NCBI RefSeq assembly: GCF_021533195.1
Contig: NZ_JAJNKB010000002.1
Coordinates: 310,001-374,000, forward strand
DNA length: 64,000 bases
Origin: Portibacter marinus
GTDB taxonomy: Bacteria > Bacteroidota > Bacteroidia > Chitinophagales > Saprospiraceae
Direction of reading: 5' to 3'
The translations under genes and the position numbers were made by a program. The notes under the pieces are model-generated. The model ran no database searches and was not told the DNA's origin. It saw nothing but the letters and a program-made list of their open reading frames with translations. Below, piece after piece: positions 1 through 64,000 of the stretch. Position 1 is the first letter of the stretch, and every line of letters starts with the position of its first letter.

Positions 1-2
1 TA

Positions 3-347
3 AGTGTAACTCCCGTTCGAGTGCACCATGGATCTTTGCCTATATTAGGGTATCGAATAGGTGGGTTCTGCTATTTAACAGATGTGAAGACCATACCCGA
101 AAATGAATTTAAAAAATTGAAAAATTTAGATGTTATAGTTCTGAATGCGCTTCGGAAAAAAGAGCATCATTCACACTTGACTATTGATGAGGCTGTTCAG
201 ATGAGTAAAAAAATAGGCGCGGAGCAAACTTATTTGACTCATTTTTCACATGATATTGGGCCTGTCCAGGAATGGGAGCAAGAATTACCGAAGAGTGTTT
301 TACCGGCATACGATGGCTTGGAAGTATATATCAGTGACGCTGAGTGA
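3..347 (+). CDS. MBL-fold metallohydrolase, PhnP-like (5'-truncated)
   Basis: This is the C-terminal part of a metallo-beta-lactamase fold hydrolase; the gene starts before the window and the first complete codon is at position 3. Visible residues include VHHGSLPILGYRIG, a metal-binding histidine context followed by the LGYR signature of the PhnP/lipoate-associated MBL group. They also include YLTDVK (metal-bridging Asp) and TYLTHFSHDIG (terminal metal His). Members hydrolyse phosphodiester or cyclic phosphate bonds in the cytosol; the substrate of this one cannot be told from the fragment. A TAA/TGA-terminated end and an 86-bp gap separate it from the next gene on the same strand. Confidence 0.8.
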   Translation, partial: SVTPVRVHHGSLPILGYRIGGFCYLTDVKTIPENEFKKLKNLDVIVLNALRKKEHHSHLTIDEAVQMSKKIGAEQTYLTHFSHDIGPVQEWEQELPKSVLPAYDGLEVYISDAE

Positions 348-433
348 TATAACTGCATTTTTTTTCATATTTTGGTAACTTTTAATACCAATTTGCGTTT
401 GATTAAAGAATGACATAAACCAGAATCGATACT

Positions 434-1390
434 TTGAATAGGTTTTTATTTCTCTTATTGATTATTTCTTCCAGTGCTATAGCTCAGCAGCCCATGCAGT
501 TTAGCCAGTTTATGTTCAACAAATATCAGATGAATCCCGCATATGCAGGCTTTGAATATTCATTAAATGTTACAGGAGTTTACAGGTCACAATGGAATGA
601 ACTTCCTACGCAACCCAGGACTCAGAATGTAAATGCACATCTCCCAATGTACATATTGAATGGAGCTTTAGGGATTAATGTCGCCAATGAACAAATAGGC
701 TATTTTAACAACACATTGGGTACCATTTCATACAATTACGTTTTGGAAACAACCTTGGGATTATTTTCCGGTGGGTTGAAGGCTGGCTTAATGCAAAGTG
801 CTTTAAGTGGCTCACTTTTAAGGACACCGAGTGGTATCTACGAAGATCCCACCATTAGCCATCAAGATCCCATCCTCTCTGAATTAAATGAAAGCGGGGT
901 AGGGGTGCTATATGGAGCGGGTGTCTATTTCATTGGGAATTTCTTCGAAGCGGGTCTTTCCATTTCGACTTTCCCTTCAACAAGTATATCGATTAGCGAC
1001 ACAAAGGTGGAGCTGATTCCATACATAAACTTCTATGGTGAATCTAATATTGACCTAAATGATAATTTAATTGTTGCACCTTCTATTATGGTCCGTTCCG
1101 ATTTGGTACAGACTCAGATCGACGTGGCAGCCATTGCAAAATTATCTGGCAATATTTTTGGAGGATTAGGAGTGCGTGGTTATAATTCAAGGACATTAGA
1201 TGCAGCGATTGTTTATGCAGGCTGGCGATTCAACGAACATTATACTTTGTCATATGCTTATGACATTGGTGTTTCAGCCCTAAGATCGGTACATGATGGA
1301 ACGCATGAAATACTATTAAATTATAACCTCAATAAATTGATAGGAGCAGGATTACCCCCAAAGATTATTTATAATCCAAGGTACCTTTAA
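434..1390 (+). CDS. PorP/SprF-family type IX secretion outer-membrane protein
   Basis: A 318-residue secreted protein with an N-terminal signal peptide (hydrophobic residues 4-17, cleavage after AIAQ). It continues with the hallmark QPMQFSQFMFNKYQMNPAYAG of the PorP/SprF family. Members form outer-membrane beta-barrel proteins that work with the T9SS or anchor T9SS cargo at the surface. It lies immediately upstream of gldKLMN, which fits that role. The start is TTG: no ATG lies before residue 21, and starting there would remove the signal peptide. The C-terminus (YNLNKLIGAG...) resembles a last beta-strand region. Family assignment is strong; the exact partner is inferred. Confidence 0.88.
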   Translation: MNRFLFLLLIISSSAIAQQPMQFSQFMFNKYQMNPAYAGFEYSLNVTGVYRSQWNELPTQPRTQNVNAHLPMYILNGALGINVANEQIGYFNNTLGTISYNYVLETTLGLFSGGLKAGLMQSALSGSLLRTPSGIYEDPTISHQDPILSELNESGVGVLYGAGVYFIGNFFEAGLSISTFPSTSISISDTKVELIPYINFYGESNIDLNDNLIVAPSIMVRSDLVQTQIDVAAIAKLSGNIFGGLGVRGYNSRTLDAAIVYAGWRFNEHYTLSYAYDIGVSALRSVHDGTHEILLNYNLNKLIGAGLPPKIIYNPRYL

Positions 1391-1523
1391 AATTCTTTTC
1401 CGCTTTTTGTTAAAAAAAAGTAAAATCAATAATAAAGAAAATTTTACGCCGTTAGTTTAGTGGCTTTTCCCGATAAAAGCGTCTATAGATTAAAGGTTTA
1501 TATTTAGATTGAACAAAAGAAAG

Positions 1524-1553
1524 ATTTCGGACTTAATTTTAGTCTGAATTTTG
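1524..1553 (+). other. Imperfect hairpin upstream of gldK
   Basis: TTCGGACT and AGTCTGAA pair around a TAATTTT loop with one G-U pair, followed by TTTT. It lies in the 198-bp gap between the PorP-like gene and gldK, about 40 bp before the gldK start. It could be a weak terminator of the upstream gene or part of the gldK leader. Confidence 0.35.
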
Positions 1554-1588
1554 TATTAAAAACTTGCAGTAGAAACTAAGTTTGAAAG

Positions 1589-2821
1589 ATGAAAAAGATT
1601 GTAAATTCTCTATTTTTACTTGCCTCGATTGTGATTGTCATGACTTCTTGTGGCAGCAGCAATTACGGTGAATTAACTGGTGTATTAGACCGTCCTTCCT
1701 GGAGTGGTATAAATCCATATGGTATGGTGTACATACCATCTGGGACATTGCACATAGGCCAGAGTGACCAGGATGTATTTTCCACATATACTCAACGACC
1801 CAAGGCCATTTCCATTGCCGGATTCTTTATGGATGATACCGAAATTACCAATAATGAGTACAGGCAGTTTGTTTATTGGGTAAGAGATTCAATAGCTCAC
1901 ACCATTATGGGTGATTTTACCGAGGATGAATATGGTAATGAAAGATTGGACTGGGAATATGAATTAGACTACACCGATGAGACCTTAGATGAAATGTTCT
2001 ATCAAGGTGACATGGCTTTTAATGGTAAGAGAGAGTTAGATACCAGACAAATGAACTACGCCTATGAGTGGATTGACTGGAAAAAAGCTGCAAGTGGCGC
2101 TGAAAGAACAAGTTTAATCAATAGAGATGAAGTAAATATTTATCCAGACACATTGGCTTGGATACGAGATTTTGCATATTCATACAATGAGCCTTTCGCT
2201 AGAAATTATTTCTGGCATCCTGCTTTTGATGATTATCCAGTAGTGGGAGTTAATTGGAAAATGGCTAAAGCTTTCTGTCACTGGAGATCTGCTTTATGGA
2301 ACAAGTACAATGATAGTGGAGTTAATACCGAAAACTTCAGATTGCCTACGGAAAGTGAATGGGAATATGCGGCAAGAGGAGGAAAAGATTTATCTCCATA
2401 TCCATGGGGAGGACCATATGTCAGAAACGCCAAAGGATGTCTGTTGGCTAACTTTAAGCCAGGAAGAGGTAATTATCCGGAAGATGGTGGAATGACTACT
2501 GTGCCTGCAGATGCCTACTTTCCTAATGACTATGGCTTATACTGTATGGCGGGAAATGTTGCTGAATGGACTGAAACTGCCTATGAGCCCAATGCTTATA
2601 GCTTTGTTCATGATTTGAATCCTGATTTGAAATATGATGCTAAGGAAGATGACCCAGACGTTCTTAAAAGAAAAGTATTAAGAGGAGGTTCATGGAAAGA
2701 TATTTCTTACTTCATTCAGACTGGAACCAGACATTGGGAATTTCAGGATACAACAAAATCATACATAGGATTCAGATGTGCATTGACTTATCTGGGACGT
2801 TCTATTAATGATTTTAAATAA
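1589..2821 (+). CDS. gldK: T9SS ring lipoprotein GldK
   Basis: A 410-residue outer-membrane lipoprotein of the type IX secretion system; with GldN (PorN) it forms the periplasmic ring under the outer membrane. The signal peptide ends in lipobox VMTSC with Cys21 as the acylation site. The rest is a formylglycine-generating-enzyme/sulfatase-modifying-factor fold: MVYIPSGTLHIG near residue 46, RLPTESEWEYAARGG near 252, MAGNVAEWTE near 316, VLRGGSWKD near 369 and IGFRCAL near the end. In GldK this fold is structural rather than catalytic. It is the first gene of gldKLMN, in canonical order. Confidence 0.96.
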   Translation: MKKIVNSLFLLASIVIVMTSCGSSNYGELTGVLDRPSWSGINPYGMVYIPSGTLHIGQSDQDVFSTYTQRPKAISIAGFFMDDTEITNNEYRQFVYWVRDSIAHTIMGDFTEDEYGNERLDWEYELDYTDETLDEMFYQGDMAFNGKRELDTRQMNYAYEWIDWKKAASGAERTSLINRDEVNIYPDTLAWIRDFAYSYNEPFARNYFWHPAFDDYPVVGVNWKMAKAFCHWRSALWNKYNDSGVNTENFRLPTESEWEYAARGGKDLSPYPWGGPYVRNAKGCLLANFKPGRGNYPEDGGMTTVPADAYFPNDYGLYCMAGNVAEWTETAYEPNAYSFVHDLNPDLKYDAKEDDPDVLKRKVLRGGSWKDISYFIQTGTRHWEFQDTTKSYIGFRCALTYLGRSINDFK

Positions 2822-2835
2822 ATGACAATTTTTAA

Positions 2836-2867
2836 TCATAGCACCTCGTTCAGCTGTGGTGCTATGA
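2836..2867 (+). other. Intercistronic hairpin gldK-gldL
   Basis: A perfect 10-bp inverted repeat, TCATAGCACC / GGTGCTATGA, with a 12-nt loop lies 15 bp after the gldK stop. No U-tract follows (AATGACATAAAC), so it is not a standard intrinsic terminator. It may stabilise the gldK mRNA end or mark a processing site. Confidence 0.6.
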
Positions 2868-2985
2868 ATGACATAAACTACCAACTCATTATTAGTGCTG
2901 CATATGTGGTACAAAGCTCAAAGTCGATACTTGAATCGGCATCTAATTAACATTATTTATTCAACTAACTTTAAATTGTAAAAAA

Positions 2986-3582
2986 ATGAGTTTCTTAAAA
3001 TCAAAGGGTTTCAAATATTTCAAAAACTTACTTATTGGATTAGGTGCAGCGGCTGTAATGTTGGGAGCCTTGGGTAAGATTAATAGTGAGCCATGGGGTG
3101 GTACTATGATTACCATTGGTCTGATTACGGAGGCAGTACTATTCGCTTTTCTTGGAATAATTGGCCCTGAAAAAGACTATTACTGGGAAAAATTATATCC
3201 AGGTCTGGATAATTACAAAGCAAATTTATCTCCTCTTTCCGCTGGAGCAGTTGGTTCAGCTGAAACATTCAAACCTTTGGATGGAGAATCTGTAGATAAC
3301 AAACTAGGAGGAATGCTTGATGAGCTTCAATCTATGTCTCGAAGCTTAGGAGCGTTAAAATCACTTCAGGAAGTAGATTTCTCTGAAACTTCAGAACAAC
3401 TTAAGTCCATGCATAATTTCTATTCAAGAATGAATGAAGCAATGGCTACACTAAACGACACTGTAGAAGATACAAAATTATATAAGGAGCAAATGGTTTC
3501 TCTTAATAGAAACTTGACTTCGTTAAATTCTGTTTACGGAAATGTACTAAGTGCTTTTAATGCACCGATTGCAAGAACGTAA
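2986..3582 (+). CDS. gldL: T9SS inner-membrane motor protein GldL
   Basis: A 198-residue inner-membrane protein that pairs with GldM to form the proton-driven motor of the T9SS and gliding machinery. Two transmembrane helices are visible (about residues 14-32 and 40-60), followed by a long cytoplasmic region with coiled-coil character. Lys31 after helix 1 and Glu49 within helix 2 (GLITEAVL) sit where the family carries its conserved charged residues; the helix-2 glutamate is the one proposed to handle protons. Position after gldK and 37 bp before gldM supports the call. Confidence 0.95.
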   Translation: MSFLKSKGFKYFKNLLIGLGAAAVMLGALGKINSEPWGGTMITIGLITEAVLFAFLGIIGPEKDYYWEKLYPGLDNYKANLSPLSAGAVGSAETFKPLDGESVDNKLGGMLDELQSMSRSLGALKSLQEVDFSETSEQLKSMHNFYSRMNEAMATLNDTVEDTKLYKEQMVSLNRNLTSLNSVYGNVLSAFNAPIART

Positions 3583-3619
3583 TTGAAAACCATTAGCTAA
3601 CTATTTAAAATAATAAAAA

Positions 3620-5188
3620 ATGTCAATACCAAAGGAACCGCGCCAGCTGATGATCAACATCATGTATCTGGTTTTGACGGCAATGTTGGCTCTAAATGTG
3701 TCTGCTGAAATTTTTAATGCCTTTAAAATTGTTGATAAAGGTCTTATAAAATCAAATGCTGCTTTAGAGCAATCCAATGATGCCATCATTCCAGCCATTC
3801 AGGATGGTGCAAAAAAGAAAGAGTCCTTAGCACAGTATGCTGAAAGAATAGAGCCTGCGAGAGAGCTTTCGAATAATATGGAAGCACAGATTGAGCAACT
3901 TATGGAAGATATGATTGCTGCAACCAATGGATGGGTAGAAGATAAAGAAACTGGAGCTCAGACAGACGATCTTAAAGGAAAGAAGAACATGGATATCACT
4001 ACCAGATACCTGGTAGAAGAGGGGAATGGAGCAAAACTTAAGCAAGCTCTTATCGATTACAAAGATGAGATCATGCAATTAGTTGATGAAGAAGACAGAT
4101 CTGAATTTGAAAAGAACGTTGCCGTAACTATCGATGATCAAACATGGAGAGAAAAAGGAAAAGCTTCCTGGTCTCATATGAATTTTGACCATATGCCTTT
4201 ACAAGCCACTCTGCCAATATTTAGAAAGTTTCAGAATGATGTAAAATCTACTGAATCAGCTTTCTTAAATTACTTAGCTGGAAAAGTGGGAACTACTACA
4301 GATGTAGTACTTGATAAGTTTACTGTGGTTTCAGCACCTGAAAAATCTTATGTTATTAAGGGTGAGAAATTTAAAACGGATGTATTCTTATCTGCTTTCG
4401 CAGGTGCTGACTCTAAAACAGGAATAAGCATTAGTGTCAATGGAAAGGCTTTACCTGTCAACAGTGAAGGAATTGCTACTTTTGAGCAAACTGCTTCTTC
4501 TGTAGGTATCAAGAAGTTTGACGCTGTCGCAAGCATTAGAAATCCGGTGACCGATGAGGTTCAAACTTTTAGAAAGACTTTCGAATATGAAGTAGGTGAA
4601 AGATCTGTTTCAGTTTCTGCTTCTAAGATGAATGTATTCTATATTGGAGTGGATAACCCAGTAGAAGTTTCTGCTGCAGGTGTACCTTCAGGTCAAATAC
4701 AAGTGAGCGCAGGTGGAGCTGGTGGACCTAAAATCAAGAAGAATGGTGACGGAACTTATACCGTTAATGTGAGTAGACCGACCGCTAAAGGTGAATTTGC
4801 AGAGATTAGAGTTTCTGCTCCTGGTCTAAATGCAACTAAAGATTTCAGAGTGAAAAGAATACCTGATCCAATTGCTAAACTTTCAGGAAAATCTGGAGGG
4901 ACTATGGGCGCAGGTCCATTTAAAGCGCAGATTGGTGTCTACGGAGACTTACAAAACTTTGACTTCGATGCAAAGTGTAACATCGCTGGATACAGAGTAG
5001 TCAGAGTAGCTAAAAGACAAGACCCTGAATTTTCTACAAATCCAGGTTCTAATTATACTGCTCAAACTCAGGCCATTATTGCCAAAGCGAAGCCAGGTGA
5101 TACCTACTATTTTGAAAACGTTAAGTGTAAGTGTCCTGGAGACCCTGCACAAAGAGAATTGAACACTATGGTGTTCAACATAAATTAA
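3620..5188 (+). CDS. gldM: T9SS motor/rotor protein GldM
   Basis: A 522-residue GldM protein. A single N-terminal transmembrane helix (about residues 12-33, starting MSIPKEPRQLMINIMYLVLT, near-invariant in the family) pairs with GldL helices in the inner membrane. The remaining roughly 480 residues form the elongated periplasmic chain of helical and beta domains (D1-D4) that reaches the GldK-GldN ring and transmits torque. Length is typical. It is followed by a strong hairpin with a short U-tract before gldN. Confidence 0.96.
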   Translation: MSIPKEPRQLMINIMYLVLTAMLALNVSAEIFNAFKIVDKGLIKSNAALEQSNDAIIPAIQDGAKKKESLAQYAERIEPARELSNNMEAQIEQLMEDMIAATNGWVEDKETGAQTDDLKGKKNMDITTRYLVEEGNGAKLKQALIDYKDEIMQLVDEEDRSEFEKNVAVTIDDQTWREKGKASWSHMNFDHMPLQATLPIFRKFQNDVKSTESAFLNYLAGKVGTTTDVVLDKFTVVSAPEKSYVIKGEKFKTDVFLSAFAGADSKTGISISVNGKALPVNSEGIATFEQTASSVGIKKFDAVASIRNPVTDEVQTFRKTFEYEVGERSVSVSASKMNVFYIGVDNPVEVSAAGVPSGQIQVSAGGAGGPKIKKNGDGTYTVNVSRPTAKGEFAEIRVSAPGLNATKDFRVKRIPDPIAKLSGKSGGTMGAGPFKAQIGVYGDLQNFDFDAKCNIAGYRVVRVAKRQDPEFSTNPGSNYTAQTQAIIAKAKPGDTYYFENVKCKCPGDPAQRELNTMVFNIN

Positions 5189-5202
5189 ATAAAAGGTTTT
5201 TT

Positions 5203-5238
5203 GAGAGTTCTCACTCTAATGAGAACTCTCGATTTTTA
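5203..5238 (+). terminator. Hairpin with U-tract between gldM and gldN
   Basis: A perfect 11-bp inverted repeat, GAGAGTTCTCA / TGAGAACTCTC, with a 6-nt loop is followed by GATTTTT. It looks like an intrinsic (partial) terminator placed between gldM and gldN, only about 10 bp before the gldN start. Because gldN has no other obvious promoter, read-through attenuation is more likely than a full stop. Confidence 0.65.
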
Positions 5239-5248
5239 AATTCAAATA

Positions 5249-6142
5249 TTGAAAAAGATGAATTTTGCTCTTAAATTTTTTAATGCTTTCCTTCTACTCG
5301 TTCTGGTAGTAGGATCGGTGAATGTTTCTACTGCTCAACGAGCTGAAGAAATCATGACTGAATCAAGCGAACCTGCTAACGAAGTGTTCTTAGATGGTGT
5401 GGTAGAAAAGAGATTGATGGTCGAGAACAGAGTTTTACCTTACGAGCCTATCAGAGAAGCTGATATTGCATGGGAGAAAAGAATATGGAGGGTAATCGAT
5501 ACAAGAGAAAAAAGAAACCTTGTATTCAGATATCCTGAAAAGTCTTTCTTTTCCATTATTCAGCAGTTGGCTAATGATGGTGAAATCAATGTTTTCAGAG
5601 ATGATAGATTTACTGAAATCATCGAAAGCAATGAATTGACAGGTATTCTGAACAGAGTAGATACATCAGTAGTTTTTGACCCTGAAACTTATGAAGAGCA
5701 GATCAAAATCACTACTGAAGAGATCAATTGGGAAGACATTAAAAGATACAGAGTGAAAGAAGTATGGTTCTTTGATGAGGAAACTTCCAGAATGAGAGTA
5801 AGAATTCTCGGAATCGCTCCGATTAAGGAAGAATACGATGAAGACACTGGACTATTTAAATATGAGGCACCACTTTTCTGGGTTTACTACCCGCAGATTA
5901 GAGAGTCACTGTCTAAGTTCCAGGTCTTTAATGATTCAAATGATGCAGCTCCAATGACATGGTACGATTTATTCGAAGCCAGAGTTTTTGCCAGCTACAT
6001 TTACAAGCAATCGAATGTTTTGGATTTAAGATTAAAGGATTACTTCGAAGAAAGTGATCAGTTAGGAATAGATGTGTTATTAGAAAGTCAAAAGATTAAA
6101 AATGATCTTTTCAATTTCGAGCACGACCTTTGGGAATTTTAA
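5249..6142 (+). CDS. gldN: T9SS ring protein GldN
   Basis: A 297-residue periplasmic GldN/PorN protein, the partner of GldK in the T9SS ring. A signal peptide spans residues 1-29 (KKMNFALKFF... ending STAQ), followed by the family's charged region with paired WEKRIWRVIDTREKRN and FWVYYPQIRE motifs. The TTG start at 5249 gives a signal peptide with two N-terminal lysines; an ATG at 5258 is an equally plausible start. It is the last gene of the operon and ends before a bidirectional terminator. Confidence 0.94.
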   Translation: MKKMNFALKFFNAFLLLVLVVGSVNVSTAQRAEEIMTESSEPANEVFLDGVVEKRLMVENRVLPYEPIREADIAWEKRIWRVIDTREKRNLVFRYPEKSFFSIIQQLANDGEINVFRDDRFTEIIESNELTGILNRVDTSVVFDPETYEEQIKITTEEINWEDIKRYRVKEVWFFDEETSRMRVRILGIAPIKEEYDEDTGLFKYEAPLFWVYYPQIRESLSKFQVFNDSNDAAPMTWYDLFEARVFASYIYKQSNVLDLRLKDYFEESDQLGIDVLLESQKIKNDLFNFEHDLWEF

Positions 6143-6163
6143 GAAAATAAACTTTAAGAGCAT

Positions 6164-6204
6164 AAAAAAGGCGACTGAATATTCTTTCAGTCGCCTTTTT
6201 TTTT
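6164..6204. terminator. Bidirectional intrinsic terminator
   Basis: A-rich AAAAAAGGCGACTGAA and its complement TTCAGTCGCCTTTTTTTT surround a 5-nt loop, giving a U-tract on either strand. It lies between the convergent gldN (+) and the CDGSH gene (-), and can end both transcripts. Confidence 0.93.
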
Positions 6205-6215
6205 AATTACATTTC

Positions 6216-6416
6216 TTACAGGTCTGTCCAACCTTCTTTCTTATGCCTTCCGTCACAGAAGGGTTTGTTTGAACTCATTCCACATCTACAAAAAGTTGCT
6301 CCATTCTCCTTCTCGACTTCACTTCCATCTCTCAAAGTAACTTTAAGAGGACCGTTTACTCTGAGAGGACCGTCTCCAAAAACTTGTATTTCTGTTAATT
6401 TGTTATCTTCCATCAT
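6216..6416 (-). CDS. CDGSH-type iron-sulfur domain protein
   Basis: A small 66-residue protein with one CDGSH iron-sulfur motif. Cys43, Cys45, Cys54 and His58 (CRCGMSSNKPFCDGRH) are the expected 3Cys-1His ligands of a 2Fe-2S cluster. The usual Ser/Thr before the His is Arg here, a position that varies in bacterial members. Such proteins are small soluble redox or Fe-S transfer proteins; the partner is unknown. Two adjacent ATG codons offer alternative starts. Confidence 0.85.
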   Translation of the reverse strand: MMEDNKLTEIQVFGDGPLRVNGPLKVTLRDGSEVEKENGATFCRCGMSSNKPFCDGRHKKEGWTDL

Positions 6417-6476
6417 TTAGTATTTATTATCAGAAGCGATTTTCTTCTGTATTTGTTTTCAATTAAAGCCTTAGAA

Positions 6477-7772
6477 TCATTCTAAATTAAAAGTTCTGGT
6501 TCTTCTTTTACTTATTTCATATATCAGGTAGGCCGTCAATATAAGATATTCAATTCCAATAAATGTGTAGTAGGCTTGATTTCCCATTCCGTATTTAGAG
6601 TAGCTTAAAATGATCAGAAAAGACCATAGGATGAAGAATCTTAAGTGACTAAAAACGCTGAGAAGAACACCTAAAGTTAAGTACCAGGGATGCACTGTGG
6701 TACTAAGAAGAAGAAAGGCGAGTAAAGCAAGTTGGCAAAAAAGTATAAAATCTTTAACCTTATAGGCAAGTAACATAATTACAACAAATGTACATACCCC
6801 GAGCCATGGACCTATTTGCGCAATCATATTATAACCCTTCCACAATTGGCCTATTTCTCTCAAGACAAAATAAATACTGGCATTAAATTCAAACTTTCTA
6901 AAATAAAGATCTAGACTTTCTGTAAATCCAGAAAGTTGAAGAATTAAGGGTGACAATAAAATAAGGGTTATCAGTCCCACTTTCATCAGATAGAAAAGAG
7001 CCTTTGGCCATTTCATTTGGAACAGAAAGTAGGGTAAGAAAAGTAAGGGTACGAGTTTCACTGAAATAGATAATGCGAGAAAGAAAGAGGATGCATTTAG
7101 TTTTTGAACCAAGTAGTAATACAGTGCAATCATAAAGAAACATGCTACAAATCCTTCAAAATGGAGATTGCCCATAACCTCTACGATGACCAAAGGATTT
7201 AGCGCATACCAAAGGATATTTCTCTGATCCATTTTTAATAAGTCCAATACCTTAATACCCGTGTAAATGGTGAGGCATTCCGCTGCAATTAAGATGAGTT
7301 TGATTACAAAAGAGGTATCCATCCAAGAGAATGAGCTTATATAGAATATTATTTGTGCGAAGGTGGGATAGATGCTATAGTAGTCAGGAGAGTTTAGTAA
7401 AGGGAAGGTATTTCTAAAAAGCTCTACGTTAGTACTTTCAATGTATTCTGATGGTAGATATTCATAAGGATTAATGCCCTCATGAAGCAAGTTACCATCC
7501 CATATGAACCGATATATATCATCACTTAAGTTGGGAAAGGCAAAAAGTAAGATGACTCTTATAATCACTGCACAATATAAAAGTGCGTTAAGCTTAAAGT
7601 ATGACTTGTGTATTAAAATAATGTAGGAGGCAAAGGAAACTGAGAATCCGGCAAGAATAAAGCTGAAATCTTCTTGGTCAGGCACAAAGGCTGTAAACGC
7701 CACCCCGAATAAAAAGGTTAATAGAAGAACATATTTCACTTGATCCTTAAGTGCTTCACTGAATAAAAACAT
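6477..7772 (-). CDS. Multi-spanning GT-C-like glycosyltransferase
   Basis: A 431-residue integral membrane protein with around 10-12 hydrophobic segments. The first periplasmic loop holds the acidic motif SDDIYRFIWDG followed by GINPYEY, typical of GT-C glycosyltransferases that use polyprenyl-phosphate sugars (GT87/mannosyltransferase-like). It is the last gene of a three-gene minus-strand operon. Its start overlaps the upstream processive synthase gene by 37 nt, implying translational coupling. The genes together suggest assembly of a lipid-linked or exported glycan. Sugar and acceptor are not readable from sequence. Confidence 0.72.
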   Translation of the reverse strand: MFLFSEALKDQVKYVLLLTFLFGVAFTAFVPDQEDFSFILAGFSVSFASYIILIHKSYFKLNALLYCAVIIRVILLFAFPNLSDDIYRFIWDGNLLHEGINPYEYLPSEYIESTNVELFRNTFPLLNSPDYYSIYPTFAQIIFYISSFSWMDTSFVIKLILIAAECLTIYTGIKVLDLLKMDQRNILWYALNPLVIVEVMGNLHFEGFVACFFMIALYYYLVQKLNASSFFLALSISVKLVPLLFLPYFLFQMKWPKALFYLMKVGLITLILLSPLILQLSGFTESLDLYFRKFEFNASIYFVLREIGQLWKGYNMIAQIGPWLGVCTFVVIMLLAYKVKDFILFCQLALLAFLLLSTTVHPWYLTLGVLLSVFSHLRFFILWSFLIILSYSKYGMGNQAYYTFIGIEYLILTAYLIYEISKRRTRTFNLE

Positions 7773-9226
7773 ATTGCACCGTAACCCAGCGCTAATAATA
7801 TGTGGAGTAAGATAAAGGAATTATTATTGATTTGGATACCAGCATATATCGCATAAATAAAATATAAACACAACAATCCCTCCATAATCGTAGTAAATGG
7901 AATTCTTGTCGCCATGTATTTTTCCTTATTAAGTTTGTCTGCAATATTTTTGATATCAAATTTTGGAGTTCTAATAAAAGGAGACTTTCGTCCGATGTAA
8001 CCCTGGATGATGGCTATAGAATTGTGCAATGATAGTCCCATTGATAACGCTAAAAAAACCGGGAAAATGAATAAGAACTTTAAAATAATTCTAAAGAAAT
8101 GCTCTCCTTTCCAGGTCGTACGTGCATTGGCTACAAAATATACACCTACTATGGATAACATGCTCAATAAGAATATTCCAAAGTATCTGGCATTCACTCC
8201 GATTGGTTCAAGAAGAAACAGCACTGGGACACTTAAAACCCCAATGATAAAGACACTAAGAAAGACTGAACTGCTCAATAAGTGAACACTGGCATGTATT
8301 TTTTTGACCAGGCTGAGATCAGATCTCCAGACAGGTGGTAACATTTTTTTTGCAGTCTCTGCGCCTCCTTTCATCCATCTAAATTGCTGAGATTTCAGAC
8401 CATTCATCTCAGCTGGTAATTCGGCGGGTGACCCCACATCTTCCAGGTAGTGAATTTTCCATCCCTTCAACTGTGCCCGATAACTTAAGTCCAGATCTTC
8501 AGTCAATGTATCTGCCTCCCAGCCACCGGCATCTTCAATCGTCTCTCTCCTCCATACACCGGCTGTCCCATTGAATTGCAATAAATAATCAGCTGTTTCT
8601 CTTCCGACTTGTTCAATTGTGAAGTGCACATTAAGTTGAAAGGCTTGAAGCTTGGTAATCAAGGAATAATCTCGATTGATGTGTTCCCACCTCGTTTGAA
8701 CCACTCCGATTTTTTCATCTTTAAAAAAAGGTATAGTGCTTTGTAGAAAATCAGGATTTGGAAGAAAATCTGCATCGAAAATGGCTATAAATTCACCTTT
8801 AGCGAATCGCATTCCATCTCTCAAAGCTCCGGCTTTGTATCCGGTACGTTGCTTTCTGGTGATTCTTTCAATGTTGTAACCTTTAGCTTTGTATTCTGCA
8901 ACTTTTGCTTCAGCAATCTCTACGGTTTCATCATCTGAATCATCCAAAATATGAATTTCGAACCTGTTCTTTGGATAATCAAAACCTGCGATGTTGTCTA
9001 CCAATCTTTCCACCACATATAATTCATTATAGATGGGCAATTGAACCGTTACGAAGGGAAATTCTTCATCTGAAAGATCTAGGCTCTGAGCAGAATCTTC
9101 ATTTTTGTCTTCCTTTAAGTGGCGATTGTACTGAAATAACAAATGAAATTGCATGAGACAGAAGACCAATACATAGGTAAGTGCCAGGCAATAAATAATC
9201 AATATGATGTATCCTAATATAACCAT
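7736..9226 (-). CDS. Processive GT2 glycosyltransferase, cellulose/mannan synthase-like
   Basis: A 496-residue membrane GT2 enzyme. An N-terminal transmembrane helix is followed by a GT-A domain with PIYNE, HILDDSDDE, IFDADFLP (DxD metal/nucleotide site), TLTEDLDLSYRA (ED base motif) and QQFRWMKG (the QxxRW acceptor motif). Four or five C-terminal membrane helices follow. This is the layout of cellulose, mannan and related beta-glycan synthases, which polymerise and export the chain. Operon partners are a GT2 polyprenyl-phosphate-type enzyme 4 bp upstream and a GT-C enzyme overlapping downstream. The product is unknown. Confidence 0.85.
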   Translation of the reverse strand: MVILGYIILIIYCLALTYVLVFCLMQFHLLFQYNRHLKEDKNEDSAQSLDLSDEEFPFVTVQLPIYNELYVVERLVDNIAGFDYPKNRFEIHILDDSDDETVEIAEAKVAEYKAKGYNIERITRKQRTGYKAGALRDGMRFAKGEFIAIFDADFLPNPDFLQSTIPFFKDEKIGVVQTRWEHINRDYSLITKLQAFQLNVHFTIEQVGRETADYLLQFNGTAGVWRRETIEDAGGWEADTLTEDLDLSYRAQLKGWKIHYLEDVGSPAELPAEMNGLKSQQFRWMKGGAETAKKMLPPVWRSDLSLVKKIHASVHLLSSSVFLSVFIIGVLSVPVLFLLEPIGVNARYFGIFLLSMLSIVGVYFVANARTTWKGEHFFRIILKFLFIFPVFLALSMGLSLHNSIAIIQGYIGRKSPFIRTPKFDIKNIADKLNKEKYMATRIPFTTIMEGLLCLYFIYAIYAGIQINNNSFILLHILLALGYGAICFYSVKHLRIK

Positions 9227-9230
9227 TGGC

Positions 9231-9941
9231 CTATAGCAATTTAAAAATTGTCCACAGGATCTTATGTCCCGCTAATATGGTGCCTCTCACTGTTCCTGAA
9301 ACCTTGGAAACACCAATCCTCTTCCGGTACTTAGCAGGAATTTCTGTAAATCTGAATTTATGTTTTGCGGCTTTCACCTGCATCTCTACAGTCCATCCAA
9401 AGGTCTTATCCTGCATTTCGATTTCTATTAATTTATCATAACGGATAGCCCGAAAAGGACCCAGATCTGTAAAGGTCACATTGTAAAACAATTTGATCAA
9501 GGTGGTTGCGAGCCAGTTACCGAACACTTGCTGCGGCATCATTGCACCTTTCTCTAACTGACCCACAGCCCTGGAGGCTATGACCATATGCATCCCGTCG
9601 TTGATGATTGGTCTTACCAGCTCCGGCATCTGTTCCGGGTAGTCCGAGTAGTCTCCATCAAGGAACACCACGATGTCAGGATTACTTTCCAGTGATTCGA
9701 TGTATGCCATCCCTTTTAAACATGCGTTTCCATATCCTTTCTCGGGTTCAGATACGACAATCGCGCCTGCTTCACTGGCGACCTCCGCAGTTCGATCTGT
9801 ACTATTATTTTCACATACGATGATATTCCGTACGAGATACTTTGGAATATCTTTGATGACATGAGCAATCGAAGCCTCTTCGTTGTAGGCTGGAATAATC
9901 ACATCTATAATGGGTTCTCGACTCAAATTTTGAAATTGCAC
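9231..9941 (-). CDS. GT2 glycosyltransferase, polyprenyl-phosphate sugar synthase-like
   Basis: A 236-residue soluble GT-A enzyme similar to dolichyl/polyprenyl-phosphate mannose or glucose synthases. Motifs: VIIPAYNEE at the N-terminus, CENNSTDRT, FLDGDYSDYPE with the DxD-like metal site, and FGWTVEMQVKA. It has no C-terminal membrane helices. It is the first gene of the three-gene operon and probably makes the activated lipid-linked donor for the downstream GT-C enzyme (inference). Confidence 0.78.
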   Translation of the reverse strand: MQFQNLSREPIIDVIIPAYNEEASIAHVIKDIPKYLVRNIIVCENNSTDRTAEVASEAGAIVVSEPEKGYGNACLKGMAYIESLESNPDIVVFLDGDYSDYPEQMPELVRPIINDGMHMVIASRAVGQLEKGAMMPQQVFGNWLATTLIKLFYNVTFTDLGPFRAIRYDKLIEIEMQDKTFGWTVEMQVKAAKHKFRFTEIPAKYRKRIGVSKVSGTVRGTILAGHKILWTIFKLL

Positions 9942-10036
9942 CGCGAAGGTACGCTATTAATTAATTAATATACTGTTCGACATATGACATTCGGATGTGG
10001 AACGTTTACTTTTACAGATAGAACGAAGAGAAATTT

Positions 10037-10044
10037 TACTTTTG
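10037..10044 (+). promoter_or_regulatory. -7 promoter element TACTTTTG abutting a start codon
   Basis: TACTTTTG matches the Bacteroidota TAnnTTTG element and ends 4 nt before the ATG at 10049, so the transcript would start at or beside the start codon. No convincing -33 element is seen. Confidence 0.55.
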
Positions 10045-10048
10045 CAGC

Positions 10049-11536
10049 ATGAACAGAGCTTTTCTTAGTGTTTTAGTATTATTAGCACTTATAGTCGGAG
10101 GAATTACATCTTGTAGGTATTCTGAAAACTTTTACGACCGCACTGATGCGATGATTGAGTTTTCAACCGATACTTTGAGGTTTGATACCGTTTTCACTAC
10201 AGTCGGTTCAGCTACACGTAGTTTTAAAATCTACAATCCATACAATGAAGCACTACTACTGAGTAGGGTTGGATTGGACAAGGGAAGTGACAGTTTTTTT
10301 AGGTTGAATGTCAATGGTGTGGCAGGGACTGAGGTTGAGGGAACTGAAATTCCGCCAAAAGACAGCATTTATGTTTTTGCAGAAGTCACAATAGATCCCG
10401 ATATGGATCTTTCGATTAGCCCTTTTATCATAGAAGAACAACTTTTAGTGGAAGTGAATGGCAATCAACAAAAAATAATCCTTGAAGCCTGGGGACAGAA
10501 TGCAAACTATGTCCCATCGAACGCTGCTAAAGGGCGGCTTTCTTTGTTGTCATGTGATTTGGAAACAGTGATTTGGGATGATCCCAAGCCTTATGTGATC
10601 TATGGCATTTTGATCGTAGATAGTTGTACACTGGAATTACCACCGGATTGCAAAGTTTATGTTCATGGAGGGGTTGCTTTTACAGAGGAGCGAGCGACTT
10701 ACAATGATGGTAGAGTCATTGTCTTGAAGGATGGGAGTCTGGTGGCCAATGGTACAATAGATCAACCAGTCATCATTCAGGGCGATCGGCTGGAGTCTGA
10801 ATATGAAGGAGTGCCAGCTCAGTGGTATGGCCTTCAGATTTTTCCGGAAAGTAAGGGGAATCAACTCAGACACACCATTGTAAAAGATGGGATTACAGGC
10901 ATTACCATCGATAGTTTAGGCGAACTAGAACTGGATGCCGTGGAGGTTAGTAACCACGCTACCAGAGCTTTGGTTTCTTTTCATGTTGGTCAATTAAATA
11001 TCAAAAATTCACTTTTTCATAGTGCTGGAGCTGAAACTCTCCTTGTAAAATATGGTGGTGAAGTCAACATTGACTATTCGACGATCGCGGGCTATGACGG
11101 TAACCAGGTCGCCTCTTTATATGCGGACAATTTTAGGTGTACAGACGAGATTTTTTGTAGTCCTATTTTGGTTAATCCACTTTTCATTAATTTAAGAAAT
11201 ACCGTCATTGCTGGTCAGAGTGAGGATGAAATACTGTTTGTTGATGGCACCTTTAACGAGGAACCAAATGTTTTTAACTACCAGCTTACAAATTGTGCGT
11301 TGGATATCGACACGCTTCTAAATGTATTTCCTAATTTTTTTGACCAATGTGAGAACTGTCTGACCATCAATAAGTCAGAAAATCTATTTGCAGACCTTGA
11401 TGAGAAAAACTTTCATCTTGACACATTATCTCAACTCGAAATGCAGGCCATTCCACTTTCAGGGATTTTTAGTGATTTGGACGGAAATTTACGAGATGTT
11501 GAAAAGCCGGACATTGGATGCTACGAATATCAGTGA
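10049..11536 (+). CDS. Lipoprotein with predicted right-handed beta-helix
   Basis: A 495-residue lipoprotein of unknown function; lipobox GITSC with Cys22. The N-terminal 120 residues look like a beta-sandwich (DTLRFDTVFTTVGSATRSFKIYN). The middle (about residues 180-420) shows short beta-rich repeats such as VFVHGG, NGTIDQPVIIQG, NQLRHTIVKDG and GELELDAVEVSN, typical of parallel beta-helix proteins. The end PDIGCYEYQ is a common closing motif of secreted Bacteroidota beta-helix proteins. It is divergent from the glycosyltransferase operon and faces a thioredoxin lipoprotein, suggesting an envelope role. Confidence 0.7.
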   Translation: MNRAFLSVLVLLALIVGGITSCRYSENFYDRTDAMIEFSTDTLRFDTVFTTVGSATRSFKIYNPYNEALLLSRVGLDKGSDSFFRLNVNGVAGTEVEGTEIPPKDSIYVFAEVTIDPDMDLSISPFIIEEQLLVEVNGNQQKIILEAWGQNANYVPSNAAKGRLSLLSCDLETVIWDDPKPYVIYGILIVDSCTLELPPDCKVYVHGGVAFTEERATYNDGRVIVLKDGSLVANGTIDQPVIIQGDRLESEYEGVPAQWYGLQIFPESKGNQLRHTIVKDGITGITIDSLGELELDAVEVSNHATRALVSFHVGQLNIKNSLFHSAGAETLLVKYGGEVNIDYSTIAGYDGNQVASLYADNFRCTDEIFCSPILVNPLFINLRNTVIAGQSEDEILFVDGTFNEEPNVFNYQLTNCALDIDTLLNVFPNFFDQCENCLTINKSENLFADLDEKNFHLDTLSQLEMQAIPLSGIFSDLDGNLRDVEKPDIGCYEYQ

Positions 11537-11550
11537 TTCAAAAGATTAAA

Positions 11551-12024
11551 TTAAAGTGCAGCCTTGTCTAAGGCCCGTCGAGCCATTGCCTTCAGACCAG
11601 TTTGATATAAAGCACCTTCATTTCTCTCTAAGACTCTGCCGCGCTGATCAAGAATCAATAGGGTGGGGTAGCCAGCAACACCAAACATGACGCCCAGATT
11701 GGGACCATTGTCTTTTTCAGCATTGACCTTATAGTTAATAAATTTAGACTTCATATAATCGGCAAATTTCTCATCTACAAATACATCTTCATCCATTAGT
11801 TTACATGGCGTACACCAATCCGTATAGAAGTCTACAAATATTAATTTGTTACTTGCCACTGCCTGGTCCACAACGTTTGAAAGTGAGACTGAAGAATTAT
11901 GGTTAAAATCCATCTTATCTGGATTTTTAGTAGACTCATCTTCCTTTAAAACCGTATGCGTAGTTGTGCATGATAGAGCCAGAAAAATGACCAGTAAAAT
12001 TTGAATGCTGATTTTCATATTCAT
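11551..12024 (-). CDS. Thioredoxin-fold lipoprotein
   Basis: A 157-residue exported thioredoxin-like protein. The signal peptide ends in lipobox LALSC (Cys19), so it is expected to be membrane-anchored in the periplasm. The thioredoxin domain holds the redox motif WCTPC (Cys71, Cys74) and the cis-proline loop GYPTLL. The arrangement resembles the thioredoxin-7/DsbD-gamma-like group that keeps envelope thiols reduced. A 7-bp hairpin lies directly before the start codon. Confidence 0.86.
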   Translation of the reverse strand: MNMKISIQILLVIFLALSCTTTHTVLKEDESTKNPDKMDFNHNSSVSLSNVVDQAVASNKLIFVDFYTDWCTPCKLMDEDVFVDEKFADYMKSKFINYKVNAEKDNGPNLGVMFGVAGYPTLLILDQRGRVLERNEGALYQTGLKAMARRALDKAAL

Positions 12025-12026
12025 AA

Positions 12027-12044
12027 TTATACTTCTGAGTATAA
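12027..12044 (-). other. Small hairpin directly upstream of thioredoxin lipoprotein start
   Basis: TTATACT and AGTATAA form a 7-bp stem with a TCTG loop two bases before the start codon of the minus-strand thioredoxin lipoprotein. It could hinder ribosome access if the first ATG is used; a second in-frame ATG lies 6 nt inside. Confidence 0.4.
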
Positions 12045-12063
12045 CGATATTAAAGTTATAAGA

Positions 12064-12825
12064 TTATTGCTTTTCCTTGATTTCACTAAGATAGGCATAT
12101 TTTCGACGGAGCGCTTCAGCGTTTGCTTTCGCAATTTGGTGTCCTAGCTTTCCGTCTTTGAATCCACCTTTTAGATAATAAGATCTGAAATACTTAAACC
12201 AGGGTTTAAGCTTAGAGATCAGTCCTGCCTTTTGCTTCTGTGAATACATTTCTGCTGCCCCCAAACGGGCGTAGTGGTCCAGTCTTTTCTGTAAAGATTC
12301 CACATCCGCATAGGAATAGTGCATAATGTGGCCTGGTAAAATTGTTCGGGTCTGCCATTTCTCAATATGTAAATTTTCATGCACTTTTTGATTATTCCAC
12401 CTAGTCGTTTCTCGATGGTACAATCTAAATTTAATATCTGGGTTCCAATCTCCATGCTTGATGGCTACAGAGCCTATGTGATTGATACGCCTGAATCCAT
12501 AGATATGTTGCTGATTAAGTTGAATTTCACAAAGCGACCGTGACATTTCATCGTCAGGACGTTCATCTGCATCTATGCTAAGAATCCAATCGTAAGTGGT
12601 CATATCTGCTCCGAAATTTCTTGCAGCTCCATATCCTTCCCAGGGTTTGGTGAAGCATTTGGCTCCGAGATTTTGAGCTATTTCCGTAGTTCTGTCAATA
12701 CTTCCACTATCTACAACAATGACATCTTCCGAGAAAACTTTGCAAGAAGAAATACACCCTGCTATTTGGTTTTCCTCGTTGTGTGTGATGACTACGACAG
12801 ATATATTATTCTTGCACTTTAGCAT
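12064..12825 (-). CDS. GT2 glycosyltransferase, WaaE/KdtX-like (LPS core)
   Basis: A 253-residue cytosolic GT-A enzyme of the WaaE/KdtX group, which transfers glucose or a similar sugar onto lipopolysaccharide core heptose. Motifs: VVVITHNEENQI, DVIVVDSGSIDRT, KPWEGYGAARNFG and LSIDADERP with the DxD site. The C-terminus is the basic YLKGGFKDGKLG region typical of the family. It overlaps the upstream cysQ gene by 20 nt, so the two are translated together. Confidence 0.85.
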   Translation of the reverse strand: MLKCKNNISVVVITHNEENQIAGCISSCKVFSEDVIVVDSGSIDRTTEIAQNLGAKCFTKPWEGYGAARNFGADMTTYDWILSIDADERPDDEMSRSLCEIQLNQQHIYGFRRINHIGSVAIKHGDWNPDIKFRLYHRETTRWNNQKVHENLHIEKWQTRTILPGHIMHYSYADVESLQKRLDHYARLGAAEMYSQKQKAGLISKLKPWFKYFRSYYLKGGFKDGKLGHQIAKANAEALRRKYAYLSEIKEKQ

Positions 12826-13585
12826 AAGCTACAAAATAAGGATTTCTAAGCACCTCCTTATTATAAATTAAAGGTTGTCCGGTTTCCTCATTGATAACTT
12901 TTCCGCCTGCTTCTTCTAATATGATTTGAGCAGCTGCGGTATCCCATTCCATGGTGGGTGCTAATCTTGGGTAGAGCTCTGCATCACCTGAAGCGAGAAT
13001 CAGAAATTTAAGCGAGCTTCCTCTTGAAACCAAGTTTGGTTGATTTAAGCCATCTACAAAGTGTTGGGTGTCTTCATTCAGGTGTGATCTGGAACAGACT
13101 ACTCTAAGTCCTATATCATTCAAATGGAATGGTTTCGAGGCCAATGGAGTTTTAGTGCCGCCATTGACATGAAAAGCGCCCGCATTTCTATAAGCATAAT
13201 ACAGGTCTTCAGTAACAGGTGTGTAAACTATTCCACCTATGACAACATTATTTTGAATGAGTGCAATGTTGACGGTAAAATCACCATTCCTCTTTATAAA
13301 TTCCTTAGTTCCATCCAATGGGTCAACCAGCCAGAAATGAGGGTATTTCGATCGTACCGAATAAGGTATCTGCTTATTCTCTTCACTAATGATAGGGATC
13401 TCAGGAAACAAGTCTAAAAGTCCACTGCAAATGATCTCATTGGCCATCTTGTCGGCTTTGGTAAGCGGAGAATCATCTCCTTTGACCTCGACACCGAAGT
13501 CATCTGAATTGTAAATTTCCAAAATCGCTTCGCCTGCTTTTTTAGCGATTCCCAATAGTTCATCCAGATTCTTGTTCCAGTTCAT
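12806..13585 (-). CDS. cysQ: 3'(2'),5'-bisphosphate nucleotidase CysQ
   Basis: A magnesium-dependent phosphatase of the inositol-monophosphatase superfamily that removes the 3'-phosphate of PAP, the by-product of sulfotransfer and sulfate assimilation. Seen: GDDSPLTKADK, ISEENKQI, the metal-binding signature WLVDPLDGTKEF, and the second site MEWDTAAAQIIL. The reading frame extends upstream to a TTG at 13612, but that TTG is part of a TACCTTTG promoter element. The ATG at 13585 (MNWNKNLDELL) is therefore the start, giving 259 residues, the usual length. Confidence 0.93.
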   Translation of the reverse strand: MNWNKNLDELLGIAKKAGEAILEIYNSDDFGVEVKGDDSPLTKADKMANEIICSGLLDLFPEIPIISEENKQIPYSVRSKYPHFWLVDPLDGTKEFIKRNGDFTVNIALIQNNVVIGGIVYTPVTEDLYYAYRNAGAFHVNGGTKTPLASKPFHLNDIGLRVVCSRSHLNEDTQHFVDGLNQPNLVSRGSSLKFLILASGDAELYPRLAPTMEWDTAAAQIILEEAGGKVINEETGQPLIYNKEVLRNPYFVAYAKVQE

Positions 13586-13609
13586 CGATATTTTTACTTT
13601 TAGAGCTCG

Positions 13610-13617
13610 CAAAGGTA
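13610..13617 (-). promoter_or_regulatory. -7 promoter element TACCTTTG for cysQ
   Basis: Minus-strand TACCTTTG fits TAnnTTTG and lies 24 nt upstream of the cysQ ATG. It lies in the short gap to the divergent galE gene and decides against the upstream TTG start. Confidence 0.6.
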
Positions 13618-13630
13618 AAAATATAATACG

Positions 13631-14644
13631 ATGGGTAAAATTTTAGTGACAGGAGGCGTGGGTTACATTGGTTCACATACCGTTGTGGATTTAATTGAAA
13701 ATGGTTATGAAGTTATTTCTGTGGATAACCTAGTCAATTCGAAGGAAAGTGCATTAGAAGGAATCGAAAGAATAACCGGCATAAGCATAGAAAATTATGA
13801 AGTTGACCTTTGTGATCTTAATGATCTGAGACAAGTATTTTCCGAGCACCCTGATATAAGTGGCGTTATCCACTTTGCAGCGTTAAAAGCAGTTGGTGAG
13901 TCGGTTGAAGAACCAGTGTTGTATTTTAGAAATAACGTCAATGGCCTTATTAATCTGGTGGATTGTTGTATAGAGTCAAATGTGAAACATTTTATTTTCT
14001 CATCATCTTGTACGGTCTACGGAGTCGTGGAGAACTTGCCTTGTACTGAAGATTCTCCAATCAAACCTGCTGAGTCACCCTATGGAAGGACAAAGCAGAT
14101 CAGCGAAATGATCATTGAAGACTCCTTTAGAAACACGGATGTAAAAGCGATATTACTTAGATACTTCAATCCTGCTGGTGCCCATAAAAGCAATCTGCTA
14201 GGAGAAAATCCCAAGAAAGTAGCGTTGAATCTGGTTCCAGTTATCACTGAAACAGCTTTAGGGTTAAGAGAAAAAACAGTGGTTTTTGGTGACCAATTTG
14301 ATACCAGAGATGGTAGTTGTGTCAGAGATTATATTCACGTCATGGACCTAGCAGATGCTCATACAAAAGCCTTGCAGTTTCTGGAAAACTCACCAGAAGC
14401 TAAAAAGTTAGATAGCTACAATCTGGGTATCGGAAAAGGTGTTACTGTTCTGGAGGCCATCAAGGCCTTTGAGAAAGTGACCGGCCAACCATTGAACTAC
14501 GAAATAGGACCTCCACGGCCAGGTGATGTGGTAGCCATCTATGCCGATCATACTAAAGCCACTAAGGATCTCGGTTGGAATCCAACTCGAGGAATCGAGG
14601 AGATTATGGAGAGTGCATGGAAGTGGGCTAATAGAAAGAACTAA
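13631..14644 (+). CDS. galE: UDP-glucose 4-epimerase
   Basis: A 337-residue extended short-chain dehydrogenase that interconverts UDP-glucose and UDP-galactose with bound NAD. The N-terminal Rossmann motif is VTGGVGYIGSHT; the catalytic pair is in SSSCTVYG (Ser/Thr) and YGRTK (Tyr-x-x-x-Lys). The C-terminal substrate region shows YNLGIGKGVTVLEAI and RPGDV. Length and motifs are those of GalE. It starts 45 bp from the divergent cysQ. Confidence 0.95.
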   Translation: MGKILVTGGVGYIGSHTVVDLIENGYEVISVDNLVNSKESALEGIERITGISIENYEVDLCDLNDLRQVFSEHPDISGVIHFAALKAVGESVEEPVLYFRNNVNGLINLVDCCIESNVKHFIFSSSCTVYGVVENLPCTEDSPIKPAESPYGRTKQISEMIIEDSFRNTDVKAILLRYFNPAGAHKSNLLGENPKKVALNLVPVITETALGLREKTVVFGDQFDTRDGSCVRDYIHVMDLADAHTKALQFLENSPEAKKLDSYNLGIGKGVTVLEAIKAFEKVTGQPLNYEIGPPRPGDVVAIYADHTKATKDLGWNPTRGIEEIMESAWKWANRKN

Positions 14645-14796
14645 GTTTGCCTGGAATAAAATCCGAGACCATTTGACAAGAAGAGTTGTGAGCAATGATT
14701 TTAAAGATTGGGTTAGATTCCTGCGCTGTACAACTGCAAGATTGAAAATTCTTCACTAAAGTATTGATCAAGACAGCTAGCCCTATCCCATGCAAT

Positions 14797-14804
14797 TATC
14801 TTTG
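14797..14804 (+). promoter_or_regulatory. -7 promoter element TATCTTTG
   Basis: TATCTTTG matches TAnnTTTG and lies 31 nt upstream of the GTG start of the 1640-residue protein. Confidence 0.55.
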
Positions 14805-14835
14805 CAAAAGCACTGTTTAAAACAAAACTGATTTT

Positions 14836-17800
14836 GTGAGGATACTATTTACTTTTATACTCCTATACTCTTTTTATTACATTCATGCTGCAGACTACTA
14901 CTGGGTAGGAGGCAGTGGAAATTGGTCTGATATCTCCCATTGGGCAGCCGCGTCCGGAGGCACCGTTAAATACCCTGTCGCTCCCACATCAGAGGATAAT
15001 GTCATTTTCGATGAAAATTCATTCGATGCTCCAGGTCAAGTCGTCACCTTCAAGAACAATATCATTTTCTGTAAGTCGATGGATTGGTCTGTAGTTACGA
15101 ATAATCCGACCCTTCGAGGAGCTAAATCCGTTACCGTAAGTGTTTTCGGTGATCTACTTCTATCTAATGAAATGTCAATAGCCTTCGAGGGTAAATTTCT
15201 GTTGACAGGATCTATGGGAAATAAAAGGGTCGATTTTGCTGGCAATCTGATTCCCGGCGTTGTGACTTTTGAAGGAGAAAGTACCTGGTCAGTCGAAAGT
15301 GCACTTGAAATTGACTCCATGCTAGAAATAAGCCGTGGGAATGTGCATTTCAATGAGAACGACATCAATTGTCAATTTTTTCATATCAACACTTTCGGGA
15401 CTAAAGAAGTCAATTTGACAAACTCTAACATCGTAATCTCAGGATCCTACCAGGAAGACTATGGTTATGACGGAGATGGCTCTGTCAGCATGATCATACA
15501 AAGAAACTTTCTGACCTTAAATGCCGAAGGATCTGTCATAGATATTTCTGCTGCCAATCCTGAGTTAAGATATTTAGGTCAGCAAGAAGTCAAATTAGAT
15601 ACGGTTCGTTTTTCTGCAACAACCGGATCTGCGCTATTGAACTCCACCTGGCATGAAGAGCCAATTGAATTTGGTGAACTTAGCTTTAATTCCAGTGCCA
15701 GGGTGGAAGGCAGTTTCAATGCAGAAATGGTCTCTTTTGGAGCGGGAGGTCGATACAGATTGGGGGCAGAAAGGAGGTATCAGATTGGAGACGTTTTGGC
15801 CGCCGGGGATTGTGTAGAAGGTGTGATTGTCACTTCTGATAATCCTGGAGTCCCTGTAAATATTGAGCTTACGAGTGGGAATGTTGATGTTGACTTTATC
15901 ACAGCAAGAGATATTCACATCGAAGGAGGTCTGCTCAATGCAAATAATGGCGTTGACCTGGGAAATAATATGGGCTGGAATTTTAACAATACCACCGCGG
16001 TGGATTATTACTGGGTTGGTGGATCCGGTTGGTGGGATGATCCTTCACACTGGTCTCTTACTAGTGGAGGACCTTCAGCGGGTTGTATTCCTTCAGGAAA
16101 GGATAATGCTTTTTTTGACGTCAATTCTTTTACTGCACCCAATCAAAGCGTTAGGCTTAACAACAGAAGTACGTTTATTCACGATATGATTTGGTCAGAT
16201 GTTATTGGGGCCCCAGAGTTTACAAGTCGATTGGATCAAAGAATGGTGGTTACAGGATCTCTTGAACTTGATCCAAATATGAAGCATGATATTTCAGGGT
16301 ATTATGATTTTGAGTCAATCGAGAAGGGGAATACCATTACCACGAATGGAAAAATTTTCAATGAATCTATATCTTTTGCAGGGACAGAGGGCGAATGGTT
16401 ATTGGTGGATGATGTAGAAGTTTACAGAGCTGTATACTTTAATTCAGGCACACTGGATATCAATGGTAATCAGCTCATTATGACCAGGATGATCAGTAAT
16501 TCTAATAGAATGCGAAACCTGGATATTTCAGATAGCTACCTATTTCTGAGGGAATCGCAATATCTCAGTGTGGAGTGGAATGTTCATATGCAGGGATTTA
16601 TGGTGGATGCGACCAATAGCACTATAGAATTTGTAGACAAATCTTCATTTCAGCATGATGGGCAAGCAACCCGAGGTAAACCACATTATGCTAAAGTAAT
16701 TTTTAATAATGTACGTGGAGGGGTCACCAGCTTTGATGAGTTGACAGATGAGTCAGAGACTTCGGTGATTGTGGATGACATGACATTTAGTGGCAGAGGT
16801 AATTTTACGGGGTCTACAGAGGTTGGTATTTTAAGACTGGCAGAGGGTTTCTCTTATGTTTTTGACTCCAATGGAAATCGGAGGCAGGTCATCAGCGAAA
16901 TCATTACGCAAGGAAGTTGTGACAAAGGGACGACCATGTTGTTTGGAAGTACTCCTGGTGAAAGAGGTCATATAGAATTAAGAAACAACGAAATGCTCGA
17001 GAGAATGTACATTTTCGACATTGAGATATTGGGAAGTACTTTAACCAATAACAATTCAATCGACGGTGGCAATAATATCGGCATGACCTTTAATGAGCTA
17101 AGTGGAAGAACTCTTTACTGGGTTGGGGATGGAGGATTGTGGCAGGATGTTTCACATTGGTCTCTGAACAGTGGTGGTGCAGGAGGGGAATGCATACCTA
17201 CACCATTGGATGATGTCGTATTTGATCAAAACTCTTTCAGTTCTGCAAATCAAACAGTGGAAACCATACCTTCCCAATTCGCCTATTGTAAAAATTTTAG
17301 TTTTACAAATCAAACACAGAATCCCAGAATTTGGATGGATTATTTGCAGATCAATGGCTCAATCCGGGTGGACAACTCTTTTCGTTATGATGTGTCCTGG
17401 TTGATTTTGACGGGTGAATTAAGTGAAACTATAGTATTGGGTGGTCAACAATTGGAGAATGTCAGGATGCGAGGGCAAGGACAATACACATTTATGGATC
17501 AGGTCATGATGAACAATTTGATCCAGAATTCCGGAGAAATAGTATTGAATGACATCCTGGTAGAATGCAACAGCATAGCTACTGAAGGAAATAGGCCCAT
17601 GATAATGACCTTAGGAAAATCTGAGATCACTTTTTATATCAACAATGCATACGGGTTTAATGATAGAAGCCGAACGCTGACTGTGAATCCTGGCCAATCC
17701 ACCTTAATCTTTCCAAAAGACGATGTGGGCGTTTTTTCGCTAAGTAAAATTAAATTGCACGATATCCGATTTACCAATCCAGGTGGAAGGGCCACGATTG

Positions 17801-19758
17801 CTTCCAGGCAGGTTTGGGATGAAGGTGATCTCGATGGTACATTGACAGTTTCATCCATTAGCTTCAATGGAGACGGACAAGTCATAGGCAATTTGGTAGC
17901 AGATACTCTGATAGGTGTTGCTGGAAAGGTTTATACACTCAATCAGGATCGCGATTATAAGATTTCTGAATATTTGCAATTGAGAGGCAACAATTGCACA
18001 CCTATTGAATTACGGTCGTCTGCAAATGATGTTAAGGCAAGGATTAAAATGCCTGCAACTGCGGAAGTAGTCGTTGATTTTGTTCAAATGAAGGATATCG
18101 TTGCTTCCGGCGGAGCAGATTTTAATGCGGGGTCTCGTAGTGTCGATGTCGGGGGTAGTAATCGAGGCTGGACTTTCCAGGATGCGCCTGATTTCATAGA
18201 AACAGGTTTTCTGGGAATGGATAGAGCCATTTGTGAAGGTGAAGATTTAGAATTATCAGCATTTAGTTATAGCCCGAAAGAGCAATATGTCTGGAGCGAT
18301 GGAAGCACAGATTCGATTTTGTTGGTTGAACGACCAGGACTGTATTATGTAGAAGTTCAGTTTCAATCTAATTGTGTTCTACATGACACCATTTTGGTGG
18401 TTGGTGCTCAGGAAATTGAGCCTGAATTGCCTGATAGTACTTTGGTTTGTTCAAAAACAAATGTAGAGTTAGACGTTTCAGTTCCATACGAGGGTGCTTC
18501 ATATTATTGGAACACGGGTTCTGATGAACCTAGATTGCTTGTTGATGAGGAAGGAAAATACAGTGTGGTCGTGGAGGTCTTGGGTTGTACAAAAGAAGAT
18601 TCTACGATTGTAAAATTTGTCGATGATCCAGGTGATATTTTATGGGACGAAATTAGTATTTGTGAAGGAGAAGAATTTCTTATTGTTCCAATGGTAGAAG
18701 GAGACCAGTACCAATGGCAGGATGGTTCCACTGATAAAGATTACGTGGCTAGGCTTGAAGGCAATTATCATTTACTGTTGTCAAAGGAAGGGTGTGAATT
18801 CATGGACTCTCTTTTTCTATCTATATCGCCGCTCCCTGCGATAGATTTGCAAAGTGACACAACAATTTGTGAGGGGGATTCATTACGAATAGTGCTGGAT
18901 GAGATTTTAGACTATCAATGGTCAGATGGGAGTAGTGATCACATGATCGAAATGAATGGTGCTGGAAAATGGTGGGTGAGCGTGACTGATGCCAATGGCT
19001 GCATGAACAGGGATTCAGTAATGGTTTCCACAAAGGGTATACCGGAAGTCAACTTAGGTGATGATCTGGAAGTCTGCGCTAATGAAGAAGTCATTTTAAA
19101 AGTGCCAGACATGTTTGAGGACTTTGAATGGGAAGACGGAAGTATTGAAAAAGAGCGATTGATCATTCAGGAGGGAGAATATCAACTTTTTGTAAGAGAC
19201 AATGGTTGTAAAGGTTCTGATCAGATCAAAGTAGAAATGATCGCTTTACCCAACATAGACATCGGTCCAGCAGATACGCTTTTTTGTGAAGAAAGGCCTT
19301 TAAGGATTGAACCGCTGCGTAGGTCTCCGGGAAAATTGACCTGGCAAGACCTTAGCGAAGAAGAATTTTTCATAGCAAGTGTACCCGGACTGGTGACTGC
19401 TACCGTTTTTGATGGGCTCTGTGAAAATTCAGATACCATTCGGGTTGATTACAAGGATTGTGTTTTCTTCGATGTTTATATTCCAAATGCCTTTTCACCC
19501 AATGACGATGGATATAATGACCAATTTGAAATCTTCGTTCCTGAGGATTTGATTGTCAACTCATTTTCACTTCTTGTGTATGATAGATGGGGCAACCAGG
19601 TCTTTAGCAGTCAGCAAATTGACCATTCCTGGGATGGAAGTTTTCAGACCAAAGTGCTCGATAATGGCGTATACATCTATACGCTCTTTATAGAATATAC
19701 AGATGTAGACGGAACCGGAAGTCAAATCATTAATGGAGATATCACCATTTTCAAATAG
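14836..19758 (+). CDS. Giant modular T9SS-exported protein with gliding-type C-terminal domain
   Basis: A 1640-residue secreted protein. The GTG start gives a signal peptide (residues 1-18). Three long modules each open with a YWVGGSGNWSDISHW-type motif at about residues 21, 390 and 760, followed by a DNVIFDENSF-like segment and beta-rich sequence, each about 370 residues. From about residue 1130 there are six Ig-like repeats of about 70 residues, each beginning ICEGE/VCSK/FCEE and carrying W-x-DGS. The end (from about 1545) is the CHU_C gliding-motility-associated domain: YIPNAFSPNDDGYND, YDRWGNQVF and NGVYIYTLF. That domain is a T9SS type B sorting signal, so the protein is probably a surface adhesin or matrix protein. 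The binding target is unknown. Confidence 0.88.
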   Translation: MRILFTFILLYSFYYIHAADYYWVGGSGNWSDISHWAAASGGTVKYPVAPTSEDNVIFDENSFDAPGQVVTFKNNIIFCKSMDWSVVTNNPTLRGAKSVTVSVFGDLLLSNEMSIAFEGKFLLTGSMGNKRVDFAGNLIPGVVTFEGESTWSVESALEIDSMLEISRGNVHFNENDINCQFFHINTFGTKEVNLTNSNIVISGSYQEDYGYDGDGSVSMIIQRNFLTLNAEGSVIDISAANPELRYLGQQEVKLDTVRFSATTGSALLNSTWHEEPIEFGELSFNSSARVEGSFNAEMVSFGAGGRYRLGAERRYQIGDVLAAGDCVEGVIVTSDNPGVPVNIELTSGNVDVDFITARDIHIEGGLLNANNGVDLGNNMGWNFNNTTAVDYYWVGGSGWWDDPSHWSLTSGGPSAGCIPSGKDNAFFDVNSFTAPNQSVRLNNRSTFIHDMIWSDVIGAPEFTSRLDQRMVVTGSLELDPNMKHDISGYYDFESIEKGNTITTNGKIFNESISFAGTEGEWLLVDDVEVYRAVYFNSGTLDINGNQLIMTRMISNSNRMRNLDISDSYLFLRESQYLSVEWNVHMQGFMVDATNSTIEFVDKSSFQHDGQATRGKPHYAKVIFNNVRGGVTSFDELTDESETSVIVDDMTFSGRGNFTGSTEVGILRLAEGFSYVFDSNGNRRQVISEIITQGSCDKGTTMLFGSTPGERGHIELRNNEMLERMYIFDIEILGSTLTNNNSIDGGNNIGMTFNELSGRTLYWVGDGGLWQDVSHWSLNSGGAGGECIPTPLDDVVFDQNSFSSANQTVETIPSQFAYCKNFSFTNQTQNPRIWMDYLQINGSIRVDNSFRYDVSWLILTGELSETIVLGGQQLENVRMRGQGQYTFMDQVMMNNLIQNSGEIVLNDILVECNSIATEGNRPMIMTLGKSEITFYINNAYGFNDRSRTLTVNPGQSTLIFPKDDVGVFSLSKIKLHDIRFTNPGGRATIASRQVWDEGDLDGTLTVSSISFNGDGQVIGNLVADTLIGVAGKVYTLNQDRDYKISEYLQLRGNNCTPIELRSSANDVKARIKMPATAEVVVDFVQMKDIVASGGADFNAGSRSVDVGGSNRGWTFQDAPDFIETGFLGMDRAICEGEDLELSAFSYSPKEQYVWSDGSTDSILLVERPGLYYVEVQFQSNCVLHDTILVVGAQEIEPELPDSTLVCSKTNVELDVSVPYEGASYYWNTGSDEPRLLVDEEGKYSVVVEVLGCTKEDSTIVKFVDDPGDILWDEISICEGEEFLIVPMVEGDQYQWQDGSTDKDYVARLEGNYHLLLSKEGCEFMDSLFLSISPLPAIDLQSDTTICEGDSLRIVLDEILDYQWSDGSSDHMIEMNGAGKWWVSVTDANGCMNRDSVMVSTKGIPEVNLGDDLEVCANEEVILKVPDMFEDFEWEDGSIEKERLIIQEGEYQLFVRDNGCKGSDQIKVEMIALPNIDIGPADTLFCEERPLRIEPLRRSPGKLTWQDLSEEEFFIASVPGLVTATVFDGLCENSDTIRVDYKDCVFFDVYIPNAFSPNDDGYNDQFEIFVPEDLIVNSFSLLVYDRWGNQVFSSQQIDHSWDGSFQTKVLDNGVYIYTLFIEYTDVDGTGSQIINGDITIFK

Positions 19759-19760
19759 CA

Positions 19761-21116
19761 TCAATTTTCACTGCAAAGATCCTCTTTTATGATAAGTCCT
19801 GAACTTGAAGGTATGGTGACATTGTTCATCAAAGTTACCTTTGGAGCAATTAACTCAACACCCGTAAGATTTTGATTCAGGGGATCACTTATCTTGATTT
19901 CATCAGCAGCCAGATAGGTTCCAGAGAGTGGATAATCAGATGAAGTCAGAGTAATACTCTTAGCTACGTTTTGGTCTATCACTTTATAAATGTCACCTCC
20001 TAGTGTCGCTAACCATAATTCTCCTTTGCTATCTTCTCCATAAGTGGTCACGTTAGCTGGAGCACCTTTAAATGCTATTCCCGATCCATCAGACTCAATG
20101 ATCCAACTGTTATTGGTAACAAAGTCTGTACAAATGTATTTGCCGATCAGATCAGGATATTTGCATCCACGATAAACAAATCCTCCGGTAATAGAATTGG
20201 CTTTATTGACGTCTGTATCAAATTGACTGCTTCGATGAGCCATAACATAGATTGGATCGGTATAATCATTACTATTACATAGTGGTACACTTGTAGTGCC
20301 ACAACCCGATGATCCTCCTGCATAACAATCATTTCCTTCCATCCGTTTCCAACCGAGATTGAGGCCTGATGCGTTTTCAGCATTTGCAATGAAAGTGACT
20401 TCTTCCCATAGTCCTTGACCTACATCAGCAATCCACATATCTCCGGTTTCTTTGTCAAAAGAAAAACGCCAGGGATTTCTTAATCCGATACTCCAGAGCT
20501 CTATTGGACTATTTGAAGGAACACTATAAGGGGCGGAATCTAACATTCCATCAACATCCATTCTAAGGATTTTTCCCATAAAATTGTCGGTTTTCTGAGC
20601 TCGACATCCCGGATCTCCACCGTCTCCACCATCTCCTGATGCGATATATAGTAATCCATCTGTGGGCCCAAAGCTAAGATCACCACCATTATGATTGCTA
20701 TAGGGCTGATAAAACCTGATCAATTGATTCTCAGTGGTAAGATCCGCTTCATTGGCATTGTCTATCTTTACTTTAAATTCTGAAACAACAGTATATCGAT
20801 TATTGTCTATGTAGTTGATGTAAAACTTTCCATTATCTTCATAGTTGGGATGAAATACCAAACCAAGTAATCCCTTTTCCCCACAACAGTCGATTTCATT
20901 GCTAAGATCTAAGAACAATCCTGGTAAGGGAGTTTCATTTTCTATGATTTTAATTTTGCCTTCCTGCTCTACGATAAATAATCGATCCGTTCCATCTTCA
21001 GGGTTACTAATATCGACTGGTCTGGAATAGCCACTAAAAGTTAATTCGAAATCAACATTTGGTTGTGCGGAAAAATAAATTGGTATCAATAGTAATAGAA
21101 TAAAAAAGTTTTTCAT
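19761..21116 (-). CDS. PQQ-type glucose/sorbosone dehydrogenase-like secreted protein
   Basis: A 451-residue secreted six-bladed beta-propeller of the soluble glucose/sorbosone dehydrogenase family, usually PQQ- and calcium-dependent. A signal peptide of 17 residues ends in FSAQ. Landmarks: GLLGLVFHPNY, NHNGGDLSFGPTDGLLYIASGDGG, SIGLRNPWRFSFD and WIADVGQGLWEEV. The last 60 residues (YLAADEIKISD, LTGVELIAPKVTLMNNVTI) look like a short beta-stack domain common at the end of secreted Bacteroidota proteins. It is convergent with the giant T9SS protein, with a 2-bp gap. The substrate cannot be assigned. Confidence 0.87.
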   Translation of the reverse strand: MKNFFILLLLIPIYFSAQPNVDFELTFSGYSRPVDISNPEDGTDRLFIVEQEGKIKIIENETPLPGLFLDLSNEIDCCGEKGLLGLVFHPNYEDNGKFYINYIDNNRYTVVSEFKVKIDNANEADLTTENQLIRFYQPYSNHNGGDLSFGPTDGLLYIASGDGGDGGDPGCRAQKTDNFMGKILRMDVDGMLDSAPYSVPSNSPIELWSIGLRNPWRFSFDKETGDMWIADVGQGLWEEVTFIANAENASGLNLGWKRMEGNDCYAGGSSGCGTTSVPLCNSNDYTDPIYVMAHRSSQFDTDVNKANSITGGFVYRGCKYPDLIGKYICTDFVTNNSWIIESDGSGIAFKGAPANVTTYGEDSKGELWLATLGGDIYKVIDQNVAKSITLTSSDYPLSGTYLAADEIKISDPLNQNLTGVELIAPKVTLMNNVTIPSSSGLIIKEDLCSEN

Positions 21117-21287
21117 ATCATCCTTTTTTTAATGAAGTATGTAACTAGGTACTGACTAGGACTCTTTTGATCGTTTACTTGTTTTGTAAGTGGGGTAAAG
21201 AAGTGTCTATTTGTCTTAAGCATTAACTGGCCTATCTATTGTCTTACTTTGTAGTAGGGTAGGGAAAGTATATTGCAATAAAGAAAC

Positions 21288-24200
21288 ATGATGGAAAAAA
21301 TGATAATTTTAAAGATGCTTAAATATTATCTGGGGGTATCCCTGCTAATGGTTGGTAGTCACCTTTACGGTCAAGGATATTTCCAGCAGGACGTTAACTA
21401 TGACATTGTTGTAGAATTAATAGATAGCACACACACCTTACAAGGTACGATTACAATTGATTACAAGAACAATTCACGAACTCCACTAGATACTATTTAT
21501 ATGCATCTGTGGGCCAATGCTTTCAAGAACAGGAGCACTGCTTTTGTAAAGCAGAAATTGCGAAACTTTGATACAGACTTTTACTATGCGGATGAAAGTG
21601 ACTATGGAGGTTATTCTGATTTAGAATTCAGGGTGGATGGTCAGCAGGTGAGATGGGGGGTTGATGATGAGCATATAGATATTGCTTATTTATTCTTAAA
21701 CAAGCCTCTACTACCAGGAGAAGGCTTGACAATTTCTACCCCTTTTACACTTCAAATCCCTGCTTCATTTTCTCGTCTGGGCCATGTGGAAACGTCATAT
21801 CAGATGACTCAGTGGTATCCAAAGCCCGCTGTTTTTGACCATGCAGGTTGGCATGTAATGCCTTATCTTGATATGGGTGAGTTTTATTCAGAATTTGGAG
21901 ATTTCAAAGTAGAAATTACGCTTCCTGAGAACTACTATGTGGGTGCCACTGGTGTTTTAATGACCGCTTCAGAAAGAAAATTCCTGGAAGAAAGAATGGA
22001 TTACACAGACCTGTATTTAAAAGACTCTTTAAAAAGTCACACAGAATTTCCACCTTCTTCGAAGAAAAAGAAAACCATTGTATATGAAGCAGAGAGCGTA
22101 CACGACTTTGCCTGGTTTGCGGACAAAAGATTCTTGATTCAAAAAGAAATAGCGAGGCTGTCAACGGGCGAAGAGGTGAACTGCTGGGCATTTTTTACCG
22201 ACTTTGAGAGCTCCCTATGGGAAAATGCTGCCTTTTATACTAAAAGAGCGATTGAGTTTTACTCAGACAGAGTAGGCCCATATCCTTATCCGCAAGCTAC
22301 TGCTGTCCAAAGCGCATTAAGTGCAGGGGGAGGCATGGAATATCCTATGGTAACAGTAATAGGTCCTTCAGCAATTCCCGCAGCTTTAGATCAGGTTATT
22401 ACACATGAAGTGGGACACAATTGGTTTTATGGCATTTTGGCGAGTGATGAAAGAGATCACCCCTGGATGGATGAAGGAATGAATTCTTATCATGATCACA
22501 AGTACATGGATATTTATTATGATGATTTTGATGAGTTAGGAGGTATACTACCAGCAAAGATCAAAAGGCAAATGGAATATTCGGCTTTGAGTTTGGTTTA
22601 TCAGGTTTGGAGCAGAATTGCTAAAGATCAGGCCCCGAATACCACTTCCAATCAATTAACGAGTGTCAACTATTTCCTTGGAGCCTATGAGAAGCCTGCG
22701 ATTGCTTTTAGGATTTTAGAACGATACCTCGGGGAGGAAGAATTTGTTTATGCCATGCGTGACTATTATAATAGATGGAAATTCAAGCATCCTCAGCCAG
22801 AAGATGTCAAAGCGAGTTTCGAGCAGAGTACCGGAAAAGATCTGACTTGGTTGTTTGAAGGGATGCTTTACTCTAATGCAATATATGATTATGAGTTGGA
22901 AGAGGTAAACCATAGTACTAATGCTGTCACTGTAATTAATCATGGCGAGGTAGCAGCTCCAGTCAGTATCACGTTGTATTCAGATTCAACAGATGCTACA
23001 ACCATTTGGTTTGAAGGATTTTTAGGCAGTAAGACGTTAACGATAGATCAGTTAGATGGCAAACAAGTGGAAATTGACCGGGAAAGAATTTCATTGGATG
23101 TTTCGCCTGATAATAATGATCTTAGAGTAGGGTCTTTACAACTGCGCTTCTTAAGTGGATTGAAAACCAGCAAAACAAATAAGATATTTTACGCACCCGT
23201 AGTTGGTATCAATACTTCCAATTTATTGCAAGTGGGTTTGGCGTTTCATAATTACGGTATTCCTTTAAGTAATTTTCAATATTATATCAATCCTTCTGTC
23301 GGGATTCGAAAAGGAAAGCTTATAGGCTCGTTTGAATTCAGACGGGACTTTCCAAGGAGGAATGGCCCACTGAGGAACGTTTCGATAGCCTTAGGTGGTA
23401 AATCATATCACGAAAGCTATAATGAGCGCTTTGATTACAGCCTTAGATTTACCAGGATTCAACCGTCTATTGATTTTGAATGGAAGAAGAGCTGGGTGAG
23501 CCAGGTAAGCCACTATCTGAGCTATCGACCCATAGGCATCATAACAGAAATTCCGATGTTCAGTACTGAGAATGGTTACGAAGGAAAAACAAACAGCTTT
23601 GCGCTCATACATGATTTGCAATATACCTATGTAAAGAGGTCTCCTATCACACCATTAAAATTTCAAGTGAATACTGAATTCAGGCGATACGATAGAGGAA
23701 TCAGTATGAACAGGTATTTAAAACTATATGGAGATGTCGAAGCTAAATTTGCCTATAAGAAAGATAGATTTTTCGAAATAAGAGGTTTTGCCGGATTCTT
23801 TCCGCTTCATAGCGAACGCCAAATTTCAACTTCAGCTGCTCTTGGAAATTTTTCACTGTTTCATCGAGGGGTGAATGATTATCGCTACGATTTTCATTTT
23901 ATAGATAGAAGAGGACAAGATGGATTTCTTTCCAGACAAGTCACCTTGTCAGACGGGGGATTTAAAAATGGAATTACCAATTCTATGCCTATAGGATTGT
24001 CTAACAACTATATGGCGTCTGTGAACTTAGCCATTGATTTGCCTTTTGGCTGGACTTCTATAATTCCTATTAAGCCTTATTTTGACGCTGGGTTATACAG
24101 TTTTAAACCTACCTCGTCGGATCCATTTAGTCAAGAGCTACTTTACAGTGCAGGCCTGATGATTGATTTTCGAAAGGTAGTCATGATCCATTTTCCTTTT

Positions 24201-24326
24201 TTTAATTCTGACAGGATCAATGATGTCTATGCACAGACAACTACTAACTACCTGCAAAAGATCTCTTTTACGCTAAATATTAATAAACTTGATCCACATC
24301 GTCTGAAATATTGGTTTTACAGATAA
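21288..24326 (+). CDS. M1-family zinc metallopeptidase with C-terminal beta-barrel-like domain
   Basis: A 1012-residue exported protein. After a signal peptide (to about residue 29, HLYGQ), residues 35-550 form an M1 aminopeptidase: beta-sandwich, GGGMEYPM near 350 and the zinc site HEVGH at 373-377 with the third ligand Glu396. Thus the catalytic HExxH-x18-E motif is intact. After about residue 610 the sequence becomes alternating aromatic/polar strands with GKLIGSFEFRRDF, RFTRIQPSIDFEW and KISFTLNINKL. It ends with a terminal aromatic residue pattern, suggesting an outer-membrane beta-barrel. If so, the peptidase is tethered to the outer membrane. Several ATGs (codons 1, 2, 5, 10) could be the start. 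Confidence 0.85.
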   Translation: MMEKMIILKMLKYYLGVSLLMVGSHLYGQGYFQQDVNYDIVVELIDSTHTLQGTITIDYKNNSRTPLDTIYMHLWANAFKNRSTAFVKQKLRNFDTDFYYADESDYGGYSDLEFRVDGQQVRWGVDDEHIDIAYLFLNKPLLPGEGLTISTPFTLQIPASFSRLGHVETSYQMTQWYPKPAVFDHAGWHVMPYLDMGEFYSEFGDFKVEITLPENYYVGATGVLMTASERKFLEERMDYTDLYLKDSLKSHTEFPPSSKKKKTIVYEAESVHDFAWFADKRFLIQKEIARLSTGEEVNCWAFFTDFESSLWENAAFYTKRAIEFYSDRVGPYPYPQATAVQSALSAGGGMEYPMVTVIGPSAIPAALDQVITHEVGHNWFYGILASDERDHPWMDEGMNSYHDHKYMDIYYDDFDELGGILPAKIKRQMEYSALSLVYQVWSRIAKDQAPNTTSNQLTSVNYFLGAYEKPAIAFRILERYLGEEEFVYAMRDYYNRWKFKHPQPEDVKASFEQSTGKDLTWLFEGMLYSNAIYDYELEEVNHSTNAVTVINHGEVAAPVSITLYSDSTDATTIWFEGFLGSKTLTIDQLDGKQVEIDRERISLDVSPDNNDLRVGSLQLRFLSGLKTSKTNKIFYAPVVGINTSNLLQVGLAFHNYGIPLSNFQYYINPSVGIRKGKLIGSFEFRRDFPRRNGPLRNVSIALGGKSYHESYNERFDYSLRFTRIQPSIDFEWKKSWVSQVSHYLSYRPIGIITEIPMFSTENGYEGKTNSFALIHDLQYTYVKRSPITPLKFQVNTEFRRYDRGISMNRYLKLYGDVEAKFAYKKDRFFEIRGFAGFFPLHSERQISTSAALGNFSLFHRGVNDYRYDFHFIDRRGQDGFLSRQVTLSDGGFKNGITNSMPIGLSNNYMASVNLAIDLPFGWTSIIPIKPYFDAGLYSFKPTSSDPFSQELLYSAGLMIDFRKVVMIHFPFFNSDRINDVYAQTTTNYLQKISFTLNINKLDPHRLKYWFYR

Positions 24327-24639
24327 ATTTTTTGAGCTCTAAGTAGCCTATACTTGCATATACTAGGGAGAGATAAAGCATAGAGTAGCTATTTGTAGGT
24401 CTTACAGAACGAGATTCAGGAGAATTCACTATGTATTAGTATTTAACGTTGATATCCAATAAATGATGAGGCTGGAAATTCTATGCTGATGGTGTAAAGC
24501 TCGCTGTTAAGACAAGCTTATAAAAGAAATTAGTGGAAGTTGATTAAAATTGTCTATAAAACTATTCGACCTTAATGAATTTTAATTATCTTAATGAGGT
24601 CGCTGTTATTTCCATTACTTCAATTAAATCCTGTAGAAG
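24327..24639. other. Intergenic region without a recognisable gene
   Basis: A 313-bp gap between the M1 peptidase and CBS genes. It contains the direct repeat CTTAATGA at about 24572 and 24593. I see no ORF of note, no TAnnTTTG element close to the CBS start and no strong terminator. Confidence 0.6.
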
Positions 24640-25104
24640 ATGAAGAATTTTAAGCAAAACGTTATTCAGAAAGAAAAGAAAGAGCTTGGATTTGTATCAC
24701 CACCTATCACCGAATACATGACCAAGGAGTTAATCACCTTCAAACCTGATACAGCTATCATTGAAGTGATTGAGACCCTATTAAAAAATCGAATTACAGG
24801 TGCACCAGTTCTCAATGATTCAGGAGAAGTAGTGGGCCTTATAGACGATAAAGATTGCCTGCATGTTTTGATGAGTTCTGCATATAACAATCATCCTGTT
24901 GACAGGGATACAGTTAGTGATTATATGTCGAATGTGATGAAAAGTATTTCACATGATGCTGATATCTTAGATGCGGCCACAGTATTTACTTCCACTCCAT
25001 TTAAAAGATTGATTGTCCTGGATGACAAAGGAAAACTAGTGGGGCAAATCAGTAGAAGAGATGTTTTGAGAGCAATCAAGAAGATCAATTCCACCACCTG
25101 GTAG
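24640..25104 (+). CDS. Tandem CBS-domain protein
   Basis: A 154-residue cytosolic protein consisting of two CBS motifs (residues about 25-80 and 92-150; ITEYMTKELITF, GAPVLNDSGEVVGLIDD, LIVLDDKGKLVGQISRRDVL). A CBS pair usually binds adenosyl ligands such as AMP, ATP or SAM and acts as a sensor. There is no fused enzyme domain, so the partner is unknown. It is alone on its strand and convergent with the ArnT-like gene. Confidence 0.86.
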   Translation: MKNFKQNVIQKEKKELGFVSPPITEYMTKELITFKPDTAIIEVIETLLKNRITGAPVLNDSGEVVGLIDDKDCLHVLMSSAYNNHPVDRDTVSDYMSNVMKSISHDADILDAATVFTSTPFKRLIVLDDKGKLVGQISRRDVLRAIKKINSTTW

Positions 25105-25142
25105 ATGTAGATTCTGTGATTGACATGGCGGATTGTTCAAAA

Positions 25143-26732
25143 CTATTTCTTCTGAACTATACTTAATATTTTATCACGTTCTCTAATTTGAAATTGGTCT
25201 ACAATTTCAAAGCTATCAGGTACTTGGTATTTCTCTTCGTCGATGACATAGTAGACTTGCTCGTCCTCATGTTCCATATCTCTTTCAGTAATTCGTCCTC
25301 TTGTGGAGCTGATGTAGAATGAGCTTGTATAATCTATTTTCGTCCTTTCCCATATTCGCAAATCTTCATCCTTGTATCTTTCTCCGACGCTGATGGCCTG
25401 TTGTTTATATGCTGTTGCCGGATCATGTTCATGTCGATCCGGCAGTATGAACCAGTTAAAACCTATTCTGATAATAAGCAAAGCACTTATTAAAGTGATC
25501 AGTCTTTGTTGTTTATGATGGTAAAAATAATAGGCGATAAAGATTAATGAAACGGAGACTGCTGCTCCTTTCAAAATAGGAATGGATACGTCGTTTAAAC
25601 GTTCCATAAATGGAAAGACGATTCCCAAGAATGCACCCACAATTATGGTTGCGATTGAGAAGTAGATAAAAACCTTATAAAGTACGGTTTCGTCTTCATA
25701 ATGTAACTTGTGTAAATAAAGAAATACCGAAAATAATATCGGAATTAACATTAAGATGTATCTGGGATACACTTCGATAGAAGCCCAATAAACCAAAATA
25801 TTGACTCCAAAAATGATGGCACAATACTTAATGAACTCATTCTTGAAAAGAATTTTCAGTAAATCTCTTCTGAACAAATATATGACCATGATGGACCATG
25901 GGAAAAAGTCATAGGTGTTTTGAAAAGGATAGATAATCAGATGTCTGAAAAAATCCCAGATGGTATGGGTATCGTGCATCAAAGTTCTTCTGGTCGACTG
26001 ATCAAGTAATCCCGTAATGGCGCGCCCTTCCGGGTTTGCACTGTAATAATAAAGATAATAGGATCCTACTATAGCACAAAACACAAGGATACCGAAAAGG
26101 TGTTCTTTGGAAAGCAATCGCTTGAGGTCTTTTTGGTATCCAAAAAAAACAACCAGGCTCAATCCCTGGAATAGGATGGTCGGAAAGCCTTTCAGTAAAA
26201 AACCTACGGCCGCCAGGAAAGAAGACAAAAGAAACATTTTGAGATATTGACCTTTGTGGTAGCAGTGAAAAATGACCATGAGTTCCATGTATGTTACCCA
26301 GGAATAACACATGTCTATGTACCCCAACATGGAATCCCAAAACAAAATTCTTCCACAGGTCACAAATAGCATGGCATTAATAAAAGCAAATTGTCTGTCA
26401 TAATATTTCTGGGAGTAGTAATAAATAGTAAAGGCATATACCATTAGAAAAAAGAGCGTAGGAATTCGAAGTGCCCATTCATTCAAAGAACCCATCAGGG
26501 TATAACTGATGTTAAGTATCCAGTTGTACAAAGGAGGTTTAGAGTAATATAATGTACCATTCAAGGTAGGTGTAAAGTAATCGCCACTAAGCCTCATTTC
26601 CAATGCTACCAGTGCTCTGATAGATTCATCCTCATTCAGTGTGATCAAATCCAGATTAATCAAAAAGGCTGGCAGGCAAAGTGCCACAGCTAGAAAGTAC
26701 CAGAAGTAATTTGGTATTCTAAAGCCTTTCAT
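25143..26732 (-). CDS. ArnT-like/PMT-family membrane glycosyltransferase
   Basis: A 529-residue integral membrane GT-C enzyme. About 11-12 membrane helices are visible. The first periplasmic loop has LNEDESIRALVALEM, an acidic motif, and YYSKPPLYNW, the signature of ArnT/PMT-type transferases that move a sugar from a polyprenyl-phosphate donor onto lipid A, protein or another acceptor. The C-terminal 90 residues form a small soluble periplasmic domain. The gene overlaps the upstream M16 peptidase by 4 nt. The acceptor is unknown. Confidence 0.84.
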   Translation of the reverse strand: MKGFRIPNYFWYFLAVALCLPAFLINLDLITLNEDESIRALVALEMRLSGDYFTPTLNGTLYYSKPPLYNWILNISYTLMGSLNEWALRIPTLFFLMVYAFTIYYYSQKYYDRQFAFINAMLFVTCGRILFWDSMLGYIDMCYSWVTYMELMVIFHCYHKGQYLKMFLLSSFLAAVGFLLKGFPTILFQGLSLVVFFGYQKDLKRLLSKEHLFGILVFCAIVGSYYLYYYSANPEGRAITGLLDQSTRRTLMHDTHTIWDFFRHLIIYPFQNTYDFFPWSIMVIYLFRRDLLKILFKNEFIKYCAIIFGVNILVYWASIEVYPRYILMLIPILFSVFLYLHKLHYEDETVLYKVFIYFSIATIIVGAFLGIVFPFMERLNDVSIPILKGAAVSVSLIFIAYYFYHHKQQRLITLISALLIIRIGFNWFILPDRHEHDPATAYKQQAISVGERYKDEDLRIWERTKIDYTSSFYISSTRGRITERDMEHEDEQVYYVIDEEKYQVPDSFEIVDQFQIRERDKILSIVQKK

Positions 26733-27967
26733 TCCTTTGGTAGGTAAATGATTTCAGTACAATTGTCTAAAGTAAATATTTTCTGTGCAACTTTCCTGAT
26801 GTCATTTATGGAAACATTCCTGTATAGTTCAGATTGCTTGTTGATTAACGATACATCTCCTATCATTTCGAAATAGGCGATATTAATCGCTTTGTTAAGA
26901 TTGTTCACTTCAGAGAATACCAAAGAACTTTCAATTTTATTTTGGACTTTCTCTAATTCCTGCTCTTCAATCTCCCCATTTTTAAGAGCGTTTAATTCTT
27001 TCCATATGGCCTGAATTCCTTCTTCAATTTCTATTTTATCGTGAGGCTTGGCCTCTATTAAAAATAATCCGGGCTCTACGGTTCCTGTGATGTAAGCATC
27101 AATATAACTGAATAGCTCCTGATCCTTGAGTAAATGCTGGTAGAATCTGCTGGATCTTCCGCCACTTAAAATATCAGAAATCACATCACATACATAAAAA
27201 TCATTGTGATAGCGATCGCTCATGTGGAAGTTAAGGTACAATGATCTCAAAGGAACATCTGACCGGGTTTCTAATTTGATATGTTGGCGTTGAGGTTCTT
27301 CCTGTTCCCAATTGGAACTTTTTACTTCTCCAGCAGGAATGCGTCCGAACCATTTTTCTACAAGTTCAAAAGCACGATCAGGTTCTATATTTCCTGATAT
27401 AGTAAGTATGGCGTTATTGGGAAGATAATAGGAATTGTAAAATTCCAAAACATCTTCCAATCTCGCTTTTTCAATATGTTCAGGGATTAGACCAATGGTC
27501 GGCCATCTATAAGGATGTTTTTTGTAAGCGTTCCCTGAAATCGTATGCCATACGTCACCATAAGGTAAGTTCAAGGTAGTTTCTTTAAACTCTTCGATGA
27601 CGACCTTTTGCTGAATTTTAAGTTCCTTTTTACCACAGACCAGGCTTCTCATTCGATCGCTTTCTAACCAAAGAGCGGTTTCTATATTTTCAACCGGAAG
27701 AATTTCGTAGAAATTGGTGATGTCACTATTTGTGAAAGCATTTGATTCTCCACCAGCTTTTTGTATGGGTTCGTCAAAGTCAGGAACATTTTGTGAACCT
27801 GAAAACATTAAGTGTTCGAAAAGATGGGCAAATCCTGTTTTCTGAGGATCCTCATATTTAGATCCCACGTTGTAAAGCAAATTGACCGCAACAAGTGGAG
27901 TACTCTTATCTTCATGGACGATCACCCTAAGTCCATTGTTTAAAACTTTTCTCTCGTATTCTATCAA
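26729..27967 (-). CDS. M16-family zinc metallopeptidase
   Basis: A 412-residue pitrilysin-type protease. The inverted zinc motif HLFEH is at residues 48-52 (GFAHLFEHLMFSG), with a downstream Glu-rich helix supplying the third ligand. The C-terminal half has the R/Y pair region (RSSRFYQHLL, YFEMIGD) of the processing-peptidase fold. No signal peptide is visible, so it is probably cytosolic. Many Bacteroidota M16 proteins work as pairs, but only one is present here. Its stop overlaps the ArnT-like start (ATGA), indicating coupled translation. Confidence 0.92.
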   Translation of the reverse strand: MIEYERKVLNNGLRVIVHEDKSTPLVAVNLLYNVGSKYEDPQKTGFAHLFEHLMFSGSQNVPDFDEPIQKAGGESNAFTNSDITNFYEILPVENIETALWLESDRMRSLVCGKKELKIQQKVVIEEFKETTLNLPYGDVWHTISGNAYKKHPYRWPTIGLIPEHIEKARLEDVLEFYNSYYLPNNAILTISGNIEPDRAFELVEKWFGRIPAGEVKSSNWEQEEPQRQHIKLETRSDVPLRSLYLNFHMSDRYHNDFYVCDVISDILSGGRSSRFYQHLLKDQELFSYIDAYITGTVEPGLFLIEAKPHDKIEIEEGIQAIWKELNALKNGEIEEQELEKVQNKIESSLVFSEVNNLNKAINIAYFEMIGDVSLINKQSELYRNVSINDIRKVAQKIFTLDNCTEIIYLPKE

Positions 27968-28144
27968 CTTTAAATCTTGTAATTACAAATATACAGTCTT
28001 ATGCTGTACCCCTATGCTATTTTTCAAATTAATGAAAGATCCATGTAAATGTAAAGTAGTTTGCATAAATACCAATTCAATCCATAGGGGGAGCAACAAA
28101 ACTTAAAGTAATTAAGTATATATTTATGTATACATTACCCGTAT

Positions 28145-28162
28145 AGAGAATGATACCTGTTT
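28145..28162 (+). repeat. 18-nt element conserved upstream of lipoprotein copy 1
   Basis: AGAGAATGATACCTGTTT, identical to the element at 28912-28929. It lies 20 nt before the first lipoprotein's ATG and includes an alternative in-frame ATG (M-I-P-V). Confidence 0.75.
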
Positions 28163-28182
28163 ACACTAAAACTAGGTATTTT

Positions 28183-28614
28183 ATGAAACTAATTTTTAAA
28201 GTCTTCATTCTTGCTTTTCTCACTTTTGCAGGAATGAATTCATGTCAGAAAGAGCAGACAGAGATTGTAGAAGCGTTTGATTTAGAAGATTATATCGGTC
28301 GGTATAACTTCGACATCGAACTGGAAACGTTTCGCAATGGAGAAAGTGTAGTAAGTTACCATCAGTCCGTGGGCTATGTGACCAAGGAAAATGATTATAC
28401 CATAAAAGTATTATTCGACTTTTCTGCCCCCAAGGTAGATTGTGTATATGAATATGTGGTCAGAACAGATGGTTCTTTCTACTCCACTTTTAGAGGTGCA
28501 GGAGACCGAACCGGTCAGTTCATCGATGGAAATATTCAATTTGAAGAACATATTGATCTAGGTTATGATAATTTCAAGCACCTGGATTTTGTAGGAACTA
28601 ATTATTCTAAGTAA
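28183..28614 (+). CDS. Small lipoprotein, tandem copy 1
   Basis: A 143-residue lipoprotein of unknown function. The signal peptide ends in lipobox GMNSC with Cys21. The mature part is beta-rich and shares long identical stretches with the next gene (VGYVTKENDYTIKVLFD, DGSFYST, GNFKHL-like end), so the two are recent tandem paralogs. The frame is open to an ATG at 28150, but the ATG at 28183 gives a normal-length signal peptide. A strong terminator follows each copy, so each is a separate transcription unit. I recognise no named domain. Confidence 0.8.
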   Translation: MKLIFKVFILAFLTFAGMNSCQKEQTEIVEAFDLEDYIGRYNFDIELETFRNGESVVSYHQSVGYVTKENDYTIKVLFDFSAPKVDCVYEYVVRTDGSFYSTFRGAGDRTGQFIDGNIQFEEHIDLGYDNFKHLDFVGTNYSK

Positions 28615-28669
28615 CGAGCGACTTATGCTAAATTGTAAGCACTAACTAAGCTTATCCCTAATACTAATT

Positions 28670-28707
28670 GCCGGAATATGGTCCTCCATATTCCGGCTTT
28701 TTTATTT
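28670..28707 (+). terminator. Intrinsic terminator after lipoprotein copy 1
   Basis: GCCGGAATATGG and CCATATTCCGGC form a perfect 12-bp stem with a TCCT loop, followed by TTTTTTATTTT. Confidence 0.95.
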
Positions 28708-28911
28708 TATGATCTTTAATTTATCTAAAATCTTATAAGATAAGTCAAGAAGTGATTGACGAATTTTATACAGACCTGAGCAGTCTTCTTTTAATATACA
28801 GAATATCTGAATGTAATGTAAAATAGAATACAAAAAAGGTATTGCTTGGACGATCATACGAACCAGAGAGCCAATAAATAAGTATAAATTAGTGACTGAA
28901 ACACCCCTTTG
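28708..28911. other. Spacer between tandem lipoprotein genes
   Basis: About 200 bp of AT-rich sequence. The only notable features are the small palindrome ATCTTATAAGAT near 28730 and an AAGTATA word. That word lies at nearly the same distance upstream of the conserved 18-nt element as in copy 1, perhaps part of a duplicated promoter. Confidence 0.4.
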
Positions 28912-28929
28912 AGAGAATGATACCTGTTT
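28912..28929 (+). repeat. 18-nt element conserved upstream of lipoprotein copy 2
   Basis: AGAGAATGATACCTGTTT, identical to 28145-28162, here 26 nt before the ATG of the second copy. Confidence 0.75.
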
Positions 28930-28955
28930 TATGTAATTTCTTTAAAAAGGTGTTT

Positions 28956-29390
28956 ATGAAACAGTATTTATTTATTCTCATTCCTGTGATTCTCATTATA
29001 TCAGGAATGAATTCGTGTCAAAAAGGGGATTTTGAAATTATTGAAACGTTTAACTTGGAAGATCATATCGGGCGATATGAGTTTGATATTGATCTGGAGA
29101 CGTTTCGAGATGGAGTAAAAAATGTGAGTACCCATCATTCAGTGGGTTATGTGACTAAAGAAAACGATTATACCATTAAGGTATTATTCGATTATTCGGA
29201 GCCAAATATCAATTGTGTCTACGAATTCCTGGTAAGGTCAGATGGATCATTTTACTCCACGTATAAAGGTGCGGGAGACCGGAGTGGCCAATTTATCGAT
29301 GGAAATATTGAATTTCAAGAGAAGATTGAGCTTGGCAATGGTAACTTCAAGCATTTGAAATTTATTGGTGTAAATTTTAGCAAACTTTAG
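28956..29390 (+). CDS. Small lipoprotein, tandem copy 2
   Basis: A 144-residue paralog of the preceding lipoprotein; about two thirds of the mature residues are identical by eye. Lipobox GMNSC with Cys21 in the same position. The signal peptides differ except for the lipobox, while the central block is nearly invariant, so the mature domain is under selection. An alternative upstream ATG at 28917 opens with the same M-I-P-V as copy 1. Function unknown; probably faces the periplasm or cell surface. Confidence 0.8.
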   Translation: MKQYLFILIPVILIISGMNSCQKGDFEIIETFNLEDHIGRYEFDIDLETFRDGVKNVSTHHSVGYVTKENDYTIKVLFDYSEPNINCVYEFLVRSDGSFYSTYKGAGDRSGQFIDGNIEFQEKIELGNGNFKHLKFIGVNFSKL

Positions 29391-29443
29391 CTTTAATAGC
29401 AGGGGTGCTATTATTTATTAAGTTTTTACCCTAAAACGCGAAG

Positions 29444-29484
29444 AAAGCTGAGATATTCACTGTAATATCTCGGCTTTTTTCTTT
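29444..29484 (+). terminator. Intrinsic terminator after lipoprotein copy 2
   Basis: AAGCTGAGATATT pairs with AATATCTCGGCTT (one G-U) around CACTGT and is followed by TTTTCTTTT. Confidence 0.92.
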
Positions 29485-29596
29485 TAGTTAGAAAGCGATT
29501 ATAAACTATGGGGCAAATGGATCAGTATTAGATCAAATGTCTTGTTTAGGGGTAATAACTGAATACCATTTTTTAGACTTTTTTTGACACTAATAC

Positions 29597-29636
29597 AAAA
29601 AAAGATGCCCCCCTTCTGCTTTTTGTGGGAGGCACC
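29597..29636 (-). terminator. Intrinsic terminator for the prohibitin-like gene
   Basis: On the minus strand GGTGCCTCCC pairs with GGGGGGCATC (two G-U pairs) and is followed by TTTTTTT. A second, shorter inverted repeat (CAAAGTAT / ATACTTTG at 29712-29738) lies just after the stop codon. The rest of the 29391-29746 gap shows nothing else. Confidence 0.75.
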
Positions 29637-29746
29637 TTATTCGGGCTAACTTTATTTCGGTTCAGAGGTATTGCGTCAAATCGATGCAAATTAGTTCAAA
29701 AAATACAAATGCAAAGTATGAATGCTAGCTATACTTTGACTTTAAT

Positions 29747-30598
29747 TTAATTGTTCAAGATGAGTGGTAAGCCACCTTCACCACCTCCAACGATGACGAC
29801 CTTGCTATTAGGAGATTGAGCCAGTTGTAAAGTAGCCTCTATTCCTTTATCCATTAAAATTTTGTCATTAAGACTCCTCGTTAGAATATCATTCGCATCG
29901 GCCTTCGCTTGTGCTTCAATCAATCTTCTTTCCGCTTCTTTTCGCTCTCTTTCCAATCTGAACTCATATTCCAGAGAGGATTGCTCTTCTTTCAGCTTTC
30001 TCTCGATAGCATCCTGAAGGGTTTGAGGAAGTTGTACACCTCTAATGAGTATATCATCAATCACAATATATTTCTTTTCTACCTTATCTCTTGTTCGCTC
30101 GTATATTTCCTGCTGAATTGTTTCCCTCTTTGTACTGTATAATTCATCCGGTAAATACTTACCAATGATTTCTCTGGTAGCAGATCTCAATTCAGGGATG
30201 ATAATGGTTTGTAGGTAATCCTTCCCAATTTCATCATGCAGATAGGCAATCTGACTTTCAAGAGGTTGGTACCGTGCAGATAGATCTACTTCGATGTTCA
30301 AACCATTTTTGGAAAGAACAGTCATTTCCTCAAAATGCTCTTGTATTCTTACATCGTAGATGTATACTTTATTCCAGGGCATAATTACTTTAAAACCCTG
30401 AGAAAGTGGCGGGGTATCTTTATCTAATCCGCCAGCAAATCTTTTGAAGACGATACCTTTTTCACCGGGATCTATCGTCACAAACGTGGTGTTGGTTAGA
30501 ATTAGAAGAACGATTAAGATAATGAATCCTGGTATCAATAGTTTGAGTAATCCACCTTTCTTTTGTGGATCTATGTTAATTGTTTTTCTTGTAGACAT
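29747..30598 (-). CDS. Prohibitin/SPFH-domain membrane protein
   Basis: A 283-residue prohibitin-like protein. One N-terminal membrane helix (about residues 19-37, LLIPGFIILIVLLILTN) is followed by the SPFH domain (TIDPGEKGIVFKRFAGG, PWNKVYIYDVRIQEH). A long charged coiled coil follows (about 190-245, EFRLERERKEAERRLIEAQAKA). Such proteins form large membrane-attached rings that scaffold membrane domains and often modulate FtsH-type proteases. It is monocistronic, with its own terminator. Confidence 0.9.
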   Translation of the reverse strand: MSTRKTINIDPQKKGGLLKLLIPGFIILIVLLILTNTTFVTIDPGEKGIVFKRFAGGLDKDTPPLSQGFKVIMPWNKVYIYDVRIQEHFEEMTVLSKNGLNIEVDLSARYQPLESQIAYLHDEIGKDYLQTIIIPELRSATREIIGKYLPDELYSTKRETIQQEIYERTRDKVEKKYIVIDDILIRGVQLPQTLQDAIERKLKEEQSSLEYEFRLERERKEAERRLIEAQAKADANDILTRSLNDKILMDKGIEATLQLAQSPNSKVVIVGGGEGGLPLILNN

Positions 30599-30806
30599 TA
30601 TTTATTTAATTTTAATTACTTCGGAGTAAATCTCCCTCGTTATGTAAAATACGAATAGAGATTAATAAGTTTCGAATTTAAAGGTTTTATTACCAATTGA
30701 TTAGAATACTCGACAAACACAATAGCGAAGATGTGAGTAATTTAAGCTGGCAAATAAATGGCCACTCCCGAATCAAATGAAGAGCAAGGGAGAGTCATAC
30801 GACGAT

Positions 30807-31757
30807 TCAATCATGATTCAGCCATTGAGTGGCAAGCTCAGAAACAGCCTGCACATCTTGATCCATCATACACCTGAAATGTTTTTTGGGGCATTCCGCT
30901 TTTCCCAGCTTTGAGCAGGGCCGGCAGCCCAGACCTTTCACTTCAAATGAATCAAAAGAGGTCTGATAAGGCCCCATTCCGAACTCAGGTACGGTGTTGC
31001 CCCATAAAATGGCAATAGGTTTTTTAAGTGCAACTGCAATGTGCATCATTCCTGTATCGCTCGTGATAACATATGAGGACTGCTCAATGATGGAAGCAGA
31101 TTGAGCAATTGAATATTTACCACAGGCATTGGTCACATTTCTGTACTGATTTTCAAACTCAGCGCCCAGATTTTTTTCTTCCGGCCCTCCTACAAGAACG
31201 ATGGGACATTTCAACAGGGATATGATGTTTGTAATTTTTTGTTTGGGAATTCTTTTAGTGAAGTAAGTTGCTCCTAAAACCAACACCACGTATGAACTCA
31301 AATTCAAATTGACTTGATCTTCAGCTTTTATATAATATTCTAGCCCCAGGCCATCCTTTTTAACCATCGGAACAGCCATAAAGTAACGATCGACAATATG
31401 TAGTTCCGGAAGTTTATTCATCCCCACATTGACATAAATCCATTTTAGCAAATTCAACTTAGGAAAACTATTCCCAGGTTTGCCAAGCCATCTCTTGACC
31501 TGGAATGAACGTAAATTGTGATGTAGGTCTGCAACATAGTCATAATTCGCTTCCAATAACTCTCCTTTGATTTCTTTTAAATGATTTTTGAAGCTAATGA
31601 TTTTACTGAGATGAGGGTTAGATTTTAGGAGATCCCCATGTTGATGCTTTGTCAATAAATGTACTTCTGCTCCAAGTTGCAGTTTACAAGCTCTTATAAC
31701 TGGTGTGGTTAGTATGATATCACCTATGCTACTGAATCGTATGATAAGAATCTTCAC
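30807..31757 (-). CDS. Glycosyltransferase family 9, heptosyltransferase-like
   Basis: A 316-residue GT-B enzyme of the ADP-heptose:LPS heptosyltransferase family. The N-terminus MKILIIRFSSIGDIILTTPV, the central VLVLGATYFTKRIP and the C-terminal TSDTGMMHIAVALKKPIAILWG nucleotide-sugar-binding motif are diagnostic. It probably adds heptose or a related sugar to the LPS core at the inner membrane. It follows the M4 peptidase gene by 6 bp and is presumably co-transcribed. Confidence 0.92.
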   Translation of the reverse strand: MKILIIRFSSIGDIILTTPVIRACKLQLGAEVHLLTKHQHGDLLKSNPHLSKIISFKNHLKEIKGELLEANYDYVADLHHNLRSFQVKRWLGKPGNSFPKLNLLKWIYVNVGMNKLPELHIVDRYFMAVPMVKKDGLGLEYYIKAEDQVNLNLSSYVVLVLGATYFTKRIPKQKITNIISLLKCPIVLVGGPEEKNLGAEFENQYRNVTNACGKYSIAQSASIIEQSSYVITSDTGMMHIAVALKKPIAILWGNTVPEFGMGPYQTSFDSFEVKGLGCRPCSKLGKAECPKKHFRCMMDQDVQAVSELATQWLNHD

Positions 31758-31763
31758 ACTAGA

Positions 31764-34700
31764 CTAATTCTTATTAAAAACTTCGGTGTATTGATGGTCT
31801 TTTGTTTTAACAGACAGCGTATATAAGCCATCGAATAAGGTTGAAATATCTATTTGTTGTAATGTTTTTGCCGTTTCAGATTGCATTTCTTCAGATATCA
31901 TTAATCTTCCACTTGCATCGAAAATTTGGATCAAATAAGGGGCGGGTGTTTTGGCGTCGAATTCGATGTTCAACTTATCCCTGGCTGGATTAGGAAACAG
32001 CTTCAATACCAAATCATCCTTGTATTCGTTTTTTGTGTCTGACAATATCCTGCTACCGTTTCTGAAAACGACTCCCCATTTTGCATCCTCAATGAGTAAG
32101 CCCTCAGAATTTTGAATCGGTAAGATTTTGGAAACATCCAGATCAATTAAAAAAAGATCTGTATCAAAGGTGGTCTCATTCGAAAAGACCAGCTGGTTGT
32201 CTGTTCCACTAAAAGAAGGATATCCAAGACTTGCACTTTCATAAATTAGTCCCAGATCTCCGGTTTCAATATTGGCACCTACGACAGCATATTCATTGGC
32301 TTCTATAAAATCGAAAGCGATTATATATGGAGAATTTTTAGAAAAAGTCGGATTTCCCACACTGACTCCCTCCGAAAGACTGCTAAACAATTTGAAAATA
32401 TTTCCATCTCCCCAATTATTTCTTGCGTTATCCCACACGTTCAGGAACCCAATGTCCCAGTATCCAATCTGCTCTCCAAAATTCCCGGTAATTTCACTAT
32501 AAACATCGTACATCAAAACCTCCCCAGATATATCAAATTCTAAAACATCCGCAAATCGTGCATCACCTGTAGAAATTCCCTCTGTGAACGTAGGGTTATA
32601 GAGTTCGAAACCTTCCACTCCGAATGGATCTACGTACCATTCATTTAGATTAAAGTCAAAGACCCATATTCTGTTAGATTCTGCAGATTCCACTGCTGCC
32701 AGTCGATTACCATCCTTTGAAATCGCCACGTTGCTCCATATTTCCTGGTCCTGGACCAATTGGGAATTAAAAGTATTGTTGTCCCAGTCGCAGATCGTTG
32801 CGGCAATTTGATGGCTAGCATTGACATAATAAATTAAGCTACCATCGTCGGTCACACTGGGTACGCTAATGGGAGCAAAAGCCGATGCTGGATCCACTCT
32901 CAGATTAAGGCCGGCATCGACAATGGTGTATTTGGTTTGTCCTGGATCAGAGTATATGAGAAATTCATCACCGGGGTTGATCTGAGCATCTTTGGTATAG
33001 TTGCCACCTGAGCCAGTTCCTATTCCGACTTGACTAAAGGCATTCATAGCTGCATTGACTTCAGCACTACCATACAAGTCTTCGGCAGATTGAAGGACCG
33101 CATTTCTGGCATCAACAAACCTGGATGATCTGGTAAGATATTGAGTAAGCGCCCTATAAAAAACCTTCTCAGCCTTTTCTTTACCTACTGCCTCGGCAAA
33201 TAGATAGAAAGCATGATTAGGAATACCACTATTAATGTGTACTCCACCATCATCCAGTGTACCGAAATATTGTTCATCCACATGTTTTGGTTGCCAACCC
33301 CGGTCACCCAGCTGAGAACCTCCATTATTGGGATTGCTTAAATCTCGCAGAGCGCCTGTCGGAAAAGCATTGGTCACGACTTCTTCGCCAATTTGATAAT
33401 CATCACGATCCATCATTACCGCAAATATATCTGCAAAGCTTTCATTGAGTGCGCCGCTTTCATTAATGTAGTTTAAATTGGCACTGGTTTGGACCACTCC
33501 ATGTGACATTTCATGACCAGCCACATCTAATGCACCTGCTAGAGGAAAAAATTCGGTATCTCCATTTCCATAATGCATGGCAAGTCCGTTCCAGTATGCG
33601 TTATCCATGGACAATTCATTTTCATCGGTCACATTCACAATCGATATGAGGTTACCGCCGCTTCCATCTATAGAATTTCTTCCATGAACATTCCGAAAAT
33701 AGTCATAGGCAATATTTGCATTATAATGGGCGGACACGGATGATCTGTCAGACCATGAAAGATTATCATTGTTAGCTACATGAAAGTAAACAAAGCCTTC
33801 ATTTTCAGGGCTTTTATTCCTGGCATCAAGGGTAAGTATTCCGCCTACCACGTCTGTGGGAATTTGTGACTGTGAAGCACTAAAATTTGGTTTTGTTGTA
33901 TTGATTAGGAAAAAATTACCACTTGCCTCATAGGTGTTAATGGTTCTTGGTATTCCATTCAAATCTTGTGCTACAGCTGTCCTGGGGCCATCAGGCGGAG
34001 TCAAATGATCAGCATGAACTCTGCAAATGTTAGAATACTGTTCTATGATTTCTCCCGTATGAGCATCCATGAAGTAAGTTTTGTAACTGCCTAGATTTTC
34101 GTAGGCTTGCACGTAGTAGACCAATCTCTCTTTGTCTGCAAGTTCCTGTTCATGAAAAATGACAAGTTCTATCTTTATCTGTTCAGTCTGAAAGAAGTCT
34201 AGTTGCTCGTTCGGAATTGGAATAAAATTTTCTTTAGAACTTAATATTTGTCCTATTTGACGCTTTGCTTCTGGCAAACTTAGAGTTGGAATTATCGTCT
34301 GCAGAGATGGCGTAGGAAACCCACGACCCATAACGTGTTCAATTCTCCCGTTCTTAGCGTGCAAGTTTAATTCACCTGCAAAAACAGGCACTCCGTTAAA
34401 TTGCTGTTGAGCTTTAATGTGATGCATTCCCAGCTCATCTACTTCCACGCTCTTTATTTGCCACTCCGTTGTAGCATCCTTTACTTGAAAAAACGCTGCT
34501 AATTCTTTAAGGTAAGCATTGACTTGCCTTTCGATATTGGCCTCATGGTCAACTAACCAACCTTTCATAAGGGTTGGCATTTTATTATGATCGAAGTCAA
34601 TTACTCGAATGGGGTTTCTTAAATTTTTAAGCGAAAGTGCTTTTAACTGATTAATAGGGAAACTTTCTGTAGTGTCTACCCGATTTGGAATCCGTGGCGG

Positions 34701-34817
34701 TTTAGGCTTCTTAATAATGGTAATCCGTTCTCCTTTTTTTTCAATGGTTTTCAGTTGAGCGTTTAAGTCCAAAGCGAAAATCATTAGGAGGGGTAGTATT
34801 AATTTTTGTACCATCAT
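31764..34817 (-). CDS. Thermolysin-like (M4) metallopeptidase, T9SS-exported
   Basis: A 1017-residue secreted protease. A signal peptide (about 20 residues) is followed by a pro-region containing an FTP/PepSY-like inhibitor segment, then the M4 catalytic domain with zinc motif GHEMSH near residue 432 and NESGALNESFADIF supplying the third ligand (Glu). Residues about 630-930 contain repeats such as ISVPSVTDDGSLIYY, WSNVAISKDGNRLA and YPSFSGTDNQLVFSN, resembling a TolB/PD40-like beta-propeller. The final 80 residues (LKLFPNPARDKLNIEF, DGLYTLSVKT) are a T9SS type A sorting domain. The protein should be exported across the outer membrane and act outside the cell. Confidence 0.92.
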   Translation of the reverse strand: MMVQKLILPLLMIFALDLNAQLKTIEKKGERITIIKKPKPPRIPNRVDTTESFPINQLKALSLKNLRNPIRVIDFDHNKMPTLMKGWLVDHEANIERQVNAYLKELAAFFQVKDATTEWQIKSVEVDELGMHHIKAQQQFNGVPVFAGELNLHAKNGRIEHVMGRGFPTPSLQTIIPTLSLPEAKRQIGQILSSKENFIPIPNEQLDFFQTEQIKIELVIFHEQELADKERLVYYVQAYENLGSYKTYFMDAHTGEIIEQYSNICRVHADHLTPPDGPRTAVAQDLNGIPRTINTYEASGNFFLINTTKPNFSASQSQIPTDVVGGILTLDARNKSPENEGFVYFHVANNDNLSWSDRSSVSAHYNANIAYDYFRNVHGRNSIDGSGGNLISIVNVTDENELSMDNAYWNGLAMHYGNGDTEFFPLAGALDVAGHEMSHGVVQTSANLNYINESGALNESFADIFAVMMDRDDYQIGEEVVTNAFPTGALRDLSNPNNGGSQLGDRGWQPKHVDEQYFGTLDDGGVHINSGIPNHAFYLFAEAVGKEKAEKVFYRALTQYLTRSSRFVDARNAVLQSAEDLYGSAEVNAAMNAFSQVGIGTGSGGNYTKDAQINPGDEFLIYSDPGQTKYTIVDAGLNLRVDPASAFAPISVPSVTDDGSLIYYVNASHQIAATICDWDNNTFNSQLVQDQEIWSNVAISKDGNRLAAVESAESNRIWVFDFNLNEWYVDPFGVEGFELYNPTFTEGISTGDARFADVLEFDISGEVLMYDVYSEITGNFGEQIGYWDIGFLNVWDNARNNWGDGNIFKLFSSLSEGVSVGNPTFSKNSPYIIAFDFIEANEYAVVGANIETGDLGLIYESASLGYPSFSGTDNQLVFSNETTFDTDLFLIDLDVSKILPIQNSEGLLIEDAKWGVVFRNGSRILSDTKNEYKDDLVLKLFPNPARDKLNIEFDAKTPAPYLIQIFDASGRLMISEEMQSETAKTLQQIDISTLFDGLYTLSVKTKDHQYTEVFNKN

Positions 34818-35224
34818 AGTTCAATTGAATTACACAGTGCTAACAGATCAGCGTAGACAAATTTAAGTTTTTATTATCATACTTTTCGTTCCCATTGCTG
34901 CTGCTATTAAAATGCAACTGTCCCGTTCGGATCAATTTTTATATCAGCTTAACCTACTTCATAATCTTTGTGTGCTTAATCTCAAAGTGGGTTATAGCAA
35001 AAATTAGTTTTTACCGTATCTATATTTATGAGAGCAACACAAGTAGGGTCCAAAGATCATCGCGCTACAGTCAAATTGTCTTCACTTCCTCGAAAAGCAT
35101 TTGCGATCCTCCATATGAATTATAGCCCAAAAAAGGAATCTGAACTTCTGGCGATGATTTCGCGTGATGATTGATATACTCATCTGAAGTGAAATGGCAT
35201 TGCCCTAAAAATCCTAGCTTTTAA
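34818..35224. other. Intergenic region upstream of the M4 peptidase
   Basis: A 407-bp gap between the end of the Phe/Tyr operon and the M4 peptidase. A minus-strand TAAATTTG at 34858-34865 (about 40 nt before the peptidase start) fits the TAnnTTTG promoter element without a clear -33 partner. I find no convincing terminator for the Phe/Tyr operon and no supportable small gene. Confidence 0.5.
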
Positions 35225-36292
35225 CTATTTCATAATTTCTTCCTGGTGATTGATGCTTTCCTGGTGAACTGAGCGAAAAAGTGTGTTGATAAATTCTACG
35301 CTTAATCCTAGATTCTCTGCTTTTTTCTCTGACTTGACCAATATTTGGTTCCATCGATCTGGTTGGAGAATCGAAATATTATGGGCTTTCTTATATCGAC
35401 CTATTTCTTCAGCAAGTTTCATTCTGTCGTCCAGAATTCGCAGTAATTCATCATCTAATACGTCTATCTTAGAACGTAAAACAGAAAGATCCGATTGCTC
35501 TTCGGTACTTCCACCTTTTTCCCTGATCACTAATTCTCTGACCAATTGGCCAAAAACTTTTGGTGTGATTTGTTGTGCTGCGTCACTCCAGGCATTGTCC
35601 GGATCTGTATGAACTTCCGTCATTAAGCCATCAAAATTCAGATCCATCGCTACTTGTGCGACGTCTTTTAAAATGTCTCGTCGTCCGCAAATATGGCTGT
35701 TGTCATTGATTACCAACAGGTCCGGAAATTGCCTTTTCAACTCAATGGGAATTTGCCAGGTAGGAGCATTTCTGTAATTGGTCTCGCCAAACGAAGAAAA
35801 GCCTCGATGTATAGCAGCTATTTTGCGTATCCCTGCTTTATATATTCTTTCAATTCCTCCAATCCAGAGTTTAAGGTCGGCGTTGATCGGATTTTTGACC
35901 ATCACTGGAATGTCTACTCCTTGTAAAGCGTCAGCGATATCCTGCACAGAAAATGGATTAACAGTAGTTCGAGCCCCTATCCAAAGTGCATCAATGCCAT
36001 GATACAAGCACTCATCGACATGTACCCGATTTGCTACCTCTGTGGTGACTTTCAGTCCCGTTTCTTCTTTCACGCGTCTTAACCATTTTAAACCCAAAGC
36101 TCCTACACCTTCGAAAGATCCCGGTTTTGTGCGAGGCTTCCATATCCCGGCTCTGAACATGTCAATGTTCTGATCTTTGAGTTCTTTAGCAATACCCAGC
36201 ACCTGTTGTTCAGTTTCAGCGCTGCACGGACCCGCTATGATGTAAGGTCTTTTTTTATCTACTCCGAATGGATTTTCAAATTTCATTTCCAT
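35225..36292 (-). CDS. DAHP synthase (type I) fused to chorismate mutase (type II)
   Basis: A 355-residue bifunctional enzyme. Residues about 1-255 form a 3-deoxy-7-phosphoheptulonate synthase (IAGPCSAETEQQ, GIWKPRTKPGSFEG, PVMVKNPIN, AIHRGFSSF), the entry step of the shikimate pathway. Residues about 265-350 are an AroQ-type chorismate mutase (LRSKIDVLDDELLRILDDRMKLAEEIGRYK, VHQESI) converting chorismate to prephenate. The C-terminal mutase fusion is typical of Bacteroidota. It is the last gene of the operon behind the Phe/Tyr leader, so both the first committed step and the branch step fall under that control. Confidence 0.95.
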   Translation of the reverse strand: MEMKFENPFGVDKKRPYIIAGPCSAETEQQVLGIAKELKDQNIDMFRAGIWKPRTKPGSFEGVGALGLKWLRRVKEETGLKVTTEVANRVHVDECLYHGIDALWIGARTTVNPFSVQDIADALQGVDIPVMVKNPINADLKLWIGGIERIYKAGIRKIAAIHRGFSSFGETNYRNAPTWQIPIELKRQFPDLLVINDNSHICGRRDILKDVAQVAMDLNFDGLMTEVHTDPDNAWSDAAQQITPKVFGQLVRELVIREKGGSTEEQSDLSVLRSKIDVLDDELLRILDDRMKLAEEIGRYKKAHNISILQPDRWNQILVKSEKKAENLGLSVEFINTLFRSVHQESINHQEEIMK

Positions 36293-36299
36293 CTTAATT

Positions 36300-37139
36300 C
36301 TATTTTAATATTTTTTTAATCTTGTTAGCTTCACAAACCATATCGTGAAATTTCTTGTAATTTTTATTGATTAATGAACTTCTGAAGTCAGAGAGGACAC
36401 TGATGTGTTCATCGAGAACCTCTAAAACATTATCCCTGTTTTGCTCGAATATAGGAACCCATGTAGCAGGCGAACTCTTTGCCAGTCTTACAGTACTGCT
36501 GAATCCAGTACTGGCCAGCTCAAATATTCTATCCTCATCTTCTTCTTTATTCAAAACCGTTATGGCCAGAGCAAATGAACTTATATGCGATATATGCGAA
36601 ACGTAGGCGACATGAGTATCGTGTGCCTCAGCTTCCTGAAAAAGCAATTTCATACCCATCTGCTCATACATCGATCTGACCAGTTCGAATTTTCCAGGAT
36701 CACTATCTTGATGATTACAAATCACCACAAATTTATTAGTAAATAACCCAGAAATGGCAGCATGTGGTCCAGAGTATTCAGTACCTGCCATGGGATGCGT
36801 CGCAACATAGCTTGCCCTTTTCGGATGTGTAGATATCTGTTCGATAATTTCAGCCTTGGTAGAACCCACATCTATGACGATTTGGTCTTCCACCAAATCA
36901 AGGACACTTGCAACGATCGAACTAATGGTGTCCACTGGTGTAGCTACGATGATTAATTCAACATTCTTAACTGCTGATTCCAGAGACATGCATTCGTCGA
37001 CAAAGCCAAGATCTATGGCCAACTCCTGATGCGCTTTTGATTGATCAACGCCTATAACTTGATCGGCAAAACCAATTTCCCTCAGAGTTTTGACCATTGA
37101 GCCCCCTATCAAACCTAGTCCTATAACCGCTACTCTCAT
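36300..37139 (-). CDS. tyrA: Prephenate dehydrogenase
   Basis: A 279-residue NAD(P)-dependent enzyme that oxidatively decarboxylates prephenate to 4-hydroxyphenylpyruvate, the tyrosine branch. The N-terminal Rossmann motif is VIGLGLIGGSMVKTL. Catalytic-region landmarks are VIDVGSTKAEI, THPMAGTEYSGP (active-site His) and HDTHVAYVSHISH. No fused mutase or ACT domain is present, consistent with the mutase being on the neighbouring gene. It overlaps the aminotransferase stop by 4 nt. Confidence 0.95.
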   Translation of the reverse strand: MRVAVIGLGLIGGSMVKTLREIGFADQVIGVDQSKAHQELAIDLGFVDECMSLESAVKNVELIIVATPVDTISSIVASVLDLVEDQIVIDVGSTKAEIIEQISTHPKRASYVATHPMAGTEYSGPHAAISGLFTNKFVVICNHQDSDPGKFELVRSMYEQMGMKLLFQEAEAHDTHVAYVSHISHISSFALAITVLNKEEDEDRIFELASTGFSSTVRLAKSSPATWVPIFEQNRDNVLEVLDEHISVLSDFRSSLINKNYKKFHDMVCEANKIKKILK

Positions 37140-38305
37140 TGCTCTTCTTTAAATTTTCTGATTCTTTCAAATGCTTCGTTGATCAACGCTGTTGGTTGGC
37201 AAAGTGAAATTCTGATATATTGATCTCCGTTGCTTCCGAAAATATTTCCAGGTGTTAAAAAGACATTCGCACCGTATAAAACCTGATCTGCTAAAGCCTT
37301 TGCATCCTTATGTTGCTCATTAATTTTAGCCCAAAGAAACATGCCACTCTGATCCCCTTGGTATTGGCATTCTAACAATTCAATAATTTTTTCTGCCGCT
37401 TTTTTACGTCGAAGATATTTTTTGGTTAGAGACGCATACCAGTGATTGCCTGCCTGCAAAGCAGCGATAGCACCATCCTGTATGGCTCTAAACATACCAG
37501 AATCCATATTGCTCTTAAATTTCAGAACTGTCTTGATGTATTCGGAACTGCCTGCTAGCATTCCCACTCTCCATCCTGACATATTATGTGACTTACTCAA
37601 AGAGTTAAGTTCCAGCGCACACTTTTTACTGTCTTCAATACTAAAAATGCTGAAAGGATCAGGGTTCAGTATAAAACTGTAGGGATTATCGTGACAAAGT
37701 AGAATTTCATTTTGGATACAAAATGCTATTACTTCCTCCATAACGTCTCTGTCAGCTCTGGCCCCAGTAGGCATGTGAGGATAATTAATCCACATCAATT
37801 TTATCTTTGCAGTATCCAGAGATTGCAATTCCTCTATATTTGGCAACCAATTGTGTTCTTCCTTTAAGTTGTAATAAACACAAGTTGCCCCACTCAGCTT
37901 TGATGCAGATGCATAGGCTGGATATCCCGGATTAGGAATTAACACTTTATCACCCGATTCGAGAAAGCTCATGCTGATGTGCATAATGCCTTCTTTAGAT
38001 CCTATTAATGGCAGTATCTCTGTCGCTGGGTTCAAACTGACATCGTATTTTCTTATATACCACTCAGCAAAAGCAGCACGCAATTCAGGGCTGCCGGTAT
38101 AGGACTGATAACCATGATTCGATTCATCATTTGCAGACGCATTTAATGCATTGACAGCAGCCAAAGGTGGTGGTAAATCCGGTTTACCTATACCCAAATT
38201 GATCACATCTTTTCCATCCGCATTCATCTGCGTCACTTCCCTCAGTTTGTGCGAAAAGTAATATTCCTGTACATGATCCAGTCGACTGGCAGGTTTAACT
38301 ATCAT
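37136..38305 (-). CDS. Class I/II PLP aminotransferase (aromatic amino acid branch)
   Basis: A pyridoxal-phosphate enzyme of the aspartate aminotransferase fold I. Landmarks: VINLGIGKPDLPPP, GSKEGIMHISMSFLESGD, WINYPHMPTGA, and the PLP-lysine segment LNSLSKSHNMSGWRVGML. By position between prephenate dehydratase and prephenate dehydrogenase it probably transaminates phenylpyruvate and 4-hydroxyphenylpyruvate (inference). The frame opens at 38332, but the ATG at 38305 (MIVKPASRLDHVQ) leaves a shorter overlap with the upstream gene and a normal N-terminus. Confidence 0.9.
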   Translation of the reverse strand: MIVKPASRLDHVQEYYFSHKLREVTQMNADGKDVINLGIGKPDLPPPLAAVNALNASANDESNHGYQSYTGSPELRAAFAEWYIRKYDVSLNPATEILPLIGSKEGIMHISMSFLESGDKVLIPNPGYPAYASASKLSGATCVYYNLKEEHNWLPNIEELQSLDTAKIKLMWINYPHMPTGARADRDVMEEVIAFCIQNEILLCHDNPYSFILNPDPFSIFSIEDSKKCALELNSLSKSHNMSGWRVGMLAGSSEYIKTVLKFKSNMDSGMFRAIQDGAIAALQAGNHWYASLTKKYLRRKKAAEKIIELLECQYQGDQSGMFLWAKINEQHKDAKALADQVLYGANVFLTPGNIFGSNGDQYIRISLCQPTALINEAFERIRKFKEEQ

Positions 38306-39155
38306 AGTATTCCCCTTTTTCGTAAGTTCCAAGAATTTTCAATTCAGAAGTGTCATTTCTTAAATCATCCATAATCTTTTCAAAATCACCTTTGCCATTG
38401 ATGATAAAATCCACAAAGAAATAATATTGCCACTCTTTCCCAATGATGGGCATGGATTGAATTTTAGTAAGATTCGTGTTATTCTTACTTAAATTATTCA
38501 ACACTGTACTCAAGCTGCCCACCATGTGTTCTACCGCAAATGATACCGAGACCTTTACATGATGCTTCTTATATTGATGCCCATCCTTTCTTTCTAGAAC
38601 TAAAAAGCGGGTGTAGTTCCTGTGGTTGGTCTCAATTTCCTCTGCTACCACTGATAGACCAATTTGCTCTGCAGCTAGCTTGCTGGCAATCGCAGCTCGT
38701 TTTGGATTCTGATTCTGTTTGACTCTGATGGCACTGGCTGCCGTATCATCCGCTTCCACCAGTCTGATATGTTCGTGGTCCCTAAAAAATTCGGCGCATT
38801 GCAGGATGGCCATAGGATGTGAATAAACCTCCTCGATTTCTTCAATACTGATGCCGTTTAAAGCAAGCAGGTTGTGTTTTATTCGTAACAGAACCTCTCC
38901 CACAATGGTCAAATTAGAGTCCTTAAGCAAGATATAATTTTGAAGTAAAGAACCTGCAATGGTATTTTCTATGGCCATGACAGCGTAATCACTTTCTGAT
39001 AGAGATTCCGCTTTTTCAATCAATTCCTTAAAAGTTCTAGCCGGAACTACCTCCACTTCAGAAAGCTTATCTTCAAAATAGTGTCTTGCTGCTATCTCGT
39101 GGAACGCTCCTTGCACACCTTGAATGACTACCTTAATTGTTTTTTTCTTATCCAT
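38295..39155 (-). CDS. pheA: Prephenate dehydratase
   Basis: A 286-residue enzyme converting prephenate to phenylpyruvate. The catalytic domain (residues about 6-185) has QGVQGAFHEIAAR, VMAIENTIAGSL, SHPMAILQC and NYTRFLVLER with the family Thr-Arg-Phe. The C-terminal ACT domain (about 200-280, VEHMVGSLSTVLNNL) has KIQSMP where classical enzymes carry the ESRP phenylalanine-binding motif, so allosteric inhibition may differ. It is the first structural gene of the Phe/Tyr operon; the U-tract of the attenuator terminator ends at its ATG. Confidence 0.95.
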   Translation of the reverse strand: MDKKKTIKVVIQGVQGAFHEIAARHYFEDKLSEVEVVPARTFKELIEKAESLSESDYAVMAIENTIAGSLLQNYILLKDSNLTIVGEVLLRIKHNLLALNGISIEEIEEVYSHPMAILQCAEFFRDHEHIRLVEADDTAASAIRVKQNQNPKRAAIASKLAAEQIGLSVVAEEIETNHRNYTRFLVLERKDGHQYKKHHVKVSVSFAVEHMVGSLSTVLNNLSKNNTNLTKIQSMPIIGKEWQYYFFVDFIINGKGDFEKIMDDLRNDTSELKILGTYEKGEYYDS

Positions 39156-39190
39156 AAAAATGAAAAGGGAGCTCTCATATGAGAACTCCC
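39156..39190 (-). terminator. Attenuator terminator of the Phe/Tyr operon
   Basis: On the minus strand GGGAGTTCTCAT pairs with ATGAGAGCTCCC (one mismatched or wobble position) and is followed by TTTTCATTTTT ending at the pheA start codon. A competing upstream segment ATGAGAACT (39223-39215) can pair with its 5' arm AGTTCTCAT and act as antiterminator. That segment overlaps the leader-peptide stop codon, so a ribosome that finishes the leader would mask it and let the terminator form. Confidence 0.88.
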
Positions 39191-39219
39191 GTCGTATTTA
39201 ATTCATATACATGAAGTTC

Positions 39220-39285
39220 TCATTCCCACTTTCCGTAAAAGTAAAAGAAGAAACAGAAGCATGTATTTTGTGTAATTGTATTCAT
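39220..39285 (-). CDS. Phe/Tyr-rich leader peptide (attenuator)
   Basis: A 21-codon ORF, ATG at 39285 and TGA at 39220. Residues 9-17 read C-F-C-F-F-F-Y-F-Y, followed by G-K-W-E. Five Phe and two Tyr codons lie within eight codons, matching the products of the operon it precedes. Ribosome stalling here when charged tRNA-Phe or tRNA-Tyr is scarce would leave the antiterminator segment free. It is too short for routine gene calling. The ATG is only about 5 nt from the expected transcript start. Confidence 0.88.
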   Translation of the reverse strand: MNTITQNTCFCFFFYFYGKWE

Positions 39286-39293
39286 TTCGGGGT

Positions 39294-39324
39294 CAAACTT
39301 ATCTTTTATTTCTGAAATACAAAA
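39294..39324 (-). promoter_or_regulatory. Promoter of the Phe/Tyr operon
   Basis: Minus-strand TTTTG (39324-39320), an 18-nt spacer, then TAAGTTTG (39301-39294). This matches the Bacteroidota -33/-7 consensus TTTG-N17-23-TAnnTTTG. The remaining upstream region to 39519 is AT-rich with no other recognised element. Confidence 0.8.
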
Positions 39325-39519
39325 TAAAAATTCAATAAAAATGGTACTTAAGCATTTAAAATCAATTAGTTATCATTGCAACTATTGCATAAACAACTAT
39401 AATATTATTATAAAAAAAGCCGATTTGTAGCTTATTTGTTACGAATTGAATGAAAAATTACCTATTTGTGGATACAATTTGGTTAATTGAATAACAATAT
39501 TCTATCAGAAATAGCGTAA

Positions 39520-39999
39520 TTAGACATCAAAAATGACCCAGCCACTATCAGGATCATTTCCTTTTTTTGACAATCCAGCTAGAATTTTCCATTCATGATT
39601 CGCATTGATTCCCCGATAGGTTCCGGGAACATTGGGGGGAATAAGAAATTCCGCATCCCATTCATATTCTCCATGAGCTTCCAAACGAAAGTTTTGATCT
39701 ATGACCAACTCCTCTTTATAAGATGTGGCATATGCTGTTTTAGTGCTTCCACCAGATTTCCCAACTCGATGACCTGATCCATGAACATGACTCCGATCTC
39801 GATATCTGACCATCTCTTCTGCATGCAGCTTTACGTAAAGTTTGTCGACTAAAATACCATGTTCCTTTATTTGACAAAGGATTTTCAGTCTAACCAAACC
39901 TTCTGTATGTACAGCGGAATTATCTATGGCTAAATGTAACTCAGCTCCGGTACCCGTAATGTAGTCCTTGAATTTTTTTAGTTTGTCGAAAAATCCCAT
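39520..39999 (-). CDS. Hypothetical protein, arrestin/Spo0M-like beta-sandwich
   Basis: A 159-residue soluble protein with no signal peptide. The alternating beta-strand pattern (VRLKILCQIKEHGILVDKLYVKLHAEE) and the end segment FLIPPNVPGTYRGINANHEWKI resemble the arrestin-like/Spo0M family of predicted beta-sandwich scaffold proteins. A basic, glycine-rich loop (GSGHRVGKSGGSTK) is in the middle. Biochemical function is unknown. It lies upstream of the Phe/Tyr promoter on the same strand and is divergent from the ankyrin-like gene. Confidence 0.6.
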   Translation of the reverse strand: MGFFDKLKKFKDYITGTGAELHLAIDNSAVHTEGLVRLKILCQIKEHGILVDKLYVKLHAEEMVRYRDRSHVHGSGHRVGKSGGSTKTAYATSYKEELVIDQNFRLEAHGEYEWDAEFLIPPNVPGTYRGINANHEWKILAGLSKKGNDPDSGWVIFDV

Positions 40000-40083
40000 A
40001 TTAGCAATAATGAAGGCCTAAAAATAAGTACTTTAGGATATACTGTGGCAAATTCATAGATTAAATCAATAAATCTTATTTGG

Positions 40084-40746
40084 ATGACCAATCAAAACCC
40101 TGCTCATTTATATATCCATCACATTGTTAAACTGTGCCAAGACCATCACAAAAAATCGATTGATTTGCTCACCGAGGGAATCAGCATGAAAGAATTTATG
40201 GAAATCTATGCGAAAGAAATAGAGGAAGGATTTAAAAATAAGAAACTGGCCACGGCAAAAGAGATATCTAACTATTACCCACCATTGTTAGGAAAGTCTG
40301 ACCTTGAGATTTTTAATTCACAACTGAGCAAAGCGTCATTTCTGGATATTGCAGCGTGCATTCATGGCTTTGAAGCATTTAGCAAAATACAAGATGTGAA
40401 GATTGACGGTGAATTTGAAAAAAGTGTTAATGCATTGCTAGCCGGGGATTATGACTTTTTAAGAGGAATAGTAAACATGAAACCCCAGTTAGTCCATCAA
40501 CGTTCTAACTTTGGTCACGGCGCATATTTGTTGCATTATGGTGCCTCTAATGCTGTAGAACTTTATCGTCAAGTGGTACCTTTAAATTTGGGATCAATGA
40601 TAGAACTTTTACTAGGTGCAGGTGCGGAAAAAGATAGTGAAATTGAAGTCTACGGAGGATCTTATACTTTTCTGGATTTGTTTAATTCCAGCGCCCATCC
40701 TAGAGCTGCCGGTATAATGAATGAGGTGAATGCACTCTTTTCGTAA
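40084..40746 (+). CDS. Ankyrin-repeat-like hypothetical protein
   Basis: A 220-residue cytosolic protein. Residues about 128-190 resemble two degenerate ankyrin repeats: FLRGIVNMKPQLVHQ, GAYLLHYGASNAVELYRQ and MIELLLGAGAEKD. A VYGGSYTFLDLFNSSAHP tail of the type seen in bacterial ankyrin proteins follows. The N-terminal 110 residues are helical and unrecognised. It is alone on its strand between divergent and convergent neighbours. Function unknown. Confidence 0.62.
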   Translation: MTNQNPAHLYIHHIVKLCQDHHKKSIDLLTEGISMKEFMEIYAKEIEEGFKNKKLATAKEISNYYPPLLGKSDLEIFNSQLSKASFLDIAACIHGFEAFSKIQDVKIDGEFEKSVNALLAGDYDFLRGIVNMKPQLVHQRSNFGHGAYLLHYGASNAVELYRQVVPLNLGSMIELLLGAGAEKDSEIEVYGGSYTFLDLFNSSAHPRAAGIMNEVNALFS

Positions 40747-40750
40747 TGAT

Positions 40751-41473
40751 CTAACGTTCTAAGATGTTGATAATCTCCCTGGCCTGTACAGTCTTCTCTT
40801 CATCGGGTGAAAATTCAATGTATTTTTCAAAATTTTCGATCGCCTCAGATGCTTTACCCACTTTTGCATTGAACATTCCCAGATACCAATACACCTCTTC
40901 TCTATATCTGAAATCCTCCTGGTTAATTTTTTCAAGGATTGACACAGCAGATTCAAATTGACCTGTGGCGCCCAATGAATTAGCGTAGAAAAATTGAAGA
41001 GAGGGATTCACCTCGATTTCCGGACTTTGCTCAAACAATTCAGCTGCCAGTGCATATTCACCACTCTCATAAGCCGTAAAAGCTCTCGTTTGAAGCTCTT
41101 CCCTTGAGTTTCGTAATACAGGGCTGTAGTCGTTGGCAGGAACCTGAAAGTAATTGGCATACATCCCTTCAATATCTGAAGGTTGTACTAATTTTAAGAC
41201 TAAAATAATGGATACGATGCTTGCCACCATTAGAATAGCTAAGTAGATATATGATCTCCGCCTCCTTCTTCTTCGATGAATTTTCGACCACTCTTTAACT
41301 TTAGTTTGAAGTCTTTGACGTTCATCTTCCCTCACTACTTTTTGAAGATCAACGTACATCTCTACCTCCTCCTGGAAATCTTCGTCCGTATTGAGTATTT
41401 CATGAAAAACGACTTTTTCTTCCTCACTGAGTTTTTGATTAACATATTGATCTATTAAATAATCTTTATCCAT
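40751..41473 (-). CDS. Membrane TPR protein, anti-sigma-like
   Basis: A 240-residue bitopic membrane protein. The N-terminal 70 residues are cytoplasmic, acidic and helical (VNQKLSEEEKVVFHEILNTDEDF), like the sigma-binding end of Bacteroidota anti-sigma proteins. A basic stop (HRRRRRRR) and one membrane helix (about residues 74-95) follow. The periplasmic part carries three or four TPR-like helical pairs (ALAAELFEQSP, SLQFFYANSLGATGQFESAVSILEKI, VGKASEAIENFEKYI). It overlaps the ECF sigma gene by 8 nt, so it is probably the membrane regulator of that sigma factor (inference). Confidence 0.78.
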   Translation of the reverse strand: MDKDYLIDQYVNQKLSEEEKVVFHEILNTDEDFQEEVEMYVDLQKVVREDERQRLQTKVKEWSKIHRRRRRRRSYIYLAILMVASIVSIILVLKLVQPSDIEGMYANYFQVPANDYSPVLRNSREELQTRAFTAYESGEYALAAELFEQSPEIEVNPSLQFFYANSLGATGQFESAVSILEKINQEDFRYREEVYWYLGMFNAKVGKASEAIENFEKYIEFSPDEEKTVQAREIINILER

Positions 41474-42008
41474 GGCGACCTTTATTTATGAGTTCGCGTA
41501 AATTCTTGATACATCTGGACTTCGTGCTTTTTACACTGTTGGCATCCTTATAGTTCCCTAGACTGACAATTTCATTGATGGTCAATCCTTCATAATAGAA
41601 TAATTTCAAGACTTTTTTACATGATGGCTGTAGTGCAGAAAAATATTGATGCAATAATTTTTGTCGATCGGTAAGTACACCATTCTGTTCTTCAATACCG
41701 TCTTCTGATTTCAGAATTTCCGCACTACGAATCTTTTTTTTTCTTAGCAAATCAATGGCTTTGTGTTTACCAATACCCCACAAATAGGCTTTTATTCCCA
41801 CATCCATATTAGTAAACTTTTTTTGTATTATGTTTTGATACATGGCTATTAAGCTATCATGGAAAAGATCTTCTCTTTCAGGTTTTGTGAATCCATACTT
41901 TCTAAAAAACTTCATAAATGAAATTGAAAAGGAAAAATACAGTTCTTGTAAGGCCTCTTCGTCCTGACGCTCTAATCTTTTGATATAATCTAGATCCTTT
42001 TTATTCAT
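41466..42008 (-). CDS. ECF-type RNA polymerase sigma factor
   Basis: A sigma-70 family ECF factor of 180 residues from the ATG at 42008 (MNKKDLDYIKRL). The frame extends to an ATG at 42041, giving 191 residues. Region 2 is in DLFHDSLIAMYQNIIQ and YLWGIGKHKAIDLLRKKK; region 4 in LQPSCKKVLKLFYYEGLTINEIVSLGNYKDANSVKSTKSRC, with the expected helix-turn-helix. A TGTTAACC-N14-CGATA element overlaps the 42008-42041 stretch, which makes the longer form doubtful; if that element is the true promoter, the 42008 start is also tight. It forms an operon with the membrane TPR protein and is divergent from the CHAT locus. Confidence 0.9.
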   Translation of the reverse strand: MNKKDLDYIKRLERQDEEALQELYFSFSISFMKFFRKYGFTKPEREDLFHDSLIAMYQNIIQKKFTNMDVGIKAYLWGIGKHKAIDLLRKKKIRSAEILKSEDGIEEQNGVLTDRQKLLHQYFSALQPSCKKVLKLFYYEGLTINEIVSLGNYKDANSVKSTKSRCIKNLRELINKGRHG

Positions 42009-42010
42009 CT

Positions 42011-42037
42011 TATCGAAGTCATTGCAAAAGGTTAACA
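42011..42037 (-). promoter_or_regulatory. TGTTAACC-N14-CGATA element, sigma-factor side
   Basis: Minus strand: TGTTAACC (42037-42030), 14 nt, CGATA (42015-42011), just upstream of the ATG at 42008. It is an inverted partner of the element at 42094-42120. AAC in the first box and the spacing resemble an ECF-type -35/-10 promoter. Confidence 0.6.
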
Positions 42038-42093
42038 TCATTTTGCTCCAAAAAACTAAAATATGGATTAACCTAGAAAAATCTAAAATATCG

Positions 42094-42120
42094 TGTTAAC
42101 CTTTTTGTTTTGATCCGATA
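42094..42120 (+). promoter_or_regulatory. TGTTAACC-N14-CGATA element, CHAT-locus side
   Basis: Plus strand: TGTTAACC (42094-42101), 14 nt, CGATA (42116-42120), 18 nt before the lipoprotein ATG at 42139. It has the same two boxes and spacing as the minus-strand copy, fitting a promoter shared by both divergent units. Confidence 0.65.
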
Positions 42121-42138
42121 TCCTAATAAAACAATACT

Positions 42139-44148
42139 ATGAGCAAATTAAAAGCAATTGAAACGATCAAGATTTTACGATTCTTTATTTTACTCATGTT
42201 TGCATTGGGTGTAACTCAATGTGGATTGCCGGATTTAGGTTCTGATCCTACACTATCAGTGAGTGTGCCTGGTGATCAGATGGTCAATTTTGGAGAAGAA
42301 GTAAACCTGGAGGCGTTCGCAAATCATTCTTCCGGAGGTAATGTAACGCTTTTGTGGGAACTAATCAGTAAACCAAGTGAATCGGACATTACTCTACAAA
42401 ATGCAAATACTAACACTATCTCCTTTAAACCGGATGTTTTAGGAGAATATGTTCTACGGTTTACCGCCAACAGCGATGATGGTTTGTCAGCATTTGAAGA
42501 AGTATTACTGACGGTTATTAAAGCCCCTGTAGTGCTGACGTCAATAGATTCAGAAACTGTAATTGCGAATATCTATGATGATCCAGCGGATCCCGATTAT
42601 ATTGTAAAAGGAAATGTCACATTTAGTGCTAACGTCACTATTGAAGAAGATGTTTTCGTCATTTTTGAAGAAAATACCGGTCTTTCAGTGAGCTCCAGTG
42701 GATCACTAAAAGCCATCGGAACTCCTGATAAGCCAATCCTTTTTTCTGGCATTCAGAAAACGAAAGGTTTTTGGAAAGGGCTTAATTTCGAATCTCGTAG
42801 TCCCTTAAATGAATTAAGATTTACCACTATTGAATATGGAGGTAGTGGAGGCTTTGATGGTGCAAATGAGAAAGCCAATATAACTTTAAATGATGGGATC
42901 TTAAAGTTGAGTGATGTTCATTCCGTGAATGGTGAAGGAATGGGACTTCTAACGAGAGCGAAAGAAGACCTACTTCCTGATTTTAGAAACAATGTTTTTT
43001 CAGGTAACTCATCTGCCCTTCATGTTAATAAAACTCAATTTCATTTCCTTGATGCCAGTTCAGATTATTCAGGTAATAACGAAGACTTTGTTACTTCATG
43101 GGGTTCAAATGCACTCATTGAAAATGTAACATGGAAAGCCCTAAATGTGCCTTATCGTCTGCGGCCAGGTAGAGAGAATATAGAAAGTGACTTGATCATT
43201 GAAAAGGGCGCCAGATTTATAGGTCAAGATGGTAGTGGCCTACATATTCGAGATAATGGATCTGTAAAGGCAGTGGGAACAAGTAATGAGCCCATTATAT
43301 TCGAAGGACAAGAAAATACAGCAGGTTATTGGCTGGGGATAGAAATAGAATCTAATACAGATCGAAATGAGTTGAGATACGTCACGATTAAGGACGGAGG
43401 AAAAGGAGGTTTCGATGGGGCTAATCTCAAAGCCAATTTAATACTGGATCAAAATGCAAGATTAAAGATGACAAATTGTATACTTTCTAATAGCTTAGAT
43501 AGAGGCTTGATAGTTAGAGAGCTTAATGCTGTTCTGTCTGAATTTTCAGATAATCGAATTACAGCAAACGCCATACCTGTACAATGTTTGGTTAACCATT
43601 TTCATTATTTTGATGGTAGTTCGGATCTGACGGGAAATGCCGAAGATGTGATAATCACAACTTGGGCAAATAGTCCCACGGCACAGAATGTGACCTGGAA
43701 GAAAATGACGGTTCCCTATAAAATAACCAAAACAGATTTCATAGGTAGCGATATCACTATAGAACCAGGTGCTGAATTTGTGTTTACAGACGGTAGCGGA
43801 CTGGAAGTCTATAAAGAAGGAAGTCTAAACGCACAAGGAAGCTTAAATGATCCCATCATTTTCAGAGGGAGCGAAGACGTACACGGATATTGGATTGGTT
43901 TAAAGATTTTCTCAAAAAGTGACCATAATATGCTTACATATGTGAACATCCAAAACGGGGGATCCAAAGATCAATCATTTGGTGAAAAAGCAAATTTGAT
44001 CATATGGAGGGATGCAAGAGTTACAATCTCTAGTAGTTCGCTCTCCAAAAGTGGAGGATATGGTATTAGTGTGGGTAAGGAAGGCGTACTAAATGCGGCT
44101 GATATCACTTACGTTGACAATCTAGCTGGAGAAATATTCTATGAGTAG
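42139..44148 (+). CDS. Large lipoprotein: PKD/Ig-like domain plus threefold beta-helix modules
   Basis: A 669-residue lipoprotein (lipobox GVTQC, Cys28). Residues about 35-130 look like a PKD/Ig-like domain (VNLEAFANHSSGGNVTLLWEL). Three modules of about 185 residues follow. Each has a GSLKAIGTPDKPILFSG-type strand, a W-x-G-L/I segment (residues about 212, 397 and 584), a LRFTTIEYGGSGGFDGANEKAN-like turn in shorter form, and a beta-helix of short rungs. Secreted, probably at the cell surface. It is the first gene after the TGTTAACC-type promoter and is followed 66 bp later by the CHAT gene. No catalytic residues recognised; a ligand-binding role is inferred. Confidence 0.75.
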   Translation: MSKLKAIETIKILRFFILLMFALGVTQCGLPDLGSDPTLSVSVPGDQMVNFGEEVNLEAFANHSSGGNVTLLWELISKPSESDITLQNANTNTISFKPDVLGEYVLRFTANSDDGLSAFEEVLLTVIKAPVVLTSIDSETVIANIYDDPADPDYIVKGNVTFSANVTIEEDVFVIFEENTGLSVSSSGSLKAIGTPDKPILFSGIQKTKGFWKGLNFESRSPLNELRFTTIEYGGSGGFDGANEKANITLNDGILKLSDVHSVNGEGMGLLTRAKEDLLPDFRNNVFSGNSSALHVNKTQFHFLDASSDYSGNNEDFVTSWGSNALIENVTWKALNVPYRLRPGRENIESDLIIEKGARFIGQDGSGLHIRDNGSVKAVGTSNEPIIFEGQENTAGYWLGIEIESNTDRNELRYVTIKDGGKGGFDGANLKANLILDQNARLKMTNCILSNSLDRGLIVRELNAVLSEFSDNRITANAIPVQCLVNHFHYFDGSSDLTGNAEDVIITTWANSPTAQNVTWKKMTVPYKITKTDFIGSDITIEPGAEFVFTDGSGLEVYKEGSLNAQGSLNDPIIFRGSEDVHGYWIGLKIFSKSDHNMLTYVNIQNGGSKDQSFGEKANLIIWRDARVTISSSSLSKSGGYGISVGKEGVLNAADITYVDNLAGEIFYE

Positions 44149-44179
44149 AACTGAACATTCGATACATTTTGAATCCATG

Positions 44180-44212
44180 AATAATAGAGGTACATTTAGT
44201 ATCTCTATTATT
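44180..44212 (+). other. Hairpin abutting the CHAT gene start codon
   Basis: AATAATAGAG and CTCTATTATT form a perfect 10-bp stem around a 13-nt loop, followed by TT and the ATG at 44215. It may control translation of the CHAT protein or act as a weak terminator between the two genes. Confidence 0.55.
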
Positions 44213-44214
44213 TT

Positions 44215-47200
44215 ATGAAAATTGGCCTTAGACTCCATATTGTTTTCTTTCTTTTCGCAATAAATCATTTGCTTTTAGCACAGGAACAAGTATTCATAAC
44301 TGTATCTGACTCTATACTCATATTTGATAGCCCGTCGAAGGCGCTTTCGTCTCTACATAATGAGTTGGAACAGCATTCAATCGAAACCATTGACTTAAAA
44401 AGAAAATATTTACAAGCTTTTAAGACATATCAAAATACTTTCGACGATCAAGATTTTAAGCTACTTCATAGAGCTTTAAGTCAGCTCATTGAATCTGAAA
44501 GCATAAGCATTGATAGCAAATTATCTTACTTACATTACTTTATATCAAATTTATCTAGAACGGCTTTAAGAACCGAAGACCGGATTGAATACTGTAATTG
44601 GGCATTAGAAAAAACGAATCAGCAAACCTCACTAGATACTTTTTTTAAATTTAATTTCCTGCTTCATCGTGGCCGATCGTATTGCAATAATGCCCAATAC
44701 GAAGAAGCTCTAAAAGATTTGGAAATGGCAGAGGCATTATCTAAGGACTATAGATATTTTGATGAAAATATTAATTTGAGGATTTACTATTTTTTAGGTG
44801 TGGTCCATAAGGGCCTTCATCCAGGTCAGGTCGGGAAAGGATATGAATATTTTCAAAAGGCTGAAGAAGAATTAAATCATTTAGTTCATCCCGATACCTC
44901 AATTATCGCTCAGCTATATGGAATGCTTAGTGATATAGCGTGGCAAGTCAGAGATTTAGACCGTGGTATGAAATATGTTCAGAAGTATAAACATCTCAAT
45001 GAGGCTTTTGAAAAAAGGAATTCTATTGATCCTGAGCAAGTAATGCAAACACGTTACCACCTTTTATATAAAGAGGTCCAATTTTTACGAGAGGACCAGT
45101 ATGAAGATGCCATTGAAATAGTAAAGGAGGCGGAGCTATACTATGAGGAGTTCTCAGAAAATGATGAGATTAAACTTAGAATGGCTTCGATTTATAATTT
45201 GACGGGTGAAAAATTCATCAGAACTCTTCCAGCCAGGTCAATTCCATACTATCAAAAAGCCATATCCGTTTTAAACAATCCTAGTTCTTCATATCACTTA
45301 CAATATTTATTTAATTTAGGTAAAGCGAGTGTTTATTCAGGCCAGGAAGAAGAAGCTCTACTCTATATAAATGAATTAATTGAAAAAGGAAGTGAAGTGG
45401 ATGACAACCGACTTCCTTTTTTTCTATTTCTAAAATCGTTAGCCTATATTAGGTTAAATGATTTTGATTCGGCGTTATCGATCACCAAGGAGGTCATCAA
45501 AGACCTTGACCCTAAAAATGAAATCGATCTGGTCTTACATAAAGGTCTAAGTGATTTTCAACCTTCCAGTGCACCTATTGTAAATATCAATCTTCTTTCG
45601 AGAATGGCCATGGAATTTTACAATGGCTTTAAAAACAACGAGTCAGCATTGTCAATAGCCAATGCACTGTATCAACTGGGAATTCATGAGTACAGTCGAT
45701 CCATTAAAGCAGCGAAGGTTACACCCTATACTAAAACCATGTATGAACAATTAGTCGGTGGCATTCTAAGTACTAAAGCACAATTGAAAGAAGGTGACTT
45801 GAAAATCGAAGATCTTATAGCCTTTTCGGAAAATACGAATCATAAATATCTTTGGACCAATCACAAGCTCAATCACAGTCAGGAGACGTTTTTTGACAAA
45901 AAATTAGTTGCCAGGGAATCAAGTCTGAGAGAGGAATTGCTTGAGTTGAAGCAAAAGATTTTATCGGATTCAAGTCAATTGGTTCATTCCGATATTTTCG
46001 AAATAGAAATGGAAATTGAAAAAATTGAAAGGCAAAAAAGAAATTCCAATTCATCTTACTATTTATTTGAAGAAGCAGAATTTTCAATGGATGATTTGAC
46101 CAGTAGACTTAAACATCAGGATCAAATTTTCAAATATGAAAATATCCTGGATTCCACTTATCTTTTCATCATTTCTAAGGACTACCGAAAGGTAATCTCG
46201 CTGGCTGCCAAAGACAGCCTGGAATTGCAAGTGGCTGGCTTTTTGCAATTATTAAATGATCCTCATTCTGATTTGCCAGATCTAAAATCACAGAGTACAG
46301 ATCTATGTAACTTGCTTTTTCCTGAATGGCCAGTAACGAAAAAATTGTTGATCAAAGCGGATGGCATTTTGCAGTTTTTACCTTTTGAAGTTTTGATGAA
46401 AAATGGAGACTATCTTTTAGCTCATTACGACATTAGCTATTTAAGTGCATTGGCATTTTACGAGACCATGAGTAATTCGAAAGAGGTTGCAAATGCATTG
46501 TTCGTTGCACCCAGTTATTCGAAATCAGTTTCTAATGAGCAGGAGGCCTTAAGGCAAAAAGCTTATGATCTTTCAGGAGCTAAAAATGAAGTAGATAGGA
46601 TAGGAAAATTGATTAAAGGTCGGGTACTGAAAGGAAAAGAGGCCAGCAAGTCCTCTTTTATGGAAGTAGCTGATAACTTTGATCTGCTACATTTTTCCAT
46701 GCATTCTAATTTAAATGACTATGATCCTGAATTGATTAATCTTGTATTTCATGGCGCAGACGAGGACAATAGGCTTTACCTCAACGAGCTCTATGGGATG
46801 AGATTACAAGCTAAAATGGCAGTGCTTTCGGCGTGTAATACAGGAGTCGGTAAAGTTGAATTAGGTGAAGGACTAGTATCACTGGACCGTGCATTTGCAT
46901 TTGCTGGAGTCCCTAGTGTGGTTGCAACACTTTGGCCTGCTCCTGATCAATCGACAAGTGATATCATGTTTCATTTCTACCAAAAACTGAAAGAAGGTAA
47001 CAGCAAGTCAGCAGCATTAAGTGCATCAAAGTTTCATCATTTGCAGATGCAAGCAGGAACTGCTTTTGAGCACCCCTTCTATTGGGCTGGAGTAGTTCTT
47101 TATGGTGATACTTCATCCTTGATCTTTGGTGAAAAGCAAAACCTCTCCCTGACCAGTGTATTTATTTTCGGTTCATTACTTCTTTTAGGGTTATTGTTCC

Positions 47201-47226
47201 TTTTCAGGAACAAAATCCTAAGCTAA
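44215..47226 (+). CDS. TPR-CHAT caspase-like protease protein, membrane-anchored
   Basis: A 1003-residue protein. A signal peptide (residues 1-22, ending LLLAQ) precedes a long alpha-helical TPR region (about 90-520). Then comes a linker with coiled-coil character (about 560-620) and a C-terminal CHAT domain (about 690-965). The catalytic dyad of the caspase-like fold is present: His830 in LLHFSMHSNL and Cys874 in VLSACNTGVGK. The family signature GEGLVSLDRAFAFAGVPSVVATLWP follows. A final membrane helix (about 973-996) with a short basic tail would anchor it with the CHAT domain on the periplasmic side. CHAT proteins are proteases in several peptide-activated defence and regulatory systems. 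The partner lipoprotein and divergent ECF/TPR operon suggest a regulated envelope system; the substrate is unknown. Confidence 0.88.
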   Translation: MKIGLRLHIVFFLFAINHLLLAQEQVFITVSDSILIFDSPSKALSSLHNELEQHSIETIDLKRKYLQAFKTYQNTFDDQDFKLLHRALSQLIESESISIDSKLSYLHYFISNLSRTALRTEDRIEYCNWALEKTNQQTSLDTFFKFNFLLHRGRSYCNNAQYEEALKDLEMAEALSKDYRYFDENINLRIYYFLGVVHKGLHPGQVGKGYEYFQKAEEELNHLVHPDTSIIAQLYGMLSDIAWQVRDLDRGMKYVQKYKHLNEAFEKRNSIDPEQVMQTRYHLLYKEVQFLREDQYEDAIEIVKEAELYYEEFSENDEIKLRMASIYNLTGEKFIRTLPARSIPYYQKAISVLNNPSSSYHLQYLFNLGKASVYSGQEEEALLYINELIEKGSEVDDNRLPFFLFLKSLAYIRLNDFDSALSITKEVIKDLDPKNEIDLVLHKGLSDFQPSSAPIVNINLLSRMAMEFYNGFKNNESALSIANALYQLGIHEYSRSIKAAKVTPYTKTMYEQLVGGILSTKAQLKEGDLKIEDLIAFSENTNHKYLWTNHKLNHSQETFFDKKLVARESSLREELLELKQKILSDSSQLVHSDIFEIEMEIEKIERQKRNSNSSYYLFEEAEFSMDDLTSRLKHQDQIFKYENILDSTYLFIISKDYRKVISLAAKDSLELQVAGFLQLLNDPHSDLPDLKSQSTDLCNLLFPEWPVTKKLLIKADGILQFLPFEVLMKNGDYLLAHYDISYLSALAFYETMSNSKEVANALFVAPSYSKSVSNEQEALRQKAYDLSGAKNEVDRIGKLIKGRVLKGKEASKSSFMEVADNFDLLHFSMHSNLNDYDPELINLVFHGADEDNRLYLNELYGMRLQAKMAVLSACNTGVGKVELGEGLVSLDRAFAFAGVPSVVATLWPAPDQSTSDIMFHFYQKLKEGNSKSAALSASKFHHLQMQAGTAFEHPFYWAGVVLYGDTSSLIFGEKQNLSLTSVFIFGSLLLLGLLFLFRNKILS

Positions 47227-47283
47227 ATAGCATGATCAAGCAGTAGATTCATATTAATATGATTAGAAAAAAAATTTTGCAGC

Positions 47284-48024
47284 ATGAAAAGTGAGAAGAA
47301 AATTGAAGTTGAAAAACTAGACTTACCTTTTATTGATCCTGACGAAAAGATGGAGTTTATAAAAGTGGATTGTCCCTCCTGCTCAGCGAAGGTCCAGGCA
47401 GAAAACATTGACCTTCAATCCCGGATAGGTAAGTGTGTTCAATGTAATGCTTTGTTTTCTGTCGATAAAGATTTAATGCATTTACAGACAAATGTGAAGG
47501 AGCGGGAAAAGGTCAAAAGGCCTGAAGGAGTCGAAATATTCTATTTTAAAGATGAAATGGAAATAGAAACCATCCAGCCACTACCGGTGCTTCAAATTAT
47601 CAATCTATCCCTTACTCCTTTCATGCTTATTTTTTCACTGCTTCTTTACTTCTTGAAAGATGTGGAAAACGCAATCTATGTTGCTGTTTTTTCAGCTGTA
47701 TTAGTGGCCATAGGAATGTATGTGGTATTAAGACGGAAGCATCATAAAATTTACATTAATGTTAATGAGCATGAAGTATCCATTCAAAGACGACCGAGAC
47801 ATATGGTAAAAGATATGAAATTTGATCGGAATGAAATTGAACAAGTTTATGTCAAACAAACCACTGATGGAATGGCGCTATGTTTTATAGTCAATGGTCA
47901 GGATGGTCAGAAGCATCATCAGGTGCTCACCAGAATCAGGGATATCAGTCACGCGAAATATATGGAGCAGGAAATCGAACGCTACCTAGGCATCAGAGAC
48001 AAGGTGGTACATGGAGAGTTATAG
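47284..48024 (+). CDS. Zinc-ribbon membrane protein, hypothetical
   Basis: A 246-residue protein with an N-terminal zinc ribbon (CPSC near residue 31 and CVQC near residue 52). It has two adjacent membrane helices (about residues 105-122 and 127-146) and a C-terminal soluble beta-rich domain (KIYINVNEHEVSIQRRP, NEIEQVYVKQT). The pattern resembles bacterial membrane proteins with a PH-like C-terminal domain. No enzymatic motif. It stands 57 bp after the CHAT gene on the same strand and may share its transcript. The sequence TTTTGCAGC directly precedes its ATG. Confidence 0.65.
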   Translation: MKSEKKIEVEKLDLPFIDPDEKMEFIKVDCPSCSAKVQAENIDLQSRIGKCVQCNALFSVDKDLMHLQTNVKEREKVKRPEGVEIFYFKDEMEIETIQPLPVLQIINLSLTPFMLIFSLLLYFLKDVENAIYVAVFSAVLVAIGMYVVLRRKHHKIYINVNEHEVSIQRRPRHMVKDMKFDRNEIEQVYVKQTTDGMALCFIVNGQDGQKHHQVLTRIRDISHAKYMEQEIERYLGIRDKVVHGEL

Positions 48025-48028
48025 ACGA

Positions 48029-48997
48029 TTAGGCCTGTAAACTCAAATCCGCAAATGCGATAGCCGTGATGGCCTCTACGACCACTGGCGCCCTTAATGC
48101 AATACAGACATCATGTCTACCCACAATGACCAAATCCTCCACTTCACCAGACTCAAGATTGACGGTTTTTTGCGCTTTATGAATAGAAGAGGTAGGTTTT
48201 ATGGCTACTCGGAAATAGAAATCATTTCCATTGGTGATCCCGCCATTGATCCCAGCAGCATTGTTGGTTTCAGTGGTTCCGGTCTCATCAATGAAATTAT
48301 CATTGTGCTCAATACCCGTCATTTTTGCTGCCGCAAAGCCAGAACCAAATTCTACCCCTTTAGTGGCAGGAATTGCAAATACCAGGTGGGCCACAATAGA
48401 TTCCACAGAGTCGAAAAAGGGTTCACCCAGACCGATAGGAATATTGCTGGCAGTGGATTGAATAATACCACCAATTGAATTTTGTTCCTGAATGGCTTGG
48501 TCAATGGCTTGGTCGATATCTGAAAGCCCACCTGCTTCGATGAGCTCCGCATGATATTTAATTTCTGGCGTAATCTTCTTTGCAATAACACCAGCTGCAA
48601 CCAGTCCCAGTGTCAATCGGCCAGAAAAATGTCCGCCCCCTCGATAATCTTGAAAACCCTTGAATTTTTTATGAGCCACAAAATCGGAATGACCGGGGCG
48701 TGGTTGTTTCACTAGATTAGAGTAGTCTTTTGATCGTGTATTTTGATTTTCAAAAAAAATCATCAGGGGAGCGCCTGTCGTATGACCATTAAAAACACCA
48801 CTTTTAAGATGCGGCATATCTTTTTCTACTCTTGGAGTGGTTCCTTTCGCTCCTGCTTGTCTGCGCTTAAGGTCAGGTAAAAAGTCTTCCACGCTGATGG
48901 GGATTCCAGGTGGCACTCCGTCCAATAAAATACCACATCCTTCTCCATGAGATTCACCAAAAATTTCTAATCTAAATATTCTTCCGAAACTGTTCAT
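48029..48997 (-). CDS. aroC: Chorismate synthase
   Basis: A 322-residue FMN-dependent enzyme that makes chorismate from EPSP, the last shikimate step. Signatures: FGESHGEGCGILLDGVPPG, RRQAGAKGTTPRVEKD, HSDFVAHKKFKGFQDYRGGGHFSGR and NAAGINGGITNG. It is somewhat shorter than many homologs because the C-terminal tail after GRHDVCIALRAPVVVEA is brief. It lies 92 bp downstream of the trp-linked DAHP synthase on the same strand, so it may be co-transcribed or have its own promoter. Confidence 0.95.
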   Translation of the reverse strand: MNSFGRIFRLEIFGESHGEGCGILLDGVPPGIPISVEDFLPDLKRRQAGAKGTTPRVEKDMPHLKSGVFNGHTTGAPLMIFFENQNTRSKDYSNLVKQPRPGHSDFVAHKKFKGFQDYRGGGHFSGRLTLGLVAAGVIAKKITPEIKYHAELIEAGGLSDIDQAIDQAIQEQNSIGGIIQSTASNIPIGLGEPFFDSVESIVAHLVFAIPATKGVEFGSGFAAAKMTGIEHNDNFIDETGTTETNNAAGINGGITNGNDFYFRVAIKPTSSIHKAQKTVNLESGEVEDLVIVGRHDVCIALRAPVVVEAITAIAFADLSLQA

Positions 48998-49089
48998 CTT
49001 TAACTTTGAATTCTAGAATCAATAAATTGTAAGATCTTAATTATGTCAATGGGTGAAAATTTTTATTTCACTAAAGCCCACAGAGCAAA

Positions 49090-50103
49090 CTACACCAATT
49101 CTCCCCTCAATTTTATCGTCTTGCGCACATTCTCATACAATGCCTCCGCTTCACGATAACTCAACGTCTGTTGGCCATCAGAAAAAGCTTTTTCCGGACT
49201 TTCATGTACTTCTACTATGAGTGCATCCGCTCCTGCCATGACCGATGCAAGCGCAATCTGAGGTACAAAGCGCCGTACTCCGATCCCGTGCGAAGGATCA
49301 GCCACTACAGGCAAATGCGTTTTCTCTTTCAACATTGCAATTGCGTTAAGGTCCATCGTATTTCTATAAGCACCCTCATAAGTCCTAATTCCTCTTTCAC
49401 AAAGCATAATTCGTTCGTTGCCATTTGAAAAAATATACTCAGCAGCTTGTAATAGCTCATTCATCGTTCCACTTATTCCTCTTTTAAGTAAAATTGGTTT
49501 ATCCACTTTACCCAATTCATCAAGAAGATTAAAATTTTGTGAATTACGCGCACCAACCTGAAAAATATCAATGTAATCATGCATTGGCTCAATTTGTGAA
49601 ACCTGCATGACTTCTGTCACAATTTTGATTCCATGTTCCCGACAGGTTTGGTACCACAATTTGAGTCCCTCAATACCTAAACCCCGAAAACTGTATGGTG
49701 AACTCCTTGGCTTATACACGCCACCTCGCATAATTTTAATTCCATTATTGACCAGGTGTTTTACTGTTGATTCTATTTGCTCTTCTGATTCAATGGAACA
49801 CGGGCCTGCCATCATCTGGAAGTGACCATCCCCAATAAACAAGTCTTCACCAATCTTCACTTTTGTTTCACCTACTTTCCACTTCGCCGAAACTAATTTA
49901 TAGGCGTCAGACACTCTGTGAATATCCTTAATACCTTCCATTGACCCAATTCGACGAATATCAAACTGTTTTTTCCCAATGGCGATAATGTATTTACCAA
50001 ACTGCGTCTCAATATCAGTCCCTTCATATCCAATAGCCTGAACTTCAGATTTTATTCGATCCAGTTGAGCTTCTTCACAATCTGCTGCAATTTGTATAAT
50101 CAT
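49090..50103 (-). CDS. aroF: DAHP synthase, type I-beta with N-terminal ferredoxin-like domain
   Basis: A 337-residue 3-deoxy-7-phosphoheptulonate synthase. Residues 1-70 form a small ferredoxin-like regulatory domain (QIAADCEEAQLDRIK), as in the Thermotoga enzyme. The barrel follows with MMAGPCSIESEEQ, GGVYKPRSSPYSFRGLG, ILLKRGISGTM and VVADPSHGIG. It is a second, structurally different entry enzyme besides the DAHP synthase-chorismate mutase fusion. Its start overlaps the trpA stop (ATGA), so it is the last gene of the trp operon and should follow tryptophan control. Confidence 0.95.
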   Translation of the reverse strand: MIIQIAADCEEAQLDRIKSEVQAIGYEGTDIETQFGKYIIAIGKKQFDIRRIGSMEGIKDIHRVSDAYKLVSAKWKVGETKVKIGEDLFIGDGHFQMMAGPCSIESEEQIESTVKHLVNNGIKIMRGGVYKPRSSPYSFRGLGIEGLKLWYQTCREHGIKIVTEVMQVSQIEPMHDYIDIFQVGARNSQNFNLLDELGKVDKPILLKRGISGTMNELLQAAEYIFSNGNERIMLCERGIRTYEGAYRNTMDLNAIAMLKEKTHLPVVADPSHGIGVRRFVPQIALASVMAGADALIVEVHESPEKAFSDGQQTLSYREAEALYENVRKTIKLRGELV

Positions 50104-50879
50104 GATCTTATGCTTTTAATAAATTCTTCAACTTTACTTTCAATGCTTCCTTCCTGACTTATGGCTTTGATAAATGCGCTGCCAATGATGGCACCATTTG
50201 CCCTCCGGCATGCCTGTTCGAATGTTTCTTTACTGGAGATACCAAAACCTATCATCTTCGGTTTTTTGAGTCCCATAGATTCAATTCTTCCGAAATAATC
50301 TAATTGAGCTTTACTAATTCCAGATTTAGCCCCTGTTATTGCATTGCTGGAAACTTGGTACAAAAATGGATGACTAAGCCGATCTGCCTCTTTTATTCTG
50401 GCTTCGCCACTCTGTGGACTAATCAGAAAGCTCATCCCCAGGTTGTAATCATCAAAGATAGCCTTGTGCTCCTCTTCATAAACATCCATGGGCAAGTCTG
50501 GTATGATTAGTGAATCAATACCCGCATCAATACATGCTTTACAAAATTTTTCCAGCCCATACTGCATCAATTGGTTCAAATAGCCCATATAGACAAAAGG
50601 CATGCTTACTTCTTTTCTGGCTTCCTTGATCTGAGCAAATAGCGTATTTAAATTCATGCCATTTGAAATAGCCTTTTGGCTACTTTGCTGAATGGTCGTT
50701 CCATCTGCTAAAGGATCAGAGTAAGGCATGCCGATTTCTACAAAATCTACTCCATTGGCTTCCAAAGCCTTTAATATAGGCACCGTATCGTTTAAGTTTG
50801 GAAATCCAGCCGTCATGTAGATGCTCAATAGCTTATCGCCCGAATGAAAAAGTTCTTCAAATTTACTTTGCATAATCAT
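50100..50879 (-). CDS. trpA: Tryptophan synthase alpha subunit
   Basis: A 259-residue alpha subunit that cleaves indole-3-glycerol phosphate to indole and glyceraldehyde 3-phosphate and passes indole to TrpB. The catalytic Glu and Asp are in [18 protein letters not shown]; the phosphate-binding loop is near [10 protein letters not shown]. Two starts (50879 or 50873) are possible; it overlaps trpB by 17 nt. Confidence 0.95.
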
Positions 50880-52053
50880 CCATATATTTCATGAAGGTAT
50901 CCAGATCCTTGTCACCTCTTCCCGAGAGATTCAAAACTACGATGTCCTCTTTACCAAAGTCGTATTTCTCCAAAATGGTAAGGGCATGAGCTGATTCAAG
51001 AGCAGGGATTATGCCTTCGGTTCGGCTTAGCATAAATGAGGCATCTAATGATTCTCGATCTGTAACAGGAAATGAACGCGCCCTTCCGGTCTTAATCAGA
51101 TGAGCATGCAATGGACCAATCCCAGGATAATCCAGCCCTGCTGAAATCGAATGTGGCTCAACGATCTGACCATCCTCCGTTTGCATCAACAGTGTACGAC
51201 TTCCATGTATGATCCCTTCTGTACCCAAAACCGAGGTAGCTGCTGACTTATCAGTATCAATTCCATGACCGGCTGCTTCTGCCATAAATAATTGCACCCT
51301 TTGATCATCTAAATAATGATAGAAAGTTCCCGCTGCATTGCTGCCTCCTCCGACACAGGCCAACAAGTAATCAGGGTAATCCCGACCAATTTGCTCTTGA
51401 AGTTGTTTTTTAATTTCTTCAGAAATGACCGCTTGAAAACGAGCAACCATGTCAGGGTAGGGATGGGGGCCTACTACAGAACCAATGATATAAAAAGTAT
51501 CCTCCGGATTTCCGATCCAGTCTCTGATGGCCTCATTAGTGGCATCTTTAAGCGTCTTACTTCCAGATGTTGCAGGTCTCACTTCTGCTCCCAACATTTT
51601 CATTCTTGCAACATTGGGAGCCTGTCTGGCAATGTCTACCTCACCCATGTAAACAATACACTGAAGTCCTTTCAATGCACAAACCGTTGCTGTTGCCACG
51701 CCATGTTGGCCAGCCCCTGTTTCGGCTATAATACGCTTCTTACCCATCCTCTCAGCTAGTAATATTTGGCCGATGGTATTGTTGACTTTGTGTGCTCCCG
51801 TATGGTTCAGATCCTCTCGCTTTAAGTAAATCTGAGTTTTATATTTTTCTGATAATTTTTTAGCAAAATACAATGGAGTAGGACGACCGACATAATGCTT
51901 AAGCAAGTCATCAAATTCTTTTTTGAATTCCTTTGTAGATGAAATTTGCAGGTACTTCTGCCTGAGTTCTTCCACATTTGGGAAAAGCATTTCAGGTATA
52001 AATGCACCTCCAAAATCACCATAAAAACCTTTTTCGTTTACTGCGTACTGCAT
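50863..52053 (-). CDS. trpB: Tryptophan synthase beta subunit
   Basis: A 396-residue PLP enzyme joining indole and serine to give tryptophan. N-terminal [11 protein letters not shown], the PLP lysine in [14 protein letters not shown], the catalytic Glu in [11 protein letters not shown], and the PLP phosphate loop [10 protein letters not shown] are all present. Its start lies inside the end of trpF (16-nt overlap). Confidence 0.97.
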
Positions 52054-52664
52054 TTGAGATAGCTTGTAAATGTTTTAATTTTATCAATGTTCTTAAGCCC
52101 GGGCTCGATTTCAAACCCACTGTTGATATCGATACCCACAAATTTAGGATGGGCAAATGCCAGTATTTTATCCACATCGTCCGGACCTATACCCCCACTT
52201 ATTAGAAAGGGCGTTTCATATTTATAATCTTTGAGTATATTCCAATTGTATTGAATGCCATTACCCCCTCTCTCGGCACCTTTCGCATCAAATAAAAGGT
52301 AATCGCAATTTTGGTAAGCGATGGTAGTGTCGAACGAAAAAACGGTATCAACATTGAATGCTTTAATGACCTTGGCTAGCTTCATCATTTCGGCACAATA
52401 TTTAGGATCCTCATCTCCATGAAGTTGTACGTAGTCGAGGTTATACGTTATTACCGTATTTTTTGCAAAATCAAGATCTGCATTGACAAAAACACCGACT
52501 TTTTTTACATCTCGAGGTACTGCTCCTAGTATCAGGTCTCTTTTTTCTATGTCAATGTATCTTTTAGATTGATCATAAAATATGAAACCCATCATACGTA
52601 TGCCGGCATCGTACAATTGGAGAATATTCTCCTGGTTTCGCATTCCACATACCTTTATTTTCAT
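52038..52664 (-). CDS. trpF: Phosphoribosylanthranilate isomerase
   Basis: A 208-residue TIM-barrel enzyme converting PRA to Cd[13 protein letters not shown] at the N-terminus supplies the catalytic Cys; [15 protein letters not shown] and [12 protein letters not shown] follow. It sits between trpC (54 bp upstream) and trpB (overlapping). Confidence 0.95.
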
Positions 52665-52718
52665 CTTTTGTAACTGCTTAAAAATTTGTAGTCAACCGCT
52701 CGCATTATCACTTGTAAT

Positions 52719-53537
52719 TTATGATTTATAACTTTCTACATCAGAATATCTTGTAGATCTCAATTCCTTTACAAACTTCCTGCAACTAGCACCAGGATCA
52801 CCACTCGCCATGAAATACTCTCCAATTAAAAATCCATCATAACCACAATCTTGTAACTCTTTTACAACATTGGCATCGTTAATCCCGCTTTCACTTATTT
52901 TCACAGCGTCGAGCGGTAATTGATCATATATCTCCTTTGAATAATTGTAATCTGTCTGAAATGTTTTCAAATTGCGATTGTTAACCCCTATTAATTCTAT
53001 TCCTTCTACATATTTCTTTATCTCGTCCGCATCGTGTACTTCAAATAAAATTTCCAGGCCCAGGGTCTTGGCGAGGGCAACATATTGTTTAATCTCATTT
53101 TCACTTAAGATGCTGGCAATCAGCAAGATCGCATCAGCACCAATGGATTTCGCCTCAATAATCTGATAGTCGCTAACTATAAATTCCTTTCTGAGAATAG
53201 GACAATAGTTGTAATTTCTTATCGTTTTCAAATCCTCATTTGATCCCCCAAAAAATTCTTTATCCGTCAACACTGAAATTGCGGATGCGCCTGCTTGCAT
53301 ATAACTAATGCTGACTTTTTCAGGAGAGGCATAAAGATTAATGGGTCCTTTAGAGGGCGATTTTCTCTTAAACTCAGCAATAATTCCCGATTTGTCATCC
53401 CGACAAACATATTCTTTCATAGACACACAGGGAGAATCAAAGTAGATGCTCTGTTCCAATAACTTGATAGGATATAGCGATTGATCTCGTTCTACCTGTT
53501 CCTTTTTTGCTTTAACAATTTTATCCAGTATGCTCAT
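52719..53537 (-). CDS. trpC: Indole-3-glycerol-phosphate synthase
   Basis: A 272-residue TIM-barrel enzyme closing the indole ring from CdRP. EFKRKSPSKGPIN (substrate Lys), ILRKEFIVSDYQI, GVNNRNLKTF and ISESGI are the diagnostic catalytic segments. It is one base from trpD. Confidence 0.96.
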   Translation of the reverse strand: MSILDKIVKAKKEQVERDQSLYPIKLLEQSIYFDSPCVSMKEYVCRDDKSGIIAEFKRKSPSKGPINLYASPEKVSISYMQAGASAISVLTDKEFFGGSNEDLKTIRNYNYCPILRKEFIVSDYQIIEAKSIGADAILLIASILSENEIKQYVALAKTLGLEILFEVHDADEIKKYVEGIELIGVNNRNLKTFQTDYNYSKEIYDQLPLDAVKISESGINDANVVKELQDCGYDGFLIGEYFMASGDPGASCRKFVKELRSTRYSDVESYKS

Positions 53538-53538
53538 A

Positions 53539-54537
53539 TCAGTATTGTATTGATTTAATCAATGCTTCTAAATTATCAAATGCTTTACCATTTTTGAGCG
53601 AATCTTCAGCTTCCAATAGACAATCATCAAAAGATTTTTGGCGATCAAAAGTCTGAATACCAAGAGCCGCATTGGTCAGAACAACCGCATTTTGGGCATC
53701 AGTGCCCTGGCCTTTCAGGATCAGACCGAATGTCTTGATGGCATCTGCTATGGTATCTGCTCCAAAAATCTGTTCAGCTTCAATTCGATTTTGGTTAAAA
53801 TCGGCGGGTTCTAATAACTCTTCACCCTGTTCCGTGACAACTTTTGTAGTACCTGTGAGTGAAATCTCATCATAACCATCTAAAGCATGCACGATTGAGT
53901 AATTAATTTGACCTTCATTCATGATATGACTATAAAAAGGAATCAATTCAAGAGAATAAACTCCAGCCACTTGCTGACCGGGCTGAGCGGGATTGACCAG
54001 TGGACCCATCATATTGAAAAAAGTTTTGACTGCCATACCTTTGCGAACCGGGCCTAGTGGTTTTAATGCAGAATGAAAAAGTGGTGCATGCATAAAGCTA
54101 AGATTGAACTGGTCAAGTTGCTCTGCAATGATCCCGAGTTCATCAGTGAACTTATATCCCAACCCCTGAATGACATTGGAAGAACCACACACTGAAGACA
54201 CCGCAGCGTTCCCGTGTTTAGCTACTTTGTAACCTGCACCTGCCACCACTACTGAAGCCAATGTGGAGATGTTGAAAGTATTCTTACCATCGCCTCCTGT
54301 ACCACACATGTCAATCAATAAGGAACGGTCATAGTCTACTTTAATCATCAAGTCCAGCAATGCCTCACGAAACCCGGCGAATTCAGCAATACTTATAGGT
54401 CTCATTCTGTATATGGTCAATAATGATGCAAGTTGCATCTCATTATATTTTTCATCTGCGATCTCCCTCATCAGCACATTGGCTTCCTCTCTGCTTAATT
54501 CTTCATGATTGAATAATCTCTCCAATACTTTTTTCAT
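53539..54537 (-). CDS. trpD: Anthranilate phosphoribosyltransferase
   Basis: A 332-residue enzyme adding phosphoribose to anthranilate. The PRPP-binding motif MCGTGGDGKNTFNIST and KHGNAAVSSVCGSSN are clear, and NPAQPGQQVAGVY marks the C-terminal domain. It is separate from the TrpG amidotransferase (not fused), 4 bp downstream of it. Confidence 0.96.
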   Translation of the reverse strand: MKKVLERLFNHEELSREEANVLMREIADEKYNEMQLASLLTIYRMRPISIAEFAGFREALLDLMIKVDYDRSLLIDMCGTGGDGKNTFNISTLASVVVAGAGYKVAKHGNAAVSSVCGSSNVIQGLGYKFTDELGIIAEQLDQFNLSFMHAPLFHSALKPLGPVRKGMAVKTFFNMMGPLVNPAQPGQQVAGVYSLELIPFYSHIMNEGQINYSIVHALDGYDEISLTGTTKVVTEQGEELLEPADFNQNRIEAEQIFGADTIADAIKTFGLILKGQGTDAQNAVVLTNAALGIQTFDRQKSFDDCLLEAEDSLKNGKAFDNLEALIKSIQY

Positions 54538-54541
54538 GCCA

Positions 54542-55114
54542 CTAAAGTTTTAAAAAATTGATCATCATTTCCTTGCCATGTTCGGTCATCACAGATTCAG
54601 GATGGAACTGGACAGCTCTGGTTTTATGATCCCTATGTGCAATACCCATAATTTCTCCCTCATCGTCCGTACATGTTACTTCTAAGCAATCCGGTAAAGT
54701 GCTTTTATCGATAACCCATGAATGGTAACGACCTGCCATAAACCTGTCAGGAATGCTTTCAAACATTTCCTTACCGGCCTCCGTTTGTACGAATTCTGTC
54801 TTTATACCATGATAGACGCGGGATAGATTCTTTAGAGAAGCACCAAAAACCTCACCGATCGCTTGTTGGCCGAGACATACCCCAAAAATTGGTTTCTTAC
54901 CACTATATGCCTTAATAATAGGTTTTAGATTTCCTGCTTCATCAGGAAGGCCAGGTCCGGGGGACAGAATGATCCTATCATAACTTTGACAGTCCTCTAC
55001 ACTAATTTGATCATTCCGGTGAACTTCCACCTGAAGATTACTTACTTGTTTTACCAACTGGAAAAGATTGTAAGTAAATGAATCATAGTTGTCAATGATT
55101 AGTATCCTACTCAT
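54542..55114 (-). CDS. trpG: Anthranilate synthase amidotransferase component
   Basis: A 190-residue class I glutamine amidotransferase supplying ammonia to TrpE. N-terminal ILIIDNYDSFTYNLFQ, the nucleophile Cys in FGVCLGQQAIGE, and the His/Glu pair in FHPESVMTEHG are present. It is one base after trpE, consistent with equimolar production. Confidence 0.96.
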   Translation of the reverse strand: MSRILIIDNYDSFTYNLFQLVKQVSNLQVEVHRNDQISVEDCQSYDRIILSPGPGLPDEAGNLKPIIKAYSGKKPIFGVCLGQQAIGEVFGASLKNLSRVYHGIKTEFVQTEAGKEMFESIPDRFMAGRYHSWVIDKSTLPDCLEVTCTDDEGEIMGIAHRDHKTRAVQFHPESVMTEHGKEMMINFLKL

Positions 55115-55115
55115 C

Positions 55116-56516
55116 TTAAATACTTTCTGCTAAGATTAAGGCTCGCTTTAAAGCGGCCAGTTTATTTTCTACTTCCTGGAGTTCCTTTTCTTCATCTGAA
55201 TCAATCACTATGCCGCAACCAGCCTGAAAAATCAGCTTATTGTTTTTACTCAAGAATGATCTGATCATAATTGCGGTATTGATATCTCCATTGAGTCCCA
55301 AAAAGCCAATCGCTCCACCGTAAAAACTCCTGGAATGGGGTTCGTTTTCATTGATCAGTTCCATAGCGCGGTACTTGGGAGCTCCACTTAAAGTGCCTGC
55401 CGGAAAACTGTCTGCGTAAATTCTTAACGCATCTTCGTTGACGGTCATATCTCCTTTTACAATTGACGTTAAATGGATGACATGACTGAAAAATTGGGTG
55501 TTTTTATATTTATCTACTCTGACATTATCTGCTTTTCGGTTCAGATCATTACGTGCGAGATCTACCAGCATCACGTGTTCGGCATTTTCTTTTTCATCTT
55601 TCAACAACTTTTCAGCAAGCTCAGCATCTTTCTCATCATCTCCAGTCCTTCGAAAAGTCCCGGCAATCGGATGGATCTCCGCAATACCATCGTTAATAGT
55701 AAGATGCGTTTCAGGAGAAGAACCAAAAATCCGGTAAGAGCCAAAATCGAAGTAAAATAAGTATGGGGAAGGATTTATGGACCTTAAAGCTCTATATACA
55801 TTGAGATCGTCACCCTTAAAATCCTGATAGTACCGTCGCGAAAAAACGACTTGAAACACATCTCCACGTTGGCAATGGTGTTTTCCCTTTGTAACCATAT
55901 GCTTAAATTGCTCTGGTGGAATGGGACAATATTCTTGTCCAATCATTTTGAATCTTGCTGAATTAGAATGCCGGTTAGAAATCAAATTTTGCACCTCATC
56001 CATTTTAGATTCAGCTCCTTCTGGCAGATGCTCAATGATAGTAAGTGTATCGTTAAAGTGATTGATGACCACTACAAATTGGAAGTATTCATAAACTAAG
56101 TCCGGTATCAGTTTTTCATCTTTTTCTTCATCAAATTCAATTTGTTCAAAATATTGTACGGCATCGAAACTACTATAACCAAAAAAACCATTATACTTTT
56201 CACACTCCGCACTGCCTTCGAATTCAATGAGATTGAAGGTATCGGACAGACGGTCCAAAACAGTTAATTTGGATAAATTTTCTCGTGTGGTTTCCCCTTT
56301 TTGGTGCTTAATTTTAATGTTTCCCTGACTAGCTGAAAAAGAAAGTAAACTTTCAAAACACAGAAAAGACCTGCTATTTTCTTTCTTATTGTATTCAGAA
56401 CTTTCTAGCAGAAAAACTTTGGGAAATTTACTCCTCAGATTCATAAGCATCTGAACCGGAGTATAAAGATCTGCAAACATCTTTCTGCTATTAGAATGAA
56501 TTTTGATTTTCTCCAT
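55116..56516 (-). CDS. trpE: Anthranilate synthase component I
   Basis: A 466-residue chorismate-binding enzyme that makes anthranilate with TrpG. FQVVFSRRYYQDF, IFGSSPETHLTI, HPIAGTFRRTGDD, FPAGTLSGAPKYRAMELI and QAGCGIVIDSD are the catalytic and chorismate-binding blocks. The frame runs open to an ATG at 56567, but that extension (MTCHDSASHFFF...) is encoded by the terminator hairpin and its U-tract. The start is the ATG at 56516 (MEKIKIHSN). It is the first structural gene after the Trp leader. Confidence 0.96.
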   Translation of the reverse strand: MEKIKIHSNSRKMFADLYTPVQMLMNLRSKFPKVFLLESSEYNKKENSRSFLCFESLLSFSASQGNIKIKHQKGETTRENLSKLTVLDRLSDTFNLIEFEGSAECEKYNGFFGYSSFDAVQYFEQIEFDEEKDEKLIPDLVYEYFQFVVVINHFNDTLTIIEHLPEGAESKMDEVQNLISNRHSNSARFKMIGQEYCPIPPEQFKHMVTKGKHHCQRGDVFQVVFSRRYYQDFKGDDLNVYRALRSINPSPYLFYFDFGSYRIFGSSPETHLTINDGIAEIHPIAGTFRRTGDDEKDAELAEKLLKDEKENAEHVMLVDLARNDLNRKADNVRVDKYKNTQFFSHVIHLTSIVKGDMTVNEDALRIYADSFPAGTLSGAPKYRAMELINENEPHSRSFYGGAIGFLGLNGDINTAIMIRSFLSKNNKLIFQAGCGIVIDSDEEKELQEVENKLAALKRALILAESI

Positions 56517-56531
56517 TGAAACTTTATGCTT

Positions 56532-56570
56532 AAAAAAAAAGTGACTTGCCGAATCGTGGCAAGTCACTTT
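56532..56570 (-). terminator. Attenuator terminator of the trp operon
   Basis: Minus strand: GTGACTTGCC and GGCAAGTCAC form a 10-bp stem (ACGATTC loop) with flanking A-U pairs, followed by nine U residues, 15 nt before the trpE ATG. GTGGCA at the end of the leader ORF (56606-56601) can pair with TGCCAC in its 5' half and compete. Confidence 0.93.
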
Positions 56571-56597
56571 TATAATTTTGAGTAAATTAAATACAGA

Positions 56598-56663
56598 TTA
56601 TGCCACATCCAGTTTCCTGAAGTGCCACCACCAAGCTGTATTATTTACATTATTTCTTTTCAT
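56598..56663 (-). CDS. trpL: trp leader peptide with three consecutive Trp codons
   Basis: A 21-codon ORF, ATG at 56663 and TAA at 56598: M-K-R-N-N-V-N-N-T-A-W-W-W-H-F-R-K-L-D-V-A. Trp is otherwise rare, so TGG-TGG-TGG directly upstream of the trp terminator is the classical sensor of charged tRNA-Trp. Stalling at codons 11-13 would leave the GTGGCA segment (codons 20-21) free to disrupt the terminator. Too short for usual gene finders. Confidence 0.92.
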   Translation of the reverse strand: MKRNNVNNTAWWWHFRKLDVA

Positions 56664-56670
56664 GTCAATG

Positions 56671-56678
56671 CAAATATA
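56671..56678 (-). promoter_or_regulatory. -7 promoter element TATATTTG of the trp operon
   Basis: Minus-strand TATATTTG fits TAnnTTTG and ends 7 nt before the trpL ATG, so the leader would be nearly leaderless. No good -33 element is visible. Confidence 0.6.
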
Positions 56679-56750
56679 TATTGTTTTCGAAACTATTGTA
56701 AAAATTTATAAAATAAATCATTACAACATATTAAAAAAAAGACTTATATT

Positions 56751-56890
56751 TAATTTTGGTTATATGTAACAGACTATTATTTAGTTATTTGATTCAGAGT
56801 TAGCGAAGAACTAAATATATGGAGAATTTTGAAAAGTAATGAGAACGGAATGAGGTCGCCTGATTTTATGGTCAGGTGACCTTTTTTTAA
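56751..56890 (+). ncRNA. Possible small transcript ending in an orphan terminator
   Basis: TAATTTTG at 56751-56758 fits TAnnTTTG, and a clear plus-strand terminator ends near 56888. No plus-strand gene lies between (the nearest, 57371, starts later). A roughly 125-nt RNA is possible. No coding potential seen. Weakly supported. Confidence 0.3.
56853..56888 (+). terminator. Orphan intrinsic terminator on the plus strand
   Basis: AGGTCGCCTGA and TCAGGTGACCT (one G-U) around TTTTATGG, followed by TTTTTTT. It has no U-tract on the minus strand, so it does not serve the minus-strand zinc-ribbon gene next to it. Confidence 0.75.
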
Positions 56891-56900
56891 AGACAAATTA

Positions 56901-57257
56901 CTATTTGACATAGTCGCTTCGGTAGACCAATGCAAACATATCGTTTTCTAGTTCCAGATATCCATAGTCGTAGATAAAGTGGTAATCATTTCCGGATTTG
57001 GTGATGTATTGGTTAGTGAAATAATTGAAATTAAATCCCTTTTCAAATAGGCGGTCCCGATGCACCTTTGTTTTACCATGGGGATTTAACTCAGCTAGTA
57101 TACGTCGATTTTTTCTTAGAATATGATTGATTCTTCTGGCGTAGTTATTAGGATTTCTATTTAATTGGTTGTTATACGAATTTCGGCAATAATCTCCACA
57201 GAATTTTTTATCGGAGCGACCTCGGATTTCTTCCGCACATTCTAGGCATTTCCTCAT
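56901..57257 (-). CDS. Small zinc-ribbon protein
   Basis: A 118-residue protein from the ATG at 57257. The N-terminal zinc ribbon MRKCLECAEEIRGRSDKK is followed by FCGDYCRNSYNN, giving four Cys in two CxxC-like pairs, a form widespread in Bacteroidota. The C-terminal part is basic then aromatic (FEKGFNFNYFTNQY). The frame continues upstream to 57302, but the conserved domain starts at 57257. Function unknown; nucleic-acid binding is possible. Confidence 0.75.
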   Translation of the reverse strand: MRKCLECAEEIRGRSDKKFCGDYCRNSYNNQLNRNPNNYARRINHILRKNRRILAELNPHGKTKVHRDRLFEKGFNFNYFTNQYITKSGNDYHFIYDYGYLELENDMFALVYRSDYVK

Positions 57258-57333
57258 CTGGTTATTTTTAACAAAATATATAGTAATTTCTACAAAGAAC
57301 AAATTATAATTTTTATTTGAGTTGGGCTTTAGT

Positions 57334-57341
57334 TAGATTTG
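57334..57341 (+). promoter_or_regulatory. -7 promoter element TAGATTTG before the second sigma gene
   Basis: TAGATTTG fits TAnnTTTG and lies 29 nt upstream of the TTG start of the sigma factor. TTTG at 57316 is 14 nt further upstream, a short spacer. Confidence 0.4.
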
Positions 57342-57370
57342 AAAGGATTTAAAAATGCAATTGAAAACAT

Positions 57371-57898
57371 TTGAATACACCTTTTAAAGATCGCTCTGCG
57401 TTCAGGGAAGTATTCGAGCTGTATTACAATCCGCTCGTTAACTTTATTTACTCCAGGTACGTGAAGGATTACGAGATATCCAGAGATATTGTCCAATCGA
57501 CCTTTGGAAAAGTTTGGGAGAAAAGAGATTCAATCAACATTTCTACCTCCATTAAAAGCTATCTTTTTCAGGCTTCTAGGAATCGAGCATTAGATTACAT
57601 CAGATCTAAGACTGATCACGCTATAGAGTTACAAGATGATTTCAGAGACTATGATTTAGCAGAAGAGAATGTAGACATCGATGCGCGTTCTTTTTTAATT
57701 CGAGAACAGATAGTCGAGGCCATGAAAGGCATGAAACCTAAAATGAAAAAGATCTTCGAACTGAATAAATTTCAGGGCTTTTCTTATGAGGAAATAGCAG
57801 CTGATATGGAAATATCCAAAAGAACGGTAGAAAGTAATATGGCAAGGGCATTTGCCATCCTTAGGGATAAATTGAAAGACAGTGAAATATTTAACTAA
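57371..57898 (+). CDS. ECF-type RNA polymerase sigma factor (FecI-like)
   Basis: A 175-residue ECF sigma factor of the Bacteroidota FecI-like group. Region 2: ISRDIVQSTFGKVWEKRDSI and YLFQASRNRALDYIRSK; region 4: FELNKFQGFSYEEIAADMEISKRTVESNMARAF. The start is TTG, because an in-frame stop lies only two codons upstream and no ATG follows until region 4. The FecR gene starts 49 bp later, so it is presumably controlled by that anti-sigma protein. Confidence 0.93.
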   Translation: MNTPFKDRSAFREVFELYYNPLVNFIYSRYVKDYEISRDIVQSTFGKVWEKRDSINISTSIKSYLFQASRNRALDYIRSKTDHAIELQDDFRDYDLAEENVDIDARSFLIREQIVEAMKGMKPKMKKIFELNKFQGFSYEEIAADMEISKRTVESNMARAFAILRDKLKDSEIFN

Positions 57899-57947
57899 TC
57901 TAAAGTGTGAGAAAAAGATAATAAAACGTCTAAATAGAGACACCTAA

Positions 57948-58952
57948 ATGATAGAAGAGAAGGACATATTGACTTATTTGGATGGTAATTCTTCGGCAGC
58001 TTTGAAGGAAAGGGTAGAAGCATGGATTAAAGAGAGTACAGACCACAAAGAAGAATTTGAATTTACCAAAATGATGTGGGAGGAATCGTCCGCAGCAGCT
58101 GATTATGTGCAGTTTGATCTGGAAGAAGAGTGGCAAGTCTTCGAAGAATCTATTGATAAGGATACTCCTCAGCGAAAGGAAAAGGAACCTTTTAAGGTCG
58201 TACCCATCGCTAAGAGGAGTCATGGATGGAGAACAAATCTTGCTGTAGCAGCTTCACTGACTGTACTCATCGCATCGACTTGGCTCTTATGGCCTCAGTC
58301 CGAATATATTGAAATTGTAGAGGCTGCTGAGGAAATGAATATGGAGTTGGAAGATGGTTCCCTGGTGAACATTAAAAAAGGAGCTTCTTTTAAGACTAAA
58401 AGGACATACCAGTACGACACTAAGAGGAATATTACGATAGCAGGCGAAGTAAAATTTGATGTGGTACGAGATACGCAGCGACCATTTATCGTAGAAACGG
58501 AAGAATCTGCAGTGGAAGTTTTAGGAACAATATTTAATATCAAAACGCAGGGAATCGAATCAGAAGTAGCAAATGAAGAAGGGCTAGTCAAGTTTTACAT
58601 TATAGATGAGCCAGAAAACTACGTGACACTCGAGGAAGGAGATGTTATGAAATATGATGGTACAGGTTTCATAGATATGAATGAACCAGATACCATTCCA
58701 CAGCCACCAGCACCTCGCGTCATCCCTAAAGTACAAGATGTTTTGCAGTATCTCAGGAGAGTCTCCCGAGGTCGCGTAACCTTTGGATCGGGGATCGGTG
58801 ACCACATACTTGCAGACATGGACATTGATTACGAAGGTAAATCTGTCAGAGAGGTCATTCGCTTGATGGAAGAGAAGGCCTTAGTAGTTGTACTTAGTAA
58901 AGGATGTCCCACCTGTTTTGAAATAACAGAAATCATTCCCAGAAACCGATAA
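57948..58952 (+). CDS. FecR-family anti-sigma regulator
   Basis: A 334-residue inner-membrane regulator. The cytoplasmic N-terminus (about 1-90, MIEEKDILTYLDGNSS) binds sigma; one membrane helix spans about residues 96-113 (LAVAASLTVLIASTWLLW). The FecR beta domain (about 125-235) has MELEDGSLVNIKKGASFK, GEVKFDVVRDTQRPFIVET and VLGTIFNIK. The C-terminal DUF4974/STN-like domain (about 265-330) has DVLQYLRRVSRGRVTF. FecR usually receives a signal from a TonB-dependent receptor encoded next to it; none is present here. Confidence 0.93.
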   Translation: MIEEKDILTYLDGNSSAALKERVEAWIKESTDHKEEFEFTKMMWEESSAAADYVQFDLEEEWQVFEESIDKDTPQRKEKEPFKVVPIAKRSHGWRTNLAVAASLTVLIASTWLLWPQSEYIEIVEAAEEMNMELEDGSLVNIKKGASFKTKRTYQYDTKRNITIAGEVKFDVVRDTQRPFIVETEESAVEVLGTIFNIKTQGIESEVANEEGLVKFYIIDEPENYVTLEEGDVMKYDGTGFIDMNEPDTIPQPPAPRVIPKVQDVLQYLRRVSRGRVTFGSGIGDHILADMDIDYEGKSVREVIRLMEEKALVVVLSKGCPTCFEITEIIPRNR

Positions 58953-58958
58953 TAGGCT

Positions 58959-58966
58959 TATATTTG
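58959..58966 (+). promoter_or_regulatory. -7 promoter element TATATTTG abutting the haloperoxidase-like gene
   Basis: TATATTTG matches TAnnTTTG and ends 6 nt before the ATG at 58973, giving an almost leaderless transcript. It also argues against the TTG at 58964, which lies within it. Confidence 0.5.
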
Positions 58967-58972
58967 TGGTCA

Positions 58973-61663
58973 ATGAAACATTGGATCAAAACCACTTTCT
59001 TCCTTTTGTTTTTTGCTCATGTGCTAGTAGGACAGCACTCTGTGGCAAGACAATGGAATGAAATTTTATTGCAGGGTATTCGCGGTGATTTTGCTCGACC
59101 GACGGTTCATGCGCGAAATTTATTTCACAGCTCTGTGGCAATGTACGATGCATGGGCACTGTATGATTCTATTGCAAGACCTTATTTTATGGGCAATACG
59201 ATTGATGATTACAATTTTGAATTTGAAGGTATGCCCTCTGTAATTGATGTTGAGAGTTCACGTGAAGAAGCCATCAGCCATGCGATGTATAGACTACTGA
59301 GACACAGATTTCTAACCTCTCCAGGTGCCTGGGAGTTATACCTGGCCACTGATTCACTCATCACCCATCTCGGCTTTGACAAGAACAACACTTCTCTTGA
59401 TTATCGAAGTGGTGATCCTGCAGCTCTTGGCAACTTTATCGCTGACCACATTATCAAATTTGGATTGAATGACGGTGCAAATGAAATTCAAGGTTACGAA
59501 AATTTATATTACGAGACCGCTAATCCACCTTTGATTATGGATCGATCCGGAAATCCGGGAATAGAAGATCCCAATAAGTGGCAGTCACTCACTTTGGATG
59601 TTTTTATTGATCAAAGCGGTAACGTAATTCCATTAAATACACCGGAATTTCTGAGTCCGGAATGGGGTAATGTAACACCCTTTGCTTTAGACGAATCCGT
59701 CCTTTCCAGATATGAGAATGAATGGGGATACTGGAATGTTTATCATGACCCGGGACATCCCTGGTACATTCAGGATGGTATGGGAATTGATGATCCGTAC
59801 AAGTGGGGATTTGCGCTTGTTTCAGTATGGTCCTCACATTTAGGCGTAAAGAATGATACTTTAATTGACATCTCTCCTGGAAGTATTGGTAATAACATGC
59901 AACTGCCTGCAAATTTTGAAGAATATAAAGATTTCTACAATTTTGAGAAAGGTGGTGACAACAGTCCCGGCCATTTGATCAATCCTGTTACTGGTCAGTC
60001 ATACGAACCAAATTTGGTCAAACGATCTGATTATGGAAGGGTGCTTGCAGAATTTTGGGCGGATGGGCCTGATTCTGAAACGCCTCCTGGTCACTGGTTT
60101 ACGATTCTGAATTATGTCAATGACAGTCCATTACTTGAAAAAAGATTTGAAGGAAAAGGGGAGGTTGTGGATGATTTAGAGTGGGATGTCAAAACCTATC
60201 TGGCATTAGGCGGAGCGATGCACGATTGTGCTGTCACAGCCTGGGGAATTAAAGGCTTTTATGACTATATAAGACCTGTTTCAGCAATTCGATATATGGC
60301 CACGAAAGGCCAGTCTAGTTCACAGAATTTGCCAAACTATCATCCTCATGGAATGCCTTTGGTTGATGGATACATTGAACTGGTGATGCCTGGCGATCCC
60401 TTGGCCGGTATTCAAGGTGAAAATACCAATGAAGTAAAGATTCTGGCATGGAAAGGGCCAGATTTTATTCAGGATCCCGAGAATTCATTAGCTGATGTGG
60501 ATTGGATTCTTGCCAAGGATTGGTGGCCTTACCAAAGACCTTCCTTTGTGACACCACCATTTGCAGGCTACGTATCCGGACACTCTACTTTTTCACGTGC
60601 AGCAGCTGATATATTGGCTAGAATTACAGGAGATGAATATTTTCCTGGAGGGCTGGCCGAGTTCCAAGCTGCAAAAAATGAATTTCTGGTCTTCGAAGAC
60701 GGTCCCAGTGAAGACATTGTTTTACAGTGGGCTACATACAGAGACGCTTCCGATCAGACCAGTTTATCCCGAATTTGGGGTGGTATACACCCACCAGTCG
60801 ATGACATACCCGGAAGAAAGATTGGAATTCAAATCGCTGAAGAATGCTTTCAAAAAGCACGTGAATACTTTTATGTTGATGCTGATAATGATGGGTTTTA
60901 CAATTATGAAGATTGTGATGATAGGAATGCAGCCTCTTATCCGGGTGCTGTTGAAATTTGTGATGGCCTGGATAATAATTGCGATGGATTAATTGATGAG
61001 GATCTGGAGATATTCACTTATTATTTGGATTCAGATGACGATGGCTATGGTACCTTAGAGCAAAGCATAGATACATGTGTTAACACACCTCCCGTCGGTT
61101 ATTCCACAATGGCCTTTGACTGTGATGACCTGTCAGCTGATTCATATCCGCGAGCAGAAGAAGTTTGTGATGGTAAGGACAACGATTGTGATGGGTATAT
61201 TGATGAGGGTCTGACATTATATACTTATTATCTGGATTCGGATGGGGATGGATTTGGCGATGCCAATGTATCACTTGATACCTGTATAAATGTTCCTCCG
61301 ATAAATTTCGTCATTGACGATACCGACTGTAATGACTTCGAAGCTGGTGTAAACCCTGGCGTTATTGATTTATTGGACAATGACATAGACGAAGATTGCA
61401 GTGGACGTGATGCTTCTTCATCCGCATTCTATATCAACAATCTCAATACCGGTGAATTTATTTTGCATTATCCCGAGCCCATTAATGCTGAAATGAGAGT
61501 ATATGCAGTCGATGGGAGATTGATGCTTCTAAAAAATTTAGATTTCACCGATCATTATCAGGAGTTAGATATGAGAAATCTAGGAACAGGTATTTATATT
61601 TTAATTCTTATTTCAGAAAGTGGAGAAAGATTATTTAGCGAAAAAGTGATCATGACTTTTTAA
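58973..61663 (+). CDS. Vanadium-dependent haloperoxidase-like secreted protein with MopE repeats
   Basis: An 896-residue secreted protein from the ATG at 58973, with a signal peptide ending LVGQ. Residues about 25-635 are a vanadium haloperoxidase/PAP2-type domain. K-x6-R-P (Lys515, Arg522), GYVSGHS (His537) and SRIWGGIHPP (Arg600, His606) match the vanadate/phosphate-binding pocket. Three MopE-like repeats follow (about 640-815: YVDADNDGFYN, CDGLDNNCDGLIDE, LDSDGDGFGD), Asp/Cys-rich and probably calcium-binding. A T9SS type A sorting domain is at the C-terminus (MRNLGTGIYILILI). It may oxidise halides or act as a phosphatase. It follows the FecR gene closely on the same strand. Confidence 0.88.
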   Translation: MKHWIKTTFFLLFFAHVLVGQHSVARQWNEILLQGIRGDFARPTVHARNLFHSSVAMYDAWALYDSIARPYFMGNTIDDYNFEFEGMPSVIDVESSREEAISHAMYRLLRHRFLTSPGAWELYLATDSLITHLGFDKNNTSLDYRSGDPAALGNFIADHIIKFGLNDGANEIQGYENLYYETANPPLIMDRSGNPGIEDPNKWQSLTLDVFIDQSGNVIPLNTPEFLSPEWGNVTPFALDESVLSRYENEWGYWNVYHDPGHPWYIQDGMGIDDPYKWGFALVSVWSSHLGVKNDTLIDISPGSIGNNMQLPANFEEYKDFYNFEKGGDNSPGHLINPVTGQSYEPNLVKRSDYGRVLAEFWADGPDSETPPGHWFTILNYVNDSPLLEKRFEGKGEVVDDLEWDVKTYLALGGAMHDCAVTAWGIKGFYDYIRPVSAIRYMATKGQSSSQNLPNYHPHGMPLVDGYIELVMPGDPLAGIQGENTNEVKILAWKGPDFIQDPENSLADVDWILAKDWWPYQRPSFVTPPFAGYVSGHSTFSRAAADILARITGDEYFPGGLAEFQAAKNEFLVFEDGPSEDIVLQWATYRDASDQTSLSRIWGGIHPPVDDIPGRKIGIQIAEECFQKAREYFYVDADNDGFYNYEDCDDRNAASYPGAVEICDGLDNNCDGLIDEDLEIFTYYLDSDDDGYGTLEQSIDTCVNTPPVGYSTMAFDCDDLSADSYPRAEEVCDGKDNDCDGYIDEGLTLYTYYLDSDGDGFGDANVSLDTCINVPPINFVIDDTDCNDFEAGVNPGVIDLLDNDIDEDCSGRDASSSAFYINNLNTGEFILHYPEPINAEMRVYAVDGRLMLLKNLDFTDHYQELDMRNLGTGIYILILISESGERLFSEKVIMTF

Positions 61664-61666
61664 AAT

Positions 61667-63367
61667 CTAATCACCATATTTTACCTTTCCATCCACAATG
61701 GTATACAATACTTTTGTATCCATTATTTCATCATCAGAACAATTGATTAAGTCTTTGGAAAGGATAACAATATCAGCGAGTTTGCCTACCTCTAGTGATC
61801 CCTTATCATCTTCTTCGAATCCAGCATAAGCATTTCCTAGCGTGTAAGAGTGAACAGCTTCTTCACGATTCATGGCTTGTTCCACAAAAAATTCAAAACC
61901 ATTATCCACCCGTTTTCGTGTGACCGAGGCATAAAAGGATTCGATCGGATCCACATCCTCAACAGGTGCATCTGTTCCATTGGCAATAATCACACCTTCA
62001 TCTAAAAAGGACCTCCACGCATAAGCACCTTCTCTGGCTCTTTGTTCGCCTAGTCTATTTTCTGCAAACAATGCATCCGATGTGCAGTGAATACCTTGCA
62101 TTGCTGCTATCACACCTAATTCTTTAAAACGAGGAATGTCGGCAGGGTCTACATGCTGAGCATGTTCAATTCTCCATCTCGCATCTTTCAATGAGGGATT
62201 TTCTTGTTGTTCTTTTTCGATGATGTCTAATACTTCCTTGTTTGCCCGATCACCTATGGCGTGTACGCACAGCTGCATATTGCTTTCAATAGCAATGTCA
62301 GCAATAGCTTGAACTTCACTGATTTCTGTCGTATTCTGACCATGAAAGCCAGGCTTATCATGGTATGGCTCCAGCAACCAAGCACCATAGGAGCCCAATG
62401 CACCATCCACTTCGGTTTTGATAGCACGGCAAGTGAAAAACTTATTTCCAGCATCTATCACTCTTGCGCCCTCAGCTTTTCCTTTCATTCGTTCTGAAGA
62501 ATGACGTAACATGGCCCACAATCTTAAATCTAATTCGCCATTTTCAGCCATCTCTGTATAGTCTGCTATTTCTTTGAAACTAGAGCCCGCATCTTGAAAA
62601 GAGGTAATTCCTTTTGAAAGACATTCTTGCTCAGCGAGGCCAATGGCTTCCACCCATTTCTTCTGCAGTTCTTCCTGATCCAGGGTAGAAAGATATTCTT
62701 GATAGATGCTTCTGATAGGACCCATAGCTCTTTCTTCAAACATTCCGATGGCATTGCCCTGATTATCTCTTACTATTCTTCCACCAGCAGGATCACCAGT
62801 TTCCTTTGAAATACCAGCCATGTCCATTGCTTTCTTATTTGCAAACAAACCATGTCCGCTAGCATGTACTAGTATAACTGGGTTATCGGGTGATACCTCA
62901 CTCAATTTATCATGCGATGGATAGCCATCTGTAAGTTCTTCTTCAGCAGTTTTCCACTTATCTTGATGCCATCCTCGTCCTTCTATCCAAACATCTTTAT
63001 CTAAGGTTGCGGCTTTTTCTCCTACCATGTTGACAATTTCATCCCATGATGTTGCTTTTAGAAAATTCAAATTTTGCAGGGACTTTCCTAAGCCGGAAAA
63101 ATGACCATGCCCTTCTATGAATCCGGGCATAACAAACGCACCATTGGCATTTATTACTCTCGTGCTATCACCTTTAAGCTTCATTATTTCACTTGTGTTT
63201 CCTACCTGTGTTATCCTTCCATTTTGCATTGCAATAGCTTCAGCTCTGGGATTTTCATCATCTACAGTCCAGATGTTGGCATTGGAAATGATTAAATCAA
63301 CAGATTGATCTTCTTCAGTACAGGATTGGATCAATAAAAACAACAGCAATATTCTTAAAAACTTCAT
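61667..63367 (-). CDS. Amidohydrolase family lipoprotein (YtcJ-like)
   Basis: A 566-residue amidohydrolase-3 enzyme with a lipoprotein signal (lipobox LIQSC, Cys16). Metal-site landmarks: MPGFIEGHGHFSG, VDGALGSYGAWL, CVHAIGDRANKEVL, WRIEHAQHVDP and ANGTDAPVEDVDP. YtcJ-type enzymes hydrolyse amide or similar C-N bonds in varied substrates; this one would act in the envelope. It is convergent with the haloperoxidase-like gene (3-bp gap) and divergent from the prenyltransferase. Confidence 0.92.
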   Translation of the reverse strand: MKFLRILLLFLLIQSCTEEDQSVDLIISNANIWTVDDENPRAEAIAMQNGRITQVGNTSEIMKLKGDSTRVINANGAFVMPGFIEGHGHFSGLGKSLQNLNFLKATSWDEIVNMVGEKAATLDKDVWIEGRGWHQDKWKTAEEELTDGYPSHDKLSEVSPDNPVILVHASGHGLFANKKAMDMAGISKETGDPAGGRIVRDNQGNAIGMFEERAMGPIRSIYQEYLSTLDQEELQKKWVEAIGLAEQECLSKGITSFQDAGSSFKEIADYTEMAENGELDLRLWAMLRHSSERMKGKAEGARVIDAGNKFFTCRAIKTEVDGALGSYGAWLLEPYHDKPGFHGQNTTEISEVQAIADIAIESNMQLCVHAIGDRANKEVLDIIEKEQQENPSLKDARWRIEHAQHVDPADIPRFKELGVIAAMQGIHCTSDALFAENRLGEQRAREGAYAWRSFLDEGVIIANGTDAPVEDVDPIESFYASVTRKRVDNGFEFFVEQAMNREEAVHSYTLGNAYAGFEEDDKGSLEVGKLADIVILSKDLINCSDDEIMDTKVLYTIVDGKVKYGD

Positions 63368-63399
63368 CTATCTTAAATAATTCGAGAATGTGAAAACAA

Positions 63400-63427
63400 T
63401 TGTAAGCTAATTCAATTTCTATCTTTG
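63400..63427 (+). promoter_or_regulatory. Promoter of the polyprenyl synthetase gene
   Basis: TTG (63400-63402), a 17-nt spacer, then TATCTTTG (63420-63427), matching the Bacteroidota -33/-7 consensus. The ATG is 20 nt downstream. Confidence 0.75.
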
Positions 63428-63447
63428 TCAAAAATTTAAAGCAAAAT

Positions 63448-64000
63448 ATGCACTCAAGTCAAGAGATTAAGAATTTGTTTGACTTATATCTAAGCCAGTA
63501 TAAGTTTCAAGGGCATCCTTCTAATTTATATCAGCCCATTGAATACATGATGAACTTAGGTGGAAAGAGGATCAGACCCGTTTTGGTCATGATGGCTTGT
63601 GAAATGTTCAGCGGTGATCCTGAAAAAGCGATGGATGCTGCTCTGGCATTGGAAGTTTTTCACAATTTCACTCTTGTTCACGATGATATTATGGACAAGG
63701 CAGAAACCAGGAGGGGTGAAGCGACAGTGCATGAAAAGTGGAATGAAAACCTGGCAATTTTATCGGGAGACGCAATGCTGATTATGTCCTATCGCTTATT
63801 GGGACAGTATGAAAACCCACAACTAAAGGTAAAACTCTTCGATATTTTCAGCAAGTTGGCTTCTGAATTGTGTGAAGGGCAACAGATGGATATGAATTTT
63901 GAAAGCAGTGATGATGTTCATGTCGATGACTACCTCAAGATGGTTACCTTAAAAACTGGTGTATTGATCGCAGGAGCATTGAAAATGGGCGCTTTGATTG
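63448..64000 (+). CDS. Polyprenyl synthetase (3'-truncated)
   Basis: The first 184 residues of a trans-prenyltransferase that chains isoprenyl diphosphates for quinones or carrier lipids. MMNLGGKRIRPVLVMMA carries the IPP-binding GGKRIRP. The first aspartate-rich motif is LVHDDIMDKAETRRG (DDxxD), and LSGDAMLIMSY follows. The second Asp-rich motif lies beyond the window. The frame is open to the window end. Chain length cannot be judged from this part. Confidence 0.93.
   Translation, partial: MHSSQEIKNLFDLYLSQYKFQGHPSNLYQPIEYMMNLGGKRIRPVLVMMACEMFSGDPEKAMDAALALEVFHNFTLVHDDIMDKAETRRGEATVHEKWNENLAILSGDAMLIMSYRLLGQYENPQLKVKLFDIFSKLASELCEGQQMDMNFESSDDVHVDDYLKMVTLKTGVLIAGALKMGALI

Follow-up and report, generated by a model that had tools for sequence, protein, structure and literature searches.

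A predicted leader-peptide attenuator ahead of the phenylalanine-tyrosine operon of Portibacter marinus, and its serial forms in Saprospiraceae

What decides whether the genes for phenylalanine and tyrosine synthesis are transcribed in Portibacter marinus? The locus lies within the window, i.e. the whole stretch of 64,000 nt that was analysed, which is part of a 902-kb contig of a 5.19 Mb genome in 65 contigs. Its four enzymes form the pathway that leads from DAHP entry and chorismate to both Phe and Tyr:

39155-38295, minus strand: pheA, prephenate dehydratase with an ACT-like C-terminus (PF00800, E 7e-54)
38332-37136, minus strand: class I/II aminotransferase (PF00155, E 2.8e-57)
37139-36300, minus strand: tyrA, prephenate dehydrogenase (NF006307, 353 bits against a cut-off of 295)
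36292-35225, minus strand: DAHP synthase-chorismate mutase fusion (PF00793 and PF01817, both above cut-off)

The TTG start listed for the aminotransferase overlaps pheA, and an ATG near 38305 is the more likely start. The order pheA-aminotransferase-tyrA-DAHP synthase/chorismate mutase is preserved in 34 of the 65 relatives that have at least 3.5 kb of downstream sequence, and the first and the last gene mostly still occur together in the others. The PheA protein of the window is 86% identical to that of a congener genome. Directly upstream of the control region described below, at 39520-39999 (minus strand), a 159-aa protein is encoded for which neither Pfam nor NCBIfam gave a match at E 0.001.

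The region ahead of pheA

A sequence-only reading of this DNA had described, on the minus strand, a short reading frame with Phe and Tyr codons, an antiterminator segment, a terminator whose U-tract runs up to the pheA ATG, and a promoter. All of these were found to be correct to the base:

39324-39320, minus strand: promoter element -33, TTTTG, 18 nt from the -7 element (sequence)
39301-39294, minus strand: promoter element -7, TAAGTTTG, of the TAnnTTTG type (sequence)
39285-39220, minus strand: leader peptide ORF MNTITQNTCFCFFFYFYGKWE, 21 codons and a TGA stop (sequence, conservation)
39258-39235, minus strand: regulatory codons F-C-F-F-F-Y-F-Y, the likely segment 1, which may pair with segment 2 (sequence, minimum-energy fold)
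39223-39213, minus strand: segment 2, the 5' half of the antiterminator, ATGAGAACTTC, spanning the leader stop codon (covariation, fold)
39190-39179, minus strand: segment 3, GGGAGTTCTCAT, i.e. the 5' arm of the terminator and two loop bases, pairing with segment 2 or segment 4
39176-39167, minus strand: segment 4, the 3' arm of the terminator, GAGAGCTCCC (terminator call, fold)
39190-39167, minus strand: terminator GGGAGTTCTC-ATAT-GAGAGCTCCC, 10-bp stem and 4-nt loop (terminator call, fold)
39166-39156, minus strand: T-rich tract TTTTCATTTTT, adjoining the pheA ATG at 39155-39153 (sequence)

Segment 2 includes ATGAGAACT (39223-39215, minus strand), which overlaps the leader stop codon, and begins 11 nt past the last Tyr codon of the leader. 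The hairpin at 39190-39167 is the sole terminator-like site between 38000 and 40500; the T-rich tract that follows it is interrupted. The terminator fold has a free energy of -18.4 kcal/mol (z -5.9) and the antiterminator fold one of -14.0 kcal/mol (z -3.4), each of them better than all 200 shuffles. Moreover, when the 149-nt region was dinucleotide-shuffled 5000 times, not one leader-plus-terminator unit arose, which excludes a chance origin of the unit in the window. An Rfam scan of the whole window (4227 families, gathering cut-off) gave no match.

We take TTTTG-N18-TAAGTTTG to be a Bacteroidota-type promoter, going by the -33/-7 consensus. The -7 element ends only 8 nt before the leader ATG, a point absent from the sequence-only reading, and the leader mRNA is therefore predicted to be nearly leaderless. 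A TAnnTTTG motif ending 4-11 nt before a leader ATG is also seen at a second place in the window (56678-56663, in addition to 39301-39285), at the loci L166 and L001-L003 and at about 20 others, so that the leader mRNAs of these loci should be nearly leaderless as well. For Flavobacterium psychrophilum, a transcriptome study puts leaderless mRNAs at only 5.5% (PMC9723704).

Conservation and proposed mode of action

The occurrence of the element was investigated in 219 distinct pheA upstream regions of Bacteroidota (1 kb where available), sampled across the family, the phylum and a set of named genomes. To count as a unit, an ORF could be no longer than 45 codons, had to contain 6 or more F/Y in a stretch of 10 codons and had to be followed by an intrinsic terminator at a distance of 8-120 nt. 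Such units are present in 179 of the 219 regions, 118 of which have one unit and 61 have two, and F/Y-dense leaders as such in 181; the same search found a unit in 1 of the 219 antisense strands and in none of 1095 dinucleotide-shuffled regions. In 72 of the 118 single and 57 of the 61 tandem regions, the promoter motif TANNTTTG is found in the 60 nt that precede the first leader, at a shuffled rate of 5.8%. Nearly all Saprospiraceae carry the unit. Its frequency is 9 of 12 in regions of the order outside the family and 23 of 25 in regions of the class outside the order, and it drops to 6 of 32 beyond the class. The system is therefore old in Bacteroidia and mostly absent elsewhere.

The leader peptides have F/Y content in common and no fixed sequence. 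Phe and Tyr are both encoded in each of the 240 leaders, with about 60% F, i.e. in a ratio of roughly 60:40. The mixed Phe/Tyr sensor, which had been called unusual, is thus the rule in the phylum. The junction of U-tract and start codon, likewise called unusual, does exist in the window, but it is a local feature: the gap between terminator stem and pheA is 11 nt here as opposed to 34 and 80 nt in two congeners.

Pairing was scored in the 240 units between the stretch after the last F/Y codon and the 5' arm of the unit's own terminator. The mean score of segment 2 with segment 3 is 17.2 for own arms, 13.0 (sd 0.16) if the arms are swapped between units and 11.9 for shuffled sequences. There are 93 different types of segment 2 hexamers, which means that we see covariation and not a shared word; trial pairings of segment 2 with arms belonging to another type succeeded in 28%, as compared to 100% for own arms, the own pairs having been pre-selected as strong. 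A strong segment 2 was found in 213 of the 240 units. In 200 of these its start is 6-16 nt past the last F/Y codon, most often at 12 nt; matches in shuffled sequences show an even distribution over 0-50 nt. According to footprints, a ribosome that has stalled at a codon is expected to reach about 12 nt downstream with its leading edge, so the spacing is ribosome-sized. The alignment test proposed in the sequence-only reading came out in favour of its attenuator interpretation: both the F/Y codons and the alternative 2:3 and 3:4 stems are conserved in the relatives, and the stems covary.

With this evidence, we are confident that the element in the window acts as a ribosome-mediated transcription attenuator that senses the charging of tRNA-Phe and tRNA-Tyr, i.e. 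that it is an ordinary regulator of a type already known. Transcription would start shortly before the leader ATG. With an ample supply of both charged tRNAs, the first ribosome would pass the F/Y codons, reach the stop codon and cover segment 2, whereupon segment 3 would pair with segment 4 and RNA polymerase would terminate before pheA. When Phe or Tyr is short, the ribosome would stall on an F or a Y codon with its leading edge just short of segment 2, which would then pair with segment 3 and allow read-through into pheA, the aminotransferase gene, tyrA and the DAHP synthase-chorismate mutase gene. We infer that the ribosome stalls, that polymerase terminates or reads through and that the two amino acids act by OR logic, and the cell would most likely make the operon enzymes only when Phe or Tyr is short. 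On a leader without a ribosome, the pyrimidine-rich F/Y codons may form pairs with the purine-rich segment 2, which would promote termination. The pairing of the leader ORF with segment 2 averages 0.66 as compared to 0.51 in shuffled controls, and 156 of 206 units exceed their own controls; since this is only moderately above the controls, it lends weak support to such a protector (1:2) state.

Leaders of the same design are present in the genome of the window ahead of trpE and hisG. The Trp leader belongs to the window itself:

56678-56671, minus strand: promoter of the Trp attenuator, TATATTTG
56663-56598, minus strand: Trp leader MKRNNVNNTAWWWHFRKLDVA with its stop codon, unannotated
56571-56537, minus strand: Trp terminator
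56567-50863, minus strand: trp operon, trpE-G-D-C-F-B

The GTG called as the start of trpE (56567) falls inside the terminator, and the ATG of MEKIKIHSN is more likely to be the start. The His attenuator (L166, on contig C64, at about 1209-1321) lies before hisG and consists of the leader MKYITTHTHHHLIVPLQVVS, which ends at a stop codon, and a 14-bp terminator; measurements on His leaders are noisy and were used for promoter spacing alone. Bacteroid-trp RNA (RF01692), which we take to be a trp attenuator, gave no match over the whole genome despite the clear Trp leader, so the Saprospiraceae version falls outside what Rfam covers. F-rich leaders before pheS were found in none of 12 genomes.

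Could the same anatomy serve another purpose? In the window the stem ends so close to the pheA AUG that the hairpin might mainly block ribosome loading on read-through pheA mRNA, instead of or besides terminating transcription. However, in most relatives, including the two congeners, the hairpin is distant from the start codon while the stem and the T-rich tract are kept. We hold this reading to be very unlikely; a local side effect of the window hairpin on the translation of pheA is possible. The ORF has its own promoter and terminator, as would be the case if it were the gene of a small functional peptide unconnected to the control of pheA, but the variable sequence of the peptides argues against this, as does the position of the unit ahead of pheA in 179 of 219 regions. 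Moreover, a plain peptide gene needs neither a segment 2 that covaries with the terminator arm nor a ribosome-sized distance between this segment and the F/Y codons, and we give this explanation practically no credence.

It is just as improbable that the terminator is under the control of a T-box, another riboswitch or a protein, with the ORF being incidental. T-boxes for Phe and Tyr do occur in other bacteria, but no Rfam family matches in the window, and the approximately 135 nt between the predicted start site and the T-tract are mostly taken up by the ORF and the switch, which leaves little room for a T-box. Besides, the regulatory codons fit the operon product in the Phe/Tyr, Trp and His operons alike. 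A less remote alternative, although still an unlikely one, is that just one of the two, Phe or Tyr, is sensed, with the codons of the other being passengers, and it is true that attenuation of E. coli pheA uses Phe codons only. Against this stands the presence of both residues in every leader, at a similar ratio in single and tandem units; in the window the last two F/Y codons are one Phe and one Tyr, and the operon makes both products.

Serial units in Saprospiraceae

The 61 regions in which two complete F/Y units follow each other are nearly all from Saprospiraceae. When this family is counted by genus (45 sampled), 23 genera are tandem, 20 single and 2 have none. A second unit is absent from the window and from both congeners, which have one unit each; the tandems in relatives had not been mentioned in the sequence-only reading. 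Examples are Flavilitoribacter nigricans, with the leaders MKISLSNNYFYFSFFFYG and then MNLNQHTNFFSFFFYGYFYGSP, each closed by a stop codon, and Phaeodactylibacter xiamenensis, with two units before pheA.

The second leader ATG is mostly located 20-50 nt past the first terminator stem. Since TANNTTTG lies within 60 nt upstream of 57 of the 61 first units and of only 1 of the 61 second units (chance 5.8%), a single promoter is placed ahead of both units, and separate promoters for the two were rejected. A division of labour with one sensor per amino acid was rejected too, the share of F being 0.60 in the first and 0.59 in the second unit.

In the PheA tree the tandem state is scattered over Saprospiraceae (43 of the 74 rows of the clade), with none in Neolewinella and Portibacter. 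An early gain followed by losses is the simplest reading, the count of changes on the unrooted tree (15 for the tandem state) giving no direction. Two tandem loci from Bacteroidales-like genomes (L072 and L090) look like independent gains. At the locus L003, the last 80 nt before pheA contain, past the terminator, AAAGTCC-aatattcat-GGCTTTTT, which resembles a decayed second terminator. This remnant is weak evidence that Portibacter may once have had two units.

In the genomes sampled for the other operons, which are mostly tandem ones, all 14 Trp leaders are single, and so are the His leaders with one exception. This exception is the Saprospiraceae genome L249, where the His leaders MILIQLHQHHHSSIRLLRR and MTCNIHFHHHHAFVEHCKW, both ending at a stop codon, stand in series before hisG with a terminator after each, i.e. 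as a tandem His attenuator.

We therefore consider it probable, with less confidence than for the single element, that the Phe/Tyr operon of Saprospiraceae is controlled by two serial attenuators on one transcript that respond to the same two tRNAs. Read-through would be the product of two probabilities, resulting in lower leakage and a steeper response; this conserved design would be largely confined to the Phe/Tyr operon, and the genus of the window would have a single unit, possibly after loss. With read-through Q1 and Q2 of the two units, expression would be proportional to about Q1 x Q2, so leakage would drop and the logarithmic sensitivities would add. A sensitivity framework for attenuation has been published (PMC1183508), and the serial version in Saprospiraceae allows one to ask whether stacking identical tRNA sensors sharpens the response, as that theory would suggest.

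Comparison with known systems

If the proposed mechanism is right, the charging of tRNA-Phe and tRNA-Tyr would jointly control a shared operon across Bacteroidia, a major environmental and gut group in which amino-acid regulation is little studied. The rule that the antiterminator lies about 12 nt past the last regulatory codon offers a means of locating and annotating leader peptides that are not yet listed. Attenuation has been compared in earlier work across Proteobacteria and some Bacteroidetes/Chlorobi.

The enteric attenuators of E. coli pheA, trp and his likewise have a leader peptide in which the product amino acids are abundant, an antiterminator and a terminator that exclude each other, and an intrinsic terminator before the first gene. 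The element in the window differs from them in that it would sense Phe and Tyr together, in that the regulatory codons themselves would make up segment 1, should there be one, and in its Bacteroidota-type promoter with a leader mRNA predicted to be nearly leaderless. There is no sequence relation detectable by Rfam matching.

Closer in kinship are 5' elements of conserved structure ahead of pheA and hisG that are described, together with clues to leader-peptide attenuation upstream of amino-acid operons, in a paper on the transcriptomes of F. psychrophilum and other Flavobacteriaceae (PMC9723704). The pheA element concerns the same gene and phylum, and the leaders found here in other families of the class follow the same plan; the main text of the paper contains no F/Y leader, antiterminator, survey beyond the family or tandem units. 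A study of five genomes lists candidate short uORFs near shikimate genes in which Phe and Tyr codons stand out (PMC6429828, Fig. 6b), and these resemble the window leader in having F/Y codons before shikimate-pathway genes. Bacteroid-trp RNA is, as the window element, a candidate cis-regulatory RNA of Bacteroidetes, but for Trp and not for Phe/Tyr.

As regards the serial form, a literature search, mostly of freely accessible papers, turned up no published example of leader-peptide attenuators that stand in series and sense the same amino acids, and the tandem arrangement in the relatives would be a new variation on leader-peptide attenuation. Two leader ORFs with attenuators in one operon are known from Salmonella mgtCBR, where they respond to two different signals and work without intrinsic terminators (PMC3641672), and from mefA/msrD, where the second one controls only the second gene in what the authors call a 'double-lock' (PMC10314930). 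In contrast to both, the two units of the Saprospiraceae pairs would sense the same amino acids, and both lie ahead of the first gene.
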